Notes under the pieces: generated by a model
Told to the model about the DNA's origin: nothing
Seen by the model: only the letters and a program-made list of their open reading frames with translations
The model's database searches: none
NCBI GenBank assembly: GCA_014896235.1
Contig: JADBKU010000004.1
Location: 35,528 to 99,527, forward strand
Reading direction: 5' to 3'
Length of the DNA: 64,000 nucleotides
From: a bacterium
GTDB lineage: Bacteria > Desulfobacterota > Binatia > Binatales > Binataceae
In this document: positions 1-64,000 of the stretch, in pieces
Position numbering within the stretch: the first letter of the stretch is position 1
Layout: each line of letters starts with the position of its first letter
Position numbers and translations under genes: made by a program

Positions 1-11
1 AGGAAGCATCT

Positions 12-764
12 GTGTCGCCAAAACCAGGAATCGACGGGAAAGCGTTGGGCCGGCTGCGCAATTTGGCGTGGTTAAGCCCGGATCAGCTGCAAGGACTTGC
101 GCAAAGCCTTGTTCCGCAAAAAATCAAACGTCACGATACGATATTCTTCGAGGGCGAAAGCGCTAATCGCGTCTTCGTGTTGCTCTCGGGCGTGGCGAAA
201 CTTTCGTTTCTCCATCGCGAGGAACGAGTACTGGTGGGACTGGTGGGGCCGGGCGAAGTGTTCGGCGTATCCTCGCTGTTACCGCGCGTGACGAGGCCTT
301 TTCGCTGCGACGCGTTCAGCGACTGCACAATCGGCGTGGTGCGGCCCGAGACTTTCGTCGGACTGGTGCTGGGCGTGCCGCTGGAGCGCTTCAGCCGCAC
401 GCTTGAAATCACGGTCGGGCGATGGTGGATGATGCTGCAGCGCTACACCAACTTTGTTGGGCTTAGCGTACGCGAGCGCCTGGCCGGAGCGCTGCTGGAA
501 TTGACCGCGAAATTCGGCGTCGAAGACGCGCGCGGGACTTTGCTCACACTCAAACTGACCCACGCGGACTTGGCCGAATTGGTCGGCGCATCGCGCCAGC
601 GCACGACCGAACAGCTCAATGAATTCGAGGACGAAGGCATAATCATCCGCGACGGACGGCGCTTGATCATCGTGCCGGAACAATTGCGCGCATTGATCGA
701 GGCGCCCACCAACGAACCGGCCCGGCCGCCTGACGACGGCGCCGGACAGAACCGCCGGAACTGA
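12..764 (+). CDS. Crp/Fnr family transcriptional regulator
   Basis: A 250-residue one-component regulator. The N-terminal half (about residues 20-135) is a cyclic-nucleotide-binding-type jelly roll containing a GEVFG turn. The C-terminal winged helix-turn-helix lies at about 182-220, with the recognition segment LAELVGASRQRTTEQL. The cAMP-contacting Arg-Ser/Thr pair of true CRP proteins is replaced by RPF in the phosphate-binding-cassette region, and there is no N-terminal cysteine cluster, so it is unlikely to be a cAMP receptor or an FeS-type FNR; its ligand is unknown. Start is GTG, 7 nt after AGGA at the very edge of the window. It lies 30 nt upstream of a co-directional hydrolase and may be co-transcribed with it. 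Confidence 0.9.
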   Translation: MSPKPGIDGKALGRLRNLAWLSPDQLQGLAQSLVPQKIKRHDTIFFEGESANRVFVLLSGVAKLSFLHREERVLVGLVGPGEVFGVSSLLPRVTRPFRCDAFSDCTIGVVRPETFVGLVLGVPLERFSRTLEITVGRWWMMLQRYTNFVGLSVRERLAGALLELTAKFGVEDARGTLLTLKLTHADLAELVGASRQRTTEQLNEFEDEGIIIRDGRRLIIVPEQLRALIEAPTNEPARPPDDGAGQNRRN

Positions 765-794
765 ACGGCACGAACCAATCGGAGCGATCAAACG

Positions 795-1631
795 TTGCCA
801 GGACAAAACGTCTTTTACCAAGCCAACGGCCTCAAACTGCACTACCTGGATTTCGGAAACACGGGCGCGCCAACGCTGGTGTGCATCCACGGATTGAGCG
901 GCAATGCGCACAATTTCGACGCGCTCGCGCCGCATCTGACGGACCGCTACCACGTGATTTCCGTGGACGTGCGCGGACGCGGCGACAGCGCATGGGGACC
1001 GCCGAGCGAATATGCGCCACCGTTTTATGTCAAGGACTTGGACGCGCTGCTGAACACGCTCGGCGTATCGCGGGTTACGCTGGTCGGCACCTCGATGGGC
1101 GGCATCATCTCCATGATCTTCGCCGGCGGCTATCCGGAGCGGGTCGAGAAATTGGTCTTGAACGATATCGGTCCCGAAATCGATCCGGTCGGACTCAAGC
1201 GGATCACCGACTATTTCACGACGGCGCAGAACGAATTCAACGATCTGGACGAAGTCGCCGCCTACTATCGCAAGAACTATCCGTTCCTCGCCAAGACGCC
1301 GCAGCCGGAGTTGATCGAGTTCGTGCGATGGGCGGTCAAGCCGAACGGACGGGGTAAGCTGGTCTGGAAGATCGATCCCGCGGTCCGGAATATCCCGCGT
1401 TCCGGCAGCGAAGCGCGCCCGATGGACCTGTGGGTGCCGTTCGCGCGCATCGCCGCGCAGATGCTGGTCGTACGCGGCGCGGAAAGCGACATCCTTTCCG
1501 CCGAGACCGCGGCCCGGATGGGCCGTGTCCTGCGCGGCACGCGCATCGCCGAGGTTCCGGGCGTGGGACACGCGCCAACGCTGACCGAGCCGGAGGCGCT
1601 CGCCGCAATCCGCGATTTCCTGCTGAACTGA
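795..1631 (+). CDS. alpha/beta hydrolase
   Basis: A 278-residue soluble alpha/beta-hydrolase-fold enzyme. The oxyanion motif is CIHG near residue 31. The nucleophile elbow GTSMGG puts Ser at 100. The expected acid and base are Asp232 (in ESDILS) and His259 (in GVGHAP). Length and layout fit small esterases or C-C hydrolases; the substrate cannot be read from sequence. It resembles the hydrolase at 58847-59761 around the -DIxPEI- segment and a later K-x-x-W-K-x-DP motif, so the two are probably paralogues. TTG start with GGAG about 11 nt upstream; no better ATG fits the family N-terminus. It follows the Crp-like gene closely. Confidence 0.88.
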   Translation: MPGQNVFYQANGLKLHYLDFGNTGAPTLVCIHGLSGNAHNFDALAPHLTDRYHVISVDVRGRGDSAWGPPSEYAPPFYVKDLDALLNTLGVSRVTLVGTSMGGIISMIFAGGYPERVEKLVLNDIGPEIDPVGLKRITDYFTTAQNEFNDLDEVAAYYRKNYPFLAKTPQPELIEFVRWAVKPNGRGKLVWKIDPAVRNIPRSGSEARPMDLWVPFARIAAQMLVVRGAESDILSAETAARMGRVLRGTRIAEVPGVGHAPTLTEPEALAAIRDFLLN

Positions 1632-1652
1632 ACGGCCGATCCGATACGCGCG

Positions 1653-1693
1653 CGGCGCGATAGGCGCGACAAGTGACCGCGCCTATCGCGCCG
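1653..1693. terminator. long perfect hairpin between convergent genes
   Basis: A perfect 16-bp inverted repeat (arms 1653-1668 and 1678-1693, CGGCGCGATAGGCGCG on the left) with a 9-nt loop lies between the hydrolase stop (1631) and the end of the minus-strand dehydrogenase (1721). Position and strength suggest a bidirectional terminator, although neither side has a clear T tract. Confidence 0.6.
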
Positions 1694-1720
1694 GGCCGGC
1701 TTCGCGCAACGCACCTGCGA

Positions 1721-2733
1721 TCAGTGCGGAAATTCAACGATCACTTTGGCGCGTCCGCCCGGTTTTCGCAGCGCTTCGAACATCTCCGGCACTTGATCGA
1801 CGCTGATGACGTCGGTGACCATCGGTTGCGGCTTGATTCGGCCGCTTGAAAGCGCCGCGATCGTCTCGTCGAAATCCGGCGGATCGTAGCCCAGCACGAA
1901 ATTGACGCTGACTTCCTTGAAGATGCATTTAAGCGGCGTGATCTGATCCGGCTCCATGCATACGCCGACCACAACCACCTGGCCGCGGGGGCGCACCATT
2001 TCGATCGCGTTATCCAGCGTACCTTTCACTCCGATGCACTCGAAGACCGTCGCCGGGCTCTCGCCGGTCATCTCACGCACATGGACGGCGGGATCCTTTT
2101 CTTTCGGATTCACTACCACATCGGCGCCCAGTTTCCGCGCCAGTTCCGCACGGCCCTCGGCGAGTTCCGAAACCACGACGGTCGCGCCTTTGCCTTTCGC
2201 CCATGAGCCGGCCAGGCCGATCGGCCGGCGCCCATCACGACTGCTACATCGCCGGCACGGATTCCGGAGCGCTTGACCGCATGCAATCCGACCGACAACG
2301 GTTCGACCATCGCGCCGTCGCGCGACGAGACATTGTCGGGCAGCTTGAACAGGCTCTGCGCGCCGCACGCGACGAATTCGGCATAGGCGCCCGGCAATTG
2401 GCCAAGGCCGAGACCCTGCAGCTTGTGGCAATGAATCTCCATCCCCCGCTTGCAGCGATCGCATTCGCCGCATGAGTTGAAGGGCAGCGCCGAAACGCGA
2501 TCGCCCAGCTTGAATCCGCTCACCCCCGCTCCGATCTCGTGCACCTCGCCGCAAAATTCGTGGCCCATGATCGTGTCGGGCGGCATGCCGAAGCCGTATT
2601 GCACGGCGTGAAGATCGGAACCGCAGATGCCGCAGGCGTGGACTTTCAGCACGACCTCGCCCGGCTTCGCCTGAGGCTTGGGCGCGTCGATCACGGCCAT
2701 TTCGTTGGGCCGCTTGTAAACCGCGACTTTCAT
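1721..2733 (-). pseudogene. zinc-dependent alcohol dehydrogenase (MDR superfamily), frameshifted
   Basis: Two overlapping reading frames together encode a full-length medium-chain zinc alcohol/polyol dehydrogenase of about 337 residues. The N-terminal part (from ATG at 2733) has the catalytic zinc site GICGSDLH, the GHEFCGEV motif and the four structural-zinc cysteines in C-x2-C-x2-C-x7-C spacing. The frame breaks inside the Rossmann turn. Translation reads VVMGAG then RSAW, whereas the next frame continues PIGLAGSWAKG and runs to the stop at 1721. One missing G on the plus strand near 2222-2224 explains it. Everything else is well conserved, so this is either a very recent mutation or a sequencing/assembly error. 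It lies 28 nt downstream of the glyoxalase gene, in the same operon. Confidence 0.85.
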
Positions 2734-2761
2734 CGTGAATCCCTTTGTGTCGGCCGCGGCT

Positions 2762-3163
2762 CTACGCCGCAGCGGATTTGCCCTGTTGAATCAGTTCGAT
2801 TTTGTAGCCATTCGGATCTTCAATAAAGGCTATTTCAGGGCCGCCGAACTTCATCGGACCCGGTTCGCGCACGACCTTGACGCCACGCCGCTTCAGCGTG
2901 TCGCAGGTCGCATAAATATCATCGACGCCGACCGCGAGATGCCCGAACGCCGTGCCGATATCGTAGCTGGACGTGTCCCAGTTGTGAGTCAACTCGATGA
3001 CCGTCTGATTGCGTTCGTCGCCGTATCCGACAAAGGCCAGCGTGAAGCGGCCGTTCGGATAATCATGCTTGCGCAGCAACGTCATGCCCATCGCGTCGCA
3101 ATAGAATTTCAGCGATTCGTCCAGATTGTTGACGCGAATCATCGTATGCAGCAGGCGCATCAT
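2762..3163 (-). CDS. gloA: VOC family protein, lactoylglutathione lyase-like (glyoxalase I)
   Basis: A 133-residue single-domain VOC protein with the length and layout of bacterial glyoxalase I, which isomerises the hemithioacetal of methylglyoxal and glutathione. Metal ligands of the family are all present: His in LLHTMIRV, Glu in VIELTHNW, His in FGHLAV and Glu in YKIELIQ. The segments LDESLKFYCDAMGM and IEDPNGYKIEL are typical of GloA. The start has tandem ATG codons. It begins 3 nt after the stop of the upstream UPF0175 gene and precedes the dehydrogenase, consistent with a short operon. Glutathione as thiol is inferred from the family. Confidence 0.9.
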   Translation of the reverse strand: MMRLLHTMIRVNNLDESLKFYCDAMGMTLLRKHDYPNGRFTLAFVGYGDERNQTVIELTHNWDTSSYDIGTAFGHLAVGVDDIYATCDTLKRRGVKVVREPGPMKFGGPEIAFIEDPNGYKIELIQQGKSAAA

Positions 3164-3166
3164 GGT

Positions 3167-3451
3167 TCAGTTCTCCCCGCGGCTGGTCTGCGCTCCGCGC
3201 GCGGCGACAAGCCGGCCCAGCTCGCCTTTGATTTGGTCGAATTGCTTTTCGGTCGGAACGATTCCCGCCCGCTCCATCATCGCGACCAGTTCCCAGCGCT
3301 CGACGCCGAGCATCCGGACGGCTTCGTGCTCGTGCAGGCGGCGCGCGCGCAATAATTCGAGCGCCGCGAACTCGCGCACGCGCGCCGCGAAATCTTCCGC
3401 GCGGAACTCGTCGTCGAAGACGCCGGGCGGTATGTCGAGATCGATTCGCAT
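3167..3451 (-). CDS. UPF0175-like small protein
   Basis: A 94-residue acidic protein. The pattern fits UPF0175: a short N-terminal strand (MRIDLDIPPGVF), a helix rich in E/A/R, then a helix-turn-helix-like segment with AVRMLGVERWELVAMMERAGI and a C-terminal helix. Many UPF0175 members are thought to be antitoxin-like DNA-binding proteins, but no partner toxin is visible; the next gene, 3 nt downstream, is glyoxalase I. The assignment is tentative and the role is not known. Divergent from the acyl-CoA dehydrogenase at 3646. Confidence 0.6.
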   Translation of the reverse strand: MRIDLDIPPGVFDDEFRAEDFAARVREFAALELLRARRLHEHEAVRMLGVERWELVAMMERAGIVPTEKQFDQIKGELGRLVAARGAQTSRGEN

Positions 3452-3645
3452 AAGGAGTGCACGGATTTTCGCATACCTTGGCGCGCGGTCAAGCCCGATT
3501 CAACGCGCGCGCCGGCATCAGATTGTTCGTGGCGCTTTGGTTTCATCATGCTACAATTCGCGAAAACAGGCGGCGCCGGATTGGGGCGACGGGCGTAGCA
3601 ACGCGCGCGCGGCGCGGGCCGGCAGCCGGAAATCGGGAGTCATCG

Positions 3646-4845
3646 ATGGATTTCAAATACAGCGCGGAAGCGGAGGCCTTCCGGCGCGAATTCCGCACTT
3701 GGCTTGAAGCGAACATGCCAAAGCGCCGCTCGGAGAACGACGAAGAACCGGGCAGCGATTTCGTTCGCACTAATGAGGACGATTGGCAATTCAGCCTAGC
3801 CTGGCATCGCAAGATGCACGCGGGCGGCTGGGTGGGCGTCAACTGGCCGAAAGAGTACGGCGGCCGCGGCGCGACACTGGAGCAGATGGTCGTTTACAAC
3901 GAAGAGCTGGTGCGCGCGCACGCTCCGGGAATCGTCAACGGCCTCGGCATCATGCTGGTCGGCCCGACGTTGATTCATTGGGGCACCGAGGAGCAGAAGA
4001 AGCGCTTCGTGCCGAAAATTCTGTCGGCGGACGAAATCTGGTGCCAGGGCTATTCCGAACCCGGCGCCGGATCGGACGTGGCGTCGCTGAAAACCCGCGC
4101 GATCGAAGAAGGCGATTATTTCATCGTCAACGGGCAGAAGGTGTGGACGTCCGGCGCGGACCGCGCCGACTGGTGCATCCTGCTGGTTCGCACCGATCCG
4201 GACGCGCCCAAACATAAGGGCATCAGCTACTTGCTCGTCGATATGCACAGTCCAGGCGTGACGGTGCGCCCGCTGGTCCAGATGACGGGCGAAAAGGGCT
4301 TCAATGAGGTTTTCTTCGAGGACGTGCGCGTGCCGAAGAAAAACCTCGTCGGCGAAAAAAATCAGGGATGGCAGGTGGCCGTGACCACCCTGATGTTCGA
4401 ACGAACGTCGATCGCGGCGATGCGCGACATGATGAGCCCGGTGCGGCAGTTGACGCGCCTCGCCCAATCGATTCGCCGCAACGGCGGCTCCGCGTGGGAT
4501 GACAGCGGCGTGCGCCAGCGTATCGCGGGATTCGCCTGTGAAGCGCAGGCGCTCCGCTACAGCAATCTGCGCCAGTTGACGCGCCGGCTCAAAGGCCTGC
4601 CGCCGGGTCCGGAGGGATCGGCAGGCAAGCTGGTCGTAAGCGATTTGAATTTGCGCATGGCGAAATTCGCGATGGAACTGCTCGGGCCATACAGCCAGTT
4701 CGAGCACGGCGCGGCGATGGCGATGGACGGCGGGCGCTGGTCGTACCGGATGCTCTCGGCGCGCGCGCTCACGATCGCCGGCGGGACCAGCGAAATCCAG
4801 CACAACATTATCGGCGAGCGCGTGCTCGGCCTGCCCAAAGGCTGA
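3646..4845 (+). CDS. acyl-CoA dehydrogenase family protein
   Basis: A 399-residue FAD-dependent acyl-CoA dehydrogenase. The order is the usual N-terminal helical domain, a middle beta domain with WCQGYSEPGAGSD (FAD/substrate contact) and VNGQKVWTSGA, and a C-terminal helical domain ending in IAGGTSEIQHNIIGERVLGLPKG-type sequence. It should introduce an alpha,beta double bond into an acyl-CoA and pass electrons to ETF; chain specificity is not evident. The ATG at 3646 is chosen because GGGAG lies 6 nt upstream and the N-terminus MDFKYSAEAEAFR matches its paralogue at 6502. The upstream in-frame extension is non-coding in character. The two paralogues flank a divergently oriented molybdoenzyme pair. 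Confidence 0.93.
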   Translation: MDFKYSAEAEAFRREFRTWLEANMPKRRSENDEEPGSDFVRTNEDDWQFSLAWHRKMHAGGWVGVNWPKEYGGRGATLEQMVVYNEELVRAHAPGIVNGLGIMLVGPTLIHWGTEEQKKRFVPKILSADEIWCQGYSEPGAGSDVASLKTRAIEEGDYFIVNGQKVWTSGADRADWCILLVRTDPDAPKHKGISYLLVDMHSPGVTVRPLVQMTGEKGFNEVFFEDVRVPKKNLVGEKNQGWQVAVTTLMFERTSIAAMRDMMSPVRQLTRLAQSIRRNGGSAWDDSGVRQRIAGFACEAQALRYSNLRQLTRRLKGLPPGPEGSAGKLVVSDLNLRMAKFAMELLGPYSQFEHGAAMAMDGGRWSYRMLSARALTIAGGTSEIQHNIIGERVLGLPKG

Positions 4846-4870
4846 GCTGACGGGAGTGGCGAAGATGCGC

Positions 4871-4893
4871 GGGTCGGCCAAGCTGGCCGACCC
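4871..4893. terminator. bidirectional terminator hairpin
   Basis: Perfect 10-bp stem GGGTCGGCCA / TGGCCGACCC with a 3-nt loop AGC, between the stop of the acyl-CoA dehydrogenase (4845) and the end of the convergent molybdoenzyme gene (4936). It is followed by a short T-rich stretch on the plus strand. Confidence 0.7.
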
Positions 4894-4935
4894 GTTCTTC
4901 CGGCCGTTAGCGACGCTTCGGACCGGCCCGCCGCG

Positions 4936-5628
4936 TCATACGCCGGCGAACCAGTCGTAACCCTGATTTTCCCAATAACCCCCGCTATTATCCGACAGGA
5001 AATTCACTTCGGCGAGATATTTGCACATCTTGTAGCCCAGCTTGACGGCGGAATAGACGCGCAGCGGCGCGCCGTGGCCGGAGGTCAGCGGATGGCCGTT
5101 CATGCCCCATGCGAGCAACGTCTGCGGATGCATCGCGCTGGCGAGGTCCCAACATGACCAGTAGCCGGAATCGAAGGAACGAAACTCGACGTAGCGCACG
5201 TCCGGCTTGATTCCCACCACTTTCGCCAAATCGCTTACGCGAATCCCTTGCCACGACGCAACCGCGGACCATCCTTCGACGCAATGATGCCGCACGCGCA
5301 TCGAAGTCCGCGTCATCGCCTGAAGCTCGGCGAGCGTGAACCGCCCGGGCCGCTCGACAAGGCCGCCGACCGTCAGAAACCAGTTCGGCGGTACGTCGGG
5401 CGCTTCGTCCGAAATATAATATTCGGGAAAATCATCCTCAGGCGTCGTCGCGGATTCAGGCAGCTCCGGCGCCAGCCGGGATGACGAGAAAATTGCCGCC
5501 TCGAAGCCGGCGTTCCAGTCCTTCATCGCGCGCAGGAACGAAGTCACCGGACGGCTGTCGCATCCGGCAAGAATCGACGCCGCGGCGGCGCCCGCCACGA
5601 AGCGGCGGCGTGAAATCCGGCTATTCAC
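4936..5628 (-). CDS. Tat-exported molybdopterin-dependent oxidoreductase (sulfite oxidase/MsrP family)
   Basis: A 230-residue molybdenum-cofactor enzyme of the sulfite oxidase/YedY fold. A twin-arginine signal starts at residue 6 (SRRRFVAG). It is followed by a hydrophobic stretch ending LAGC (Cys23), a possible lipobox, so the mature enzyme may be a periplasmic lipoprotein. The Mo-ligating cysteine is Cys116 in RHHCVEGWSAVASW, with RVYSAVKLGYKM near the C-terminus as in the family. The GTG start at 5628 is preferred: GGAGGA precedes it by about 5 nt and it places the Tat motif at the N-terminus. It overlaps the end of the cytochrome b gene by 8 nt, indicating translational coupling. Substrate (sulfoxide, sulfite or other) is unknown. 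Confidence 0.88.
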   Translation of the reverse strand: MNSRISRRRFVAGAAAASILAGCDSRPVTSFLRAMKDWNAGFEAAIFSSSRLAPELPESATTPEDDFPEYYISDEAPDVPPNWFLTVGGLVERPGRFTLAELQAMTRTSMRVRHHCVEGWSAVASWQGIRVSDLAKVVGIKPDVRYVEFRSFDSGYWSCWDLASAMHPQTLLAWGMNGHPLTSGHGAPLRVYSAVKLGYKMCKYLAEVNFLSDNSGGYWENQGYDWFAGV

Positions 5629-6289
5629 GTTTTCCTCCGGTGACCATCGCGACGATTTCCTTCGGATGGAGCGCGACCAGAACGAGATGCGCAGCGACGA
5701 AAAGCGCAATCAGGGCAAGTCCGGCGAGATGAACCACGCGCGCGCCGTCATACCCGCCAAACAATCGCGTGAGCGCGTGAAACTGCACCGGCTTGTAAAT
5801 CGCGAGGCCGGACAGGACCATCGCGGCGCCGACAATTACAATCGAAGTGTACGCCAGCCGCTGCAGGCCGTTATAGAAATCATGCGGCGGCGGTTGCCTG
5901 CGAAGCCGCGCGTAATAAAGAAACTGCGCGACGGCGGCGCGCCCGTCGCGCTTCGGATTGAAAATGCGCCGGCGCCATTCGCCGCTTCCCGCAAGATAGG
6001 CGAGATAGATCAGGCCGTTGATCACGAAAAACCAGGCGATCGCAAAATGCCAGTGGCGTCCGCCCGCGAGCCATCCGCCGACCGTCAGCCACTGCGGCGG
6101 CGCGACCCCCTGCAACGGATACCATCCGTAGAGCGCGCCGCGCGGGCCGAGATATGGATAGGCGATGAGAATCTGCAGGCCGCTGCCGGCCATCAGCACG
6201 ATGAACACGGCGTTGCACCAATGGACAACCCGGATCGGAAGCGGTTGCTGGCGTCTGGGATGCGGCAAGCTTTCGGCGGACGCGGCCAT
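5621..6289 (-). CDS. cytochrome b561-type membrane subunit (Ni-hydrogenase/thiosulfate reductase cyt b family)
   Basis: A 222-residue membrane protein with about four transmembrane helices. Candidate haem-ligand histidines are His23 (VVHWCNA), His79/His81 (GRHWHFAIAW), His187 and His201; the last pair has HX13H spacing inside the final helix, suggesting two b haems. The family passes electrons between the quinone pool and a periplasmic partner. Here the partner is almost certainly the Tat-exported molybdoenzyme, whose start codon lies within the end of this gene. This resembles an MsrQ/MsrP arrangement, although the cytochrome looks more like the hydrogenase cytochrome b family than MsrQ. Divergent from the acyl-CoA dehydrogenase at 6502. 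Confidence 0.85.
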   Translation of the reverse strand: MAASAESLPHPRRQQPLPIRVVHWCNAVFIVLMAGSGLQILIAYPYLGPRGALYGWYPLQGVAPPQWLTVGGWLAGGRHWHFAIAWFFVINGLIYLAYLAGSGEWRRRIFNPKRDGRAAVAQFLYYARLRRQPPPHDFYNGLQRLAYTSIVIVGAAMVLSGLAIYKPVQFHALTRLFGGYDGARVVHLAGLALIALFVAAHLVLVALHPKEIVAMVTGGKRE

Positions 6290-6501
6290 CGCTAAAGCTT
6301 TCTCCTTCGCGAATATTAATCTTCATCCAAGCGCAAACGAGCCAGCCTCGCCAGCGCGATTCAGCGCGTGCGACGGGTTTGCGCCGCGCTTTGCGATTTT
6401 GCAACGGCGTGTGCGAGTATCCGCGAAGACGAACTTTCGCCGATGTTCCACGCCCGAACTCGGCGTCGTAGCGGCCGCTTTCAGGCGGAAAGGATGTGCG
6501 C

Positions 6502-7686
6502 ATGGACTTCCGATTCAGCGCTGAAGACGAAGCTTTTCGTGATGAGTTGCGCGGATGGCTCGCGAAAAATCTGCCGCCGGACCATCGCAAACCCGACTTC
6601 ACGGTTGAATTCTTCGCCGACGAAGAAGGCGAGGAATGGGAGCGTCGCGTCGCCTGGCATCGGCGCATGCATTCCGGCGGATGGGTCGCGATTCATTGGC
6701 CAAAAGAGCATGGCGGGCGCGCGGCGAGCCTGACGCAGCAGGTGATCTACCATGAAGAGCTGGCGCGGGCCGGAGCGCCGCAGATGGTGAACGCGCAGGG
6801 AATCGCGCTGGTCGGCCCCACCCTGATGCATTGGGGAAGCGAGGAACAACGTCGGCGCTATTTGCCGAAGATGCTCGCGGCGGAGGAAATCTGGTGCCAG
6901 GGATATTCCGAGCCCGGCTCAGGATCCGATCTGGCGTCGCTTAAAACCACCGCGGTTGAGGACGGCGACGACTTTATCGTCAACGGGCAGAAGGTTTGGA
7001 CCTCGGACGCCCATCACGCGGACATGTGCTTTTTGCTGGTGCGCAGCGATCCTGACGCGCCCAAACATAAAGGCATCACCTACCTGCTCGTCGATATGCA
7101 CAGTCCCGGAATATCGGTGCGGCCATTGGTGCAACTGACCGGCGATCGCGGCTTCAATGAAGTATTCTTCGAGGACGTGCGCGTGCCGAAGGCGAATATC
7201 GTCGGCGGCAAGAACAACGGCTGGCTGGTGGCGCTGACCTCGCTGATGTATGAACGGCGCGCGCGCGACATGACGCCGCTGGTCGAAGATCTCGCCCGTG
7301 TCGCAAAATCGCTTAACCGGGGCGGCAAATCGGCGTGGGACGACGCGCGCGTCCGGCAGCGGCTGGCTGAGTTTCGCGCCGAGGCCGAAGCTGTGCGGTT
7401 GATCGAATTGCGTCAGTTGACCGCGCGATTGAAAGGACGTCCGCCAGGCCCGGAAAGCTCGATACCGAAGCTCACGTATAGCGAGCTGAACGTGCGAATC
7501 AACAAGTTCGCGATGGAATTGCTGGGTCCGTATGCGCAAATCGAATACCGCGCGGACCATGCTCTTGACGGCGGCCGATGGCTGTACCGGATGCTCGCCG
7601 CGCGCGGACTGACGATCGCCGCCGGAACCAGCGAAATCCAGAAGAATATCATCGGCGAACGGATGCTCGGACTGCCGAAGGGATAA
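6502..7686 (+). CDS. acyl-CoA dehydrogenase family protein (paralogue of 3646-4845)
   Basis: A 394-residue acyl-CoA dehydrogenase closely related to the one at 3646, sharing long identical blocks such as WCQGYSEPGSGSD, VNGQKVWTS, GFNEVFFEDVRVPKAN and the C-terminal GTSEIQKNIIGERMLGLPKG-type tail. Its middle region differs, and the stretch after YERR is shorter. The ATG at 6502 has AGGA 7 nt upstream and matches the paralogue's start; an in-frame GTG two codons earlier is less likely. Both enzymes should transfer electrons to ETF. They could be two subunits of a heteromer or have different substrates; sequence alone does not decide. Confidence 0.93.
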   Translation: MDFRFSAEDEAFRDELRGWLAKNLPPDHRKPDFTVEFFADEEGEEWERRVAWHRRMHSGGWVAIHWPKEHGGRAASLTQQVIYHEELARAGAPQMVNAQGIALVGPTLMHWGSEEQRRRYLPKMLAAEEIWCQGYSEPGSGSDLASLKTTAVEDGDDFIVNGQKVWTSDAHHADMCFLLVRSDPDAPKHKGITYLLVDMHSPGISVRPLVQLTGDRGFNEVFFEDVRVPKANIVGGKNNGWLVALTSLMYERRARDMTPLVEDLARVAKSLNRGGKSAWDDARVRQRLAEFRAEAEAVRLIELRQLTARLKGRPPGPESSIPKLTYSELNVRINKFAMELLGPYAQIEYRADHALDGGRWLYRMLAARGLTIAAGTSEIQKNIIGERMLGLPKG

Positions 7687-7857
7687 TCGGCGGATTGCGG
7701 CTTCCGCGCGCCTCGTGCAGTGCGCGCCGATGGGCGCCGCGCCGGCGCGGCAATGAATCCCTGATTACACGCTCCGCGCGCTTGACGAACGATTCAGTGT
7801 CGAACTACTTCAGATTCAGCCGGGTTACGAAATCCAAGGTCGAATCGAGGCTAAGTC

Positions 7858-9030
7858 ATGCGCGAAACCAACGAGCATATCCACAAACTCAAATACGCCG
7901 GCGCGGTTGACGCCGACGGCCACATCCTTGAGGACAAACGGCTGTGGGAGCGGTACTGCGAGGCTCGTTACAAAGCGACCGCGCTGCGGATCAAAGAGGA
8001 CGATGACGGCCTCGAATACCTTGAGATCGAAGGCCGCCCGTCGCGGGTCTCGCGCAAAGGCACGTTCAGCAATATCGCGGCGATGGGCGAGGTGACGCGC
8101 GAAAAGGGCTCATTCGATCCGCGCCGCAAGTACGGCGAAAACGTGCCGCTCGGCGCGGTTGACGCCAAAGAGCGCGTCGCGCGGCTCGATCGGGAAAATC
8201 TTCGCGCCGCCATCATTTATCCAAGTCTCGCGCTGACCTGGGAAACGGAGTGCGATAACGCCGACTATGCGCAGGCGATGACGCGCGCGTACAATCGCTG
8301 GATCGTCGATTGGTGCAGCGAGAATCCGTCGCGGCTGATTCCCGTCGCCCATCTCTCGCTGGGCGATCCCGCCGCCGCGGCGGCGGAACTGGAGCGCGCC
8401 GTCAAAGCGGGATGCAAGGGCGGCTGGGTCGTTCAATTCACAATGACTCGCAAGCCGCACGCTCATCCGGATCACGACGTGCTGTTCGCCAAGGCGCAGG
8501 AACTCGATGTGCCGATCGGCATCCATGTGTCGCTTGAGCCGCAATGGGCGCTGCCCGGCCGCTACGCGCTCGAATACGTGCGCAAACAGCATTTTTTCCT
8601 CAACGTGACCGCGTCGGACGCGAGCCGGCATGCCCTCGCCAGCTTCTTTCAATACGGAACGTTCGATCGCTTTCCGAAGCTCAAGATCGTAATTCTTGAG
8701 GTCGGCGCGGGCTGGACGAGCTACTGGTTTGACCGCATGGACGCGGTTTACGACAGCGTAATCGGCCGCGGCGTGCCGCTTAAGGAACGCCCGAGCGCGT
8801 ATTTCAGAAGAAACGTCTGGGTTTCAGCCGACCCTGATGAACATGCGCTGCCCTCGATGATGGAACTGTGCGGCGAAGATCGCTTTTTCTGGGCTTCCGA
8901 TTTTCCGCATCCCGACCACACCGGCAATTACCTTGAGGAACTCGAAGAGGCCGCCGAAAAACTTCCGCCGGCGCCGCGTGCGAAATTGCTCGGCGCAAAT
9001 GTGATCCGCGCCTACAACCTGAAATTCTGA
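7858..9030 (+). CDS. amidohydrolase family protein (ACMSD-like TIM barrel)
   Basis: A 390-residue metal-dependent hydrolase/decarboxylase of the amidohydrolase-2 family. The N-terminal metal motif is DADGHILE, with His as the remaining typical ligand of the usual DxHxH-like site. Later motifs are IGIHVSLEP (His), the strand ILEVGAGWTSYWFDRMD, and ASDFPHPDH carrying the C-terminal catalytic Asp. This family includes ACMSD-like decarboxylases and hydrolases of aromatic breakdown products; the substrate is not evident. ATG start with GAGG 7 nt upstream. It follows the second acyl-CoA dehydrogenase by 171 nt and is closed by a strong terminator. Confidence 0.88.
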   Translation: MRETNEHIHKLKYAGAVDADGHILEDKRLWERYCEARYKATALRIKEDDDGLEYLEIEGRPSRVSRKGTFSNIAAMGEVTREKGSFDPRRKYGENVPLGAVDAKERVARLDRENLRAAIIYPSLALTWETECDNADYAQAMTRAYNRWIVDWCSENPSRLIPVAHLSLGDPAAAAAELERAVKAGCKGGWVVQFTMTRKPHAHPDHDVLFAKAQELDVPIGIHVSLEPQWALPGRYALEYVRKQHFFLNVTASDASRHALASFFQYGTFDRFPKLKIVILEVGAGWTSYWFDRMDAVYDSVIGRGVPLKERPSAYFRRNVWVSADPDEHALPSMMELCGEDRFFWASDFPHPDHTGNYLEELEEAAEKLPPAPRAKLLGANVIRAYNLKF

Positions 9031-9069
9031 CTCTGAATTCCTTCTGCGCAGCTTCCCTTTGGACCGAAA

Positions 9070-9104
9070 AAAAGCCCCACGGCCAGCGCGACCGTGGGGC
9101 TTTT
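9070..9104. terminator. bidirectional rho-independent terminator
   Basis: Stem AAAAGCCCCACGG (9070-9082) pairs perfectly with CCGTGGGGCTTTT (9092-9104) around a 9-nt loop. The A run on the left and T run on the right make it work in both directions, between the amidohydrolase (ends 9030) and the convergent korB (ends 9130). Confidence 0.92.
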
Positions 9105-9129
9105 ATGCCTGTTACGGACTATACGGAGA

Positions 9130-10128
9130 TTAACTGACGGTCCAAGTATCGCCGCGTTTCAGCAGATCGGCAAGATTGCCCTCGCCCTGCTTCGCGCGCG
9201 CTTCGGCCAACTGTGCATTCATCGCGGCGTCGTAAGTAGGCCTGCTGGTCGCATAGAAAACGCCGATCGGCGTCGGCAGCGGCGCTTGGAAGTTTCCGAG
9301 CATGAACGCAAGCGCGAGATTGGTCTCGTCGTGAACGATCAGCTCAGCCTCGGTCACGCCGTTGCCCAGCGTCACAACCTCGGGCCGATTGCCGTTCATC
9401 CTGACGCCCTTGTCGCGATTCTTGCCGAAAATCAGCGGCTTGCCATGTTCAAGCACCAACTGATGGTCGGCTTTGATCGCCTTGTCCGTAACGTCGTTGA
9501 ATGCGCCGTCATTGAAGATATTGCAGTTCTGCAGTATTTCGACGAACGACGCGCCACGATGGCTGTGCGCGCGCTTCAGCGTCTCGCCCAGATGCTTCTG
9601 CTCAACATCGATCGAGCGGGCGACGAAGGTCGCATTCGCCCCTAACGCAATCGTAATCGGGTTGAACGGAAAATCGACCGACCCCATCGGCGACGATTTC
9701 GTCACCTTGCCAACCTCGGAAGTCGGCGAGTACTGCCCCTTGGTCAATCCATAAATTTGATTGTTGAAGAGCAGGATGTTGAGGTCGATATTGCGCCTAA
9801 GGGCGTGAATCAGATGATTGCCGCCGATCGAGAGGCCATCGCCGTCGCCGGTCACCACCCAGACGTCCAAGTCGGGGCGCGTAATCTTGAGGCCGGTCGC
9901 GATCGCCGGCGCGCGGCCATGGATGGTATGGAATCCGTACGTGTTCATGTAGTACGGAAACCGGCTTGAGCATCCAATGCCGGAGATGAACACCACGTTT
10001 TCGCGCGGAATTCCAAACTCCGGCATGACCTTCTGCACCTGCGCCAGAATCGCGTAGTCGCCGCATCCCGGACACCAGCGCACTTCCTGGTCGGAAACGA
10101 AATCTTTTCGCGTAAGCGCCGTAGCCAT
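9130..10128 (-). CDS. korB: 2-oxoacid:ferredoxin oxidoreductase, beta subunit
   Basis: A 332-residue thiamine-diphosphate-binding subunit of a 2-oxoglutarate (or related 2-oxoacid) ferredoxin oxidoreductase, which decarboxylates the oxoacid to acyl-CoA and reduces ferredoxin. The N-terminal RWCPGCGDYAIL carries the first two FeS cysteines; a third is in GIGCSSRFPYY. The ThDP motif is GDGDGLSIGGNHLIH, followed by NNQIYGLTKGQ, which is diagnostic of the family. ATG at 10128 is preferred over the TTG at 10134 because GGAGGG is about 10 nt upstream. It directly follows korA, with the stop and start regions only a few nt apart. Confidence 0.93.
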   Translation of the reverse strand: MATALTRKDFVSDQEVRWCPGCGDYAILAQVQKVMPEFGIPRENVVFISGIGCSSRFPYYMNTYGFHTIHGRAPAIATGLKITRPDLDVWVVTGDGDGLSIGGNHLIHALRRNIDLNILLFNNQIYGLTKGQYSPTSEVGKVTKSSPMGSVDFPFNPITIALGANATFVARSIDVEQKHLGETLKRAHSHRGASFVEILQNCNIFNDGAFNDVTDKAIKADHQLVLEHGKPLIFGKNRDKGVRMNGNRPEVVTLGNGVTEAELIVHDETNLALAFMLGNFQAPLPTPIGVFYATSRPTYDAAMNAQLAEARAKQGEGNLADLLKRGDTWTVS

Positions 10129-10134
10129 CGCCAA

Positions 10135-12033
10135 TCAGCCCTCCAACGATCGCGAGATCCGGTTGATCAGCTCGTTGACCTTGAACGGGCGTCCCTGGAT
10201 CTTGTTGCAGCCGATCGCGTCAATCAAATAATCGGCGCGCACCAGCTTGAGCAGTTGTCCCATGTTCATCTCGGCGACCATCACCTTCTTGAATTTGCGC
10301 AATTGCTCGCCAAGGTCCGAAGGCAGCGGATTGAGGTAACGCAGATGAATATGCGAAACGCTCTTGCCCTTGTCCCGCATTTGCTTGACCGCTTCGCGCA
10401 CGGCGCCGTACGTCGAGCCCCATCCGAGCACCACCAGATCGCCGCCGTTCACGTCGCCAAAGATTGTGGTGGCTGGAATTTCGCGTGCAATGCCGGCGAT
10501 CTTGCGCGCCCGCGTCCGCACCATCAGCTCGTTATTGGCGGGCGAATAGCTGACGTTGCCGGTCTGATCTTCGCTCGAAAGTCCGCCTATCCGATGCTCC
10601 AAACCGGGCGTGCCGGGCACCGCCCATGGACGCGAAAGCGTTTCAGGATCGCGTTTGTAGGGAAGGAACCCGTCCGGATTCGACGCGAATTCGACTTTAA
10701 TCGGCGGCAGTTTGCTCACGTCGGGCAGCAACCATGGTTCCGCCCCGTTCGCCAGTTGTCCATCCGTAAGCAGAATCACCGGCGTCATGTATTTGACCGC
10801 GAGCCGGACCGCTTCATAGGCGCACTCGAAGCAATCGGCCGGCGTTGAAGCCGCGATAATCGGAATCGGCGACTCGCCGTGCCGGCCGTACATCGCCATC
10901 AGCAGGTCCGCCTGTTCCGGCTTGGTCGGCATACCCGTGGACGGACCCGCGCGTTGAATGTCCGTGATCACCATCGGCAATTCGGTTTTCACCGCAAGAC
11001 CGATCGCTTCGGCCTTGAGGTTCATCCCGGGCCCCGAAGTGGTGGTGAGCGCGATCGCGCCGCCGAACGCCGCGCCGATCGCCGAACTCACCCCGGCAAT
11101 CTCGTCTTCGGCCTGGAATGTATAAACGCCGAAGTTCTTTAACGCCGCAAGCTCATGCAACACGTCGCTCGCCGGCGTGATCGGGTATGAGCCAAGGAAA
11201 AGCGGACGGCCGGACTTTACGGAGGCCGCGACGAAGCCGAGCGCGGTCGCAGCGTTGCCGGTGATGTTGCGATAGAGGCCGGGAACGATCTTCGCCGGCT
11301 GCACCTCGTAAGAACTGGCGAACATCTCGGTCGTTTCGCCGTAATTAAATCCTGCTTTCAGCGCCATCAGGTTGGCGTTCAGCAATTCCGGCGTCTTCTT
11401 GAAGCGCCCCTCGAGCCAGCGCTCGGTGCTTTCGATCGGGCGCTGGAACAGCCACGACAGCATCCCGAGCACGAACATATTGCGGCAGCGGAAGACCGCG
11501 CGATTGTTCAGTCCCGTGCTGTGCAAGGCCGCCGTCGTCAGCTTCGTAACGTCAACCTGAAATACCTGGAATTTGTCTAGCGAATGGTCGGTCAGCGGGT
11601 TGGAGGAATAGCCTGCCCGCTTGATATTCGCCTCGGTGAACGCTTCGCGATCGACGATGATGACGCCGTTCGGGGGCAGATCATCCAGATTGGCCTTGAG
11701 CGCCGCCGGGTTCATCGCGACCAGCACGTTCGGTTCGTCGCCGGCGGTAAAGACTTCGCGGCTCGAAAAATTGAGCTGAAAGCCGCTCACGCCGGCGATC
11801 GTGCCGGCAGGAGCGCGGATTTCAGCCGGAAAGTCGGGCAGCGTAGCTATATCGTTTCCCGCCAGCGCGGATTCGGCGGTGAACTGCATTCCCGCCAACT
11901 GCATTCCGTCACCCGAGTCGCCCGCAAAACGGATTACGACGCTGTCGCGCCGCGCATGCGGCTTCGCGGCGGCGCCGCCTCCGAGACCTGAGGACTCGGC
12001 GGCGTGTCCGGCCGCCTCAGGTGGTAGAGCCAT
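10135..12033 (-). CDS. korA: 2-oxoacid:ferredoxin oxidoreductase, fused gamma-alpha subunit
   Basis: A 632-residue subunit in which the gamma domain (from SVVIRFAGDSGDGMQLAG) is fused to the alpha/pyrimidine-binding domain (SYPITPASDVLHEL, TTTSGPGMNLKAEAIGLAVKTELP, QRAGPSTGMPTKPEQADL). This fused alpha plus separate beta layout, without a small ferredoxin subunit, matches KorAB of aerobic actinobacteria. In such organisms it can bypass 2-oxoglutarate dehydrogenase. 2-Oxoglutarate is the likely substrate, but pyruvate or branched oxoacids cannot be excluded. Start is uncertain: ATG at 12033 has AGGAG 11 nt upstream, and an in-frame GTG at 12069 would add 12 residues. A candidate promoter lies at 12125-12152. 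Confidence 0.92.
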   Translation of the reverse strand: MALPPEAAGHAAESSGLGGGAAAKPHARRDSVVIRFAGDSGDGMQLAGMQFTAESALAGNDIATLPDFPAEIRAPAGTIAGVSGFQLNFSSREVFTAGDEPNVLVAMNPAALKANLDDLPPNGVIIVDREAFTEANIKRAGYSSNPLTDHSLDKFQVFQVDVTKLTTAALHSTGLNNRAVFRCRNMFVLGMLSWLFQRPIESTERWLEGRFKKTPELLNANLMALKAGFNYGETTEMFASSYEVQPAKIVPGLYRNITGNAATALGFVAASVKSGRPLFLGSYPITPASDVLHELAALKNFGVYTFQAEDEIAGVSSAIGAAFGGAIALTTTSGPGMNLKAEAIGLAVKTELPMVITDIQRAGPSTGMPTKPEQADLLMAMYGRHGESPIPIIAASTPADCFECAYEAVRLAVKYMTPVILLTDGQLANGAEPWLLPDVSKLPPIKVEFASNPDGFLPYKRDPETLSRPWAVPGTPGLEHRIGGLSSEDQTGNVSYSPANNELMVRTRARKIAGIAREIPATTIFGDVNGGDLVVLGWGSTYGAVREAVKQMRDKGKSVSHIHLRYLNPLPSDLGEQLRKFKKVMVAEMNMGQLLKLVRADYLIDAIGCNKIQGRPFKVNELINRISRSLEG

Positions 12034-12124
12034 TTCCCTCGATACTCCTCTTTGGCTGACAGCCCGCACGCATCGCGGAATCGCGGTGCGTTAGCTGGAC
12101 CGATAGTTCAAATGTCGATCTAAA

Positions 12125-12152
12125 ACTATAGCTAATGACGCGCGTAAGTAAA
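12125..12152 (-). promoter_or_regulatory. candidate sigma-70 promoter for korAB
   Basis: On the minus strand, TTTACT (12152-12147), a 16-nt spacer and TATAGT (12130-12125) match the -35/-10 consensus at 4/6 and 5/6. It lies in the AT-richer gap between acyP and korA, about 90 nt upstream of the korA start. Confidence 0.45.
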
Positions 12153-12181
12153 AGGGATAACGCCAGCTCCCGACAAACCCG

Positions 12182-14511
<2,330 letters not shown>

Positions 14512-14555
14512 TCAGCCGGCGCGCGCAATCAATCCATCTTCGGCGCCGCGAATCC

Positions 14556-15242
14556 TCACCGGCTGTAGCCCATCGCGTCGAGAAAATCTTCCAGCGTCGG
14601 AAAACGCATATACATATTGTGCCGCTTTTGATTTCCGATCGTCGTGTACGGCTCCGACGAGTAAGCGTGTCCCGGAAAGACGACCGTCGAATCGTCGAGA
14701 TTGCGCAGCGTATGGTTCAGGCTGTAGTACATCGCTTCGGGATCCGAACCGGGCAAATCGACGCGGCCGCAGGAGTTCACGAACAGCGTGTCTCCCGAAA
14801 TCAGGTTGCCTTCGACCAGAAAACATTGCGACCCGGGGGTATGGCCGGGGGTATGCAGGAATTTCACATCCAGCCCGCCAACCTTGAACGTATCGCCCGC
14901 TTCGACCTTGACCAGATCAGACTCGCTCAGTCCCGAAACCTTTCGTACGCCTTCGGCTTCTTCCTTGTTGACGTAAACCTTCACGCCGATTTTACCGACC
15001 AGCTCGGCGGCGCCCTGTATATTGTGGCCCATCAAGGAGCCGCCCAAATGGTCGGGATGATAATGCGTGATTAGTATTTTATCGATCTCGTAGCCGTCAT
15101 TACGCGCCAACTCGATAATCGCTGGCACGTCCCACGCCGGATCGACCACGGCGGCTTTGCGCGTCTCGGGATCGCCAATCAGGTAAACGAAATTCGCCAT
15201 CGGCCCGATCTGCGCCTGCCGCAGATGTATTTTTTGCGCCAT
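14556..15242 (-). CDS. MBL-fold metallo-hydrolase (glyoxalase II/persulfide dioxygenase-like)
   Basis: A 228-residue single-domain metallo-beta-lactamase-fold enzyme. Metal motifs are THYHPDHLGG (HxHxDH), HTPGHTPGS, ISGDTLF and FPGHAYSS, giving the dinuclear or mononuclear site of the glyoxalase II group. Family members hydrolyse thioesters such as S-lactoylglutathione or oxidise persulfides; the sequence does not choose. The ATG at 15242 is selected because the enzyme fold begins there (MAQKIHLRQAQIGPMANFVY) and AGGAG lies upstream; a longer in-frame extension is out-of-frame sequence of the cobalamin adenosyltransferase gene. A rhodanese nearby (15934-16374) gives weak support for sulfur metabolism. 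Confidence 0.88.
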   Translation of the reverse strand: MAQKIHLRQAQIGPMANFVYLIGDPETRKAAVVDPAWDVPAIIELARNDGYEIDKILITHYHPDHLGGSLMGHNIQGAAELVGKIGVKVYVNKEEAEGVRKVSGLSESDLVKVEAGDTFKVGGLDVKFLHTPGHTPGSQCFLVEGNLISGDTLFVNSCGRVDLPGSDPEAMYYSLNHTLRNLDDSTVVFPGHAYSSEPYTTIGNQKRHNMYMRFPTLEDFLDAMGYSR

Positions 15243-15286
15243 CGACTGAAACGCTCCTGATTCTTTCCGGAATCTCCGTCCGCGCC

Positions 15287-15934
15287 TTAATCGCGACGTT
15301 CGGCGTTTTTGCGCCGCGCCGCGCGCGCTTCCCGCGGATCCAAGCGCAGTCCGCGATCCCAAAGAAACTCCGGTTCGCCAAGCCGCTTCGCGACCCATCG
15401 CGATTGCACGAACAGATGATCGCTCAGCCGGTTGATGTATTTCAGCAGATTTTCGTTGATCGGCGTGTCGCGACTGAGCCGCCATGCGACCCGCTCCGCC
15501 CGCCGGCATACGGTTCGCGCCTGATGCAAAAAGGCGTTCAGCACTCCGCCGCCCGGCAGCGTAAAGGATTTCAGCGGCTCGAGCGCTTCCTGCATCCGGT
15601 CCATCTCATGTTCGAGCGCTTCGACCTCGCCCTCGCCCATCCGATGCATCCCCGGATATTCAGCGCCGGCCGGCGTCGCCAGCTCGCTGCCGACGTCGAA
15701 CAATTCGTTTTGGATCCGCCGCAACATTTCGGCATACCAGTCGAAATCGCCGCCCAGCCGTTCTCGATATTCGGGAAGATAAGTCCGCACGATGCCGACG
15801 ATGGAGTTCAGTTCATCGATCGTGCCGTAGGCTTCCAGCCGTTCGCTCTCTTTCGGCACGCGCTCCCCGCCGACCAGGCCGGTCAGCCCTTTGTCGCCCG
15901 AGCGCGTATAAATCCTGGTCAGCCGTATCGCCAT
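15287..15934 (-). CDS. cob(I)yrinic acid a,c-diamide / cobalamin adenosyltransferase, PduO type
   Basis: A 215-residue PduO-type ATP:corrinoid adenosyltransferase, making adenosylcobalamin for B12 enzymes. The N-terminal ATP-binding loop TRSGDKGLTGLVGGERVPK and the motif ARTVCRRAERVAW are the two family signatures; the C-terminal NRLSDHLFVQSRW is also typical. Its ATG overlaps the stop of the upstream rhodanese gene by one base (TGATG), implying coupled translation. No B12-dependent mutase is encoded in this window. Confidence 0.92.
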   Translation of the reverse strand: MAIRLTRIYTRSGDKGLTGLVGGERVPKESERLEAYGTIDELNSIVGIVRTYLPEYRERLGGDFDWYAEMLRRIQNELFDVGSELATPAGAEYPGMHRMGEGEVEALEHEMDRMQEALEPLKSFTLPGGGVLNAFLHQARTVCRRAERVAWRLSRDTPINENLLKYINRLSDHLFVQSRWVAKRLGEPEFLWDRGLRLDPREARAARRKNAERRD

Positions 15935-16374
15935 CAGCGGTTCGCCTTGCTCCGCAACGCCGCATAACTCCTATCGCCCGTCTCCTGGCTTACCGGCAGC
16001 CCCGCGTCGCGCCATCCCACGACCACGACCGCGCCGCTCGCGCCCCGCGCCCCGCCATAGCCGCCGCGTACGTTAGTCAAGTCGGCGTAGCCGCATTCTT
16101 CCAGAATCTCGCAGGCGCGTTGCGAGCGCCCGCCCGCCATGCATCCGACGACCAACTTCGCCGTTTTCGGCAAAACTTTCTCGACCACCGCGGCGAAATC
16201 GGGATTCGGCTCCATCTGTCCCGGGCCCTTGATAAACACCACCGGCACGTTGAGCGCGCCCTCCGGATGGCCCGCGGCGAATTCCTCTTCCGTCCTCACG
16301 TCCAGATAGATCGCGCCCGGATTCGCGCGCAAAATCTCATAAGCCTGAGCGGGCTCGGCTTGCTTGATAGGCAT
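15934..16374 (-). CDS. rhodanese-like domain protein
   Basis: A 146-residue single-domain rhodanese. The family strand AIYLDVRTEEEFAAGHPEGALNVP and the active-site loop CMAGGRS, with catalytic Cys followed by Arg, are intact, so sulfurtransferase activity is plausible. ATG at 16374 is preferred over one 6 codons upstream because GAGGGAG sits 6 nt before it. Overlaps the cobalamin adenosyltransferase by one base. Confidence 0.88.
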   Translation of the reverse strand: MPIKQAEPAQAYEILRANPGAIYLDVRTEEEFAAGHPEGALNVPVVFIKGPGQMEPNPDFAAVVEKVLPKTAKLVVGCMAGGRSQRACEILEECGYADLTNVRGGYGGARGASGAVVVVGWRDAGLPVSQETGDRSYAALRSKANR

Positions 16375-16461
16375 TTTCAACTCCCTCGCCATCGTGATTG
16401 TAGCACACGCGCGAGATTCAGCGCGCGCCGTGCAGGCGGACGATTTCCGCCGGGCGACGGT

Positions 16462-16743
16462 TCAACTTTTACGGTAAACGGAGAATTCCTCTTCCAGCCG
16501 GGCAGCGCGATCCTGCGCCGACGCGATTCGCTGGGTGCGCAGGAAAAAACGCACCAGTTCCTCGTGGCCGGCCTCGCCCGCCGGACTTGCGACCTCGACC
16601 AATTCCTCGATCAGGCTCGGAAATTTTTCGCCCGGAATATAGTAATTAGCCCAGCCGAAATTGCAGTAACGGTGAAGGATTTTGGCGATCGTTTTTTCCA
16701 GCGATTCGCGCCGGGTTTCGCTCCGTTCCTCTTGCTGTGCCAA
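16462..16743 (-). CDS. hypothetical protein
   Basis: A 93-residue protein not recognised. It begins with a charged, helix-forming stretch (EERSETRRESLEKTIAKIL), has a central aromatic segment HRYCNFGWANYYIPGEKFPSL, and ends with a second acidic helix. No signal peptide, membrane segment or metal motif. It lies 79 nt after the YiiX-like gene on the same strand; AGAGGAACGGAG is close to the start. Codon use matches neighbours, which supports a real gene. Confidence 0.6.
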   Translation of the reverse strand: MAQQEERSETRRESLEKTIAKILHRYCNFGWANYYIPGEKFPSLIEELVEVASPAGEAGHEELVRFFLRTQRIASAQDRAARLEEEFSVYRKS

Positions 16744-16822
16744 CTTCCGCTCCTTGGTCCGCGCCGCTCCGGCCGCATCGGCTTGACGTTAGCTCAAACC
16801 GCGCGTCGCTCCAAACCGTTCA

Positions 16823-17722
16823 TCAGGCGCTCTTTTCCCGCCGTTCGGACTCAACGTCAGCCGCCGGCTCCTCGATCCAGAGCAGCTTGTGGTAGTCGAA
16901 TCGCGAACCTTCGATCACGTTGAATTTTACGATTGCAAAATACGGAGACAAATCGAAATCGCGCGGCGTGATCAGCGTCGAGGCCACGCGCCGCAATGCG
17001 CCCCGCGGCGCCGCTTCCGTTCCTCTTCGCCACACGAGTCCCAGCGCCAGACGCCGCCGCGGCGGCATGAACTCAGGCGGCAGCGGCTCAAAACGCGGCA
17101 CGATCGGAAACCGCACCCGCGCGAAACACTCCGCTATCAGGCTCGAACAGATCAGCCGGGTCGGATCCGTGCTGCCGAACTCGAGCGCCTGGCGCCGCAG
17201 CCGCGCCGGCACGATACTTACGGGTAGAAAATAACGCGCGAGGTCGAAAAGGTTGCGCAGATCGTATTGCTTGCCCACGTTCTCCAAGGCGTAGTTCACG
17301 ACCGCCTGCTGGTCGGCCGGCGTCAAGCCCCAGGGACGGCATAGGCGAATATTGAATTCCCGGTAACTCGCCAACGGCGTCAGCACGACCCCTTCTTTGA
17401 CCAGCGCTTCGACCAGCAGATGGTCGGCGTCGGCGCCGAATTTCCCGCGCAACGCAGGATCGCGTTTGACCGCTTCATCGCCGACGTAGAGCGCCGAATG
17501 CGACCACGAACTCTGGGTAAGGTACTTGATTACTTCGCTGATCCGTTCGTTGCCTTCGACCAGCAACACGTCGCCCTTGCGGATGATTTTGAGCAGCTGC
17601 GCGAGATCGTTGGGGATGGAAAGCGTATAACTCGCCACCGGCTTGGACAGCAGATTTGCGGCGAACTTCACCAGCCGGTTGAGAACGTAACCGATCGGAT
17701 GACGCCAGGCGCTTTCCGGCAC
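16823..17722 (-). CDS. YiiX/YebB-like NlpC/P60-family cysteine hydrolase
   Basis: A 299-residue protein. Residues 45-210 carry the permuted papain-like fold of the YiiX/DUF830 group. These are the strand KGDVLLVEGN, the His-bearing SSWSHSALYVGD, a Glu-rich strand LLVEALVKEGVVL, and LICSSLIAECF with the catalytic Cys. Such proteins are lipid or peptidoglycan amide hydrolases or acyltransferases; the substrate is unknown. There is no clear signal peptide, but the N-terminal segment VLNRLVKFAANLLSKP may associate with the membrane. Same strand as its neighbours, 125 nt downstream of the DUF1573 gene. Confidence 0.82.
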   Translation of the reverse strand: MPESAWRHPIGYVLNRLVKFAANLLSKPVASYTLSIPNDLAQLLKIIRKGDVLLVEGNERISEVIKYLTQSSWSHSALYVGDEAVKRDPALRGKFGADADHLLVEALVKEGVVLTPLASYREFNIRLCRPWGLTPADQQAVVNYALENVGKQYDLRNLFDLARYFLPVSIVPARLRRQALEFGSTDPTRLICSSLIAECFARVRFPIVPRFEPLPPEFMPPRRRLALGLVWRRGTEAAPRGALRRVASTLITPRDFDLSPYFAIVKFNVIEGSRFDYHKLLWIEEPAADVESERREKSA

Positions 17723-17847
17723 TGATCCTCAGGAATCGCCCGCAGACGCCGCTTGCGCCGAAGCGGTGCGACCCTCCTCGATTAAAAAGATATCAAGCGC
17801 GCGGCTGAACGAAAATGCGGGACGCCGCCCCCGAAAGGTTCGCGGAC

Positions 17848-18957
17848 TCAGCCCTTGAACGAGCCAATGATTCCATAAAACGGCAAATTGATGGTTGGCT
17901 GATTCGGATCGTCGGTCTTAATCACAAGCATCCCGCGCAGCGCGCCGTCCGGACTGTTTGGCTGAAGCTGAAGCGTAATTTTATATTCCTTGCCCGGCGT
18001 GATCGGCTGAACCGTCGCCGCGACATTCCGATTTGTGCTCGCGACCGAAATCACTTTGATCGGCCGCGGTCCTGTGTTTACCAGCCGAGCGTATTGTTGC
18101 GCGGGCTGGCGACGCTCCACCACGCCAAACGACACCTGCACCGGTTTCAGCGCCAGATCGCCCTGCACTTCGCCGAAAACCGAAACGTTGATCGGCTCCC
18201 GGCTGGTCGTCACCTTGACCATGTCGGCGAAGCCGCCTGCTGGCATCGTTTTCAACAGCGTGACCGTGAGAATCGCGCCTTGCTCGCCCTGCGGACGCGG
18301 AGCGAGCGCCACTTTTATATCGCGATTCTCGTTGCTCGCCGACTCGACCTTGAAATCCGGATCGTGAACAAGCGGAATAATCGTCACTTGGCGCACGGCT
18401 TCCGTTCCATGCTTGACCACGCCGAACGCCACTTCGGCGGGTTCGGCATCGACCGGTTGCCGAATGTCGCCTTTCAGCGTCAGCACGATCGACTGCGCCT
18501 TCGGATCGTTAGTCGCGACCGTGATTGTTCGGGTGGTCGGCCCGTGTTCCGAGGTCGTGTCGAGGCTGGTCGCGATTTCCGAAGTTTCACCCGGTCCGAT
18601 GGTCGATTTGGTCGGTTTCGCCGCCGTGCATCCGCACGACGTAATCACCGCGCCGATCACCAGCGGCGCGCTTCCGTCGTTGCGGATTTTGAACACATGC
18701 GTGACCGGCTTGCCGCCGATTACTGTCCCAAAATCAAAAACGCGCTCGTCCGCAATTGCATGTGGCGCGCCCATGCTTGACGGCTCGCCCGGCATTCCAA
18801 GATTGATTGTCGCGGCGCCCGCGCCAGACGACGCCCCGCCCTGCGTAAGGCCGCCGCCTTGCAGTTCTCCGGATTGCGCCGCTGCGACGCCGCCGATACC
18901 GACGGCGATCGCCGCGACCATCGTCGCGCACGCCGCGAATAAACGAAGCCCTTTCAT
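17848..18957 (-). CDS. secreted DUF1573 domain protein
   Basis: A 369-residue exported protein. A signal peptide (MKGLRLFAACATMVAAIAVGIGGVAAAQS) is followed by a Gly/Ala-rich linker and then Ig-like DUF1573 repeats. The family hallmark DFGTVIGGKPVTHVFKIRNDG with TSCGCT (near residue 108) is clear, and two further degenerate repeats start at VAFGVVKHGTE and VSFGVVERRQ. DUF1573 domains are periplasmic, ASH/MSP-like binding modules of unknown role. It begins 30 nt after accC and may be read from the same transcript. Confidence 0.85.
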   Translation of the reverse strand: MKGLRLFAACATMVAAIAVGIGGVAAAQSGELQGGGLTQGGASSGAGAATINLGMPGEPSSMGAPHAIADERVFDFGTVIGGKPVTHVFKIRNDGSAPLVIGAVITSCGCTAAKPTKSTIGPGETSEIATSLDTTSEHGPTTRTITVATNDPKAQSIVLTLKGDIRQPVDAEPAEVAFGVVKHGTEAVRQVTIIPLVHDPDFKVESASNENRDIKVALAPRPQGEQGAILTVTLLKTMPAGGFADMVKVTTSREPINVSVFGEVQGDLALKPVQVSFGVVERRQPAQQYARLVNTGPRPIKVISVASTNRNVAATVQPITPGKEYKITLQLQPNSPDGALRGMLVIKTDDPNQPTINLPFYGIIGSFKG

Positions 18958-18987
18958 GAACTGCAGGGGTAATGATTCGCCGATCTG

Positions 18988-20373
18988 TCAGCCGTTGGCG
19001 ACACCGCGCATTGGCGCCGCAGGCGCCGCCGCCGCGCCCTCATAACGCTTCAGAAAATCGGTCGCGAAATCGCCCCGCACAAAGTCCGCGTCGTCCATGA
19101 TCCGCAGATGCAGCGGGATGTTCGTTTTGATTCCGTCAATCAGGTACTCGCGCAGCGCCGCTTTCGCCCGCACAATCGCCAATCCGCGATCGTCGGCGTG
19201 AACGATAAGCTTTGCGATTAGCGGATCGTAATGCACCGGCACACGATAGCCGTCGTACAATGCGGTTTCGACCCGCACCCCGAGTCCGCCGGGTGAATGA
19301 TGATTGGCCACGACGCCGGGCGACGGCAGATGCGTGTCCGGGTCTTCCGCATAAACGCGCATCTCGATCGCCGCACCTGCAATTTCGACCTGCTTCTGCT
19401 TGATTCCCAGCGGCTCGCCCGCCGCGATTCGGATGCTTTCGCGCACCAGGTCCGTCCCCGTTACCATCTCGGTCACGCCGTGCTCGACCTGAATCCGCGT
19501 GTTCATCTCGATGAAATAGAACTGTCCGTCCGGTGCGAGCAGAAATTCGACCGTCCCGACGTTCGAGTAGCCGACCACCTGCGCCGCCCGCACCGCCGCT
19601 TTGCCCATCCGCTCGCGCAACCGCTTGGTCATCACCGGGCATGGCGCCTCTTCGAGCACTTTCTGATGGCGCCGCTGGATCGAACAATCGCGCTCGCCCA
19701 GATGAATCGCGTTGCGGTTATTGTCCGCCAGAATCTGGAATTCTACGTGTCGCGCTCGCTCCAGATATTTTTCCAGGTACATAGTGCGCGATCCAAACGC
19801 CGCTTCGCTTTCCGCCTGCGCGAGCGGAAAGAGCCGCGCCAGTTCGCGCTCGTCGCGCACCACTCGCATGCCCTTGCCGCCGCCGCCCGCCGCCGCTTTG
19901 ATCAGCACCGGAAAGCCAAGGCGCTTGGCGTCTTCCTGGGCGCTTTTCAGCTCGGTGATGCCGATGCCTTCGCTGCCCGGCAGCACCGGCACTCCGGCCC
20001 GCTTCATAATCCGGCGCGCCCGCGGCTTGTCGCCCATCAGGCGGATATGGCGCGCGCGCGGTCCGACAAAAGTCACGCCCGAGCGCTTGCAAGCCTCCGC
20101 AAAATCTCCGTTCTCGGAAAGAAAGCCGTAACCCGGATGCACCGCGTCGGCGCCATAGGTCAACACCGTGCTGACGATTGCGGGAATGTTGAGATAGCTG
20201 TCTTCGGCCGCCGGCGGGCCGATACATACCGCTTCGTCGGCCATCCGCACGTGCAGCGCGTCCTTATCCGCGGTTGAATATATCGCGATCGTGCGGATTC
20301 CCAACTCGCGGCACGCCCGAATAATCCGGATCGCGATCGTGCCGCGGTTCGCCACCAATAGCTTTTTGAACAT
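18988..20373 (-). CDS. accC: biotin carboxylase (acetyl-CoA carboxylase subunit)
   Basis: A 461-residue ATP-grasp biotin carboxylase, carboxylating biotin on AccB with bicarbonate and ATP for malonyl-CoA synthesis. Motifs present: GGGGKGMR (ATP loop), HVEFQILAD, ERDCSIQRRHQKVLEEAPCP, and FYFIEMNTRIQVEH with catalytic Glu, Arg and Glu intact. Two normally invariant positions differ: the N-terminal motif reads NRGTIA instead of NRGEIA, and EHP is EHG. The C-terminus is slightly long and Ala-rich (EGAAAAPAAPMRG). Lies 37 nt after accB, in the classical aroQ-accB-accC order. Confidence 0.95.
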   Translation of the reverse strand: MFKKLLVANRGTIAIRIIRACRELGIRTIAIYSTADKDALHVRMADEAVCIGPPAAEDSYLNIPAIVSTVLTYGADAVHPGYGFLSENGDFAEACKRSGVTFVGPRARHIRLMGDKPRARRIMKRAGVPVLPGSEGIGITELKSAQEDAKRLGFPVLIKAAAGGGGKGMRVVRDERELARLFPLAQAESEAAFGSRTMYLEKYLERARHVEFQILADNNRNAIHLGERDCSIQRRHQKVLEEAPCPVMTKRLRERMGKAAVRAAQVVGYSNVGTVEFLLAPDGQFYFIEMNTRIQVEHGVTEMVTGTDLVRESIRIAAGEPLGIKQKQVEIAGAAIEMRVYAEDPDTHLPSPGVVANHHSPGGLGVRVETALYDGYRVPVHYDPLIAKLIVHADDRGLAIVRAKAALREYLIDGIKTNIPLHLRIMDDADFVRGDFATDFLKRYEGAAAAPAAPMRGVANG

Positions 20374-20410
20374 CGCCTGAGTCTCCCGGCTTCGCCGATA
20401 CGCCGTCCGG

Positions 20411-20908
20411 TTATCCGACTTCGAGCACCATCAGCGGTTGGCCGTACTCCACCGGCTGGCCGTTCTCGCACAAAATCTTCACGATTCGGCCGCCGGCTTC
20501 GGCTTCGATCTCGTTCATCATCTTCATCGCTTCGATGATGCAAAGGGTCTGGCCTTTGCGCACCGAGTCATTCTCCTCCACGAAAGGCGTCGCGTCCGGG
20601 GACGCCGCACGATAGAACGTCCCCACCATCGGACTCGCCACGATGCGCTGATTTTCAGCCAAAGCCGGCGGCGCCTGCGCGGCGCCCGCATTGTTTTCCG
20701 CGGCGCGCTTGAGCGCGATTTTCGCCGGCGCCGCGCCCGGCGCTTCGGCCCGCACCGCCGGCGCCAACTGCACTTCGGCGGCGCCGGACGCGGCGGGCGC
20801 GCCGCCGCGCACCAGCCGCACCTTGCCCTTTTTGTCTTCGATTTCCAGTTCCACCAACCCGTAATCGCGCATCAGGGTCAGCAGCGCCTTAAGTTCTCTT
20901 GCTTCCAT
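20411..20908 (-). CDS. accB: biotin carboxyl carrier protein of acetyl-CoA carboxylase
   Basis: A 165-residue BCCP. The N-terminal helix-strand segment ([21 protein letters not shown]) is followed by an Ala/Pro-rich linker and the biotinyl domain with the biotinylation site [12 protein letters not shown]; the Lys of MKM is the attachment site. ATG at 20908 is chosen because GGAAAG precedes it and family members begin at this helix. Lies between aroQ (132 nt upstream) and accC. Confidence 0.95.
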
Positions 20909-21040
20909 CGCTTTCCGTGAGTCGCCTGCCGGGCGCGCCGCGCGCGCTGTTCCGGTTGGCCTCAATGTCCGAATTGTCCCGCTGCGATCGTTGCCCGATC
21001 CCATTTTGGTCTCCGTCCGCCCGCGCTGCGGATAATTCGC

Positions 21041-21529
21041 CTACGCCCGGGTCGCGCCGCTTGTGATGCGCGCCGCCGCGCGCAGGGCCAGCGTGTAACT
21101 CTCGGCGCCAAATCCCATGATTCTGCCCACGACTATATCGGCGATCGTGGAGTGATGCCGCATCGGCTCCCGTTTATAGACGTTTGAGAGGTGCACTTCG
21201 ATACACGGCGCGCCAATCGCGAGAATGACGTCGCGGATGGCGACGCTCGTATGAGTATAAGCGGCGGGATTGATAATCAGCGCATGGATTTTGCCGCGCG
21301 CCGCCTGAATCCGATCGACGATCGCGCCTTCGCTGTTCGATTGGAACGTCTCCACCGCCAGCCCGAGTTCGAGGCCAAGCGCGATCAGATGCTCGTCGAT
21401 GTCCTTCAGCGTGGTTCGCCCATACACCTCAGGCTCGCGTTCGCCCAACAGATTCAGGTTCGGGCCGTGAACCACCAGCACCGATGGCAGATTCGCGCCC
21501 GGATCGCCCGGCCTATCTTCCCTCGCCAT
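21041..21529 (-). CDS. aroQ: 3-dehydroquinate dehydratase, type II
   Basis: A 162-residue type II dehydroquinase, third step of the shikimate pathway. Signatures: [17 protein letters not shown] (catalytic loop with Arg and Tyr), [29 protein letters not shown] with the active-site His, and [20 protein letters not shown] at 21529 follows AGCAGG; a TTG immediately before it is less likely. Clustering with accB and accC is widespread and supports both assignments. Confidence 0.95.
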
Positions 21530-21779
21530 CAAACCTGCTCATTAGCGAATTGAATCCTACCGGTCCGGCCGTTTCAAGCCGACCGGTCCGTTCCGCCGCC
21601 GCCGTTTTGGCGTTCATCCACAACCTCTCCGCCTGCCGACCCTCGCTGGACTCATTAGCAACGCTTCATGTCGCGATGGTCATGCGCTTTTCTTTTCGTT
21701 GGCAATTTATGCGACAAAGTTGCAGAATCAGGGCGAATCAGTTCGAGCAAACAAAGGCTTGATGGAGGAATGCAAGCAT

Positions 21780-22907
21780 ATGAAGTTCGGCCTGCTCTAT
21801 GAGATGGAAACGCCGCGGCCGTGGAACGCGCTGAGCGAGTATAACGTCTATTGGGAAGCTCTCGCGCAGATCGAACTCGCCGACCGCATCGGCTTCGACT
21901 ACGTCTGGGAAGTCGAGCATCATTTTCTCGAAGAATATTCGCACAGCTCCGCGCCCGAGGTCTTTTACGGCGCGGTCAGCCAGCGCACCAAGAATATCCG
22001 CATCGCGCACGGCGTCCGCCTCCTGCCTTTCAATTTCAACAACCCGATCAAAGTCGCCGAGCAGGCCGCCGTCCTCGACATCCTCAGCAACGGCCGGATG
22101 GAGCTTGGCACTGGCCGCTCGACCACCTCGCAGGAACTCGACGGCTTCAGCGTCGATTACGACCGCACCCGCCAGGAGGTCCGCGAGGCCCTCGATATCA
22201 TCGTCAAGGCATGGACCGACGAGATCCTCGAATACAACGGCAAGCTGATTAAGGTCCCGCCCCGGCGCGTCGTGCCCAAACCGATCCAGAAGCCGCATCC
22301 GCCGATGTGGATGGCGTGCGTGGCGCCGGACAGCTATCAGATGGCGGGCGATCGCGGGATGGGCGTGCTCAGCTTCAGCCTCAACTGGGAGCAGGTGCAA
22401 AAGTCGATGGGCGCCTACAAGGCGTCGTTCGCCAAACGCACCGACCAGGTCGGCAAGGTTCCCAACGAGCAGTTCGCCGGACTCGTCATCTGTCACGTCG
22501 CCGAGAACAAGGAAGACGAAGCGATCGGCCTCGAAGGCGCGCGCTGGTTCATGCACAACGTCGCCAAGCTGTTCGAGCCCCTGATGGCCAAGAACAAGCT
22601 CTACTCCTACGAGTACCTGCGCAACCTGATGGCGATGGATCTCGATCCGAAGGACACCCCCGATTCGCAACTGAAGCAGCATCAGATGGTCGTCGTCGGC
22701 AATCCCGACGAGGTCAATCGCAAACTCGAGGAGTTCCAGCGCAACGGCCTCGATCAGGTGATCTGCTTCAAGCAGGCCGGCCGCATCCCGCATCAGAACA
22801 TCATGAAGTCGCTGCGCCTGATGGCGAAGCATGTGCTGCCGCACTTCAACCCGCATCGCACGATCGCGACCGAGGAGATGGCGCTGGCGGCGGCCGGCGG
22901 CCGATAG
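21780..22907 (+). CDS. LLM-class (luciferase-like) flavin-dependent oxidoreductase
   Basis: A 375-residue TIM-barrel flavin monooxygenase of the bacterial luciferase family. Typical segments are IGFDYVWEVEHHFLEEYSHSSAPEV, TKNIRIAHGVRLLPFNFNNPIKVAEQAAVLDILSNGRMELGTGRS-like sequence (read at about 70-115), and PHPPMWMACVAPDSYQMAGDRGMGVL. Cofactor may be FMN or F420, and the substrate is unknown. ATG 21780 is chosen because family N-termini start MKFGLLYEM and GGAGG is 11 nt upstream; an in-frame ATG at 21762 would add six residues. It precedes the epoxide hydrolase gene by 139 nt, and both may act in oxidation of an organic substrate. Confidence 0.88.
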   Translation: MKFGLLYEMETPRPWNALSEYNVYWEALAQIELADRIGFDYVWEVEHHFLEEYSHSSAPEVFYGAVSQRTKNIRIAHGVRLLPFNFNNPIKVAEQAAVLDILSNGRMELGTGRSTTSQELDGFSVDYDRTRQEVREALDIIVKAWTDEILEYNGKLIKVPPRRVVPKPIQKPHPPMWMACVAPDSYQMAGDRGMGVLSFSLNWEQVQKSMGAYKASFAKRTDQVGKVPNEQFAGLVICHVAENKEDEAIGLEGARWFMHNVAKLFEPLMAKNKLYSYEYLRNLMAMDLDPKDTPDSQLKQHQMVVVGNPDEVNRKLEEFQRNGLDQVICFKQAGRIPHQNIMKSLRLMAKHVLPHFNPHRTIATEEMALAAAGGR

Positions 22908-23046
22908 AATTCACGCGCGCGGCGCGGTTAATCGCCGCGCCGCGCGCGATCACTCCGCCCTCCCAACTCGACGACACCAGCATCTCGGCGGCGAATCAAT
23001 CCATGAATCGCGTCCCGAGCGTTCGTTCGCAATCACGGCAACCAGA

Positions 23047-24216
23047 ATGACGAAAGAAAAATTCACCGTCGCAATTCCCGACAACGTGCTCGACGATCTG
23101 CGCGAGCGGCTCGCCCGCACCCGGTTCGCGCCCGATTTCGCCAACGCCGACTGGACCTTCGGCACTGAAGCCAACTATCTGAAAGAGCTGGTCGCCTATT
23201 GGCGCGACCGTTTCGATTGGCGCGCCGTCGAACGCGAAATGAACGGCTACGCCCATTACCGAACGACCATCGACGGGATGCCCATCCATTTCATCCACGA
23301 ACCCGGAAAGGGGCCGAAGCCGATTCCGATTATTATGAGCCACGGATGGCCGTGGACGTTCTGGGATCTGCACAAAGTTATCCGTCCGCTCGCCGACCCG
23401 GCCGCGCATGGCGGCGACGCCCGCGACGCTTTCGACGTAATTGTTCCGTCCCTCCCCGGCTACGGCTTTTCGACGCCGCTCACGACCACTGGAATCAACT
23501 ACTGGAACACCGCGGATCTGTGGGTCAAATTGATGCGCGACGTGCTCGGCTACGACAAATTCGCCGCGCAGGGCGGCGATTGGGGCGCGCTCATCACCGC
23601 GCAGCTCGGCCATAAATACGCGCAGCATTTGATTGGCGTCCATGTTCATCTGCTCGCCTCGCTCGGTTTCTTCGGCGGCCAGGGCGGTCCGAAGCCGGAG
23701 GATTTTGCTCCGGAAGAAAAAGGCTGGCTGGATCACAACCGCCGCTTCATCACGCAGGGCAGCGGTTACATGGCGATCCAGTCCACGCGCCCGCAAACGC
23801 TGGCGCAGGCGCTCAACGATTCGCCCGCCGGTCTCTGCTCATGGATTCTCGAAAAGCGCCGCGCCTGGAGCGATTGCGGCGGCGACGTCGAGCGGCGCTT
23901 CACCAAGGACGACCTCTGCACCACGATGACGCTCTACTGGGCGACGCAGAGCTTCAACACCTCCGCCCGCTATTACTACGAAGCCGCGCATAACCCATGG
24001 CGGCCGTCGCATGATCGGACGCCGGTGGTCGAAGCGCCGACCGGCGCCGCCGTCTTTCTGAAGGAAGTGATGCTGATGCCGCGGCGATGGGCCGAACGTT
24101 ACTACAATTTGAAACGCTGGACGGTGATGCCGAGCGGCGGGCATTTCGCGCCGATGGAGGAACCGCAGGCGCTGATCGACGATATCCGCGCGTTCTTCCG
24201 TCCGCTGCGTGGCTGA
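23047..24216 (+). CDS. epoxide hydrolase family protein
   Basis: A 389-residue alpha/beta-hydrolase with an N-terminal EHN domain (FTVAIPDNVLDDLRERLART and following about 100 residues), as in microsomal-type epoxide hydrolases. The oxyanion motif is SHGWPWTFWD, the nucleophile is Asp178 in GGDWGA, and the catalytic His is in GGHFAPMEEP near the C-terminus, so all catalytic elements are present. ATG 23047 gives the family N-terminus, while the upstream in-frame extension overlaps the preceding gene and is spurious. Convergent with the HAD gene, with only 3 nt between the stops. Confidence 0.9.
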   Translation: MTKEKFTVAIPDNVLDDLRERLARTRFAPDFANADWTFGTEANYLKELVAYWRDRFDWRAVEREMNGYAHYRTTIDGMPIHFIHEPGKGPKPIPIIMSHGWPWTFWDLHKVIRPLADPAAHGGDARDAFDVIVPSLPGYGFSTPLTTTGINYWNTADLWVKLMRDVLGYDKFAAQGGDWGALITAQLGHKYAQHLIGVHVHLLASLGFFGGQGGPKPEDFAPEEKGWLDHNRRFITQGSGYMAIQSTRPQTLAQALNDSPAGLCSWILEKRRAWSDCGGDVERRFTKDDLCTTMTLYWATQSFNTSARYYYEAAHNPWRPSHDRTPVVEAPTGAAVFLKEVMLMPRRWAERYYNLKRWTVMPSGGHFAPMEEPQALIDDIRAFFRPLRG

Positions 24217-24219
24217 CGA

Positions 24220-24867
24220 TTATCGCTCCAGCAGAAAATCGGCGAGTTCGACCGGCGTGGAGCAGATTCGTTGCGCGCCGGCCGCTTCCAGTTCGGCCTG
24301 CGATCCGTAACCCCACGCCACGCCGATCGTGAACAGGCCGTTGCCGCGCCCCGCAGCGACATCATGGGCGCGGTCGCCGACGATCGCCGCCGCGTTCGGC
24401 TCAATCCGCTCGCGTTCGATTAAGTCGCGCACCATCGCGCTTTTGTCCGACAGGCGGCCGTTGCCGATCACGCCCGCGAAATAGCGCCGCAGCGCGCACA
24501 TCCCGAGAATCCTTTCCGCCGTCGCCGTATTCTTCGAGGTGACGACGTAAAGCCGCGCGCTGTCGCGCAACTCCTTCAACATCGGCTCCACTCCGCGATA
24601 CGGCGCGCTCTCGGCCGCGCCGTGCGCCGCGTATGCCGCCAGATAAATCGCCGCTGCCTGCTCCGCGAGATCGGCCTTGCGATGGGGTTCGAGCAGCCGC
24701 ACGAAAATCTCGCGCAGTGGCGGCCCGACCGCCCATCGCAGGTCGTCGCGCGCCGGCGGCGCGACGCCCAGTTCATCCAGCGCACGCCGTATCGTCCTGA
24801 CGATTCCGGCCCCCGGATCGGTCAGGGTGCCGTCAAGATCGAACAGGATGTCCTTGAACTTCGCCAT
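24220..24867 (-). CDS. HAD-superfamily phosphatase (phosphoglycolate phosphatase-like)
   Basis: A 215-residue HAD hydrolase with an alpha-helical cap. Motif I is DILFDLDGTLTD (nucleophile Asp10, acid Asp12), motif II the Thr/Ser in YVVTSKN, motif III Lys in RLSDKSAMV, and motif IV VGDRAHDVAAGRGNG. The pattern fits phosphoglycolate phosphatase/Gph or a related house-cleaning phosphatase; substrate uncertain. ATG at 24867 puts motif I at the N-terminus. A much longer open frame continues upstream but is antisense to the MFS gene. Confidence 0.88.
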   Translation of the reverse strand: MAKFKDILFDLDGTLTDPGAGIVRTIRRALDELGVAPPARDDLRWAVGPPLREIFVRLLEPHRKADLAEQAAAIYLAAYAAHGAAESAPYRGVEPMLKELRDSARLYVVTSKNTATAERILGMCALRRYFAGVIGNGRLSDKSAMVRDLIERERIEPNAAAIVGDRAHDVAAGRGNGLFTIGVAWGYGSQAELEAAGAQRICSTPVELADFLLER

Positions 24868-25062
24868 CGCGGATTTTGAAGCGCGCCCGCGCGCCTCAAG
24901 CTTAAGTTTACCACGTAAGCCAACGCCATCAGTCAACGGGCGAAGAATTTCACCCTTACGCATCGGCCGCATCAGTGCGACGCTTCCGCCGTTCGCGCCG
25001 ATCGCGAATGCGCCGCAGAGCGCACTGGCGAGCGGCGCGCGATTTGAGCAGCATATGAGCCG

Positions 25063-26340
25063 ATGCCCGCACCGCAAACGACGAATCCGCGGAAAGCGCG
25101 CAGCTTGCGTGCGCTCGATATCGTGAACCTCCTTCAAGCCGATATCGGCGCCGGAGTTGGCCCTTTCCTCGCGGTCTACCTGATGGCGGCGCGGCGATGG
25201 CGGCCGGAGATGATCGGTCTGGCGCTCTCGGCGCAGGGGCTCGCCGCGGTGCTCGCGCAAACTCCCGGCGGCGCGCTGGTCGATTATCTCTGGCGCAAAC
25301 GCTTGTTGATCGCCGCCGGCGCGATCGGCGTAGGCGCCGGCAGCCTCGCGACCGTCCACGCGCACAGCCATCGCGCGGTCCTTGCGGCGCAAGCGTTCAC
25401 CGGCGCCGTGGGCGTGCTGATAGGACCCGCGATCGCGGCGGTGACCCTCGGCCTCGTGGGCCGCGCGGCATTCTCCCAGCGCATCGGCCGCAACGAATCG
25501 TTCAATCACGCGGGCAATGTGATTGCGGCGGCTGTCGCGGGATTGATCGGAAAGATATTCGGGTCGGCGGCGATTTTTGAATTTGCCGCGCTCGCCAGCC
25601 TCGCCACCGCCGGCGCGGCGCTCGCGATCGACGAGCGCCAAATCGACCACGCTCTCGCCCGCGAAGCGCCGCCGAATGGCGTGGCCGCCGCGCGCTTCGC
25701 CGGCATGCGCGATCTGCTCGCCGATCGGCGCATCGCGATTTTCTTCGGATGCGCGGTGCTGTTCCATTTCGCCAACGCCGCGATGCTGCCGCTGGTCGGA
25801 CAACGGCTCGCCGCCGAAAGCCGCGCCAACGCGACGCTTTATATGTCGGCGTGCATCCTGGTCGCTCAGGCCGTGATGGCGATCGTCGCGCCGCTCGCCG
25901 GACGCGCAGCCCGGTTAGGGCGCAAGCGCGTGTTGTTGGCCGGGTTCGCGGCGCTGCCGCTTCGGGGCGTTCTGTACACCTTCGGCTCCGCGCCCTGGTA
26001 CCTGATTTCCGTGCAGGCGCTCGACGGAATCGGTGCCGGCGTCTTCGGCGTGGTCGCGGTGATCATAATCGCGGACTTGGCGCGCGGCACCGGGCGCTTC
26101 AACCTGATGCAAGGGGCGCTGGCGACAGCCGTCGGCGTCGGCGCATCAGCCAGCAATTTCCTGACCGGAGTCGTCGTGCAGCACGCCGGCTATAACGCCG
26201 GGTTCCTCGCCCTGTCGGCGATCGCTGCGTCTGCGTTGGCGGCGTTGGCGGTCGCTATGCCCGAGACGCTGCCCGCCGACGAAGCCGCGCTGGTGCTTGC
26301 AATAGGCGCTCACGATTCCGGCCGCGTGCATCGCCAATAG
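25063..26340 (+). CDS. MFS transporter
   Basis: A 425-residue inner-membrane transporter of the major facilitator superfamily with about 12 hydrophobic helices in two halves joined by a charged loop near residues 190-220. The first half has a GGALVDYLWRKR loop resembling MFS motif A, and the second half repeats it at GRAARLGRKRVLLAG. No substrate-specific motif recognised. Divergent from the HAD phosphatase, convergent with rsmI (16 nt between ends). Confidence 0.85.
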   Translation: MPAPQTTNPRKARSLRALDIVNLLQADIGAGVGPFLAVYLMAARRWRPEMIGLALSAQGLAAVLAQTPGGALVDYLWRKRLLIAAGAIGVGAGSLATVHAHSHRAVLAAQAFTGAVGVLIGPAIAAVTLGLVGRAAFSQRIGRNESFNHAGNVIAAAVAGLIGKIFGSAAIFEFAALASLATAGAALAIDERQIDHALAREAPPNGVAAARFAGMRDLLADRRIAIFFGCAVLFHFANAAMLPLVGQRLAAESRANATLYMSACILVAQAVMAIVAPLAGRAARLGRKRVLLAGFAALPLRGVLYTFGSAPWYLISVQALDGIGAGVFGVVAVIIIADLARGTGRFNLMQGALATAVGVGASASNFLTGVVVQHAGYNAGFLALSAIAASALAALAVAMPETLPADEAALVLAIGAHDSGRVHRQ

Positions 26341-26355
26341 CCATTTGTGCGCGGC

Positions 26356-27234
26356 CTATTCGCCGTCTTCGCCGCGGTCGCGGCGGGCAAGCTCGCGCTG
26401 ATAGAGTTCGCGGCGGCTCTGACCGGTCAGCTTCGCGATCACGGCGCTCGCCTGTTTGAGGCTGAGGCCGGCGTCGATCAATTCTCCGACCGTCAACGCG
26501 CCGCCCGCGCTCTCATTGAGAGTGCCGCTTTCCGCTTCCGGCGCGCCGCCGACGATAATCGTAATTTCGCCGCGCGCCTCTTCCCTCGCAAAGCGATCAC
26601 ACAGTTCGCCGAGCGTTCCACGAATGGTTTCCTCGAAGGTCTTGGTGATTTCGCGCGCGAGCGCGGCTGGCCGATCGGCGCCGAACACGGCCGCCATCTC
26701 CGCCAGTGTCGCCGCGAGCCGGCGCGGCGACTCGTAAAAGATTATCGTTCGCGTTTCGCGCGCCAGCGCCTTGAGTGCGTCACGCCGCGCGCTCTCGCGC
26801 GCCGGCGGAAAACCTTCAAAGACGAAGCGGTCGGTCGGCAGGCCGGAGACCGACAGCGCCGCGATCGCCGCCGACGGCCCGGGCACGGCGGCGACGCGAA
26901 TTCCAGCGTCGAGCGCCGCGCGCACCAGCCGAAACCCGGGATCGGAAATCGCGGGCGTGCCGGCGTCGCTGATCAACGCGACCGATTCTCCCGCGCGCAT
27001 CCGGTCAATCAGTTCGGCAGTGCGCCGGCGCTCGTTGTGCTCGAAATAACTGACCCTTGGCGTGCGTATCTGCAACCCTGCGAGCATCCGCGCCGCGCGC
27101 CGCGTGTCCTCGCAGGCGATCAAATCGGCCTCGGCAAGAATACGGCGCGCGCGCGGACTGAGATCCTCGCGGTTGCCGATCGGCGTGGCGACGACATATA
27201 GCGCGCCCGCGGAGCGATCGTCCGCCGCCGCCAT
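26356..27234 (-). CDS. rsmI: 16S rRNA (cytidine(1402)-2'-O)-methyltransferase
   Basis: A 292-residue tetrapyrrole-methylase-fold enzyme that 2'-O-methylates C1402 of 16S rRNA with SAM. Diagnostic motifs: LYVVATPIGNREDLSPRA, ACEDTRRAARML, YFEHNERRR, ALISDAGTPAISDPGFRLV, AVPGPSAAIAALSVSGLP and FEGFPPA, followed by FYESPRRLAATL. The length is normal. It starts 12 nt after the NTF2-like gene on the same strand. Confidence 0.95.
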   Translation of the reverse strand: MAAADDRSAGALYVVATPIGNREDLSPRARRILAEADLIACEDTRRAARMLAGLQIRTPRVSYFEHNERRRTAELIDRMRAGESVALISDAGTPAISDPGFRLVRAALDAGIRVAAVPGPSAAIAALSVSGLPTDRFVFEGFPPARESARRDALKALARETRTIIFYESPRRLAATLAEMAAVFGADRPAALAREITKTFEETIRGTLGELCDRFAREEARGEITIIVGGAPEAESGTLNESAGGALTVGELIDAGLSLKQASAVIAKLTGQSRRELYQRELARRDRGEDGE

Positions 27235-27246
27235 CGGAGTTCCTGC

Positions 27247-27693
27247 TCAGCCTTTTTGCGGCTGGCGCGGCTCCAGGCGCAACGCCTTGAAGCGGCGCGA
27301 CTGGAATTTCCATTGGTCGCCCTGCTTCACATACTCGTCGTTGTAATAGCCGGTGCCGATCCACGCCATGTCGTTGCTCGCGTCGCGCAACTCGACATAG
27401 CATCGCCCCGACGCCTTGCCGCCGCCTTTAAGCTCGATCACGTGGTTGTGGATGTAGGGACGCGGCGTCAGGTTCGCGAGGCCGTCCTTGTACATCTTCA
27501 GGAGATTAGCGCGGCCGGTGCTGTTGCTCTCGGAATTGTGGCCAAGGATCGTGAAGGAACCGTCTTCCGTGAACAGATTGACGATTCCCTCGACGTCGCC
27601 CTGCCACACGCAATCGCAGTAACGCTGCGGCAATTCGCGAATACTCTCGCGATCGGCGAGTTCAGCCACAATTTGCTCGATGCTCTTGGCCAT
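27247..27693 (-). CDS. nuclear transport factor 2-like (SnoaL-like) protein
   Basis: A 148-residue single cone-shaped NTF2-like domain. An N-terminal helix (AELADRESIRELPQRYCDCVWQGD) is followed by NLFTEDGSFTI, the central strands HNHVIELKGGGKASGRCYVELRD and a final strand GDQWKFQSRRF. Members are small-molecule isomerases, dehydratases or accessory dioxygenase beta-like subunits; no function can be assigned. Between the SDR gene (115 nt upstream) and rsmI; the SDR and this protein may act on the same compound. Confidence 0.8.
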   Translation of the reverse strand: MAKSIEQIVAELADRESIRELPQRYCDCVWQGDVEGIVNLFTEDGSFTILGHNSESNSTGRANLLKMYKDGLANLTPRPYIHNHVIELKGGGKASGRCYVELRDASNDMAWIGTGYYNDEYVKQGDQWKFQSRRFKALRLEPRQPQKG

Positions 27694-27808
27694 CGTGATT
27701 CTCCTTCGATGCTCAATAATCCCGTTGACGCGCTTTTGCCACCGCCGCGAAACCGCGGCCGGTCCATCCGTTCGACGATCAGCGCTGGACCGTATTCATC
27801 GGCGCCCG

Positions 27809-28597
27809 TCAGTGCTGGCCGCCCATCCGATGACCGGCGGTCCATCCGCCGTCCACGACCACCGCCTGTCCCGTAATGAACGAGGCGTCGTCCGAGCACA
27901 GGAACAACGCCGTGCGCGCGATCTCCTCGGGCTGGCCGGTGCGCTGCAACAGATGCATCGACGCGGCGCCCTTGCGTGCGCGCTCGCGCTTTTCGGGAGT
28001 CAGTTTGTCGTAGCCGGTTTCCGAAAGCGGCGTGGTGATTACGCCGGGGCAGATGCAATTCACGCGGATTCCCTGTTCCGAATAATCCATCGCCATCGAT
28101 TTCGTCAGCAGGATCACGCCGGCCTTGGCCGCGCAGTAATGCCCCATCCGCCGGATCCCTTCGATTCCTGCGACCGAGGCGGTGCTCAGGATCACGCCGC
28201 GGGTCTTGAGCAGTTCGGGAATCGCATATTTGCAGCCGAGAAAAACGCCCTTCAGATCGACATCGACCACGCGGTCCCATTCTTCCTCGGACATCTGATG
28301 CAGCGGACGGGCGAAGCCGATGCCGGCGTTGTTGTAAATGATGTCGAGACGGCCGAAATGCTTGACGGTATCGGCGACCATCCGCTCGGCGTCGGCGGCC
28401 TTGGAAACGTCGGCTTTAAGCGCGATCGCCTTGCCTCCCGCCTGCGTGATTTCGCCCGCGACTTTCCGCGCGTCTTCTTCCTTCCAATCGACGACGGCGA
28501 CGCTTGCCCCCTCATTCGCGAACAGCAGCGAAGTGGCGCGGCCGATTCCGGAACCGCCGCCGGTGATAAGAGCGATTTTGTTGTCGAGCTTGCCCAT
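27809..28597 (-). CDS. short-chain dehydrogenase/reductase
   Basis: A 262-residue classical SDR. The cofactor motif TGGGSGIGRA lies at the N-terminus. Asp in VVDWKEED favours NAD(H). NNAGIG follows, and the catalytic Ser-Tyr-Lys are in STASVAGIEG and YCAAKAG. The C-terminus VVDGGWTAGHRMGGQH is typical. ATG 28597 follows GGGGAG by about 10 nt; the family N-terminus MGKLDNKIALITGG confirms it. Substrate unknown. Confidence 0.9.
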   Translation of the reverse strand: MGKLDNKIALITGGGSGIGRATSLLFANEGASVAVVDWKEEDARKVAGEITQAGGKAIALKADVSKAADAERMVADTVKHFGRLDIIYNNAGIGFARPLHQMSEEEWDRVVDVDLKGVFLGCKYAIPELLKTRGVILSTASVAGIEGIRRMGHYCAAKAGVILLTKSMAMDYSEQGIRVNCICPGVITTPLSETGYDKLTPEKRERARKGAASMHLLQRTGQPEEIARTALFLCSDDASFITGQAVVVDGGWTAGHRMGGQH

Positions 28598-28767
28598 GAT
28601 GAAAAAATCTCCCCAGGTTAATCCCCGCCGATCGGTCGGGGCCGCAAAACCGGCAGGATAGCCCCATCGACGCCAGATTGGGAAACGCGGCGGCTGCGGC
28701 AAAACGAATCAAGAAGCCGACCGGAGCGCCGCCAATCACCAGAAATGGAACGCAAATCGGAAAGAAA

Positions 28768-28790
28768 GGCCGATCCGGAACGGATCGGCC
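28768..28790 (-). terminator. rho-independent terminator downstream of the zinc-ribbon gene
   Basis: Perfect 9-bp stem GGCCGATCC / GGATCGGCC with 5-nt loop. On the minus strand it is followed by TTTCTTTCC, fitting termination of the gene ending at 28812. Confidence 0.75.
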
Positions 28791-28811
28791 CCGCGGCAAA
28801 AGTCTTGAAAA

Positions 28812-29099
28812 TTACTTTGATTCGGGATGGGCGAGGCGATCGAGCATTTTCACGATCGTATCCCAGCTAAGCCAGGCGCCATGCCGTTCCGGGCAGACCA
28901 GTCCGCCGGTTCCATGCTCGGCGTCTTCGACCAGCTTTTTATCGCATTCTGGACAGCTTGCGTTCTGCTCGCCGGCCTTGGTCCGAAGACGCAACTTGGC
29001 GAGAAGCTCTTCTTCGTGTTTGCGCACCCATTCGAGTTCGCGCGCGATCCGCGCACTATGCATCAACTCGCCGAGTTTGTCCTTTTCTCCGTTGCTCAT
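28812..29099 (-). CDS. zf-TFIIB-like zinc-ribbon protein
   Basis: A 95-residue protein with a long N-terminal charged helix (IARELEWVRKHEEELLAKLRLR) and a C-terminal zinc ribbon: CPECDKKL, then VCPERHGAWLSW, in which the last ligand appears to be His instead of Cys. The HGAWLS segment is the hallmark of the zf-TFIIB family of bacterial proteins of unknown role. It lies 41 nt downstream of the FmdB-like gene. Confidence 0.75.
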   Translation of the reverse strand: MSNGEKDKLGELMHSARIARELEWVRKHEEELLAKLRLRTKAGEQNASCPECDKKLVEDAEHGTGGLVCPERHGAWLSWDTIVKMLDRLAHPESK

Positions 29100-29140
29100 C
29101 TTTTTATCCTCGGCGCGATTTCAAGTTCGGGGCGCCGAAT

Positions 29141-29476
29141 TCACTCCATGTCCTTGATCAGCTTTCCAGTTCGCGCCTTTTCGACCGTTTCCTCGAATTT
29201 AGACCCCAGATCGACGCCCATCTCGCGCGCGCGTTTCTTCGCCCACAGCCCGACATTGCGCGAATCGCTGTAAAACGATTCGTCCGGCCGTCGCGAGGTA
29301 TCCAAATTAGCAAGCCGCGACGCCTCGCTTTCGACCACCGCGAACGACGACATCACGCGCCGCGTCCGCGCGCTAGCGCAATTCGGACAGGCTGGACGCG
29401 TGGCGCGCCGCGATCCGAGCATCACGTGCGCAGAGATACGACCGCAGTCGGCGCATTCAAACTCAAAGATTGGCAT
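29141..29476 (-). CDS. FmdB family zinc-ribbon protein
   Basis: A 111-residue protein whose first 40 residues form the FmdB-type zinc ribbon: MPIFEFECADCG with Cys8/Cys11 and a second pair in ACPNCAS. The rest is polar and helical. FmdB proteins are putative regulators, first named next to formamidase/amidase genes, but the role in general is unknown. No amidase is adjacent here. Confidence 0.85.
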   Translation of the reverse strand: MPIFEFECADCGRISAHVMLGSRRATRPACPNCASARTRRVMSSFAVVESEASRLANLDTSRRPDESFYSDSRNVGLWAKKRAREMGVDLGSKFEETVEKARTGKLIKDME

Positions 29477-29601
29477 CGCATCTCAAGGATAATCGAGCGC
29501 TCTTCCTGCGGCAATTGACTCGTCGGGGCCAGACGCCCGAAGCTGCGACATCCCCGCGAGCGGCGTCCTGCCAAGACCTGATTTTTCAGTTGCGAAGAAA
29601 C

Positions 29602-29829
29602 TTAGGAAAAGCGGCGACCGCCCAGATAAGGCGAAACCAGCGAACTTCCCGCAAACAATACCACTCCAATCGCCAATACTGTCAGGCCGGTTATCACCCA
29701 CCACGCGGACCCGTCGGTGAACCCCAGGATAATCATCACGACGCCCCATCCGGGCAGCAGCAGCGACACAATCAGCCGCATCACGAAGCTGACTGCGCGT
29801 TCCGCCTGGCTCGACCCTTCGTTCGCCAT
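29602..29829 (-). CDS. small membrane protein, hypothetical
   Basis: A 75-residue protein with two predicted membrane helices (about residues 16-36 and 42-63) separated by FTDGSAWW, a short charged N-terminus and a C-terminal GGRRFS. Not recognised. It lies 50 nt downstream of the glycosyltransferase gene on the same strand, where it may be co-transcribed. GAATGGCGAACGAAGGG around the start provides no strong ribosome-binding site. Confidence 0.6.
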   Translation of the reverse strand: MANEGSSQAERAVSFVMRLIVSLLLPGWGVVMIILGFTDGSAWWVITGLTVLAIGVVLFAGSSLVSPYLGGRRFS

Positions 29830-29879
29830 TCGAACCTCATTCGCGACATGGCTTCAAATTGATGCGTCGCGACCGTCCC

Positions 29880-31712
29880 TTATTTAACCGACCCCGTGTC
29901 CGCCTTCAATCCGGCGCCCGCTTCAGCCGGCGGCGCGGCTGGCGCGCGCATCAGGTAGAGCGTCGGCTGATTCCCGCCCAGCGCGCCTGAATGCATCACG
30001 ACGACCAGCGCTCGGCGTACCGGCGGCGCGAGCAAAACCAATTCGGTTGGCCGGGCGATTAGATACGTGGGACGGCCCTCCGCCGGGCCATTGCGGGCGA
30101 GTTCGCGCGGCAGATGCGGTATCGCGCTCCGGTAGTACCAGGCCAGTTCTTCGTCGTTGACTGTCACGTACAGTTCACCGGCGCTGACACGCGCCTCGAC
30201 GCGATTCACAAACGGGCCGAGGCATCTCGTGCCGGCCTCGATCGGCCGGACCACGCCGGCAAATAGAACGCTGCCGGCCAAACTGATGAGGCCGATTCCG
30301 GCGCCCGCGACGGCCGACGCCCGCCGGCGCAGTCCATATACCGCGATCAGCCCGCCAGCGATCGTCGCGGCGATGAAAATCACGAAAGGAATTTGGAGCT
30401 TGCTGACGCCGCTCAAAAAAATGCTCGCGTAAGAGGCGTCGCTCGACTCCAAACGCGCGTCAAGCGGCGCCAGATGGACGCCCATGCGCATCACGACGAC
30501 CAGCGCGATCATCGCCACCGGCGCGGCGATCGCGATCGCCCACGCGATCACGTCGCGGACGCGCGCGGCGGTCGTGCCGCGGCGCAGCGCGCCCGCGAAC
30601 AATCCGGCGTAGAGCATCGCGAGCGGCGGAATCGCCGGCAGGATATAGTCGTCGCGTTTGGCGCTGCCGAGCGAAAAGAGGGTTACGACGGCCAAAGCGA
30701 GCGCCGCGTGATAGCGCACCGCACCGCGCCGCGATTCGTCGAAACCGCCTGCAAGGGCCGCGATCAGCAGTGGCGCCGCGAGCAGACTGAGCGGCATCAT
30801 CGCGCCAAATAAGCGCGCGACGATGTAGTAAACCGGACGCGCCGCCTCGCCTGTGCCACCCATCGCGGCGGGCATGAAATGGCCGAAATTTTCATCGAAA
30901 AAGACGCCGCCCCAATCCTGCGAGCGGCCGACGATAAACGCCGGAACATACCACGCCGCGCCCAGCGCGAGCGCAATCGCCAGCATCCCGTATGGCCATC
31001 CGCGCCGTGCGAATCTGAGCGGATTATCGCGTCCCAGCGCGATATAGATAAGCGCTGCCAAGCCCGCCAGTACGATCACGACCGGGCCTTTCGTGAGCAC
31101 GCCAAGCCCGAGCAACATACCTGCCGCGAGCGGCTCCGCGCGTCCCGAGGCGCCATTTAACGGCCCGCGCATCACCCGCCACGCGCCGAACAAGAACAGC
31201 GTCATCACCATGTCGGTCAGGGCGACATTCGCACGCACCGCGAAACCATAGCTGCCGACAAGAAACAGAAACGCGAGCCATCCGCCGGCGGCGCCGAGAT
31301 CCGCCGCCGCCCAATCCGTCGCCAGCGCGGCGACGCTCGCGCCCGCGACCAGCGACGGCAACCGCGCCTCGGTCTGCGTAATCGGCCCGCCGCGCAGCCA
31401 CGGCCAGATCGATCCAAGCCAGTAAAACATCGGCGGCTTGCGCTCGACGTAGCCGTAATAATCGAGCGGCAGCAGCCAATTCCCATGCTTGACGATATCG
31501 ACGATCCACTGCGCCGACTGGGTTTCGGCGTCCTTGTCGAAGGGCGCGCGCATCCCCGGCGTCATCAACGCAAGCGCGATCGCGAAGGCGGCGAGCGCGC
31601 GCGCAATCCGCCGCCCGGACGCGCCCGCGCCGCCATTTTGCGTCCCGTCCGGTACGGCGGCGCCGACCGAGGCTGCCGACGCGACCGTCCATCCCGCCCT
31701 GCCCTGCTCCAT
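29880..31712 (-). CDS. GT39/ArnT-like membrane glycosyltransferase
   Basis: A 610-residue GT-C type glycosyltransferase with about 11-12 membrane helices. After a short cytoplasmic N-terminus the first periplasmic loop carries the catalytic-type segment DKDAETQSAQWIVDIVKHG and YVERKPPMFYWL, typical of ArnT/PMT family enzymes that use polyprenyl-phosphate sugars. A C-terminal soluble periplasmic domain of about 150 residues follows. The acceptor may be lipid A, a glycolipid or protein. Begins 18 nt after the isoaspartyl peptidase stop. Start ATG 31712 lacks an obvious Shine-Dalgarno. Confidence 0.82.
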   Translation of the reverse strand: MEQGRAGWTVASAASVGAAVPDGTQNGGAGASGRRIARALAAFAIALALMTPGMRAPFDKDAETQSAQWIVDIVKHGNWLLPLDYYGYVERKPPMFYWLGSIWPWLRGGPITQTEARLPSLVAGASVAALATDWAAADLGAAGGWLAFLFLVGSYGFAVRANVALTDMVMTLFLFGAWRVMRGPLNGASGRAEPLAAGMLLGLGVLTKGPVVIVLAGLAALIYIALGRDNPLRFARRGWPYGMLAIALALGAAWYVPAFIVGRSQDWGGVFFDENFGHFMPAAMGGTGEAARPVYYIVARLFGAMMPLSLLAAPLLIAALAGGFDESRRGAVRYHAALALAVVTLFSLGSAKRDDYILPAIPPLAMLYAGLFAGALRRGTTAARVRDVIAWAIAIAAPVAMIALVVVMRMGVHLAPLDARLESSDASYASIFLSGVSKLQIPFVIFIAATIAGGLIAVYGLRRRASAVAGAGIGLISLAGSVLFAGVVRPIEAGTRCLGPFVNRVEARVSAGELYVTVNDEELAWYYRSAIPHLPRELARNGPAEGRPTYLIARPTELVLLAPPVRRALVVVMHSGALGGNQPTLYLMRAPAAPPAEAGAGLKADTGSVK

Positions 31713-31730
31713 GCGGATGTTCAGCTTATG

Positions 31731-32690
31731 CTATTCGGCGGCGGCCAGCATCGACGGAGGCGCCAGATGGCGCATGCCGGCGGACGGGGTGAACGTCGCG
31801 ATCTCCATCGCCGGCGCGTTGTGGGCAAAACCGATCCGGCCTTTCGCGTCGATCAGAATCACGCCCGCTTCGGCGCCTTCGAGCGCCTGCAACGCGAACT
31901 CGGCCGCGCGCGACGGTTCGCGCCGCGCCATCGCCTCAACGGCGGCGCGGCACAACCCCGCGCGCATGATCGCCTCGCCGGATCCGGTGGCCGACGCCGC
32001 GCCGCGCGCCGACGCGTACAATCCCGCTCCAATTATCGCCGAATCGCCGATCCGCCCCGGCAGCTTGCCGGGCACGCCGCCGGTCGAAGTGGCGGCGGCA
32101 AGATTGCCGAAACGATCGCGCGCGACCGCGCCGACCGTGCCATGCTCGCGAGCGGGATCGGCCGGCGCTTCAGCCGCGCCTTTCCCGACCGCTCCACGAG
32201 TCTGAATCCAACGCTCGCGCGCGCGCTGGCTAATCAGCTCGCTCGGGCGGCAAAGCGGAATTCCGGCACGCCGCGCGATTCGCTCCGCTCCCGCTCCGGC
32301 CATCAGCAGATGAGGCGTCAGCTCCATCACGGCGCGCGCCAGCCGAATCGGATTGCGCACGCGCGTGACCAACACCACGCCGCCAGCGCGAACCGCCGCC
32401 TTGCGCGGCGCCTTGATATTGTCGGCGCACATCACGGCCGCATCCATTTCCACCCGCCCATCGGTGGTGAGCACCGAGCCGTAGCCCGCGTTGAAATAGG
32501 GATCGTCCTCGAGCACCGTCACCGCCGCGATTACGGCGTCGAGCGCCGCGCCGCCGCCGCGCAGGATTTCCGCGCCGCGCGCGACCGCGGCGAGCAATCC
32601 CCGTCGCCGCGCCGGACGGTCGGCCGGCAAAGCGCGTCCGCCCGCGCCGCCATGCACGATCATCGCGGGACCAGTCGGCGAATTCTCCAT
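31731..32690 (-). CDS. iaaA: isoaspartyl peptidase/L-asparaginase (plant-type, Ntn hydrolase)
   Basis: A 319-residue precursor that should self-cleave before Thr185 in HGTVGAVA to give alpha and beta chains. The N-terminus has MIVHGGAGG; FNAGYGSVLTTDGRVEMDAAVM is the family signature, and STGGVPGKLPGRIGDSAIIGAG supplies substrate-binding residues. It would cleave isoaspartyl dipeptides and possibly asparagine. Starts 5 nt after the methyltransferase stop, in an operon with it and the glycosyltransferase. Confidence 0.93.
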   Translation of the reverse strand: MENSPTGPAMIVHGGAGGRALPADRPARRRGLLAAVARGAEILRGGGAALDAVIAAVTVLEDDPYFNAGYGSVLTTDGRVEMDAAVMCADNIKAPRKAAVRAGGVVLVTRVRNPIRLARAVMELTPHLLMAGAGAERIARRAGIPLCRPSELISQRARERWIQTRGAVGKGAAEAPADPAREHGTVGAVARDRFGNLAAATSTGGVPGKLPGRIGDSAIIGAGLYASARGAASATGSGEAIMRAGLCRAAVEAMARREPSRAAEFALQALEGAEAGVILIDAKGRIGFAHNAPAMEIATFTPSAGMRHLAPPSMLAAAE

Positions 32691-32695
32691 GTACT

Positions 32696-33502
32696 TCAGA
32701 CGGCAGGACGCCGCGCGAAAATAAACAGGCGGCGGAAATTGAACGTCAGCGGACCGGATGTGCCGTAGGCGGTTTCAAGCCGGCGCGTCAGGTCGCTGAC
32801 AAACTCCTCGTGCGCTTCGACCGGCAGACGACTCAGAAACGGACGCAGCGCGGTTGCGCGCGACCATTCCACGATCTCGGCCGGCGCAGCCATCGGATGG
32901 GCGAACGTATGGTGGAAGCAATCGATCGCGGCGAAGCCAAGGCCGGTCAGGATTTCGCGATAGGTTTCGGGCGACGCGACGTTTTCGCGCGACGGCGTCG
33001 CGGCGCCGCCGAGCCGCTCGCGCCATTTCGGCTCGGCGGCCAGCGCCGCGATCGTCGCCTGCGCCGTCTCGCGTTCATTCGCCGGCATCTGGATTGCGAT
33101 TTCGCCGCCGGGAACGAGCGCATCGAAACACGTCTTTAGAATCGCGCGATGGTCGCCGAGCCATTGCAGCGCCGCGTTCGAGAAGATCGTGGTGTACGCG
33201 CCGCCGGCGGAAAACTCGCGGATATCCTCGCGGACGAACGCGACCCGCGCGCGCAGTTCAGGATCGAGCGCGGCGCGCAATTCGTTGGCTCTGTCGATCA
33301 TCGCGGGCGACGAATCGATGCCGTGCGCGTGGCCGCCCGAGCGGCGCGCCAACTCGACCGTATGCTCGCCTGTTCCGCATCCGAGATCGACGATTCGCTC
33401 GCCGGCGCCGCGCGTAAAACGGAGACGGGCGAAGATCAATTCGACCGGCTCGGCGCGATAGCGCCGGAAGCGATGATAAAGCTCGGGTTCCCAATCAGCC
33501 AT
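32696..33502 (-). CDS. tam: trans-aconitate 2-methyltransferase-like SAM methyltransferase
   Basis: A 268-residue class I methyltransferase. The SAM motif VDLGCGTGEHTVELARR and the following acidic GIDSSPAMIDRAN are clear. The N-terminus MADWEPELYHRFRRYRAEP and FSNAALQWLGDH are characteristic of Tam, which methyl-esterifies trans-aconitate formed spontaneously from cis-aconitate. Aconitase (35905-38670) is nearby but not in the same operon. Related methyltransferases exist, so the substrate is probable, not certain. Confidence 0.82.
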   Translation of the reverse strand: MADWEPELYHRFRRYRAEPVELIFARLRFTRGAGERIVDLGCGTGEHTVELARRSGGHAHGIDSSPAMIDRANELRAALDPELRARVAFVREDIREFSAGGAYTTIFSNAALQWLGDHRAILKTCFDALVPGGEIAIQMPANERETAQATIAALAAEPKWRERLGGAATPSRENVASPETYREILTGLGFAAIDCFHHTFAHPMAAPAEIVEWSRATALRPFLSRLPVEAHEEFVSDLTRRLETAYGTSGPLTFNFRRLFIFARRPAV

Positions 33503-33591
33503 CGAATTGATTCCGATTTTGAGCGATTCGTCCGAGCATACGGCGCGGCCGGATTACGGACAAGCGCAGGCGGCGGCAAGATGGTTGTGGA

Positions 33592-33612
33592 TTCTCGGGT
33601 CAAGCCCGAGAA
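33592..33612 (+). repeat. palindromic repeat, type A
   Basis: Perfect hairpin TTCTCGGG-TCAAG-CCCGAGAA, followed by TGACG. First member of the repeat cluster upstream of the GIY-YIG gene. Confidence 0.9.
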
Positions 33613-33647
33613 TGACGTTTTCTATCGCCCTCGGCCAAGGCCGAGTC

Positions 33648-33695
33648 GCGGGCGCGCCTCCTTTCCGTCATGGCCGGGCTTGACCCGGCCATCCA
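33648..33695 (+). repeat. 48-bp direct repeat, copy 1
   Basis: A 48-bp sequence containing a type B hairpin recurs at 34369-34416 with only two mismatches. The copies bracket the GIY-YIG gene, with a 721-bp period. Confidence 0.85.
33670..33692 (-). repeat. palindromic repeat, type B
   Basis: Hairpin ATGGCCGGG-CTTGA-CCCGGCCAT, inverse orientation relative to the type A copy at 33592, forming a head-to-head pair with it. It ends 27 nt before the GIY-YIG start codon. Confidence 0.9.
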
Positions 33696-33719
33696 CGCTT
33701 CGCTACCTGCGTTCAAGCG

Positions 33720-34007
33720 ATGAAAGGCGGATGGGTCTACATTATGACAGATCGCCCCAACGGCGCGCTTTACATCGGCGTGACTTCCAATATCGTCCGC
33801 CGCGTATGGGAGCATCGTGAAGAACTGGCCGAGGGTTTCACCAAACGCTACGGCTTGAAGCGCCTGGTTCACGTCGAATGGCATGACGACATCAGAGACG
33901 CCATTCAGCGCGAGAAGAACCTCAAGCACTGGCCGCGCGCATGGAAGCTCGCGCTGATCGCTCGCAACAATCCGCCGTGGGATGATCTCTATCCGCGCCT
34001 GACGTAA
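33720..34007 (+). CDS. GIY-YIG nuclease family protein
   Basis: A 95-residue single-domain GIY-YIG protein (UPF0213/YhbQ-like). The motif is VYIM at residues 6-9 and LYIG at 17-20. Arg27/Arg28 follow in NIVRRVWEHRE, and the putative metal-binding Glu65 is in AIQREKNLKHW. It closes with WKLALIARNNPPWDDLY, typical of this short group. The gene is enclosed tightly by hairpin repeats: a type B ends 27 nt upstream and a type A starts 8 nt downstream. There is no clear Shine-Dalgarno sequence. Function of this small group is not established; the position suggests a link with repeat spread, which is inference. Confidence 0.88.
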   Translation: MKGGWVYIMTDRPNGALYIGVTSNIVRRVWEHREELAEGFTKRYGLKRLVHVEWHDDIRDAIQREKNLKHWPRAWKLALIARNNPPWDDLYPRLT

Positions 34008-34015
34008 GTTGTGGA

Positions 34016-34036
34016 TTCTCGGGTCAAGCCCGAGAA
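34016..34036 (+). repeat. palindromic repeat, type A
   Basis: Perfect copy of the TTCTCGGG-TCAAG-CCCGAGAA hairpin, 8 nt after the GIY-YIG stop codon, followed by TGACG as in the copy at 33592. Confidence 0.9.
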
Positions 34037-34368
34037 TGACGATTTCCATTTCTATCGGTCGTGGCCGGATCAGGCCGAGAAGGCCGTTTTCTATAGCCCT
34101 TCGTCATGGGCGAGTCTCGCCCGAGAATGACGTTTTCCATTTCTATCGGTCGTGGCCGGGTCAAACCCGACAATGACGTTTTTTATTGCCCTACGCCAAG
34201 GCCGAGTCGCGCCCGACATCGACGTTTCTACTTCTTTCGGTCATGGCCGGGCAGGCCGAGAATCACAAAGCGCTGGCCGGCGTTGACGCAGGACCGAACG
34301 CCCAAGACGAAGAGCTGATCAGCCATAACAAATAACCGGCCGACTCGAAGAGCTGGCCGATCTTCATC
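34037..34368. repeat. degenerate repeat array without a gene
   Basis: No gene is supported here. The stretch holds decayed relatives of the hairpins: around 34061-34079, 34105-34131 (GGGCGAG-TCT-CGCCCGAGAATGACG), 34151-34177 (GGCCGGGTCAAACCCGACAATGACG-like) and 34241-34262. The spacers repeat a theme, GTTTTCTAT/GTTTTTTAT followed by CGCC..GGCC-AAGGCCGAG, also seen at 33618-33645. It looks like remnants of several generations of insertion or duplication. Confidence 0.65.
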
Positions 34369-34416
34369 GCGGGCGCGCCTCCTGTTCGTCATGGCCGGGC
34401 TTGACCCGGCCATCCA
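34369..34416 (+). repeat. 48-bp direct repeat, copy 2
   Basis: Second copy of the sequence at 33648-33695 (two mismatches), again containing a type B hairpin (34391-34413). Confidence 0.85.
34391..34413 (-). repeat. palindromic repeat, type B
   Basis: Perfect ATGGCCGGG-CTTGA-CCCGGCCAT hairpin, inverse orientation to the type A copy at 34016; 120 nt before the aldo/keto reductase start. Confidence 0.9.
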
Positions 34417-34532
34417 TCGAGGCGGCGCTTGACAACGCCGCAAGGGCGGACGATTTTTTCCGAATAATCCGACAAGCGTTCGAGGAACGCGGCGCGCTCG
34501 CCGCCAGCGACGCGCCTCGCACAGGAGCAACG

Positions 34533-35555
34533 ATGCAGTACACCAGGCTCGGCAACACCGGCATGACCGTCTCGCGCATCTGCCTCGGATGCATGAGTTA
34601 CGGCGACAAAAAGTGGCGCGAATGGACGATCGGCGCGGACGAGGCGCGCGAGCATTTCAAAATCGCGCTCGAAGCGGGAATCACCTTTTTCGACACCGCC
34701 GACGTCTATTCGATCGGCGTCAGCGAAGAAATCACCGGGCGATGGCTGAATGAGATGGCGTCGCGCGACGACATCGTGGTCGCCACCAAGGTGCATGGCC
34801 AGATGGCGAAAGGGCCGAACCGGCGCGGTCTCAGCCGCAAGCACATCATGGAGGCCTGCGAGAACTCGCTGCGCCGACTCAAGATGGATTACATCGACCT
34901 CTACCAGATTCATCGATGGGACTATTCGACGCCGATCGAAGAGACGCTCGACGCGCTCGACACGCTCGTGCGCCAGGGCAAGGTGCGCTACCTCGGCGCG
35001 AGCAGCATGGCGGCGTGGCAATTCTCGAAAGCGCTCTACACGGCGCGCGAGCACGGATGGCATCGGTTCGTCTCGATGCAGAACCACTATAATCTCGTCT
35101 ATCGCGAAGAAGAGCGCGAGATGATTCCGCTGTGCATCGAGCAGGGCGTTGGCGTGATCCCGTGGAGTCCGCTGGCGCGCGGCTTTCTGGCCGGGAATCG
35201 GCGGCGCGAGGGCGGAGACGCCGCGACGCTGCGCGCGCGGACTGACGAATTCGCGCGCGGCCTCTACTATCAGGAGCACGACTACGATATCGCCGAGGCG
35301 ACCGAGAAGGTCGCGAAGGCGCGCGGCGTGACGCCGGCGCAGATCGCGTGCGCGTGGATCCTGCAGGCGCCGGGAGTGACCGCGCCGATTATCGGCGCGA
35401 CCAAGGCGCACCATCTGAAGGAGATAATTGCGTCGGTCGATATCGCGTTGACGACCGAAGAAGTCGCGGCGCTGGAGGCGCCCTATCGGCCGCATCCGGT
35501 GCTTGGCCATGAGCAGCCGAAACCGGCGCGGATGCTTGCCGACGTTCGCCGTTGA
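34533..35555 (+). CDS. aldo/keto reductase
   Basis: A 340-residue NADPH-dependent aldo/keto reductase with a TIM barrel. The catalytic tetrad is present: Asp and Tyr in FFDTADVYSIGVSEE, Lys in VVATKVHGQ and His in IDLYQIHRWD. Later PWSPLARGFLAG and APIIGATKAHHLKE bind the cofactor. It resembles the YajO/Gcy-like group with MQYTRLGNTGMTVSRICLG at the N-terminus. ATG 34533 has AGGAG 5 nt upstream; the in-frame sequence before it overlaps repeat B and is spurious. Flanked by repeats on both sides. Confidence 0.92.
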   Translation: MQYTRLGNTGMTVSRICLGCMSYGDKKWREWTIGADEAREHFKIALEAGITFFDTADVYSIGVSEEITGRWLNEMASRDDIVVATKVHGQMAKGPNRRGLSRKHIMEACENSLRRLKMDYIDLYQIHRWDYSTPIEETLDALDTLVRQGKVRYLGASSMAAWQFSKALYTAREHGWHRFVSMQNHYNLVYREEEREMIPLCIEQGVGVIPWSPLARGFLAGNRRREGGDAATLRARTDEFARGLYYQEHDYDIAEATEKVAKARGVTPAQIACAWILQAPGVTAPIIGATKAHHLKEIIASVDIALTTEEVAALEAPYRPHPVLGHEQPKPARMLADVRR

Positions 35556-35569
35556 ATGAAGCCCGATGG

Positions 35570-35592
35570 ATGGCCGGGTCAAGCCCGGCCAT
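35570..35592 (+). repeat. palindromic repeat, type B
   Basis: ATGGCCGGG-TCAAG-CCCGGCCAT followed by GACGGAA, 14 nt after the aldo/keto reductase stop; forms a pair with the inverted type A at 35697. Confidence 0.9.
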
Positions 35593-35696
35593 GACGGAAA
35601 GCAATGGAAAACGGGATTTTCGGGCGCGGCGGCGGTCAGTAGAAACCGTCGTTGTCGGGCGCGATCGGGCCGCGCCGGAAGGAAGAAGAAACGTCA

Positions 35697-35717
35697 TTCT
35701 CGGGCTTGACCCGAGAA
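35697..35717 (-). repeat. palindromic repeat, type A
   Basis: Inverted copy TTCTCGGG-CTTGA-CCCGAGAA, preceded by CGTCA (the reverse complement of the TGACG seen after forward copies). Confidence 0.9.
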
Positions 35718-35793
35718 TCCACGCCAATCGATAGCCGCGACGGATGTGGATTCGGCCAATGCCGTTCGCAGATCGTCGGCGCCAGTGTTATGG

Positions 35794-35816
35794 ATGGCCG
35801 GGTCAAGCCCGGCCAT
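35794..35816 (+). repeat. palindromic repeat, type B
   Basis: ATGGCCGGG-TCAAG-CCCGGCCAT followed by GACGGAA; pairs with the inverted copy at 35867. Together with the other copies it fills the 349-bp gap 35556-35904, where no gene is seen. Confidence 0.9.
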
Positions 35817-35866
35817 GACGGAAAAAAAGGACACGTCATTATCGTCGGACGTTAAATGCGTCAGTC

Positions 35867-35889
35867 ACCCTCGGGCTTGACCCGAGGGT
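35867..35889 (-). repeat. palindromic repeat, variant
   Basis: ACCCTCGGG-CTTGA-CCCGAGGGT, a variant sharing the same core CGGG-CTTGA-CCCG and loop; it lies 15 nt beyond the acnA stop and may also serve as its terminator. Confidence 0.85.
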
Positions 35890-35904
35890 CCATACCGCCG
35901 CGGG

Positions 35905-38670
35905 TCAGGCGCGGAGCAGCTCGCGCAAAACGTAGGGCAGCACGCCGCCGTGACGGATATATTCGACATCCTCCGGCGTATCGACGCGCGCCAGAACGTC
36001 GAATTCCTTCACTTTGCCATTATCCTCGGCGCGAACCTTGAGCGTCTGTTTCGGCTTGAGGCCGCCTTTCAGACCCGCGATCGAATAGACTTCGCGGCCG
36101 GTCAGGCCGAGGCTTTCCCGGTTCTGGCCGTTGACGAACTCGAGCGCCAGCACGCCCATCCCGACCAGATTGCTGCGATGGATGCGCTCGAAGCTCTCGG
36201 CGATCACGGCGCGGACGCCGAGCAACTGCGTGCCCTTCGCGGCCCAGTCGCGCGACGAGCCGGAGCCGTACTCCTTGCCCGCGATAATCACGAGCGGCAC
36301 GCCCTCTTTGCGGTACTGTTCGGCGGCGTCGTAGATCGTCATCTTCGCGCCGTCCGGCAGATGCGCTGTGACGCCGCCCTCGACGCCCGGCACGAGCAGG
36401 TTCTTCAGGCGGATATTGGCGAAGGTCCCGCGCACCATCACCTCATGATTGCCGCGGCGCGCGCCGTAGGAGTTGAAATCCTTCGGCTGGACGCCGTTGG
36501 CGATGAGATAACGGCCGGCGGGACTGTCCGTCGCGATCGAACCGGCGGGCGAGATGTGGTCGGTAGTGACGCTGTCGCCGAGGACCGCCAGCGCGCGTGC
36601 TCCGGCGATATCGTCAAGCGGCTCGGGCACCGGACCGACGCCATCGAAGAACGGCGGCGCCTTGACGTAGGACGAATCGTCCGACCACTGGAAGAGGTCG
36701 CCGTCGGGAATTTTCAGTCCTCGCCAGCGCTCGTCGCCCTCGAAGACCTGTCCATATTCCGCGCGGAACATCGAGGAATCGATGGAGGCCGAGACGGCGG
36801 CGTCGATTTCCGCGGCGGTCGGCCAGATCTCGCGCAGATAAACCGGCGCGCCTTTGGAATCGCGCGCGAGCGGTTCGACGTTCGGATCGAAATCCATCGT
36901 GCCGGCGATCGCGTACGCGACCACCAGCGGCGGCGAGGCGAGATAGTTGAAGCGCACGACCGGATTGATGCGCCCCTCGAAATTGCGATTGCCGCTCAGA
37001 ATCGCGGCGGCGACCAGATTGCCCCGCTTGACCGCTTCCGCGATCGGCTCGGCGACGGGGCCGCTGTTGCCGATACAGGTGGTGCATCCGTAGCCGACCA
37101 GGTTGAAGCGCAGTTTCTCGAGATATTCCATCAGGCCGGCGCGCTTCAGGTAGGCGGTGACGACCTTGGAGCCGGGCGCGAGACTGGTCTTGACCCACGG
37201 CTTGACGGTCAGGCCGCGCTCGACGGCTTTCTTCGCCAGCAGTCCGGCGCCGATCAGCACGGACGGATTTGAGGTGTTGGTGCAGCTGGTGATCGCGGCG
37301 ATTACGAGCGCGCCGTGGCCGAGCGGAAATTTTTCGCCGTCCATCGCGACTTCGACCCGCGCCGCGATCGGGCCGGTTTCGGGCGGCGCGACGCGCTCGT
37401 GCGGAGCGATCTGCGGATTTCCGCCCTCCGCGACCCATCGCTCGATCACCTTCTGATCGACCGAATCGTGATTGGCGACCTCTTTCGCCAGATCGGAGCG
37501 GAAAGCGCGCTTCGATCCGGAAAGCGGGATCCGATCCTGCGGGCGGCGCGGACCGGCGAGACTGGGTTCGACGTCGGCGAGATCGAGTTCCAGCGTGTCG
37601 GTGAAAATCGGTTCCGGCGACGCGGCGGTGCGGAACAATCCCTGCGCTTTGCAGTAGGCCTCGATCAGTTTGACCTGCTCTTCCGAACGTCCGGTCAGGC
37701 GCAGATAGGCGAGGGTCTGATCGTCAACCGGGAAGAAGCCGATCGTGGCGCCGTATTCGGGCGACATGTTGCCGATCGTGGCGCGGTCGGCGACGCTCAG
37801 GTTGGCGATTCCGGCGCCGTAAAATTCGACGAACTTGTTGACCACGCCCTTCTTGCGCAGCATCTGGGTGACGGTCAGAACGAGGTCGGTGGCGGTGGCG
37901 CCGGGCCGCAGCGCGCCCGTCAACCGCATCCCGACGACCTGCGGAATCAGCATCGGGCTCGACCGGCCGAGCATCGCGACCTCGGCCTCGATTCCGCCGA
38001 CGCCCCATCCGACGACGCCCAGCCCGTTGACCATCGTGGTATGCGAGTCGGTGCCGAAGACGCTGTCGGGATAGGCTTCGCCGGCGGCGGAGACGAAGAC
38101 GACCGGGGCGAGATATTCGAGATTCACCTGATGGACGATGCCGGTGTCGGGCGGCACGACGCGGAAATTGTCGAACGCGCGCTGGCCCCAGCGCAGGAAC
38201 TGGTAACGCTCCTTATTACGCTCGAATTCGAGTTCGGCGTTGCGCGCGAAAGAATCGGGCGAGCCGTAGGAATCGACCTGCACGGAATGGTCGATCACGA
38301 GATCCGCGGGCTGCAGCGGGTTGATGCGGGCGGGGTCGCCGCCGAGCCGGCGAATCGCGTCGCGCATCACGGCGAGATCGGCCACGACCGGAACGCCGGT
38401 GAAATCCTGCAGCAGCACGCGGGCGGGCATGAAGGAAAATTCGCGGTCGCCGTCGCGCGCGCCGTTCCATCGCGCGAGCGCCTCGACATGCTCGGCGGTG
38501 ACGTTGACGCCGTCCTCGCGGCGGAGCACGTTCTCAAGCAGCACCTTGATTGAAAACGGCAGGCGCGACAGGTCGAAGCCGCGCCGGGCGAGGGCTTCGA
38601 GCGAATAGATAACGCAGCTTCTGGAGCCGACGCTGAGAGTTGTACGGGCGCCGAAAGTGTCTTTGCTCAT
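35905..38670 (-). CDS. acnA: aconitate hydratase (AcnA/IRP type)
   Basis: A 921-residue monomeric aconitase interconverting citrate and isocitrate in the TCA cycle via a [4Fe-4S] cluster. Cluster cysteines are in ITSCTNTSNPSV and GYGCTTCIGNSGPV. Further motifs are FGTDSHTTMVNGLGVVGWGVGG, LSGNRNFEGRI and the swivel-domain KEYGSGSSRDWAAKG with its catalytic Ser. Length is typical of AcnA. ATG 38670 gives the family N-terminus; the upstream in-frame extension is not coding in character. Downstream lies a repeat hairpin (35867-35889). Confidence 0.96.
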   Translation of the reverse strand: MSKDTFGARTTLSVGSRSCVIYSLEALARRGFDLSRLPFSIKVLLENVLRREDGVNVTAEHVEALARWNGARDGDREFSFMPARVLLQDFTGVPVVADLAVMRDAIRRLGGDPARINPLQPADLVIDHSVQVDSYGSPDSFARNAELEFERNKERYQFLRWGQRAFDNFRVVPPDTGIVHQVNLEYLAPVVFVSAAGEAYPDSVFGTDSHTTMVNGLGVVGWGVGGIEAEVAMLGRSSPMLIPQVVGMRLTGALRPGATATDLVLTVTQMLRKKGVVNKFVEFYGAGIANLSVADRATIGNMSPEYGATIGFFPVDDQTLAYLRLTGRSEEQVKLIEAYCKAQGLFRTAASPEPIFTDTLELDLADVEPSLAGPRRPQDRIPLSGSKRAFRSDLAKEVANHDSVDQKVIERWVAEGGNPQIAPHERVAPPETGPIAARVEVAMDGEKFPLGHGALVIAAITSCTNTSNPSVLIGAGLLAKKAVERGLTVKPWVKTSLAPGSKVVTAYLKRAGLMEYLEKLRFNLVGYGCTTCIGNSGPVAEPIAEAVKRGNLVAAAILSGNRNFEGRINPVVRFNYLASPPLVVAYAIAGTMDFDPNVEPLARDSKGAPVYLREIWPTAAEIDAAVSASIDSSMFRAEYGQVFEGDERWRGLKIPDGDLFQWSDDSSYVKAPPFFDGVGPVPEPLDDIAGARALAVLGDSVTTDHISPAGSIATDSPAGRYLIANGVQPKDFNSYGARRGNHEVMVRGTFANIRLKNLLVPGVEGGVTAHLPDGAKMTIYDAAEQYRKEGVPLVIIAGKEYGSGSSRDWAAKGTQLLGVRAVIAESFERIHRSNLVGMGVLALEFVNGQNRESLGLTGREVYSIAGLKGGLKPKQTLKVRAEDNGKVKEFDVLARVDTPEDVEYIRHGGVLPYVLRELLRA

Positions 38671-38779
38671 CTGGGTGAACCGTTCCGATTGAGAATCCAA
38701 AATATCGCGCGTGCGCGGCCGCCGCCGAATCTTCAGAATAGCCTTTGCGGACCGGACGTGAAAACCGCGCGGCGCCGCG

Positions 38780-39250
38780 TCAGGGCAATTCGCGCAGGAG
38801 ACGGCCGTTGCTGTCGTAAAAATCGAGCGCGGAATCGCCCGCGCTGTCAACGCCGAGCAGGGCGCGCTGGCGGCCGTGCGAATCGAACAGGCGCACGGCG
38901 GGAATATCGTCGCTGGTCACGCCGATAATCACGCGGGCGGCGCCGGTGTCGTCGGCGAGGAGCAGGCCGAGATTCTGCTCCTTCCCGAACCCGATCGCGG
39001 CGCGGGTCTTGCCGAAGGTGTCGTACATCTGAAAGACGGGCATCAGTTCATGATCGAGCCGCAACGCGGCATGGGTATGGCCATGCGCATCGACCAGCAG
39101 TATTTCCTGGGCGGCGATCGATTTCGGCGGCGTATCGGCGGCGATCGCGGTTCGCGACGCGGCCAATCGGCCGCTGATCGCGCCGCCGATTATTCCGCCG
39201 ATCAGCGCGACTACGAGATAGAGCCATTTTCCGCCCGTCGTATTTGCCAT
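38780..39250 (-). CDS. membrane-anchored beta-repeat protein, hypothetical
   Basis: A 156-residue protein. An N-terminal membrane helix (WLYLVVALIGGIIGGAISGRL) is followed by an exported part. This part is made of about four tandem repeats of roughly 22-25 residues with the theme LxDxxGxxRAxIGxxxxxxxxLxLxD, e.g. MYDTFGKTRAAIGFGKEQ, ADDTGAARVIIGV, FDSHGRQRALLGVDS and YDSNGRLLREL. This looks like a short beta-solenoid or propeller-like fold; not recognised beyond that. ATG 39250 has GGAGGGA 8 nt upstream. Lies between the PPOX-like gene and acnA. Confidence 0.7.
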   Translation of the reverse strand: MANTTGGKWLYLVVALIGGIIGGAISGRLAASRTAIAADTPPKSIAAQEILLVDAHGHTHAALRLDHELMPVFQMYDTFGKTRAAIGFGKEQNLGLLLADDTGAARVIIGVTSDDIPAVRLFDSHGRQRALLGVDSAGDSALDFYDSNGRLLRELP

Positions 39251-39329
39251 CGAAACGTCCCTCCGCGCAGGCTGCCAAGCGGAATCCCAAGCCCCAAGCG
39301 GGCAGGCGCGGCCTCGCGCGAGCATCAAA

Positions 39330-39827
39330 TTACCGGCGCCGCCCGACTTGAAAAAGTGGCCGGGTCGCGTGTCGTGAGGCCGACGGCGGACGCATCGCGT
39401 AAACCCGCGTCAATGCGACCTCGATTTCCACGACCTGGCGCGGCTTGCCGCTGCGGCCCGGGCGGGCGGCGCGCAGGCTGTTCGGGACTTCGCGGGCGCG
39501 GCCGTAAACGATCGCCGCGGCGCCGTCGGCGTTCCAGGTCGTAAACGCCACGCGCGGATTTCGTGCGAGGTCGGCGCGGCGGACGGTGTTGTCGTAAACG
39601 ACCATCCGGAGCGTCGTTCCGGCCAGCGTCGCATGGACCGGCGCGATATGCGGCTGGCCGGCGGCGCCGACCGTCGCCATCGCGACCAGCCTTACGCCGC
39701 GCCAGAACTCGACGAATTCCGCCGCCGTCATTTGCCGGGGCGGATATCCGACCGAATCGCCGACCGCAGGCGTCGCGGTCGCGGCGCTGCGATCAAGCAG
39801 TCGCTGCAGCGAATCAAGTTCATCCAT
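39330..39827 (-). CDS. pyridoxamine 5'-phosphate oxidase-like (FMN-binding split barrel) protein
   Basis: A 165-residue split-barrel flavin-binding domain: MTAAEFVEFWRGVRLVAMATVGAAGQPHIAPVHATL-type strands, VVYDNTVRRADLARNPRVAFTTW, and GRAREVP. Such proteins bind FMN, F420 or haem; cofactor and substrate are unknown. It follows cydB by 30 nt and may belong to the same transcript. Confidence 0.8.
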   Translation of the reverse strand: MDELDSLQRLLDRSAATATPAVGDSVGYPPRQMTAAEFVEFWRGVRLVAMATVGAAGQPHIAPVHATLAGTTLRMVVYDNTVRRADLARNPRVAFTTWNADGAAAIVYGRAREVPNSLRAARPGRSGKPRQVVEIEVALTRVYAMRPPSASRHATRPLFQVGRRR

Positions 39828-39857
39828 TACTTTAAGTCTATCGGTTTCGACGCCGCG

Positions 39858-40904
39858 CTAAAAAACCGATTCCGGCGCTTGCGTTTCCAGCCCAACCGCC
39901 GCATCGGCGCGGCGGCGGCGTTTGAAGACCGCCAACAGATATCCGTATGAGGGGAGGAGAATCAATGCGCCGGCGGCGAGCGCTGAGGCGAGTATTGCAA
40001 GCGTGCGCGGCGGCGCCGAAGCGTTGAAAATCGTGAGGTCGGGCTCAAGCAGGTAGGGATATTGCGCCAGCGCCCATCCCCAGAGAATCAAAGCCACCTG
40101 CGCCGCGGCGCAAATTCGCGCGAGCGCGAAACGGCGCGTCCATAACGCCCATAATGCGGCGAGCGCGGCGGCGCTTGTCAGCCAGAATATCGGCCATGTC
40201 CAAACGCGATGGGTCAAGCCGTTCCAGATCAGCGGCGCGCCGCGAATCGAGAGCAAGAGAACGGCGCCGGCGATCAATCCGACGATGAGCGACGAAATGA
40301 TCGCGCGGATGCGGAAGTCCGCCGCAAGCGTCGCATCCGCGGTTTCCGCCGCGGCGTAAACCGCGGCCAAATACGCGAACATCGCGAGCGCGAAAAGGCC
40401 GACGCCGAAGCAAAACGGGGTCATCCATGGCGTAATAAAATCGCTCAGGCGATGAGGATTCGCGGGCATCCGGCCTGAAGCGATCGCGCCGATAATGACG
40501 CCGAGCAGCAATGGCGTGATGAGCGACGCTATGGCGAAAATCCGGCCCCATCGCCGCCGCGCGCGATCGTCGCACAATCCGTAACTGCGAAAACTGAACG
40601 CGGAACCCCGCATCACCACGCCGACCAGCATCAGCGTGACCGGCACATGCATCGCGGTCATGATCCGGGCGAACGCGGGCGGAAAGCCGTTGAAGAGAAT
40701 CACGACGACCAGGATCAGCCAGACGTGATCGGCCTCCCATACCGGACCGATCGCGCGAGTGAGCAATTCGCGTTGTTCGCCGGCGCGCGGTCCCAGCGCG
40801 AAGAGTTCCCAGACGCCGCTGCCGTAATCCGCGCCGCCGGTCAGCGCATACAACGTTAAATTCACCAGAAGCACTCCGGCGACAAACCATAGCGCGAGCG
40901 ACAT
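39858..40904 (-). CDS. cydB: cytochrome bd ubiquinol oxidase subunit II
   Basis: A 348-residue membrane subunit with about 9 helices. GADYGSGVWELFALG, WEADHVWLILVVVILFNGFPPAFA and FSFRSYG are family signatures. It completes the cytochrome bd oxidase with CydA. The start at 40904 is taken because GGAGGG is 5 nt upstream; an adjacent ATG at 40907 overlaps the cydA stop by one base (TGATGATG). Either way translation is coupled to cydA. Confidence 0.93.
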   Translation of the reverse strand: MSLALWFVAGVLLVNLTLYALTGGADYGSGVWELFALGPRAGEQRELLTRAIGPVWEADHVWLILVVVILFNGFPPAFARIMTAMHVPVTLMLVGVVMRGSAFSFRSYGLCDDRARRRWGRIFAIASLITPLLLGVIIGAIASGRMPANPHRLSDFITPWMTPFCFGVGLFALAMFAYLAAVYAAAETADATLAADFRIRAIISSLIVGLIAGAVLLLSIRGAPLIWNGLTHRVWTWPIFWLTSAAALAALWALWTRRFALARICAAAQVALILWGWALAQYPYLLEPDLTIFNASAPPRTLAILASALAAGALILLPSYGYLLAVFKRRRRADAAVGLETQAPESVF

Positions 40905-40906
40905 CA

Positions 40907-42241
40907 TCACCCTCCAACCGCGAGCAGCGCCTCGATTTCTTCGCTGGTCGGACTTTCGATCACCTGCCGCCACATCAGAAACGCCACCGTCACGCCGAGG
41001 AACAGATAGAGCAGCGAATACAGCGTGAAGGTGACGCCAAGACCAGGCATCGGAGTGACCGCGTCCGCCGTTCGCATCACGCCATAAATAATCCACGGCT
41101 GGCGGCCGACTTCCGTCACGACCCAGCCCGCTTCGACGGCGACAAGGCCGAGCGGCGCGCTAATCGCCAGCGTTCGCATAAACCATATCGAGGCGAAGAT
41201 TCCGCGCCGGCGCAACCAAAGCCAGATACCCCAGAGCGCCACCGCGGCCATCGCAAAGCCCGCGCCCACCATGATTTGAAAGGCGAGATGCACGGCGATT
41301 AGCGGACTCGGCCAGTCGTTTTCCGGAAACGAATCGAGCCCGCGCATCACGGCGTCGGGATTATGGTAGGTCATGATGCTCAGCATCGAGGGCAGTTCGA
41401 TCGCGTAGCGCAGGCGGCGCGCCTTGACGTCGGGAATGCCGCCGATCGCAAGCGGCGCGTGCGGCCCGGTTTGAAACAATCCTTCGAACGCGGCGATTTT
41501 GATCGGTTGCAAGCGCGCGACGGCCCGCGCCGACGCGTCGCCGCTAATCGGCTGCAGTAAAGCGGCGATCGCGCCGACCGTGAATGCGATCGCGATCGCG
41601 CGGCGATGAAAAAGGTTGTCGCGGTCGCGCAGCCACATCGCGGCGTGTATCCCCGCGACGACGAAACCGGTCGCGCAGTACGCCGCGATCGTCATATGAA
41701 CGGTCTCGTGCAGCGCGGCGGGGTTCGTCAGCGTCGCGATCGGATTGATATCTTCCGGACGACCGTTGACCAGCCTGAAACCGACCGGGGTGTTCATCCA
41801 CGAGTTCGCGATCACCACAAAGATGCCCGAGATGACGCCCGAGGCCGCGACGATCGCGCCCGCCGCGAGATGGGCCCGCGGCGAAACGCGATCCCATCCG
41901 TACATGTATATGCCGAGGAAGATCGCTTCGGTGAAAAACGCGAATCCTTCCAGCGAAAACGGCATGCCGATAATCGCGCCCGCCCAGCGCATGAAATTCG
42001 GCCAGAGCAAACCCAGTTCAAATGAAAGCACCGTTCCAGAAACCGCGCCGACCGCGAACATGATCGCGGCGCCGATCGACCATCTTCGCGCCAGCAGCAG
42101 ATATACCTCGTCTCCGGTCCGCAGATAACGCCATTCAGCCACCACCATCATCAGCGGCATCGCGATACCGACGCAGGCGAAGACGATGTGGAAGGCGAGC
42201 GACATCGCCATCTGGGAACGAGCTGCAATAAGATTCGTCAT
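40907..42241 (-). CDS. cydA: cytochrome bd ubiquinol oxidase subunit I
   Basis: A 444-residue haem-binding subunit that oxidises quinol and reduces O2 to water with high affinity. His18 in FHIVFACVGIAMP is the expected axial ligand to one b haem; ALHETVHMTIAAY and the FFTEAIFLGIYMYGWDR segment carry further conserved residues. The size and short quinol loop fit the cyanide-insensitive oxidase (CIO) subfamily better than E. coli CydA. Suggests growth at low oxygen or respiration under stress. Heads cydAB, 113 nt downstream of ackA. Confidence 0.95.
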   Translation of the reverse strand: MTNLIAARSQMAMSLAFHIVFACVGIAMPLMMVVAEWRYLRTGDEVYLLLARRWSIGAAIMFAVGAVSGTVLSFELGLLWPNFMRWAGAIIGMPFSLEGFAFFTEAIFLGIYMYGWDRVSPRAHLAAGAIVAASGVISGIFVVIANSWMNTPVGFRLVNGRPEDINPIATLTNPAALHETVHMTIAAYCATGFVVAGIHAAMWLRDRDNLFHRRAIAIAFTVGAIAALLQPISGDASARAVARLQPIKIAAFEGLFQTGPHAPLAIGGIPDVKARRLRYAIELPSMLSIMTYHNPDAVMRGLDSFPENDWPSPLIAVHLAFQIMVGAGFAMAAVALWGIWLWLRRRGIFASIWFMRTLAISAPLGLVAVEAGWVVTEVGRQPWIIYGVMRTADAVTPMPGLGVTFTLYSLLYLFLGVTVAFLMWRQVIESPTSEEIEALLAVGG

Positions 42242-42354
42242 CCGGTCACCGGAACATGAAAAAGCCGACGCCGGAGCGCAAGCGCCGCGTCACAACAGCG
42301 TCGATTCGCATATCAACAGCCGCGCTGCGACGGCGCCGCACACCATCGCCGGAC

Positions 42355-43542
42355 TCAGCTCGCGCCGCGCAAAAGCCGCTCGGCGGCGCGCGCAATCTGA
42401 AGTTCCTCGTCCAGCGGCACGACCCACAATTCCACAACGCTGCCGTCCGCGCTGAAACATCTTTCGCGGCCGTTCGCCGCCGAATTGCGCTGCGCGTCGA
42501 AAACGACGCCGAGGGCGCCAAGGCCCGCGCAGATCCGTTCGCGAACGGCGGCGGAATGCTCGCCGATTCCGCCGCCGAAAATAATCGCATCAGCGCGACC
42601 GAGCGCGGCGAGATAGGCGCCGATATATTTGCGCGCGCGGTAGCAGAACATCTCGATCGCCAGCGCCGCGTCCGCGTTCGACGCCTCATCGCGTTCCAGC
42701 TCTCGCATGTCGCCGCTGCGCCCCGAAACGCCGCGCAATCCCGAGTCGTGATTCAGGATTCGTTCGACTTCGGCAGCCGAAATTTTTTCCGCGCTGGCAA
42801 GATAGCTCATAATCGCCGGATCCAAATCGCCGGAACGCGTCGCCATCATCAGGCCCTCCAGCGGCGTCAGGCCCATCGACGTATCGACCGAATGTCCCGC
42901 TTTAATCGCCGCGATCGAGCATCCGGCGCCGAGCTGCAAGGTGATCAAATCGAGATCGCCGGGCGATTTCCGCACAATTTCCGCATACCTATCGCGCATC
43001 CACGAATGGCCAACGCCATGAAATCCATAGCGGCGAATATCGTGGCGGTCGGCCAGCGCGCGCGGAATCGCATAATTGCGCGCATGCGGCGGGATCGTGC
43101 GATGGAACGACGTATCCGCGACGACGATCGACGGCGCCTGCGGAAATTTGGCGCGCACCGCCTTCAGGGTGTCAATCGCGGGCGGATTATGCAGCGGCGC
43201 GAATCGCGACGCCGCTTCAAGCGCTGCGATCACGCCGTCGTTGGCGATCGCCGGGCCTTGAATGGCTTCGCCGCCATGCACGATGCGATGCGCGATCGCG
43301 TCGGGGCGCGGCTCGCCGGCATCGCCGAGCCAATCGAGCGCGCGCAGCGCGGCTTCACGATGGTTGCCGACCGCGACGGCGGCGTCGAACTTGTGCCCAG
43401 ACGTCGTAGCCATCGAGGCGCGCGCGCCGGGACCAATTTCCTGAAACACTCCGCGCGCCAATCGCCGCCGCGTGCCGGCCGAAATTTCAAGCAACTCGAA
43501 TTTGAGCGAAGAACTGCCGCAGTTGAATACCAGAATTCGCAT
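42355..43542 (-). CDS. ackA: acetate kinase
   Basis: A 395-residue ASKHA-fold kinase interconverting acetate + ATP and acetyl phosphate + ADP. Signatures: MRILVFNCGSSSLKFEL, AHRIVHGGEA, DTSFHRTIPPHARNYAIP, GFHGVGHSW, LQLGAGCSIAAIKAGHSVDTSMGLTP-type loop and FGGGIGEHS. Phosphotransacetylase is not in the window. Acyl phosphates produced here are also possible substrates for AcyP (12182-12466), though that link is not proven. Confidence 0.95.
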   Translation of the reverse strand: MRILVFNCGSSSLKFELLEISAGTRRRLARGVFQEIGPGARASMATTSGHKFDAAVAVGNHREAALRALDWLGDAGEPRPDAIAHRIVHGGEAIQGPAIANDGVIAALEAASRFAPLHNPPAIDTLKAVRAKFPQAPSIVVADTSFHRTIPPHARNYAIPRALADRHDIRRYGFHGVGHSWMRDRYAEIVRKSPGDLDLITLQLGAGCSIAAIKAGHSVDTSMGLTPLEGLMMATRSGDLDPAIMSYLASAEKISAAEVERILNHDSGLRGVSGRSGDMRELERDEASNADAALAIEMFCYRARKYIGAYLAALGRADAIIFGGGIGEHSAAVRERICAGLGALGVVFDAQRNSAANGRERCFSADGSVVELWVVPLDEELQIARAAERLLRGAS

Positions 43543-43620
43543 TGTCTGCGCGCGACGTGTCCCGAACGCGCACCTAATACGCTAACCCCTCGCGGATGCC
43601 GAGGCTAATCGCGGCTCAGG

Positions 43621-44601
43621 TCACGGCAGCAGCACGCTCGACCCCGTGGTCTGGCGCTCGCCGAGCGCGCGATGGGCCGCGGCGGCTTCGGCGAGAGGAA
43701 ATTCGCGCGGCGGCGCAAGCTTGATGACGCCGCGCCCGATAGCGTCGAATAGCGCCTGCGCGCGTTCGACCAATTCCTCGCGCCGCGCGGTATACGACCA
43801 CAGCGTCGGCCGCGTAAGATACAGGGAGCCCTTGGCGCTGAGCACGTTGATGCTGAACGGCGGCACCATTCCCGACGCCTGTCCGTAACTCACCATCATG
43901 CCGCGCGGACTCAGGCAGTCGAGCGATTTCATGAACGTCGCTTCGCCGACTGAATCGTAAACCACCGGGACCATCGCGCCGCCGGTGATTTCCCTGACGC
44001 GCGCGACGAAATCCTCGCGGCTGTAAACGATCGTGTGCGCGCAGCCGTTGGCGGCGGCGAGCCGCGCCTTGTCGTCCGTGCCGACCGTGCCGATAACGGT
44101 CGCGCCCAGATGCGCCGCCCATTGACAAAGAATCAAGCCCACTCCGCCCGCGGCCGCGTGAACCAGAATCGTCTCGCCACGGCGCAACGGCCGCGTCGAA
44201 TGAATCAGGAAATGCGCGGTCATTCCTTTGAGCATCGCCGCCGCAGCCGTCTTGTCGTCGATCGCGTCAGGCAGCCTGATGAGGAAGCGCGCGGGCATCA
44301 CGCGCGCTTCGGCATAGGAGCCGAGCGGCCCGCCGGCATACGCCACGCGATCGCCAACTTTGACCTCGGCCACGTCCGGGCCGACCGCTTCGACCACGCC
44401 GGCCCCTTCGTTGCCCGGCGTGAAAGGCATCGACGGCGCGGGATAGACGCCTTTGCGAAAATAGATATCGACGAAATTCAGGCCGATCGCGCGATGGCGC
44501 ACGAGCGCTTCGCCGGGGCCGGGCGCGGGGATTTCGACCGTTTTGAATTCGAGCACTTCCGGCCCGCCGGTTTTTGCGACAAGGATCGCTCCGCATTTCA
44601 T
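43621..44601 (-). CDS. quinone oxidoreductase (NADPH:quinone reductase, MDR family)
   Basis: A 326-residue zinc-free medium-chain reductase. GLNFVDIYFRKGVYPAPSMPFTPGNEGAG and VHAAAGGVGLILCQWAAHLGA are diagnostic of QOR. It reduces quinones or enones with NADPH. ATG 44601 has GGAGGA 8 nt upstream and gives the family start MKCGAILVAKTGGPEVLEF. Lies 78 nt upstream of ackA on the same strand. Confidence 0.92.
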   Translation of the reverse strand: MKCGAILVAKTGGPEVLEFKTVEIPAPGPGEALVRHRAIGLNFVDIYFRKGVYPAPSMPFTPGNEGAGVVEAVGPDVAEVKVGDRVAYAGGPLGSYAEARVMPARFLIRLPDAIDDKTAAAAMLKGMTAHFLIHSTRPLRRGETILVHAAAGGVGLILCQWAAHLGATVIGTVGTDDKARLAAANGCAHTIVYSREDFVARVREITGGAMVPVVYDSVGEATFMKSLDCLSPRGMMVSYGQASGMVPPFSINVLSAKGSLYLTRPTLWSYTARREELVERAQALFDAIGRGVIKLAPPREFPLAEAAAAHRALGERQTTGSSVLLP

Positions 44602-44679
44602 CCGAAAATCCTCCACGCGCCTGAATTGCCTTGACGTTAGCCGCGCCTCCCGCGTTCCGGCAAGCGACGATAAGGTTGA

Positions 44680-45576
44680 TTACCGCATCCCGTTCCAGTC
44701 CGGCTCGGCGACCTCGCGCCAACGCGCCCGAATCGCCTCGAAATCAGCGGCAGGCATCGGGCCGGACTCGAGCAGCCTCGCGTTCTCGGCCCATCGCGAC
44801 GGCCGCGTCGTGCCGACAATCGCGGTATGCACGCCGGGCGCAGCGAGCGTAAAACGAAGCGCCGCGCCGACCGCGTCTCGGGCCGGGCCGCGCAGGATAG
44901 GATAGTCGAGCTTGCGCAGCCGTCGCCAATAAGGCCGTTCGTATTCCGGCACGCTCCAGCGATTCTTGAGCCACGCCGCGTTCGCGATCGGCCGTTTGGC
45001 GATCACTCCCATGTCGGATGCGGCGGCGGCCGGCAATGCGCGATCGAGCGCTTCCTGGTCGGCGAGGTTGACGGAAATCTGTAGCGTGTCGAACACGCCG
45101 AGCGTGATCGCGGCGAGCGCGTCGTCGCCGTCGCCACTGTAACCGATCGCGCGCGTCATGCCCTTCTCCCGCATCCGCACCAGCGCCGCAACCAATTCCT
45201 CATTGCGCAGCGTGCCGGCGTCGCATGAATGGAACTGCAGCAAATCGACATATTCAGTCCGCAGCCGCGCGAGACTCCGCGCGACGCTCTTCTCGACCAG
45301 CTCGGGCGTCCAGTCCTTCGCCATCAAGCCCGACGCGTGGCCGCACTTCGTGAACAAGTAATATTCAAACCGTCGAGCGCCGACGGTCTTCCCGATCAAT
45401 TCCTCGCTCACGTCGTAACAGGCGGCGGTGTCGATTACGTTCAGCCCCGAATCGAGCGCGGCGTTCAGCAGCTTTTCGACCGTACGCGGGGCGATGTTCT
45501 GATAACCGATTTCGGACGCGCCGAAGCCGAGCACGCTTACGATCATTCCGGTTTTGCCGAGCCGCCGCGTCTCCAT
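44680..45576 (-). CDS. aldo/keto reductase
   Basis: A 298-residue aldo/keto reductase with catalytic Asp and Tyr in NVIDTAACYDVSEELIG, Lys in YLFTKCGH and His in LLQFHSCD. The C-terminus has VHTAIVGTTRPSRWAENARLL. It is unlike the enzyme at 34533 and resembles the group annotated as predicted oxidoreductases with or without FeS partners. Substrate unknown. METRRLGKTGMIVSVLGFG is the normal N-terminus. Confidence 0.9.
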   Translation of the reverse strand: METRRLGKTGMIVSVLGFGASEIGYQNIAPRTVEKLLNAALDSGLNVIDTAACYDVSEELIGKTVGARRFEYYLFTKCGHASGLMAKDWTPELVEKSVARSLARLRTEYVDLLQFHSCDAGTLRNEELVAALVRMREKGMTRAIGYSGDGDDALAAITLGVFDTLQISVNLADQEALDRALPAAAASDMGVIAKRPIANAAWLKNRWSVPEYERPYWRRLRKLDYPILRGPARDAVGAALRFTLAAPGVHTAIVGTTRPSRWAENARLLESGPMPAADFEAIRARWREVAEPDWNGMR

Positions 45577-45658
45577 GTCTGCCGTTCACTCCCGCCCGAT
45601 TCGTTGATGAACCAAGGGTAGGCGAGCGTCCGCGCGAACGCCAACTCGCGGCGCGAAA

Positions 45659-46021
45659 TCAGCGATAGCCATGAAGTTCGCTCGGCAGGATGAATTCGCC
45701 GGTGCAATCGCACGGAAACGCGACGACTTCAACAACCGCGTCAGGTTTCAGCGCGCCATAAAGATGCGGAAAAGTTTCGCGTGCGCGCGGATCGCTCTGG
45801 CCAATCGGGCGCTCGAATCGCAACGGCGCGTCCAGCCGCGATTCGTCGATACAAAGAACCACGAGCCCGCGCCGTCCACGGAACCATGCATTGGCCGTCG
45901 CAACCAGTTGCGCAAGCGTCGAGCAATGGATGAATCCGTCGCCGCGCAGCGACTCCGGCGCATACTCTCCAGCAGCGGCCGCCCTCTCCCACTCCGCCCG
46001 TTCCACCAGATGGAAAATCAT
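45659..46021 (-). CDS. DUF952 domain protein
   Basis: A 120-residue protein with the whole DUF952 pattern: IFHLVERAEWERA, GEYAPESLRGDGFIHCS, VVLCIDESRLDAPLRFE, and FPHLYGALKPDAVVEVV. The fold is related to ADP-ribosyltransferase-like or glutathione-transferase-adjacent enzymes in some schemes, but no activity is established. Single gene between the aldo/keto reductase and the divergent small gene at 46204. Confidence 0.85.
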   Translation of the reverse strand: MIFHLVERAEWERAAAAGEYAPESLRGDGFIHCSTLAQLVATANAWFRGRRGLVVLCIDESRLDAPLRFERPIGQSDPRARETFPHLYGALKPDAVVEVVAFPCDCTGEFILPSELHGYR

Positions 46022-46203
46022 CTTCTTCAGCCGCCTGATATTTTATACCCTGAAATCCATAACGCATCCCTACTCACATGACTGATTCCGCACGGTCAGC
46101 CGTCGCCCGGCCGCGCCATAGCGCAATTCTCTGGCATTTCGGACGTCAGAACGCGAGAATAACTACGTCGGCGCCTAACCGATCGGCGGAGCGATAACGG
46201 AAA

Positions 46204-46374
46204 ATGCCGGTGAACGTCGTAAAAACCTACGAAGACGAGATTGCGTGGGAGCGCGCGAAGGAACGAGCACGCGAACAATATCCCGACGCCACCGGCGACC
46301 GATTCTACCGAATCGTGATGGCGATCTACAAAAAGATGACGCATTACGACGAACGCCGCCGCGATGAACGGTGA
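46204..46374 (+). CDS. small conserved-looking protein, 56 residues
   Basis: ATG at 46204 opens a 56-codon frame ending TGA 46374. The protein starts MPVNVVKTYEDEIAWERAKE and continues with an amphipathic helix and a second helix (DRFYRIVMAIYKKMTHYDE), very charged. The first codons follow GGAG and a GGA-containing stretch 5-14 nt upstream. Codon use is similar to neighbours and no overlapping gene competes. I recall similarly patterned small proteins (MPVNVVKT, then a W..AK helix and a YK.M end) in diverse bacteria, but no function. It precedes the CoA-transferase by 63 nt on the same strand. Confidence 0.7.
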   Translation: MPVNVVKTYEDEIAWERAKERAREQYPDATGDRFYRIVMAIYKKMTHYDERRRDER

Positions 46375-46437
46375 TGCGCGGGCGATCGCATCCGCGAGCG
46401 TCATCCGTCAATCCCTCCGGTAATTCTTGCCAGTCGT

Positions 46438-47748
46438 ATGTTTGAAAGCGAATATCGGTCCAAGCTGATGACGGCCGAAGAAGCCGTCAAACTCATTCCC
46501 ACCCGCGGCAATCTCTCGATGGGCATGGCGATCAGCGAGCCTCCCGCGCTGCTCGCGGCCCTTGAAGAACGCGTCAAGCGCGGCGAGATCGAACGCCTCA
46601 ATTTATACTATTCGCATTCGGTGGCGGCCGCCGCTTCCACGATTCTCAAATACGAATACCTCGACGCAATCCGGCCGCATCCGTTCTTTCCGACAATTAT
46701 CGAACGAACGCTGGGCCGCCGCGGCGAACAGGAAGGCCGCCGCGTGATCGAATACATGCCGGGAAATTTCAGCGCGATGCCGCGCACGCTCGAAGCCATC
46801 GGAATCGACGCGTTCGTGCTGATGGTCGCGCCGATGGACAAAGGCGGTTTTTTCAGTTGCGGCGCCAACGCCGACTATACGATTCCCGCCGCGCGCTTCG
46901 CCAAACGATTGCTGGTCGAAGTGAATCCGCGGATGCCGCGCGTGTTCGGCGACTCGGCGGTGCATATTTCCCAGGTCGCCGCGATTGTCGAACACGACAG
47001 TCCGCTGTTCAGCGTGCCGATGCGCGAGCCGAACGAGATCGATCGTAAAATCGGCGGACTTATCGCCGCGATGACGCCGGACCGCGCCACGCTGCAAATC
47101 GGGATCGGGGCCGTGCCGAACGCGGTGTGCCTGCAACTCAAGGATCACAAAGACCTCGGCGTGCATACCGAGCTGATGATGCCGCCGGTGGTCGAGTTGA
47201 TTCGCGCGGGCGCGATCACCAATCGATGCAAAAATATCAATCGCGGCAAAAACGTATATACTCTGGCCGCCGGCGACGAAGCCTTCTATGAATTTCTGAA
47301 TGACAACTCGAGCATGGAAGCGTATCCGGTCGACTACGTGAACGATCCCGCCGTAATCGGCCGCAACGATCGGGTTATTTCGATCAGCGCGTTCCTTGAA
47401 GTGGCCCTGGACGGCGCGGTGAACTCCGAGGCGATCGCGGGTCGGCAATACAGCGCGCCGGGCGGCCAGCTCGATTTCGTTCGCGGCGCCCAATGCTCGC
47501 GCGAGGGAAAATCGATCCTGGCCGCACACTCCACCGCGAGCGGCGGCAAAATATCGCGAATCGTGCCGCGACTCGGCGGTCCGGTGACCGACCCACGCGC
47601 CGACGTGCAGTATGTCGTGACCGAGTACGGCGTCGCCGATTTGTTCGGAAAATCGGTAGCGGAACGGGCCGAGGCGTTAATCGCAATCGCGCATCCTGAT
47701 TTTCGCGGCGAACTTACGGCGGCCGCGCGCGAGCTGGGATACTTCTAG
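46438..47748 (+). CDS. acetyl-CoA hydrolase/4-hydroxybutyrate CoA-transferase family protein
   Basis: A 436-residue family I-type CoA-transferase/hydrolase. It begins YRSKLMTAEEAVKLIP, has the catalytic-Glu segment LGVHTELMMPPVVEL, a nucleotide-like GIGAVPNAV loop, and ends with SRIVPRLGGPVTDPRADVQYVVTEYGVADLFGKS, the family signature. It could transfer CoA from acetyl-CoA to another acid, or hydrolyse acetyl-CoA. ATG 46438 retains the conserved N-terminus but lacks an obvious Shine-Dalgarno, so leaderless or coupled translation is possible. Its stop overlaps the stop of the convergent antiporter gene. Confidence 0.92.
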   Translation: MFESEYRSKLMTAEEAVKLIPTRGNLSMGMAISEPPALLAALEERVKRGEIERLNLYYSHSVAAAASTILKYEYLDAIRPHPFFPTIIERTLGRRGEQEGRRVIEYMPGNFSAMPRTLEAIGIDAFVLMVAPMDKGGFFSCGANADYTIPAARFAKRLLVEVNPRMPRVFGDSAVHISQVAAIVEHDSPLFSVPMREPNEIDRKIGGLIAAMTPDRATLQIGIGAVPNAVCLQLKDHKDLGVHTELMMPPVVELIRAGAITNRCKNINRGKNVYTLAAGDEAFYEFLNDNSSMEAYPVDYVNDPAVIGRNDRVISISAFLEVALDGAVNSEAIAGRQYSAPGGQLDFVRGAQCSREGKSILAAHSTASGGKISRIVPRLGGPVTDPRADVQYVVTEYGVADLFGKSVAERAEALIAIAHPDFRGELTAAARELGYF

Positions 47749-49808
47749 GTTTGCGGCGGCGCCTGCGGCGATGCGTTCGTGCGGGCCTCAAGGATTGCGC
47801 GGGCGGCCGCGATCGCCGCCGTCGCTCCGGCGAGCGCCAGCGTGTCGCCTTCGCGCAAGACCTCCGCGGACTCCGGCAGAATCACTTCGCCGCCGTCGCG
47901 AGAAATCGCGACCACCATCGCGCCGGTCAGCGCGCGCAGATTCAACTCCGCAAGGGTGCGGCCGACCGCCCGGCTCTGCGGCGGAAGTTGAATCGGAACC
48001 AGCGGACCAGCCTCGAGCGTTCGTTCGCCGCCCGCTGGAAACGCCGGCGGAGGCGCTGTTTTGAGATGTGCGAACCGCCGCAACAGCAATTGAGCGGCGG
48101 CCGGCAACTGTCCGCGCAAGTCGCGCGCGCTTCGCCAGATCAATATTCCGATCGCGCTTGCCGAAACGACCAGCGCGACGGCGCCGTCCACCGGTCTAAG
48201 GAAAGGCGCGGTCAACGCCAGCATCAGTGCGATTACGGCGAAAAGTATCGCGATTTGAAGGATCCGCCCAAGGGCTTCGATCGCCGGTTCGCCGGCCGCG
48301 TCAGGCTCGCCCGTGCCCGCCATCCCGCTGGCCAGCGATCGCGCCAATCCTCTCGCGCCGCGCAATATCAGTCCGAAAAGCGCCGCTGCGAGACCAAGCG
48401 TCGCGGCTTTTATCAACAGATCGGCCGACCGCGGCGTCACTCCCGCGGCGCCCGCGATCATCGCCGCGCCGCTTTCGCCGATGAATTCGTAAGCGATGAC
48501 GATCGCCACAAACGCTGTCATCGCCGACAAAATCAAAATCTCGAAACGGCGCGCGCGGGCCGGCGGCGAATGACGCCGCAGCCGTTCCATCCATGAGTCA
48601 TAAATCGCTTGAAGCGCGCCCAGCGGCGCGGGCATGCGCGCGTCGATATATTTTCCCGTCCGTTCGGCCGCGCGGATCATGAATGGCGTGGAAAAGGTCG
48701 TGATCGCCGAGACCGCGATCGCCAGCGAATAAAGAAATTCACGGGTCGCCGCATGTTGCACCCCGGCGCCGGCGATGATGAACGAAAATTCGCCAATCTG
48801 CGCCATCGCCATCCCGGCTTCGACCGAGTTGCGCGTCGAATTCCCGCACAGCAAGGCGCCAATTCCAACGCCGGCGAATTTCCCAATAATGACCACCGCC
48901 ACGAGCGTCGCGAGCGCCGGCCAGTATCGCGTTAGATCGGCGGGATTCAGCATCATTCCGACCGAAACGAAAAAAACCGCGCCAAAGATGTCGCGCAACG
49001 GCGCAACCAGATGTTCGACGCGCCCTCCCTCGCCCGACTCCGCCACCATCACGCCCGCCAGAAACGCTCCCAGCGCCACCGAATAGCCCGCCATCTCGGC
49101 GGCCATCGCGAATGCGAAGCAGATGCCCACGGCGACGATGATCAGGGTCTCGTCGCGGTCGAGGCGGGCGGCCAGACGAATCGCGCGCGGCGCCAGGAGC
49201 ATTCCGGCCGCGATCAGCGCCGCCAGAAACAGCATCAGCCGACCCACCGTTTCGATCAGCAGTCGCGCCGACAATCCCGCCCCGGTCGCGACCGTCGTGA
49301 GCACCGTAAGGATGATCACGGCGGCCAGGTCCTCGAACAGCGTGATGCCGAAAACCAGTTCGGCAAGCCCTTGATCAACCTTTTGCTCGGCGAAGGCCTT
49401 GGCGATGATCGTCGTGCTTGAAATCGACAGGATCGCTCCCGCAAATACGCTCTCCAGCGTCGTCCACCCGAAGGCGAGACCGACCACATAACCGAGCCAG
49501 ATGAGCAGCCCGACCTGCACCACGGTGATAAAGCCCGCCGTCGGCGCCAGCCGCACCAGCTTGCGCACGCTGAATTCAAGGCCGAGCGCGAACATCAGCA
49601 GGATTACGCCAAGCTCGGAAAGCTTGTTGATGCGATCGAGGCCGGCGACCAGCGGAAAGGGCACGTGCGGCCCAACCATGAGGCCCGCCACCAAATATCC
49701 GACAACGAGCGGCTGCCGCAGTTTTTGGCAAACGATCGAAACGACGGCGCCGACGCACAGCGCAAGCGCCAAATCTTCAAGAAAGTTATGCGCGATCAGT
49801 GCGGGCAA
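47745..49808 (-). CDS. cation:proton antiporter, CPA2/KefB type, with C-terminal RCK_C domain
   Basis: A 687-residue inner-membrane protein. Residues 1-390 form the Na+/H+ exchanger domain with about 13 helices, including AGLMVGPHVPFP, FALGLEFSVRKL and the unwound-helix-like segments around MAQIGEFSFII. A second hydrophobic block (about 425-560) with roughly six helices follows, then a TrkA-C/RCK_C domain (RAVGRTLAELNLRALTGAMVVAISRDGG). There is no RCK_N nucleotide-binding domain, unlike KefB/C. TTG start at 49808 is chosen because GGGAGGAAA lies 5-12 nt upstream and the family N-terminus (HNFLEDLALALC) begins there. Cation is unknown. Confidence 0.88.
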   Translation of the reverse strand: MPALIAHNFLEDLALALCVGAVVSIVCQKLRQPLVVGYLVAGLMVGPHVPFPLVAGLDRINKLSELGVILLMFALGLEFSVRKLVRLAPTAGFITVVQVGLLIWLGYVVGLAFGWTTLESVFAGAILSISSTTIIAKAFAEQKVDQGLAELVFGITLFEDLAAVIILTVLTTVATGAGLSARLLIETVGRLMLFLAALIAAGMLLAPRAIRLAARLDRDETLIIVAVGICFAFAMAAEMAGYSVALGAFLAGVMVAESGEGGRVEHLVAPLRDIFGAVFFVSVGMMLNPADLTRYWPALATLVAVVIIGKFAGVGIGALLCGNSTRNSVEAGMAMAQIGEFSFIIAGAGVQHAATREFLYSLAIAVSAITTFSTPFMIRAAERTGKYIDARMPAPLGALQAIYDSWMERLRRHSPPARARRFEILILSAMTAFVAIVIAYEFIGESGAAMIAGAAGVTPRSADLLIKAATLGLAAALFGLILRGARGLARSLASGMAGTGEPDAAGEPAIEALGRILQIAILFAVIALMLALTAPFLRPVDGAVALVVSASAIGILIWRSARDLRGQLPAAAQLLLRRFAHLKTAPPPAFPAGGERTLEAGPLVPIQLPPQSRAVGRTLAELNLRALTGAMVVAISRDGGEVILPESAEVLREGDTLALAGATAAIAAARAILEARTNASPQAPPQT

Positions 49809-49905
49809 ACAGTTTCCTCCCGTGGACGCGTGATTCGCTCGAAACGACGGCGCCAAAAGCCCATCCGGATGACGGCGTAATCCGCTCCCGGCGGCCGCCG
49901 CGCCC

Positions 49906-50778
49906 CTACATGATTTTTCCGGTTGTCGATCGCGGATCGCGAGACGTCCAGCGCCCCGCTTCCACCTGATGGAAAAAATCGGCCAGCGTTGCATTGAAGC
50001 ACGCCGGCTCCTCCAGGTTCACCGCATGGCCCGTGCGCGGCATCACGACGAGTCCGGCGGAAGCGATCGTACGCTTCATCATCAGCGCCGGTTCGAGGCA
50101 TTGGTCGTCCTCGTCGCCGGAGACGATCAAGGTCGGCGTCTCGATTCGGCGCATCGCGTCGGTCAGGTCGAATAACGATGGCCGCTGTTTTTGCACTCCA
50201 CGCAATGTCAGGGCCGCGCCCTGCGGCGAATGCTCCGCCAGATGAGCCCGAAATTCCTCCCATCCGCGCGCATCCTTGTTGAGGAGCTGCACGCGCGAGG
50301 GGCCCAGCGCATAGGCGCGCGCCGCCTCATCCATCGGCGCCGATTCGAATCGTTGCGCGGCCGCTTCCGTTTCGCGCGCGAATTGTTCGCGATATTCGGG
50401 CGCGGCTCCGTAACCGCATCCCACGATCACGAGCGCGCTCGCGCGCTCCGGATAGGCAAGCCCGAAATGAAGCGTGGCGAACGCGCCCATCGAAACGCCG
50501 ACGATATGCGCACGCTTGAGACCGAGTCCGTCGAGGACGGCAAGAATGTCGTCACGCGCGTGCGCCTGCGAATATTTGGCTGTATCGGCGGGAACGTCGG
50601 ACGGCGGATAACCGCGCGCATTATAGGCGACGCATCGGTACCGCCGCCCAAAAAAACGCAGCTGACCCTCGTAGCTCCGGCAATCGCCGGCAAATTCGTG
50701 GACGAAAACGATCGGATAGCCGGCGCCGGTCTCTTCGTAATAAAGCTTCACGCCGTCCGGAGCGGTTATGTGCGGCAT
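49906..50778 (-). CDS. alpha/beta hydrolase
   Basis: A 290-residue alpha/beta hydrolase. The nucleophile Ser96 is in GVSMGAF, the acid in VSGDEDDQCLEP and the base in MPRTGHAVNLEEP. The oxyanion strand is YPIVFVHEFAGD. Related to 3-oxoadipate enol-lactonase/RsbQ-like small hydrolases; the substrate is not known. It lies 97 nt upstream of the antiporter on the same strand. Confidence 0.88.
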   Translation of the reverse strand: MPHITAPDGVKLYYEETGAGYPIVFVHEFAGDCRSYEGQLRFFGRRYRCVAYNARGYPPSDVPADTAKYSQAHARDDILAVLDGLGLKRAHIVGVSMGAFATLHFGLAYPERASALVIVGCGYGAAPEYREQFARETEAAAQRFESAPMDEAARAYALGPSRVQLLNKDARGWEEFRAHLAEHSPQGAALTLRGVQKQRPSLFDLTDAMRRIETPTLIVSGDEDDQCLEPALMMKRTIASAGLVVMPRTGHAVNLEEPACFNATLADFFHQVEAGRWTSRDPRSTTGKIM

Positions 50779-50862
50779 CGCGGCGACCTCGCGGCGCTCG
50801 AACCCGAGCGATTATGACGGATGATTAGCGCAATGCCGTGATGCTGGCGAACCCACGCCGGA

Positions 50863-51291
50863 TCAAACGCACGGCAGCCAGGCCGGATATCCCGGCGCAC
50901 GCGGATTCTGCGTCCGCGCGATCGCCGACAGGTTCGCCTTCAGCCTGATATCCATCCGCGGCGAATGACTCTTCACATGGACGGGATAGTATTCGCCCGG
51001 GCCTGAAGCGCTGAGGGCGCGCACGCGCATAAAGTATTTCCCGGGCGGGACGCCCCGAATCTCATAACGACCATGGAGATCGGTTACCGCGCTCCCCCAG
51101 TTCTCGCCAAACCAGTCGGTAAGCGAAATCTTGATTCCCGGAACCGGCTGGCCAAGCGGATCCACAACGACCCCGCTGACCACATTGGCCTCGGAGACAG
51201 GCACATTGGCGTTAGTGCGCGCTTCGGATGCAAGGATCAGCGCGAAGGAAAAAAAGACAGCATAGGCAAGGAAAATTGTTGAGGGTTTCAT
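50863..51291 (-). CDS. secreted protein with a carboxypeptidase-regulatory-like domain
   Basis: A 142-residue exported protein. A signal peptide (MKPSTIFLAYAVFFSFALILASEA) precedes one Ig-like carboxypeptidase-D regulatory domain: VVSGVVVDPLGQPVPGIKISLTD, then TDLHGRYEIRGVPPGKYFMRV. The tail is Pro/Ala-rich and ends in Cys. Such domains are binding or structural modules in outer-membrane and surface proteins. ATG 51291 follows AAGGAA by about 11 nt. Upstream AT-rich DNA holds a 9-bp inverted repeat. Confidence 0.75.
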   Translation of the reverse strand: MKPSTIFLAYAVFFSFALILASEARTNANVPVSEANVVSGVVVDPLGQPVPGIKISLTDWFGENWGSAVTDLHGRYEIRGVPPGKYFMRVRALSASGPGEYYPVHVKSHSPRMDIRLKANLSAIARTQNPRAPGYPAWLPCV

Positions 51292-51355
51292 ACAATATCT
51301 GGTTCCTTTTGACCCCCATTGCCGAGCAAGCGGCGTTCCCAGCAAACTTCCTCCT

Positions 51356-51410
51356 ATGATGTACTTTAATATCTACAAACATTCAAAGACAATCACGCGG
51401 CGTACATCAT
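51356..51410. repeat. 9-bp inverted repeat in an AT-rich gap
   Basis: ATGATGTAC (51356-51364) and its exact reverse complement GTACATCAT (51402-51410) are separated by 37 nt of AT-rich DNA, between the secreted protein gene and the redox operon end. It could be an operator with two half-sites or the arms of a long loop; purpose unknown. Confidence 0.5.
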
Positions 51411-51468
51411 GATGGCGGCGGCAAAATGTGGTCGCTTTGACCATTCGCCCAGTTTGAAGCTCGCGAGG

Positions 51469-53751
51469 TCAGATCAGGCCGATGCCGCCTTTGCGAATCA
51501 GCCGCACGCCAATCTTGCGCAAAAATCCCGTCGGCAGTTCCGCTCCGATCATCGCGAAGATGACGTCGTTATCGAGCTCGATTGGACCCGCGGCTTCAAC
51601 CTCCGCGGAGCCGGTCGCAGGCGCGCTTTTGACTCGTTCGAGCACGACTTTCCCTGGCAAAATCCGTTTGAGCGCGGTCGCGGGTAAAACGGTGACGAGA
51701 CCAGCGCGTTGCAAATCGCTGACTCTTTCCGCGTTATCGCGCGATACGTTGGTCAGCACCGCCGAGCGATACGAATAAACCACATGATTACCCAATTCCG
51801 GCCGGGCCAGCGCCTGAACCACCTCGGAACCGGAATTGCCGCCGCCAACCACCAAAATCCGCCGCTGATGAAATTCGTTGGCGTCGATAAGATTGTAAAA
51901 AACCCGACCCGGCTCTTCGCCGGCCAGCCCCAGACGGCGCGGATTGCCGCGCACGCCGATCGCCAGAACGACAGTGCGAGCGCGATAGACGTTGCCCCGT
52001 TCCGTGCGGACAAAAAAACGCTCGCCGCTGGCCGCGATATCGACAACCTCTTCGCGATCTTTTATCACCAGCTTCAATTCCGCGATGATTCGTTCCCACT
52101 CCTGGATCAGACGCTCGCGCGAATTGTCGCCCTCAAGGAAAAAAGACCCATATTCCGCGATATCGATCGGCGTCGCCTGCACGAATTTGGCGCGCGGGTA
52201 CGCGCGCAATGTGCTCGCCGGCGTCATCCGCTCCAGCGTGACGTAATTCAGTCCCATGCTTGCCGCGGTGGCAGTCGCGCCAAGGCCCGCAGGCCCACAT
52301 CCCACAATCAGAACGTCGTATAGATTGGGATCGGTCGAACGCGGCATCCGGCGCAATTCCGCCGCGATCGCTTCAATCACCTGGCGGCCCGACCGCATCG
52401 CCAGATTGATTGAAGCGGTGCCGGCCGCCTCGCCGATCACGTAGAGCCGCCGCACGCTGGTCTGGAACGTATCGTCGAGCGCCGGCGTCTCGCGGGTGCG
52501 TTGCGGCGCCACACCGGCGATCACGTCCGGCTCGACAGGCGCCTTCGGCAGCATCATGACCAAGCCAAAGATGCAGATCGCGGCGACGGCGAGGCCAGCC
52601 AAACCGATCGGCCATAGGCGAATGGTAATCGCTTGGGCCGCAAAAGGCGCCCGCGCATGGCCATGCGCGCTTAACACCGGCAGTGGAATCGTCAGCACCA
52701 CGCGTTTCTCGGCGCCGGGCAATCGCGTCAGCGCGCGCCTGGTGAAATCGTTGGACGGTACGGGACCGTGCGTGTGAAAAAGATGGCAGTCAGAGCAGGC
52801 CGTCACATGTTTGGCGACGGCGCCGCCAGCGGCTCTATCGTCAGCCGCAAATGCGACCGCGCCTTGACCGATCCATCGGAGGGCGGCGACTTCGGGCGCG
52901 GCGCCCTGATGCGCATGGCATTTGAAGCACTGTTCGATCTTTAACGAAGCCTCGTCGTCCGGCGCGACGCTCGACGCCATCGCGAAATGACACTCCACGC
53001 ATGGCGTGCGCAGATGGCCGGGCGAATGGGTGAAGACCGCATTGATGTGCAGGACTCGCGACGTATACGGCAGCGTCTTCGGCGACGTTCCGACCGATGC
53101 GGGCAATTGGAGAAACGAATCCTGTGGCGCGAGATGGCATCCGGCGCCCGCGCATCCACTCCACTTGAAGCTCATCTTTTCCGCGCCGGGCGGTTTGACG
53201 GGTTCGATCGAATGACATGATTCGCAGCGAAAGCCGCCCGGAATCGCCGGATAGTGCGACTCCATCAGCAGCTTGTGTTCGTGATGATTGAAGGGCTTGC
53301 GAAACGTGTAGCTGGCCGCCTCGTGCCGCTCCATGAACGCCGCCATGTGCTCCTGCACGCCGGCTATCGATGGATGTTTGTGACACCATTGGCAGGCGAA
53401 AGTCGCCGTCGCTTCGAGATCGACGCGCGCGCCCTGATGCTCGCGATGGCAACTGCGGCAGGTCAATTCGTTGTCGGGCGTGACGAACAATCTCTTTCCC
53501 GCTATCAGCCCGTCGATGCTCGAGGTCACGTCCAGCCCGCCGTGCGGGTTCATATCCTCGATCGATCCGTGGCAGGCGATACAGCGCTGGTTTTGAACGC
53601 CTCGCCAAGGCGCGTGGCATGAAGCGCAGCCTCCGGAAAGACTCTGATGCGCGGCGAGCAGCGGGCCCGGTTCGTAGCTGCGATGCGTCGCGAGCATCGC
53701 GCCGACGAAGGCGATGACGATCGCGCCGGCGATAAAGGCCGCCCATCTCAC
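51469..53751 (-). CDS. membrane-anchored multihaem cytochrome c fused to a NAD(P)/FAD oxidoreductase
   Basis: A 760-residue chimera. Order: N-terminal membrane anchor (residues 3-22). A periplasmic haem region (42-323) has eight CXXCH sites (42-46, 57-61, 98-102, 120-124, 176-180, 251-255, 275-279, 319-323) and one CX4CH (200-206). A second membrane helix (376-401) precedes a cytoplasmic flavoprotein part: LYVIGEAAGTASINLAMRSG near 437-456, dinucleotide motif GCGPAGL (484-490) and second motif GGGNSG (636-641). No CXXC redox thiol is seen, so it is not a thioredoxin reductase. GTG start at 53751 overlaps the upstream gene by 4 nt (GTGA). Likely transfers electrons between NAD(P)H and periplasmic haems. 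Confidence 0.88.
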   Translation of the reverse strand: MRWAAFIAGAIVIAFVGAMLATHRSYEPGPLLAAHQSLSGGCASCHAPWRGVQNQRCIACHGSIEDMNPHGGLDVTSSIDGLIAGKRLFVTPDNELTCRSCHREHQGARVDLEATATFACQWCHKHPSIAGVQEHMAAFMERHEAASYTFRKPFNHHEHKLLMESHYPAIPGGFRCESCHSIEPVKPPGAEKMSFKWSGCAGAGCHLAPQDSFLQLPASVGTSPKTLPYTSRVLHINAVFTHSPGHLRTPCVECHFAMASSVAPDDEASLKIEQCFKCHAHQGAAPEVAALRWIGQGAVAFAADDRAAGGAVAKHVTACSDCHLFHTHGPVPSNDFTRRALTRLPGAEKRVVLTIPLPVLSAHGHARAPFAAQAITIRLWPIGLAGLAVAAICIFGLVMMLPKAPVEPDVIAGVAPQRTRETPALDDTFQTSVRRLYVIGEAAGTASINLAMRSGRQVIEAIAAELRRMPRSTDPNLYDVLIVGCGPAGLGATATAASMGLNYVTLERMTPASTLRAYPRAKFVQATPIDIAEYGSFFLEGDNSRERLIQEWERIIAELKLVIKDREEVVDIAASGERFFVRTERGNVYRARTVVLAIGVRGNPRRLGLAGEEPGRVFYNLIDANEFHQRRILVVGGGNSGSEVVQALARPELGNHVVYSYRSAVLTNVSRDNAERVSDLQRAGLVTVLPATALKRILPGKVVLERVKSAPATGSAEVEAAGPIELDNDVIFAMIGAELPTGFLRKIGVRLIRKGGIGLI

Positions 53752-54650
53752 GGCAGACCCACGTAATAAAACGCGCCGGCGATGTGAAAGACTATGGCGA
53801 CGGCGAAAGTGGCGACCAGCGCGATATGGAAAACCAACCACGCCGCGCTCAGGCGCAAATTGAAACGATTAAGCTCAAGCCGGACTTTGGTCGCGGCCAG
53901 ATCGATCAACCGCTCGAATAACTGCCTATCGCCGGACAGACCGGCCGCGGCGCGGCGCGCGCGGCCGCATGCCGCCGCGGCGGGGTCGCGGCCGGTAAGC
54001 GTCGCAAAAAACAATCGCGCCAGAGGCTGTGCGCCAGTCAGCAGTGGACGCACTTCCGCCAGATAAAGCCGCACCAGTTGCTCGGAATGGCCGAGGATCG
54101 TCTCTTCCGCCTCGAGATAGAGCTGATGGTATGCGGTTTCGATGTCTTCAAGGCGGACTTCGTAATCCGGCCGCTTGCGCATCGCCGGCGGTAGCAGGTC
54201 ATGAATCAATGTGCCGCACAGCCCGCTCGCGACAATCAGAAAGACCAGCACGAAGATCAGCCGTTCCAGCGGCGTCGCGGGACCGGCGTTGACATGCCAC
54301 CAGAACGGCAGCAGCGCGAAGATGCCCAGCGTGATATGAAGCGTACGCCAGGTTTCAAGCCGGTCGACCGTGACCATCCGCCGCGCGATCGCATGCGGCA
54401 GATGCGCCGTCGCGCGCAGCCATCGCACGGATAACCAGAGCGATCGCTTGCGGGCGCTGTAGGCCGCCGCCAGCAAAAACACGCCAAGCGTGAGCAAGCC
54501 CGTGCGGTACGAACCAAGCCGCGGCCCGAGGCCGGCGGTGAATGCATGAATCGCCGCGACCGCCGCGGCGCAAATCGCCGCCCACAAGGTCACCGACGCT
54601 ACCGGAGCGGTATGACGCCGATCAGCGGCCTCGCCTATTCGCTCGCCCAC
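53748..54650 (-). CDS. bis-haem b membrane protein (ferric-reductase-like helical bundle)
   Basis: A 300-residue protein with about five membrane helices (20-40, 51-66, 103-122, 129-150, 268-298) and a cytoplasmic domain at 155-262. The charge of loops 67-101 and 155-265 puts them inside. Helix 3 contains His105 and His119, helix 5 His275 and His289. Both pairs are HX13H, the spacing that holds two stacked b haems in NOX/ferric reductase and cytochrome b proteins. No FAD domain of its own is present. It lies between the FeS/cyclic-nucleotide gene (21 nt upstream) and the multihaem/FAD gene, which it overlaps by 4 nt. GTG start at 54650. Confidence 0.82.
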   Translation of the reverse strand: MGERIGEAADRRHTAPVASVTLWAAICAAAVAAIHAFTAGLGPRLGSYRTGLLTLGVFLLAAAYSARKRSLWLSVRWLRATAHLPHAIARRMVTVDRLETWRTLHITLGIFALLPFWWHVNAGPATPLERLIFVLVFLIVASGLCGTLIHDLLPPAMRKRPDYEVRLEDIETAYHQLYLEAEETILGHSEQLVRLYLAEVRPLLTGAQPLARLFFATLTGRDPAAAACGRARRAAAGLSGDRQLFERLIDLAATKVRLELNRFNLRLSAAWLVFHIALVATFAVAIVFHIAGAFYYVGLP

Positions 54651-54671
54651 CCTGCTCGCTCAGCCCGCGGC

Positions 54672-56246
54672 CTAATCGCTGCCGCCGCGCGCTTTGCGCA
54701 CGCGCGACCCTTCGCTGACGGCGCCGGTCTCCTCGAAGAGTTTCGCCGGATCGATCCTGATCGCCGCGCCCGTCGGACAATTATGCACGCAGCCCATGAA
54801 GGGCAGGCCGTCGCAGAGATCGCACTTGATTGGAAACGCCGGCGGCGTATGTTCCCGGACGCCCGCGAGCGGCGCCGGTTTGCGCTTGGAGCCGCCGCCG
54901 CGCCCCGCGCCGAACAGGCGCGCCCAGAGTCCCGGCTCGCCGATATCGTGCGCCGCGGCGGGAAACGGACGGAAGAAATTGGCGTCGTTCATGACGCGCG
55001 ATTTGCGTGCCTGCGCGCGATCGAACGTCGGCGCGTCGATCATCGCGATGTTGTCGTACGGACATGCGATCGCGCAATTGCCACATCCGATGCACATCTC
55101 GTACTGGAAATAAATCTCGCCTTCGGGCCGCCGCTTGATCGCGCCGGTCGGACAACTGTTCATGCATTTGGGATCGTCGCAGTGGCGGCAGGCGCTCGGC
55201 ACCAGATAGTGGCCAAGCTTGATGCCGTTGCGAATCAGGCGGCTGCGGCCGTGCAGCGCTTCGCAGGCTTTGACGCAGTTGTCGCAATTGATGCACAGGT
55301 CGAGGTCCATCACCAGCAGCGCGTCGGCCTGAATCACGCCCAGTTGGCCACTGCGCTCGAGCAGTTCCGAAAGCTCCGGGGTGACGTTACGCTCCTGCTC
55401 GCGGCGGCGCTCGATCACCTTGCGCGCGCTCTCTTCGACCTGCGGAAAGCGCCGGCAGAGGTCAAGAAAGTCCTCACGATTGATCTTGATCAGTTCGCAT
55501 TTGCCGGCGGTGAGCACGCTGGCCCAGCGCACGCCCGTCTCGAACAGCGCCATCTCGCCGAAATATTCGCCCGCGCGCAGATAGGCGAGCACGCGATGGC
55601 TGCCGTCCTCGCGCGCGCGCACCACCTGCACGAAGCCGTCGCGCACGAGATAGAGCGCGTCGCCCGGTTCGCCCTGCGTCACAATCGGGATGCCGCGCAG
55701 GTCGTAGCGCAGGATTTCGCATTTCTCCGCAAGTTCGTTGATGCTCTCGATCGGCACGCCGCGGAACAGTTCGTTTTCGATCGCCGCGATGCGCACGGCG
55801 CGATCGCGATAGCGCCGCGCCAGCGCCTCGCGTGCGTATTGATTGATCTCGACGTGCTTCAGGGCGTGGCGCGGAATGTAGAAAATTTCCGTGTCCTCGC
55901 GCGCGACCACGTCGACCGTCCGCGGCAGGCCCCCGATCGCGCCGAGTTCGCCGAACTGGTTGCCGGCTTTGAGCGTCGCGACGAAATGCGCCTCTTCGGG
56001 GCCGCTGTCGTCACGCAAATCGACGCTGCCGGACAGGATGCAGCACAGGTCGAGTTCGTACTCGCCCTTGCGGCAGATTATCTCGCCGGCTTTGAACTCC
56101 CGCGTCCGCATCGCCGGATCCTGTTCGTACGCCTTCAAAAACGCGTCGCGTTGTTCGTCGGTGAAGCGGCTGAAAATATCGAGCGCCGTCAACCGCCGCC
56201 ACAGCAGCCACGGCGGAACGCGCTCGGTCGCGGGATCATTCGCCAC
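54672..56246 (-). CDS. cyclic-nucleotide-binding / four-cluster ferredoxin fusion protein
   Basis: A 524-residue soluble protein. Two cyclic-nucleotide-binding-type domains (about 24-140 and 156-265) are followed by a linker and a DmsB/NrfC/HybA-like ferredoxin domain. Four cysteine sets follow: 318/321/324/328, 353/356/361/365, 385/388/391/395 and 475/478/486/490. That is 16 ligands for four [4Fe-4S] clusters in the order usual for such subunits. A basic Pro/Gly-rich insert lies at 430-465. No DNA-binding domain is present, so binding of the nucleotide may alter electron transfer and not transcription. GTG start at 56246; first gene of the operon. Confidence 0.88.
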   Translation of the reverse strand: MANDPATERVPPWLLWRRLTALDIFSRFTDEQRDAFLKAYEQDPAMRTREFKAGEIICRKGEYELDLCCILSGSVDLRDDSGPEEAHFVATLKAGNQFGELGAIGGLPRTVDVVAREDTEIFYIPRHALKHVEINQYAREALARRYRDRAVRIAAIENELFRGVPIESINELAEKCEILRYDLRGIPIVTQGEPGDALYLVRDGFVQVVRAREDGSHRVLAYLRAGEYFGEMALFETGVRWASVLTAGKCELIKINREDFLDLCRRFPQVEESARKVIERRREQERNVTPELSELLERSGQLGVIQADALLVMDLDLCINCDNCVKACEALHGRSRLIRNGIKLGHYLVPSACRHCDDPKCMNSCPTGAIKRRPEGEIYFQYEMCIGCGNCAIACPYDNIAMIDAPTFDRAQARKSRVMNDANFFRPFPAAAHDIGEPGLWARLFGAGRGGGSKRKPAPLAGVREHTPPAFPIKCDLCDGLPFMGCVHNCPTGAAIRIDPAKLFEETGAVSEGSRVRKARGGSD

Positions 56247-56536
56247 AAACCGAGTAAGCCTTGGCGCGTTTTAGATGTCAATCTCGCGAACGCGCATGAA
56301 AGCCGCGAAGCGATCGTTCGCCGCGCCCGTTCCGTGCGGGACGCGACGAACGGCTTCAATAGTGCGCTAAAGCCGACCAAGCATTGCGATTTGCCATCTT
56401 AAAAGCCAATTCGCCTGTTTGAAATAGCTAATCCAATATATTTCCTAAACTAAATAAATAGGGCCATATACAATTCAAAATTCGCGCTTAATCCGGCAAA
56501 AAACGCAAACTGACGACTATAGTTGGAAAAATCGCT
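56247..56536. other. AT-rich divergent intergenic region
   Basis: No gene is supported in this stretch between the divergent redox operon and histidine kinase. It is markedly AT-richer than its surroundings around 56400-56520 and should contain the operon's minus-strand promoter, but no convincing -35/-10 pair was found for it. Confidence 0.5.
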
Positions 56537-56566
56537 TTGACACGCTCCAGCCGCGCACCTAATAAT
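56537..56566 (+). promoter_or_regulatory. candidate sigma-70 promoter for the histidine kinase
   Basis: Perfect -35 TTGACA (56537-56542), an 18-nt spacer, and AATAAT (56561-56566), 5/6 to the -10 consensus, 55 nt before the kinase start. Confidence 0.55.
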
Positions 56567-56621
56567 TCTTCCTGGATTCGCCTCCGGAAATTGCGGGTCA
56601 ACTCTCAACTGCCCGCGAAAC

Positions 56622-57854
56622 TTGGAAAGTGTGAAGAATTCGGATTTCAGCGCCGAAGAACTCAAGCTAATCGCCGATACCGCGAAGCGGCTCCAGCCAA
56701 ACCTGAAATCGCTGGCCGAGCGCTGGGCGCAAAAGTTGCCGATCGACGCGCCTGAAGACAAGCGCGCAGCGATTCGCGCCACAGTCGCGACGATGGGACT
56801 GGAATTTCTGCGTTCGTTGTTCCAGCGGCTGGCGAACGGCGACCCGGAGGGCGCGATCGCGGAATATGGCCGGATTCTGGAGCGGCAGATGCGCGAGCGG
56901 ATGCGGCCAGCTCCGGCCGGCCGCGCCAGGATCGAGGATCTCTATAATTTCTCGAAGAGCTTGCGCGACGAAGTGCGCGAAGCTTTGCTGGCGGTTCTGG
57001 ATGGCCCGCCGGAAGCCGTACTGCGGGCGCGCCTCGCCTACGCGCGCATCTGGAGCGAAGCCGCGGAAATCCTGACCATTATCTACGCGCGGCTCTACCG
57101 CGAAATCGTCGCGGAATCGGAGCGGGCTTTGATCGCGGCGCGCGACGCCGCGCTCGAAGCGTCGCGGCTCAAGTCCGCGTTCGTCGCCAACGTCACACAC
57201 GAAATCCGCACTCCGCTGAATGTCATTCTCGGCTATGCGGATCTGATGGCCGAACGGCTGGCGGAATTGCGCGACGAAAGCGCCGCCCAGTATGCCGACT
57301 CGATCCGTCGCGCGGGCAACCGCCTGCTGGCCACGATCGGCGCGATCCTCGACCTGTCGCGAATCGAATCGGGCGCCTACGAAATCAGTCCCGCGCCGAT
57401 CAGGCTGGCGACCGTGGTTGAGCGGCACGTGCGCGATCTCGACGTGCTGGCCCGCAAAAAAGGTCTCGAACTGGTGCTGAACATTGAAACGCCCGACGCG
57501 ACCGTGATGTTCGACGAGCAATGCCTCTCCAACACGATCACCAACCTGCTGCAGAACGCGATCAAATTCACCGACTCCGGCGGCGTCACGTTGCGTATTT
57601 TCCAGGAAAACGGAGGCGTCTGTCTCGAGGTGGCGGACACCGGCGTCGGAATCGATCCGCTCTATCTGCCGAATCTGTTCGAGCCGTTTTCGCAGGAGGC
57701 GATGGGCGCGACGCGGCGCTTCGAAGGCGCCGGGCTGGGACTCGCGCTGGTGAAGCGCTACGTGGAGCTGAATGGCGCTCGCGTCGATGTAAGCAGCGAA
57801 AAGCGCGCCGGCACGACTTTTCGCGTGCATTTCCCGCAAACTCTCAACGTATGA
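56622..57854 (+). CDS. soluble sensor histidine kinase with an RsbRD-type N-terminal domain
   Basis: A 410-residue cytoplasmic histidine kinase. Residues 10-165 are all-helical and resemble the RsbRD N-terminal (globin-like) sensory domain, with RWAQKLP at the start and a later KSLRDEVREALL helix. A coiled linker leads to the HisKA domain with His193 in NVTHEIRTPLN. The HATPase domain has N-box NLLQNAIKFTD, VADTGVGID, the F-box LFEPFS and GAGLGLALVKR. No response regulator is adjacent. Start is uncertain: TTG 56622 has no clear ribosome-binding site, and GTG 56631 is an alternative. Divergent from the redox operon, which suggests but does not prove control of it. Confidence 0.85.
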   Translation: MESVKNSDFSAEELKLIADTAKRLQPNLKSLAERWAQKLPIDAPEDKRAAIRATVATMGLEFLRSLFQRLANGDPEGAIAEYGRILERQMRERMRPAPAGRARIEDLYNFSKSLRDEVREALLAVLDGPPEAVLRARLAYARIWSEAAEILTIIYARLYREIVAESERALIAARDAALEASRLKSAFVANVTHEIRTPLNVILGYADLMAERLAELRDESAAQYADSIRRAGNRLLATIGAILDLSRIESGAYEISPAPIRLATVVERHVRDLDVLARKKGLELVLNIETPDATVMFDEQCLSNTITNLLQNAIKFTDSGGVTLRIFQENGGVCLEVADTGVGIDPLYLPNLFEPFSQEAMGATRRFEGAGLGLALVKRYVELNGARVDVSSEKRAGTTFRVHFPQTLNV

Positions 57855-57883
57855 CGAATCGCGCGGGCGGCGCTGTCTTGTAG

Positions 57884-57912
57884 TGGACAATCCTCCGCGC
57901 GCGGCATACATT
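57884..57912 (+). promoter_or_regulatory. candidate promoter for the RRM gene
   Basis: TGGACA (57884-57889; 5/6), 17-nt spacer and TACATT (57907-57912; 4/6). A transcript from about 57920 would have a leader of some 90 nt, containing the hairpin at 57947-57963. Confidence 0.5.
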
Positions 57913-57946
57913 AGTTTCCGTAATTGTCCGGACGCACTTTTCATTT

Positions 57947-57965
57947 AAACCCGCCTCGGGTTTTT
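57947..57965 (+). terminator. hairpin with T tract in the RRM leader
   Basis: AAACCCG (57947-57953) and CGGGTTT (57957-57963) with loop CCT, followed by TT. It may end the histidine kinase transcript, or act as an attenuator in the leader of the RRM gene if the promoter at 57884 is correct. Confidence 0.6.
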
Positions 57966-58009
57966 CTGTCTCGCGCGCTTCCCGGCCTTGATTGAAGGAG
58001 GGGCAATAG

Positions 58010-58396
58010 ATGCCCACGAAATTGTATGTAGGCAACCTCGCCTACTCGGTTACCAATGACGACCTGGAAGCGTTGTTTTCGCAGGCGGGAAAGGTCGACA
58101 GCGCCACTGTGGTAGTGGACAAATTCTCCGGCCAGTCCCGCGGTTTCGGTTTCGTCGAAATGGCGGATTCGAACGAAGCCGCCAAGGCGATCGAAGAGTT
58201 CAACGACGCTGAACTCAAGGGCCGCAATATCCGCGTTAACGAAGCGCGTCCGCGCGAGGCCGGTTCCGGACCGCGCGGGGGTGGTTTCGGCGGCGGTGGC
58301 GGCGGCGGCCGTGATCGTCGGGGCGGTGGCGGCGGCGGTCCGCGCGGTGGCGGCGGTTTCGGTGGTGGCGGCGGCGGACGCGATCGCCGCTGGTAA
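58010..58396 (+). CDS. glycine-rich RRM RNA-binding protein
   Basis: A 128-residue RNA-binding protein. One RRM occupies residues 4-80: RNP2 LYVGNL (5-10) and RNP1 SRGFGFVEM (43-51), with aromatic RNA-stacking residues Tyr6, Phe46 and Phe48. The tail (about 85-128) is a Gly-rich, RGG-type segment with Arg/Asp patches (GGRDRRGG and a final GGRDRRW). This structure matches bacterial Rbp proteins, often cold-induced RNA chaperones. A strong ribosome-binding site GGAGGGG lies 6 nt before ATG. The gene is monocistronic with its own promoter candidate and terminator. Confidence 0.95.
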   Translation: MPTKLYVGNLAYSVTNDDLEALFSQAGKVDSATVVVDKFSGQSRGFGFVEMADSNEAAKAIEEFNDAELKGRNIRVNEARPREAGSGPRGGGFGGGGGGGRDRRGGGGGGPRGGGGFGGGGGGRDRRW

Positions 58397-58409
58397 CAGC
58401 TGAACATCC

Positions 58410-58445
58410 AAGACCCGGAGCGCGCCGAACGCCGCTCCGGGTCTT
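58410..58445 (+). terminator. rho-independent terminator of the RRM gene
   Basis: AAGACCCGGAGCG (58410-58422) pairs perfectly with CGCTCCGGGTCTT (58433-58445) around a 10-nt loop, followed by CATTTTC; it starts 14 nt after the stop codon. Confidence 0.92.
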
Positions 58446-58846
58446 CATTTTCGGTCCTCCGCGGCTCGGGGCGCGTAAGCGTTTGCGGGCGTTATCGAAC
58501 CGCGCCGCGAGCGCATCAGAACGGATTTGCCGCCATCAAGGCGGACGCCGAACGCCGGATCTCATCAATCTTGAAGACCGCCAGGCTCAGTTCCTGCCAG
58601 TTCCCAGATCGCCCGAATATCCGGGCTTCACGCGGGACCGCTGGGCGATGGGCCGTCTCTCGGTACGGAAATCTTGCTTGCCCTTGAATCGCCGCGACGC
58701 CTCGGTTCGGGAACAGGCTATTTCATGGGACTTTCCGGCGAAGGCCATCCTCGAGCGCGGTTTGCCGCGCTTTTCCGCACTTTGCTATAGGTCGTGAGGT
58801 TGTCGGGCTGTTATCCGCCATACGAAACAGACCAGGAGAATCGCAA
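58446..58846. other. intergenic region without a supported gene
   Basis: About 400 bp between the RRM terminator and the next hydrolase. A 104-codon plus-strand open frame (58483-58797) exists, but its composition and lack of domain-like features speak against coding. A weak promoter candidate, TTGCCG (58762-58767), 18 nt, TATAGG (58786-58791), could serve the hydrolase. Confidence 0.45.
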
Positions 58847-59761
58847 GTGTTAAGCGCCGCCGAACAGATCGATCATCTCAAATTGTCCGCCCAGCACGCC
58901 GGATTGAACCTGCCGCAAGTCGCGCTGCCCGAATCGCATCACGTGGTAATCGGGCGGATGCGGCTGCATTATCTCGATTGGGGCGCCAAGGGACGCCATC
59001 CGATCCTTTTTCTTCACGGCGGCGGGCTGAACGCTCATACGTGGGACCTCGTGTGTCTGATGCTGCGCGAGCGCTACCACTGTATCGCGCTCGATCAGCG
59101 CGGCCACGGCGACAGCGAATGGGAGCCGACCGCGGACTATCGCTTCGAAAGCCAGGTCGCCGACCTCGAAGGTTTTATCGAAAAGCTCAAACTGACGCGC
59201 CCGCTGATCGTCGGCCATTCGATGGGCGGATTCGCCGCGATGGGCTATGCGATCCGGCACGCGGACAAGATGGCGGGGCTGGTGCTCGTCGATATCGCGC
59301 CCGAAATCGCGACGCAGGGTTCGCTGCGCATCCGCAATTTCATCAACCAGGATCGTGAACTTGATTCCGTCGAGGCGTTCGTCGAACGGGCGCTGAAATT
59401 CAATCCGATGCGCAATCGGGAGCTGTTGCGCCGCAGCCTGCTGCACAATCTCCGGCAGTTGCCGAACGGCAAGTGGACGTGGAAGCACGATCCCAAGCGC
59501 ATCTCGCCGGATTTCGAGCAGGAGCGGCGCGACCGCGTCACGCGAATCAACGACAACGCGGCGAATATCATATGTCCGGTGCTGGTGATGCGCGGCGAGC
59601 GCAGCGACGTGCTGACCGACGAAAGCGCGGAGAAATTTGCGAACTCAGTCCCGCACGGCAGGTGGATGCGGATTGCGAACGCCGGTCATACGATTCAGGG
59701 CGACAACCCGCGCGCGCTGCTCGACGCGCTTGAACCGTTTCTCGCCGAAGCCGGCATCTGA
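58847..59761 (+). CDS. alpha/beta hydrolase
   Basis: A 304-residue alpha/beta hydrolase. The oxyanion region is LFLHGGGLNAHTWD, the nucleophile Ser125 in GHSMGGFA, the acid Asp254 in RGERSDVLT and the base His281 in NAGHTIQGDNP. It resembles the hydrolase at 795-1631 around DIAPEI and KWTWKHDPKR. The upstream extension of about 30 residues before the fold is unusual but begins with a good GTG start (AGGAG about 9 nt upstream). Substrate unknown; convergent with a CoA-transferase gene. Confidence 0.9.
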   Translation: MLSAAEQIDHLKLSAQHAGLNLPQVALPESHHVVIGRMRLHYLDWGAKGRHPILFLHGGGLNAHTWDLVCLMLRERYHCIALDQRGHGDSEWEPTADYRFESQVADLEGFIEKLKLTRPLIVGHSMGGFAAMGYAIRHADKMAGLVLVDIAPEIATQGSLRIRNFINQDRELDSVEAFVERALKFNPMRNRELLRRSLLHNLRQLPNGKWTWKHDPKRISPDFEQERRDRVTRINDNAANIICPVLVMRGERSDVLTDESAEKFANSVPHGRWMRIANAGHTIQGDNPRALLDALEPFLAEAGI

Positions 59762-59779
59762 CGCCGCCGGCGCGGCGGA

Positions 59780-61006
59780 TCAGGTCTCGCCGCGCCGGAG
59801 CACGCCGCGCGTTTCGAGATCGCGCACGCGCTCTTCCGAATAGCCGAGCAGGCCGGTCAGCACCTCGCGGTTATGCTCGCCCATCAGCGGAGCGTCGAGC
59901 GCGAGCGGCTCGGGAAAATCCGAGAAGCGCAGCGCGAATCCCGGAACGTCGAACTCGCCAAGGATGCGATCGCGAATGGTCCTAACTGTGCCGCGCTCGC
60001 GCAGGTGCGGATGGCGCACCGCTTCTTCCACCGACAGCACCGGTGCCATCGGCACGCGCTGTTCGCGCATGGCCGCGATCGCGTCGTCGTCGCTCGGCAT
60101 CGAGCGAATCCAGCTTTCGATCGTGTCGATCAGCGCGTCGAGATTGCGGAGCCGGGCGTCGTTGGTCGCAAAGCGCGGATCGTCGGCCAGTTCCGGCTGG
60201 CCCATCGCGGCGCACAACTTCCGCCAGTGCTGCTGGAGCGGCGCAATTATGATGATGTAGCGGTCGCGGCCGCGAAAAACGCCCGCCGGAACTGCGTACC
60301 ACGAGTGCAATCCTGAGCGGGTCGGCCGGATTTCGCCGCGGCTTAGCGAATGCGTCTCGACGCTGGCCTCGTGGTAGTGGAAATAGGTGTCGAGCAGGGA
60401 TATATCGAGATGCTGGCCGCGCCCGGTGCGCTCGCGGTAGAGCAGCGCTGCGCAGATCGCGCCCATCGCGTGGACGCCGGTCGAAACGTCGCCGATCGCG
60501 ATCATCGGAAAATAGGGCGCGCCATCCTTTTCCCCGCCCATCGAGGTGACGCCCGCATACGCGGCGCCGAGAAAATCGAACCCAGGCTCCAGCGCCAGCG
60601 GTCCGGTCTGGCCGAAGGCCGATATCGAGCACATCACGATTTTCGGATTGATCGCGCGCACGGTCTCGTAACCGAGGCCGAGCCGATCGATCACGCCGGG
60701 CGCGAAATTCTGCACCAGCACGTCGACCTTCGCGGCGAGCTCGCGCAGAATCGCTCGCGCTTCGGGGTTTTTCGGATCGACGCAAACGTCTTTTTTGCCG
60801 CGATTATGCTGCACGAAATAGCCGCTGCGTTCGCCGACGCGCACCGGTCCGAGGCGCCCCGGGTCGCCGTCCGGCGCCAGTTCTATCTTGATCACTTCGG
60901 CGCCCATCTCGGCGAGCATCAGCGTCGCCGTGGGTCCCGCCACCACCTGGGTGAAATCAAGCACGCGATAACCGTCAAGCACGTGCCGGCCAATGCCCGG
61001 ATTCAT
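59780..61006 (-). CDS. CoA transferase, family III (CaiB/BaiF)
   Basis: A 408-residue family III CoA-transferase, forming interlocked dimers and moving CoA between carboxylic acids. Signatures: LDGYRVLDFTQVVAGPTATLMLAEMGAEVIKIE, VLVQNFAPGVIDRLGLGYE and IGDVSTGVHAMGAICAALLYRERTGRGQ. The Asp of GDVSTG occupies the catalytic Asp position. ATG 61006 has GGAGG 5 nt upstream. It is 39 nt after its close paralogue on the same strand; they may be a heterodimer or act on different acids. Confidence 0.93.
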   Translation of the reverse strand: MNPGIGRHVLDGYRVLDFTQVVAGPTATLMLAEMGAEVIKIELAPDGDPGRLGPVRVGERSGYFVQHNRGKKDVCVDPKNPEARAILRELAAKVDVLVQNFAPGVIDRLGLGYETVRAINPKIVMCSISAFGQTGPLALEPGFDFLGAAYAGVTSMGGEKDGAPYFPMIAIGDVSTGVHAMGAICAALLYRERTGRGQHLDISLLDTYFHYHEASVETHSLSRGEIRPTRSGLHSWYAVPAGVFRGRDRYIIIIAPLQQHWRKLCAAMGQPELADDPRFATNDARLRNLDALIDTIESWIRSMPSDDDAIAAMREQRVPMAPVLSVEEAVRHPHLRERGTVRTIRDRILGEFDVPGFALRFSDFPEPLALDAPLMGEHNREVLTGLLGYSEERVRDLETRGVLRRGET

Positions 61007-61045
61007 AGTTGCCTCCACGGTCTGGCGTAAGGTCGAGAATGGTGG

Positions 61046-62272
61046 TCAGCGTTCGCCGCGATGCAGCACGCCTTTGGCTTCGAGCGCCCGCACCTGCTCG
61101 GGCGCGTAGCCGAGATGGCGCATGAGCACCTGCTCGTTGTGCTCGCCGAGCGTCGGCGCCTGAAGTTCGAGCGTGCGTGGAAATTCCGAAAAGCGCAGCG
61201 GAAACCCCGGCACATCGAATTCGCCGAGTATCCGGTCGCGCACCCGACGCACGGTGCCGCGCTGGCGCAGATGTGGATGGTTCATCGCCTCTTCGAGCGT
61301 CAGCACGGGCGCGAAGGGCACGCGATGCTCGCGCAGCGCGGCCATTACCGCGTCGTCGTCCGGCAACGACGCGATCCATCCCTCGGTCAGCGCGACAAGT
61401 TCGTCCAGATGCGCGACGCGGGCGGAATTGTCGGCAAAGCGCGGATCGTTGGTGAGTTCCGGACGGCCCATCGCGGCGCACAGTTTCGCCCACAGATGAT
61501 CGATCTGGGCGAAGATGACGAAATAACGATCGCGTCCTTTGAAGATGCCGGCCGGCGCGGTGTAGGTCGCATGGCTGCCCATCCGTTTCGGCCGGATCGC
61601 GCCGCCGCTCAGGCTTTGAAGCTGCACCGGCGCCTCGTGATAGTGGAAATAGCTATCGAGCAAAGCGCAATCGATATATTGTCCCTTGCCAGTGCGCTCA
61701 CGATAGAGCAGCGCGCAGGCGACCGCGCCGAGCGCGTGAACGCCGGTCGAAACGTCGCCGATCGCGATAGTCGGCACGATCGGCTGGCCGTCGGGCAAGC
61801 CAATCATGTGGAGCGTGCCGGCATACGCGGCGCCGCTCCAATCGAATCCCGGTTCATGCGCCAGCGGTCCGGTCTGGCCGAACGCCGACACCGAGCACAT
61901 CACCACCCGCGGATTGAGTTTGCTGACGACATCGTAGCCGAGTCCGAGGCGTGCGATCACGCCGGGCGCGAAATTCTCGACGATAACGTCCACCTTCGAC
62001 GCCAGCTCCTTCAGAATCGCCAAACCTTCGGGACTTTTCGCGTCCAGGCACAGGCTCTGCTTGCCGCGATTATGCTGGACGAAATAGCCGCTGCGGCCGT
62101 CTTTCTGCACCGGCCAGACGCGGCTCGGATCGCCGGCCGGCGCGACCTCGACCTTGATTACCTCGGCGCCCATTTCCGCCATCATCAGGGTCACTGTCGG
62201 CCCGGCGACGAATTGGGTGAAATCGAGGACTTTGTACCCTTCGAGAACGTGAATCGGATTCGCTGCGCTCAT
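61046..62272 (-). CDS. CoA transferase, family III (CaiB/BaiF), tandem paralogue
   Basis: A 408-residue family III CoA-transferase with the same length and many of the same blocks as the gene at 59780: VLEGYKVLDFTQFVAGPT, VIVENFAPGVIARLGLGYD, GDVSTGVHALGAVACALLYRERTGKGQ and the C-terminal VLTLEEAMNHPHLRQRGTV. The catalytic Asp is retained in GDVSTG. GGGGAG is 5 nt before ATG. First gene of a two-gene unit; downstream of the drug exporter on the other side of a 110-bp gap, same strand. Confidence 0.93.
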   Translation of the reverse strand: MSAANPIHVLEGYKVLDFTQFVAGPTVTLMMAEMGAEVIKVEVAPAGDPSRVWPVQKDGRSGYFVQHNRGKQSLCLDAKSPEGLAILKELASKVDVIVENFAPGVIARLGLGYDVVSKLNPRVVMCSVSAFGQTGPLAHEPGFDWSGAAYAGTLHMIGLPDGQPIVPTIAIGDVSTGVHALGAVACALLYRERTGKGQYIDCALLDSYFHYHEAPVQLQSLSGGAIRPKRMGSHATYTAPAGIFKGRDRYFVIFAQIDHLWAKLCAAMGRPELTNDPRFADNSARVAHLDELVALTEGWIASLPDDDAVMAALREHRVPFAPVLTLEEAMNHPHLRQRGTVRRVRDRILGEFDVPGFPLRFSEFPRTLELQAPTLGEHNEQVLMRHLGYAPEQVRALEAKGVLHRGER

Positions 62273-62382
62273 GCGGTCTCCCCTTGACCACGGCCTGAAA
62301 CTTCGACGCGGCCGTCCGCCCCGTTTCTCTATACCACTTCGGACGTGAAATTAGATGCCGCCATCGATCGTTAAAGCGATCG

Positions 62383-63984
62383 CTAATGCATCACGGCGTC
62401 GGTCTTGGTCCCGCCGCCGACCCGTTTCAACAGAAAACACCAGGGCGCGCACAGCAGCGCGATTATCGCCAGCATCCGATAGACGTCGTTGTACGCCAGC
62501 AACCACGCCTGCGCCTGAATCATGTTGTAAACCATCCCAAGCCCCTGCTTTTGCCCGGTGACCATCTGATGCAGGAACGAAAAGCTCGGACTGCCGGGCA
62601 TCAACGGCGCGCCGCCGCTCACCCGCCAGGCGTCGAACACCGAAAAGTGCTGCACAAGATAGGCCTGATTCACCTGTTCGCGGCCGGTCAGCATGTTGCT
62701 GACGCTCGAGATGCCGATCGCCGCGCCGGTGTTGACCATCATGTTGAACAGGCTGGACGCGAAGCCCATCCGTTCCGGCTGAATTTGGCCCAATCCAGCG
62801 GCGGTAACGGTCGGAAAGACGACGCCAAGTCCCAATCCGAATAAAAGTATCGGCCAGAGCACGGCGCGCTCGCTCACCTGCAGGTTCCAATGCGACATGA
62901 TCCAGATTTGCGACGCGGCGAGCAGAAATCCCGCGCCGATCAACGGCCGCATGTCGTAGCCGCGCCGCGACAATTGGCCGACTGCGACCAGCGCCACGAC
63001 CACGCCCAAACCGCGCGGCGCCACAACCAGTCCCGCCTGCCACGCGTCATAGCCGAGCAACTCCTGCGTGAACAGCGGGTTCAGCAGATTGATGCTGAAC
63101 AGCACCAGCGATTGCAGCGAAATCAAAATGATCGCGAGCGTGAAACCGAAAATCTTGACCATCCGCAAATCGAGGATCGGGTCAGGAAAGCGCAGCTCGT
63201 GAAATACCAGCGCAACCAGCGCGAGCGCCGACGCGCCGCTGAAAATCCGCACCCATGTGGCCGCGAACCAATCGGCCCGCTGGCCGCGATCGAGCACGAT
63301 TTGCAGCAACCCCAGTCCGAGCGCGAGATAGATGATGCCGAGATAATCGACGCGTCCGCTGCCGCGCTGCTTGTGCAAATACGGCGGATCGTGAACGAAC
63401 GCGTAAACCATCATCGCCGCGACCGCGCCCGCCGGCACGTTGATATAAAACGTCCAGCGCCAGTTCCAGTTCATCGTGATCCAGCCGCCCAGCGTTGGCC
63501 CCGCGATCGGGCCGACCATCAGGCCCAGCCCGAACACGGCCATCGCCAGCGTATGCTCGGCGGGCGGGAAGGTTTCGAACAGAATCGCCTGCGCCAGCGG
63601 CATCATCGCCGCGCCTGCCGCGCCCTGCACCAGCCGGAACACGACCATCTGATCGATCGTCTGGGCGACGCCGCACAACGCGGACGAAATCATGAAGAGC
63701 ACGACCGACAGGATGAAGTAGCGCTTGCGGCCCATCCGCGCCGCGATCCATCCCGTCATCGGAATCATCACGCCGTTGGAGACGAGGAAGCTCGTCACCA
63801 CCCACGTCACTTCATCGACGCTCGCGGCGAAGCTGCCCTGCATGTACGGCAGCGCGACATTGACGATCGAGGTGTCGAGAACCTGGAGAAACGCCCCGAG
63901 CATCACCGCCGCAGCGATCAGCCACTTGTGGGTACGCTGGGCCTCGGCATGTGGAAGCGTCGCGGTGACAGTTGATGCCGCCAT
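62383..63984 (-). CDS. DHA2 family MFS drug exporter (EmrB/QacA type)
   Basis: A 533-residue, 14-helix MFS antiporter. Helix 1 has LQVLDTSIVNVALPYMQG, including the membrane-embedded Asp. Motif A is GWIAARMGRKRYF, and the antiporter motif C is GLMVGPIAGPTLGGW. A long C-terminal helix pair is typical of EmrB-type pumps that work with an EmrA adaptor and an outer-membrane channel; those genes are not visible because the window ends 16 nt upstream of the start. Confidence 0.92.
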   Translation of the reverse strand: MAASTVTATLPHAEAQRTHKWLIAAAVMLGAFLQVLDTSIVNVALPYMQGSFAASVDEVTWVVTSFLVSNGVMIPMTGWIAARMGRKRYFILSVVLFMISSALCGVAQTIDQMVVFRLVQGAAGAAMMPLAQAILFETFPPAEHTLAMAVFGLGLMVGPIAGPTLGGWITMNWNWRWTFYINVPAGAVAAMMVYAFVHDPPYLHKQRGSGRVDYLGIIYLALGLGLLQIVLDRGQRADWFAATWVRIFSGASALALVALVFHELRFPDPILDLRMVKIFGFTLAIILISLQSLVLFSINLLNPLFTQELLGYDAWQAGLVVAPRGLGVVVALVAVGQLSRRGYDMRPLIGAGFLLAASQIWIMSHWNLQVSERAVLWPILLFGLGLGVVFPTVTAAGLGQIQPERMGFASSLFNMMVNTGAAIGISSVSNMLTGREQVNQAYLVQHFSVFDAWRVSGGAPLMPGSPSFSFLHQMVTGQKQGLGMVYNMIQAQAWLLAYNDVYRMLAIIALLCAPWCFLLKRVGGGTKTDAVMH

Positions 63985-64000
63985 CGAGCGGTTTTTCTTT

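Follow-up and report, generated by a model that had tools for sequence, protein, structure and literature searches.

A three-gene operon on the minus strand of the window (the whole 64,000-nucleotide stretch analysed, from a bacterium of the Binataceae) probably encodes a membrane complex that moves electrons from NAD(P)H to a periplasmic acceptor, likely under cyclic-nucleotide control. According to the open reading frames and translations of the window, genes A, B and C adjoin one another as an operon (Table 1). The original prediction had described three minus-strand genes with a 21-nt junction and a 4-nt overlap, and the coordinates agree. It had also read A as two cyclic-nucleotide-binding (CNB) domains fused to a four-cluster ferredoxin, B as a five-helix protein with two HX13H motifs, and C as a protein with two membrane helices, nine c-haem sites and an NAD(P)H/FAD domain. 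These descriptions are upheld by two PF00027 matches, Fer4 families and 16 cysteines in A, by an AF2 model with five helices and histidines kept in homologues of B, and by eight CXXCH motifs, one CX4CH motif and a Pyr_redox_3 domain in C.

Table 1. Features of the operon and of its predicted proteins (positions in the window).
Feature	Position	Strand	Description
Gene A	54672..56246	-	524 aa, CNB-CNB-4x[4Fe-4S]; Pfam PF00027 x2 + Fer4 families
A, CNB1 (approximate limits)	55827..56114	-	cassette FGELGAIGGLPRTVDVVA, E100 + R109
A, CNB2 (approximate limits)	55383..55769	-	cassette FGEMALFETGVRWASV; CRP-like matches at about residues 160-286
A, DmsB/DsrO-like ferredoxin part	54762..55316	-	16 Cys for four [4Fe-4S] clusters (predicted)
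A/B intergenic gap	54651-54671	-	21 nt
Gene B	53748..54650	-	300 aa, predicted di-haem b membrane protein, five helices; AF2
B, H105-X13-H119	54294..54338	-	helix 98-120 (AF2: 98-111, 113-120); predicted haem b ligands; kept in 91/91 rows
B, H275-X13-H289	53784..53828	-	last helix (AF2); predicted haem b ligands; kept in 90/91 rows
B/C overlap	53748-53751	-	4 nt
Gene C	51469..53751	-	760 aa from GTG at 53751; nine c-haem sites between two TM helices, then flavin/NAD(P)H domain
C, N-terminal membrane helix, residues 2-20	53692..53748	-	hydrophobic stretch; low-confidence model
C, multihaem c region	52783..53628	-	CXXCH at 42, 57, 98, 120, 176, 251, 275, 319; CX4CH at 200
C, second membrane helix, residues 379-400	52552..52617	-	hydrophobic stretch; low-confidence model
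C, relocated last FAD-binding segment, residues 412-470	52342..52518	-	precedes reductase core
C, YpdA/TrxR-like FAD + NAD(P)H core, residues 474-756	51484..52332	-	no CXXC

The neighbourhood is widely conserved. Named genomes were scanned for loci with two Fe-S peptide patterns of A, and the best 80 of 309 relatives were examined, of which 79 were usable (L068 was excluded, the full A frame being absent). Among these, B lies beside A on the same strand and within 6 kb in 72 of 79 loci; three of the seven loci lacking B are cut by a contig end. An adjacent frame with at least four c-haem motifs is present in 69 of the 72 A+B loci, and the three loci without a multihaem cytochrome all belong to Ktedonobacter-group Chloroflexota, bacteria not known to have an outer membrane. 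The original prediction, which a lack of co-occurrence of the three genes elsewhere would have refuted, withstands this check. A-B-C neighbours are present in bacteria of nine phyla. In the window's own family, A, B and C follow in order wherever a locus with a close B was fetched (16 of 16, four of them cut by contig ends, with A cut in one), and outside the genus the genes on either side change. Because A-B-C recur in order while their flanks do not, chance or artefact was ruled out as the source of the operon. With a Gammaproteobacterial A as query, 6943 proteins among the 7998 candidates scored reached E <= 0.001, not all of which are necessarily CNB-ferredoxin fusions, and the family looks abundant in the databases under generic names. 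Among the matches listed, Colwellia sp. PAMC 20917 has a homologue of the FAD-CNB-ferredoxin form of A; among the loci of the scan, Verrucomicrobia bacterium IMCC26134 (L124) has all of A, B and C.

The cysteines in the ferredoxin part of A fall into four sets (318/321/324/328, 353/356/361/365, 385/388/391/395 and 475/478/486/490; sequence and alignment), all 16 being invariant or nearly so in a 17-row alignment. This part matches the DsrO, DmsB and HybA models, far below the cut-off of each; neither equivalog cut-off was reached by TIGR02951 (59.6 of 214.1 bits) or DsrO NF045797 (59.8 of 200 bits). A resembles the four-cluster ferredoxins DmsB, DsrO and HybA in its four [4Fe-4S] cysteine sets and model matches, but differs from them in carrying two fused CNB domains and in belonging to an operon without a molybdenum enzyme or NrfD-type subunit. 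An ordinary Fe-S subunit of the DMSO or hydrogenase type was rejected because the scores are far under the cut-offs and the partners differ.

PF00027 matches A over two stretches, scoring 134.6 bits against a cut-off of 27.5 (E 1.2e-39, Pfam). E100 and R109 of CNB1 are the Glu and Arg of the phosphate-binding cassette of cyclic-nucleotide-binding domains. Counted column-exactly over 87 distinct A proteins, with Gln not accepted for Glu, the cassette Glu and Arg are both present in CNB1 of 75 proteins and in CNB2 of 46; 80 of the 87 hold the pair in at least one CNB domain, and seven in neither. In the window's family the CNB1 pair is found in 15 of 15 rows, the cassette is altered at positions just after the Arg in CNB1, and CNB2 is less conserved than CNB1. 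The CNB domains of CRP and of PKA regulatory subunits share the cassette Glu and Arg with CNB1 of A; those of A are fused to a ferredoxin instead of a DNA-binding domain, kinase or channel. Class III cyclase homologues lie in 11 of the 79 loci; PF00211 was found in nine of the ten scanned, the tenth being cut by the locus end before that domain, and the window's genome has three PF00211 cyclases. Control of the module by a cyclic nucleotide at the protein level is plausible from these sequences.

The AF2 model of B has five helices and a mean pLDDT of 87. Its four histidines are nearly invariant (91 alignment rows including duplicates, the single row with a gap being a fragment) and are predicted to be the ligands of two b haems. 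The window's B alone is weak evidence for the HX13H pair, because two HX13H-type motifs arise in 4% of its shuffles. No Pfam family matched the window's B above its cut-off, and PF01794 did not match it at E up to 1; weak PF01794 matches at E up to 0.1 were obtained for 12 of 82 B family members, and B matches b561-type families of Pfam weakly. Foldseek gave no match at E <= 0.001. A PDB profile search with the B alignment gave five hits, none of them a natural haem b protein, the best (E 0.039) being a two-domain di-Zn(II) and porphyrin-binding protein. The best VIA rows for B are cytochrome b6, at a level not above the helical-bundle background.

These b6 rows and the weak b561-type matches, together with a CNB2 Glu/Arg pair in just over half of the A proteins, would suit a different complex, an NAD(P)H:quinone or quinol:cytochrome oxidoreductase with a quinone-reactive B, in which the CNB domains are ligand-free dimerisation modules. 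We regard this as rather unlikely, since the b6 match stays within the helical-bundle background and the CNB1 pair is widely retained. NADPH oxidases and ferric reductases (NOX, FRE; PF01794) have two HX13H-type helices for two stacked b haems, an arrangement like that predicted for B; in NOX these are the third and the fifth helix. The likeness extends to the module, in which electrons would pass from NAD(P)H over FAD to two b haems and outward across the membrane. Unlike in NOX and FRE, the flavin domain of the window is YpdA/TrxR-like and not FNR-like, and a CNB-ferredoxin and a multihaem c subunit are added. The VIA rows listed for B, which leave room for unlisted families, contain no ferric-reductase structure.

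The haem sites of C stand far above chance, as shuffles of residues 1-420 gave a mean of 0.05 and a maximum of 2 c-haem motifs, against eight CXXCH and one CX4CH. They are kept in an 11-row alignment, where the ninth is CX4CH or CXXCH and is altered in L093. YpdA/TrxR-type FAD and NAD(P)H domains are recognised by profile and fold (Pyr_redox_3, E 1.6e-28, Pfam); the score against the YpdA equivalog TIGR04018 is below its cut-off (103.1 of 339.9 bits). The AF2 model of C is of low confidence (mean pLDDT 50), and its flavin part was used. Segment 412-470 matches residues 295-341 of the lipoamide dehydrogenase 6cmz (E 0.0023). The segment lies ahead of the core in all 11 C-fused homologues and follows it in all nine A-fused ones: the flavin domain of the C-fused version is circularly permuted, with the last FAD segment before the core instead of at the C-terminus. 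Residues 471-760 hold a single cysteine (485), and the CXXC of TrxR is absent, so a thiol reductase role of C was rejected. C differs from YpdA bacillithiol disulfide reductase and thioredoxin reductase in lacking CXXC, in being circularly permuted and in being tethered to a multihaem membrane protein.

Judging from the loci compared, the NAD(P)H-oxidising part is swapped by lineage while A and B stay. In 28 of 79 loci, A or C carries a fused flavin/NAD(P)H domain or NuoG-like N-terminus, and 12 further loci have a neighbouring reductase gene of the same strand (a count that missed L079); no NAD(P)H-oxidising front end was found in 17 of the 79. The front ends, typed mostly by blastp to one example each and by Pfam on some examples, comprise YpdA-type domains fused to A or C, NuoEF with NuoG-like proteins, FNR/NqrF-like proteins with 2Fe-2S, and NDH-2-like proteins with CNB or FHA; in L122 an FNR is fused to A. 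Counting the permuted form separately, the NAD(P)H dehydrogenases are of at least five kinds: NuoEFG-like, FNR/NqrF-like, NDH-2-like, YpdA-like and circularly permuted YpdA-like. On the A+B tree (72 rows, none removed by the 150-aa filter), seven front-end types need six changes, the fewest possible, across the 59 typed rows, with the 13 rows lacking a found reductase left out; with these 13 as an eighth group, 15 changes are needed. L054 and L086, which have both NuoEF/NuoG-like and NDH-2-like front ends, were typed as NuoEFG.

FHA domains accompany the module at L042, L043 and L093, and relatives of a secreted-looking HbpS-like protein occur in 15 loci (domain checked in two). Along with the cyclase homologues, such neighbours would be expected of a redox sensor, in which A reads the haem or quinone state via B and the CNB or FHA domains signal to a cyclase or kinase. 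That the module is a sensor and not a metabolic conduit is nevertheless quite improbable, as the attached NAD(P)H dehydrogenases, which are of several kinds and include a NuoEF-type one, would be superfluous in a sensor, and a C with ten haems is heavy for sensing.

The original prediction had interpreted the three proteins as a single electron module linking cytoplasmic NAD(P)H with periplasmic haem, and this part gains support from the conserved A+B and A+B+cytochrome neighbourhoods and from the front-end exchange; an NAD(P)H-to-periplasm electron conduit is well supported by these comparisons. A, B and C would assemble into one membrane complex with the cofactors predicted above, in which electrons would pass from NAD(P)H to the flavin, the four iron-sulphur clusters, the two b haems, the nine c haems and finally the periplasmic acceptor. 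The positive loop 70-97 and the soluble part 152-241 of B would lie inside, and the c haems are placed outside because such haems are attached there. Flow would be outward, and binding of a nucleotide to CNB1 of A would gate it. A gate may serve to keep an ever-open path between NAD(P)H and the periplasm from depleting both the cell's NAD(P)H and its membrane potential.

The same anatomy would serve inward flow, in which a periplasmic donor would feed the c haems, NAD(P)+ or ferredoxin would be reduced, and the CNB domains would turn the flow on. Multihaem conduits can be bidirectional, as stated for Mto/Mtr in PMC10734462, and a lithotrophic role is compatible with the results. This direction is unlikely, however, because, by established bioenergetics, most donors would have to pass their electrons to NAD(P)+ uphill and against the membrane potential, and the conserved A-B-C unit has no recognisable proton- or sodium-translocating subunit.

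Inner-membrane complexes of the Geobacter type (Cbc, ImcH, CbcL) also combine b-type haems with multihaem c domains, and some of these complexes include Fe-S subunits. They are menaquinol oxidases and are not known to contain CNB or FHA domains, nor a part acting as NAD(P)H dehydrogenase. No match to the MtrB/PioB porin family PF11854 was found in the window's genome (a 95% complete MAG), so an outer-membrane conduit of the MtrAB/PioAB type was rejected for the host. In the accessible open-access full text, from which PMC10734462 and PMC11264602 alone surfaced, no description of the module was found. Table 1 of PMC10734462 lists, for 27 of 87 iron-oxidising Gallionellaceae, a 'Forkhead-associated protein' bearing 10 c-haem motifs; by this description (FHA plus 10 haem motifs) it resembles C of L042.

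Taken more broadly, it is possible, and we put it forward tentatively, that the family is a phylum-spanning, undescribed class of redox complexes with a fixed core (CNB-ferredoxin, di-haem b protein and approximately ten-haem c protein), gated by a second messenger, to which evolution has attached NAD(P)H dehydrogenases of at least five kinds. To our knowledge, protein-level switching by cyclic nucleotides is known for channels, kinases and transcription factors, and not for a respiratory or extracellular-electron-transfer complex. If the proposal is true, the module would be the redox counterpart of a cyclic-nucleotide-gated channel, and bacteria of many phyla would use cyclic nucleotides to switch, at the protein level, an electron path between NAD(P)H and the periplasm. 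The lineage-wise exchange of front ends offers natural experiments on which surface docks where, and the module makes reductant disposal testable in organisms that have multihaem cytochromes and no recognised porin conduit.

All three minus-strand genes of the original prediction were found, with a 21-nt gap between gene A (two cyclic-nucleotide-binding domains, CNB1 and CNB2, and a four-cluster [4Fe-4S] ferredoxin) and gene B (a predicted di-haem b membrane protein), and a 4-nt overlap between B and gene C (multihaem c with a flavin/NAD(P)H domain). The nine c-haem sites ascribed to C were likewise recovered as eight CXXCH and one CX4CH, the former against a mean of 0.05 in shuffles of the same stretch. 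The host genome is a 3.5-Mb MAG, 95% complete; a Pfam scan of its B gave no family above cut-off, and the homologues of B bearing a name belong to Candidatus Binataceae.

Features of the A-B-C module and its surroundings (L-numbers, fetched loci; G000, the window's own genome)
Feature	Source	Position	Strand	Description
Gene A	window	54672-56246	-	524 aa; PF00027 in two stretches and Fer4 families (Pfam)
Gene B	window	53748-54650	-	300 aa
Gene C	window	51469-53751	-	760 aa; YpdA/TrxR-like domain
Predicted sensor histidine kinase-like gene	window	56622-57854	+	divergent, upstream of A; homologues in 5/16 relative loci; possible regulator
Putative RNA-binding protein	window	58010-58396	+	short, glycine-rich, RRM-type; 86-98% identity in 7/16 relative loci
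Tandem A copies	L039	7798-9429, 9604-11217	-	ahead of B and C
Orphan B-like protein	L041	8591-9379	-	262 aa; no A or C nearby
Composite C	L042	8988-12980	+	1330 aa; a single chain combining three FHA domains, a 4Fe-4S dicluster, a flavin domain and ten CXXCH
Large multihaem protein	L056	581-4366		LVIVD repeat match as well
Recurrent frame	L050	5111-7075
Recurrent frame	L064	5560-7665
Cyclase and CNB domains	G000 contig 21 (L125, L002)	about 17.3-19.3 kb		class III cyclase domain ~1 kb from separate CNB domain

B was matched in 19 of 57 genomes (the host's own counted among them); of 118 genomes in the class, 35 matched its profile. In all, 20 loci were fetched. The expected conserved neighbourhood is borne out by the 16 loci, from 15 genomes, that belong to the same family and have a close B: A, B and C stand in order in every one (L027, L028, L031 and L032 are cut by a contig end). 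These three, along with their antisense shadows, are the only frames present in nearly all 16 loci, other neighbours being common to at most seven. A further same-family locus holds the orphan B-like protein, and among three more distant loci L042 and L043 encode A, B and a multihaem protein, and L044 the multihaem protein only.

An alignment of 91 rows of B (duplicates included) shows each of the four His retained in 90-91 of them, and in an 82-row alignment they are invariant together with G51, W101, G143, G146 and W271. A good AF2 model (pLDDT 87) places H105 and H119 within helices 98-120, and the pair H275/H289 on the final helix. Loop 70-97 is probably cytoplasmic, because it carries a mean of 5.0 K+R versus 1.3 D+E, which would place H105/H275 on the inner side and H119/H289 on the outer side. 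Pfam matches in 82 B proteins were weak (E up to 0.1) and divided among DUF4405 (30), b561 (15), ferric reductase (12) and DUF4079 (12); VIA structure comparison ranked cytochrome b6 at the top, but at helical-bundle background.

Beyond the class, two peptide patterns from the Fe-S part of A were run against one genome per species, and the best 80 of 309 relatives were taken; these overlap with the Binatia relatives, several Deltaproteobacteria- or Proteobacteria-titled records being contigs of the latter. A CNB+Fe-S open frame was present in 79 of these 80 loci, and B lay within 6 kb of A on the same strand in 72 of the 79; of the seven without B, L089, L097 and L113 end at a contig end and L056, L057, L074 and L095 do not. 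A cytochrome frame with at least four c-haem motifs adjoins in 69 of the 72 (some truncated or split over two genes, that of L122 preceding A), and the three exceptions are Ktedonobacter and Ktedonospora. Ten CXXCH were counted in 41 full-length cytochromes of 64 distinct ones; the window's family has nine c-haem sites. Judged by record title, the loci scanned spread A+B over ten phyla and the full A+B+C set over nine. Large multihaem proteins near the module, in L056 and 10 more loci, are candidate extracellular partners. Related frames also recur near it in 15 loci, some on the opposite strand, with HbpS-like stretches in both frames scanned.

The NAD(P)H side varies with lineage. Nine loci, each with a Pseudomonadota title, have a YpdA-type domain joined to the N-terminus of A; in eleven others (ten Binatia, one Myxococcota) the domain is joined to C. 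Eight loci (Acidobacteria, Rokubacteria, Methylomirabilota and two others without B) have a NuoG-like N-terminus on A (Pfam-checked in L050, L086), adjoined in seven by a NuoEF-type protein (checked in L053, L086). An FNR/NqrF-type flavoprotein occurs in twenty, mainly Verrucomicrobiota and Alphaproteobacteria (L104 and L110 partial matches; Pfam check in L124, L122). Its place is immediately ahead of A in ten and in the partial L104, within A itself in L122, and at other points of the locus in the rest. NDH-2-like proteins lie near in eight loci, on the opposite strand in four, with a fused CNB (Pfam) in L048, L069 and L090, and also in L054 and L086, which carry NuoEF too. The NDH-2-like protein of the three Ktedonobacter-group loci carries FHA domains (Pfam-checked in L046 alone), and a YpdA-like protein with FHA stands 2.4-3.3 kb away in three acidobacterial loci (Pfam-checked in L091, L098). 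No NAD(P)H-oxidising front end was found in 17 of 79 loci. On the 72-row A+B tree, seven front-end types need six changes over 59 typed rows, the lowest number possible; clade order is unsure, since this is a quick tree with some long branches. Our interpretation is that a single core has had its electron entry exchanged repeatedly, every entry being a kind of NAD(P)H dehydrogenase.

The flavin domain of C is circularly permuted. The last FAD-binding segment and the core were each given a profile of their own, and the order was core to segment in 9/9 A-fused domains and segment to core in 11/11 C-fused domains. The window's segment aligns with residues 295-341 of lipoamide dehydrogenase 6cmz, where such a segment is expected (E 0.0023), and residues 476-756 of the C model align to residues 2-269 of YpdA (322-residue chain). 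With the segment at its front, the flavin domain could be suspended from C's second membrane helix.

Among 87 distinct A sequences, the cassette (phosphate-binding) Glu and Arg columns were both kept in CNB1 of 75, CNB2 of 46 and either of 80; with a looser pattern the counts were 77, 27 and 82. In the window's family the CNB1 pair is kept in 15/15 distinct rows. To judge by sequence, its ligand could differ, because the cassette Arg is followed by unusual residues (R-[ST]-x-D) and the CNB2 pair is missing in 4/15 distinct rows. Of the 79 loci, 11 contain a class III cyclase of one family (977 kb for all 80 loci), compared with three PF00211 matches in 3.5 Mb of the window's genome. The cyclases in the loci do not amount to 11 independent events, nor do they form one operon with the module, because several are close relatives, the one in L108 is on the opposite strand and the distances run to kilobases. 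CHASE2-cyclases lie within L102, L106, L107, L111, L120 and L121, and cyclases within L082 and L084, the latter with an FHA match. In L043 and L093, A has FHA domains beside its CNBs; in L042 they sit on C.

Alongside the composition, conservation, front-end exchange and permutation of the module, which are observed, an electron path may be proposed. NAD(P)H would reduce the flavin, the four clusters of A would hand electrons to the inner b haem, and the outer b haem would pass them through the c haems to a periplasmic partner; nucleotide bound at CNB1 may shift A's dock or cluster spacing and thereby open or close the path. Ktedonobacter-group Chloroflexota are not known to have an outer membrane, and an outward route fits the cytochrome being missing only there. 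The parts of this system are already known, but full-text searches of open-access literature did not turn up their combination; the nearest printed trace is a 'Forkhead-associated protein' with 10 haems, which PMC10734462 lists for Gallionellaceae. The A-B-C system probably belongs among the transmembrane electron conduits, and there is a substantial chance that it merits a class of its own.
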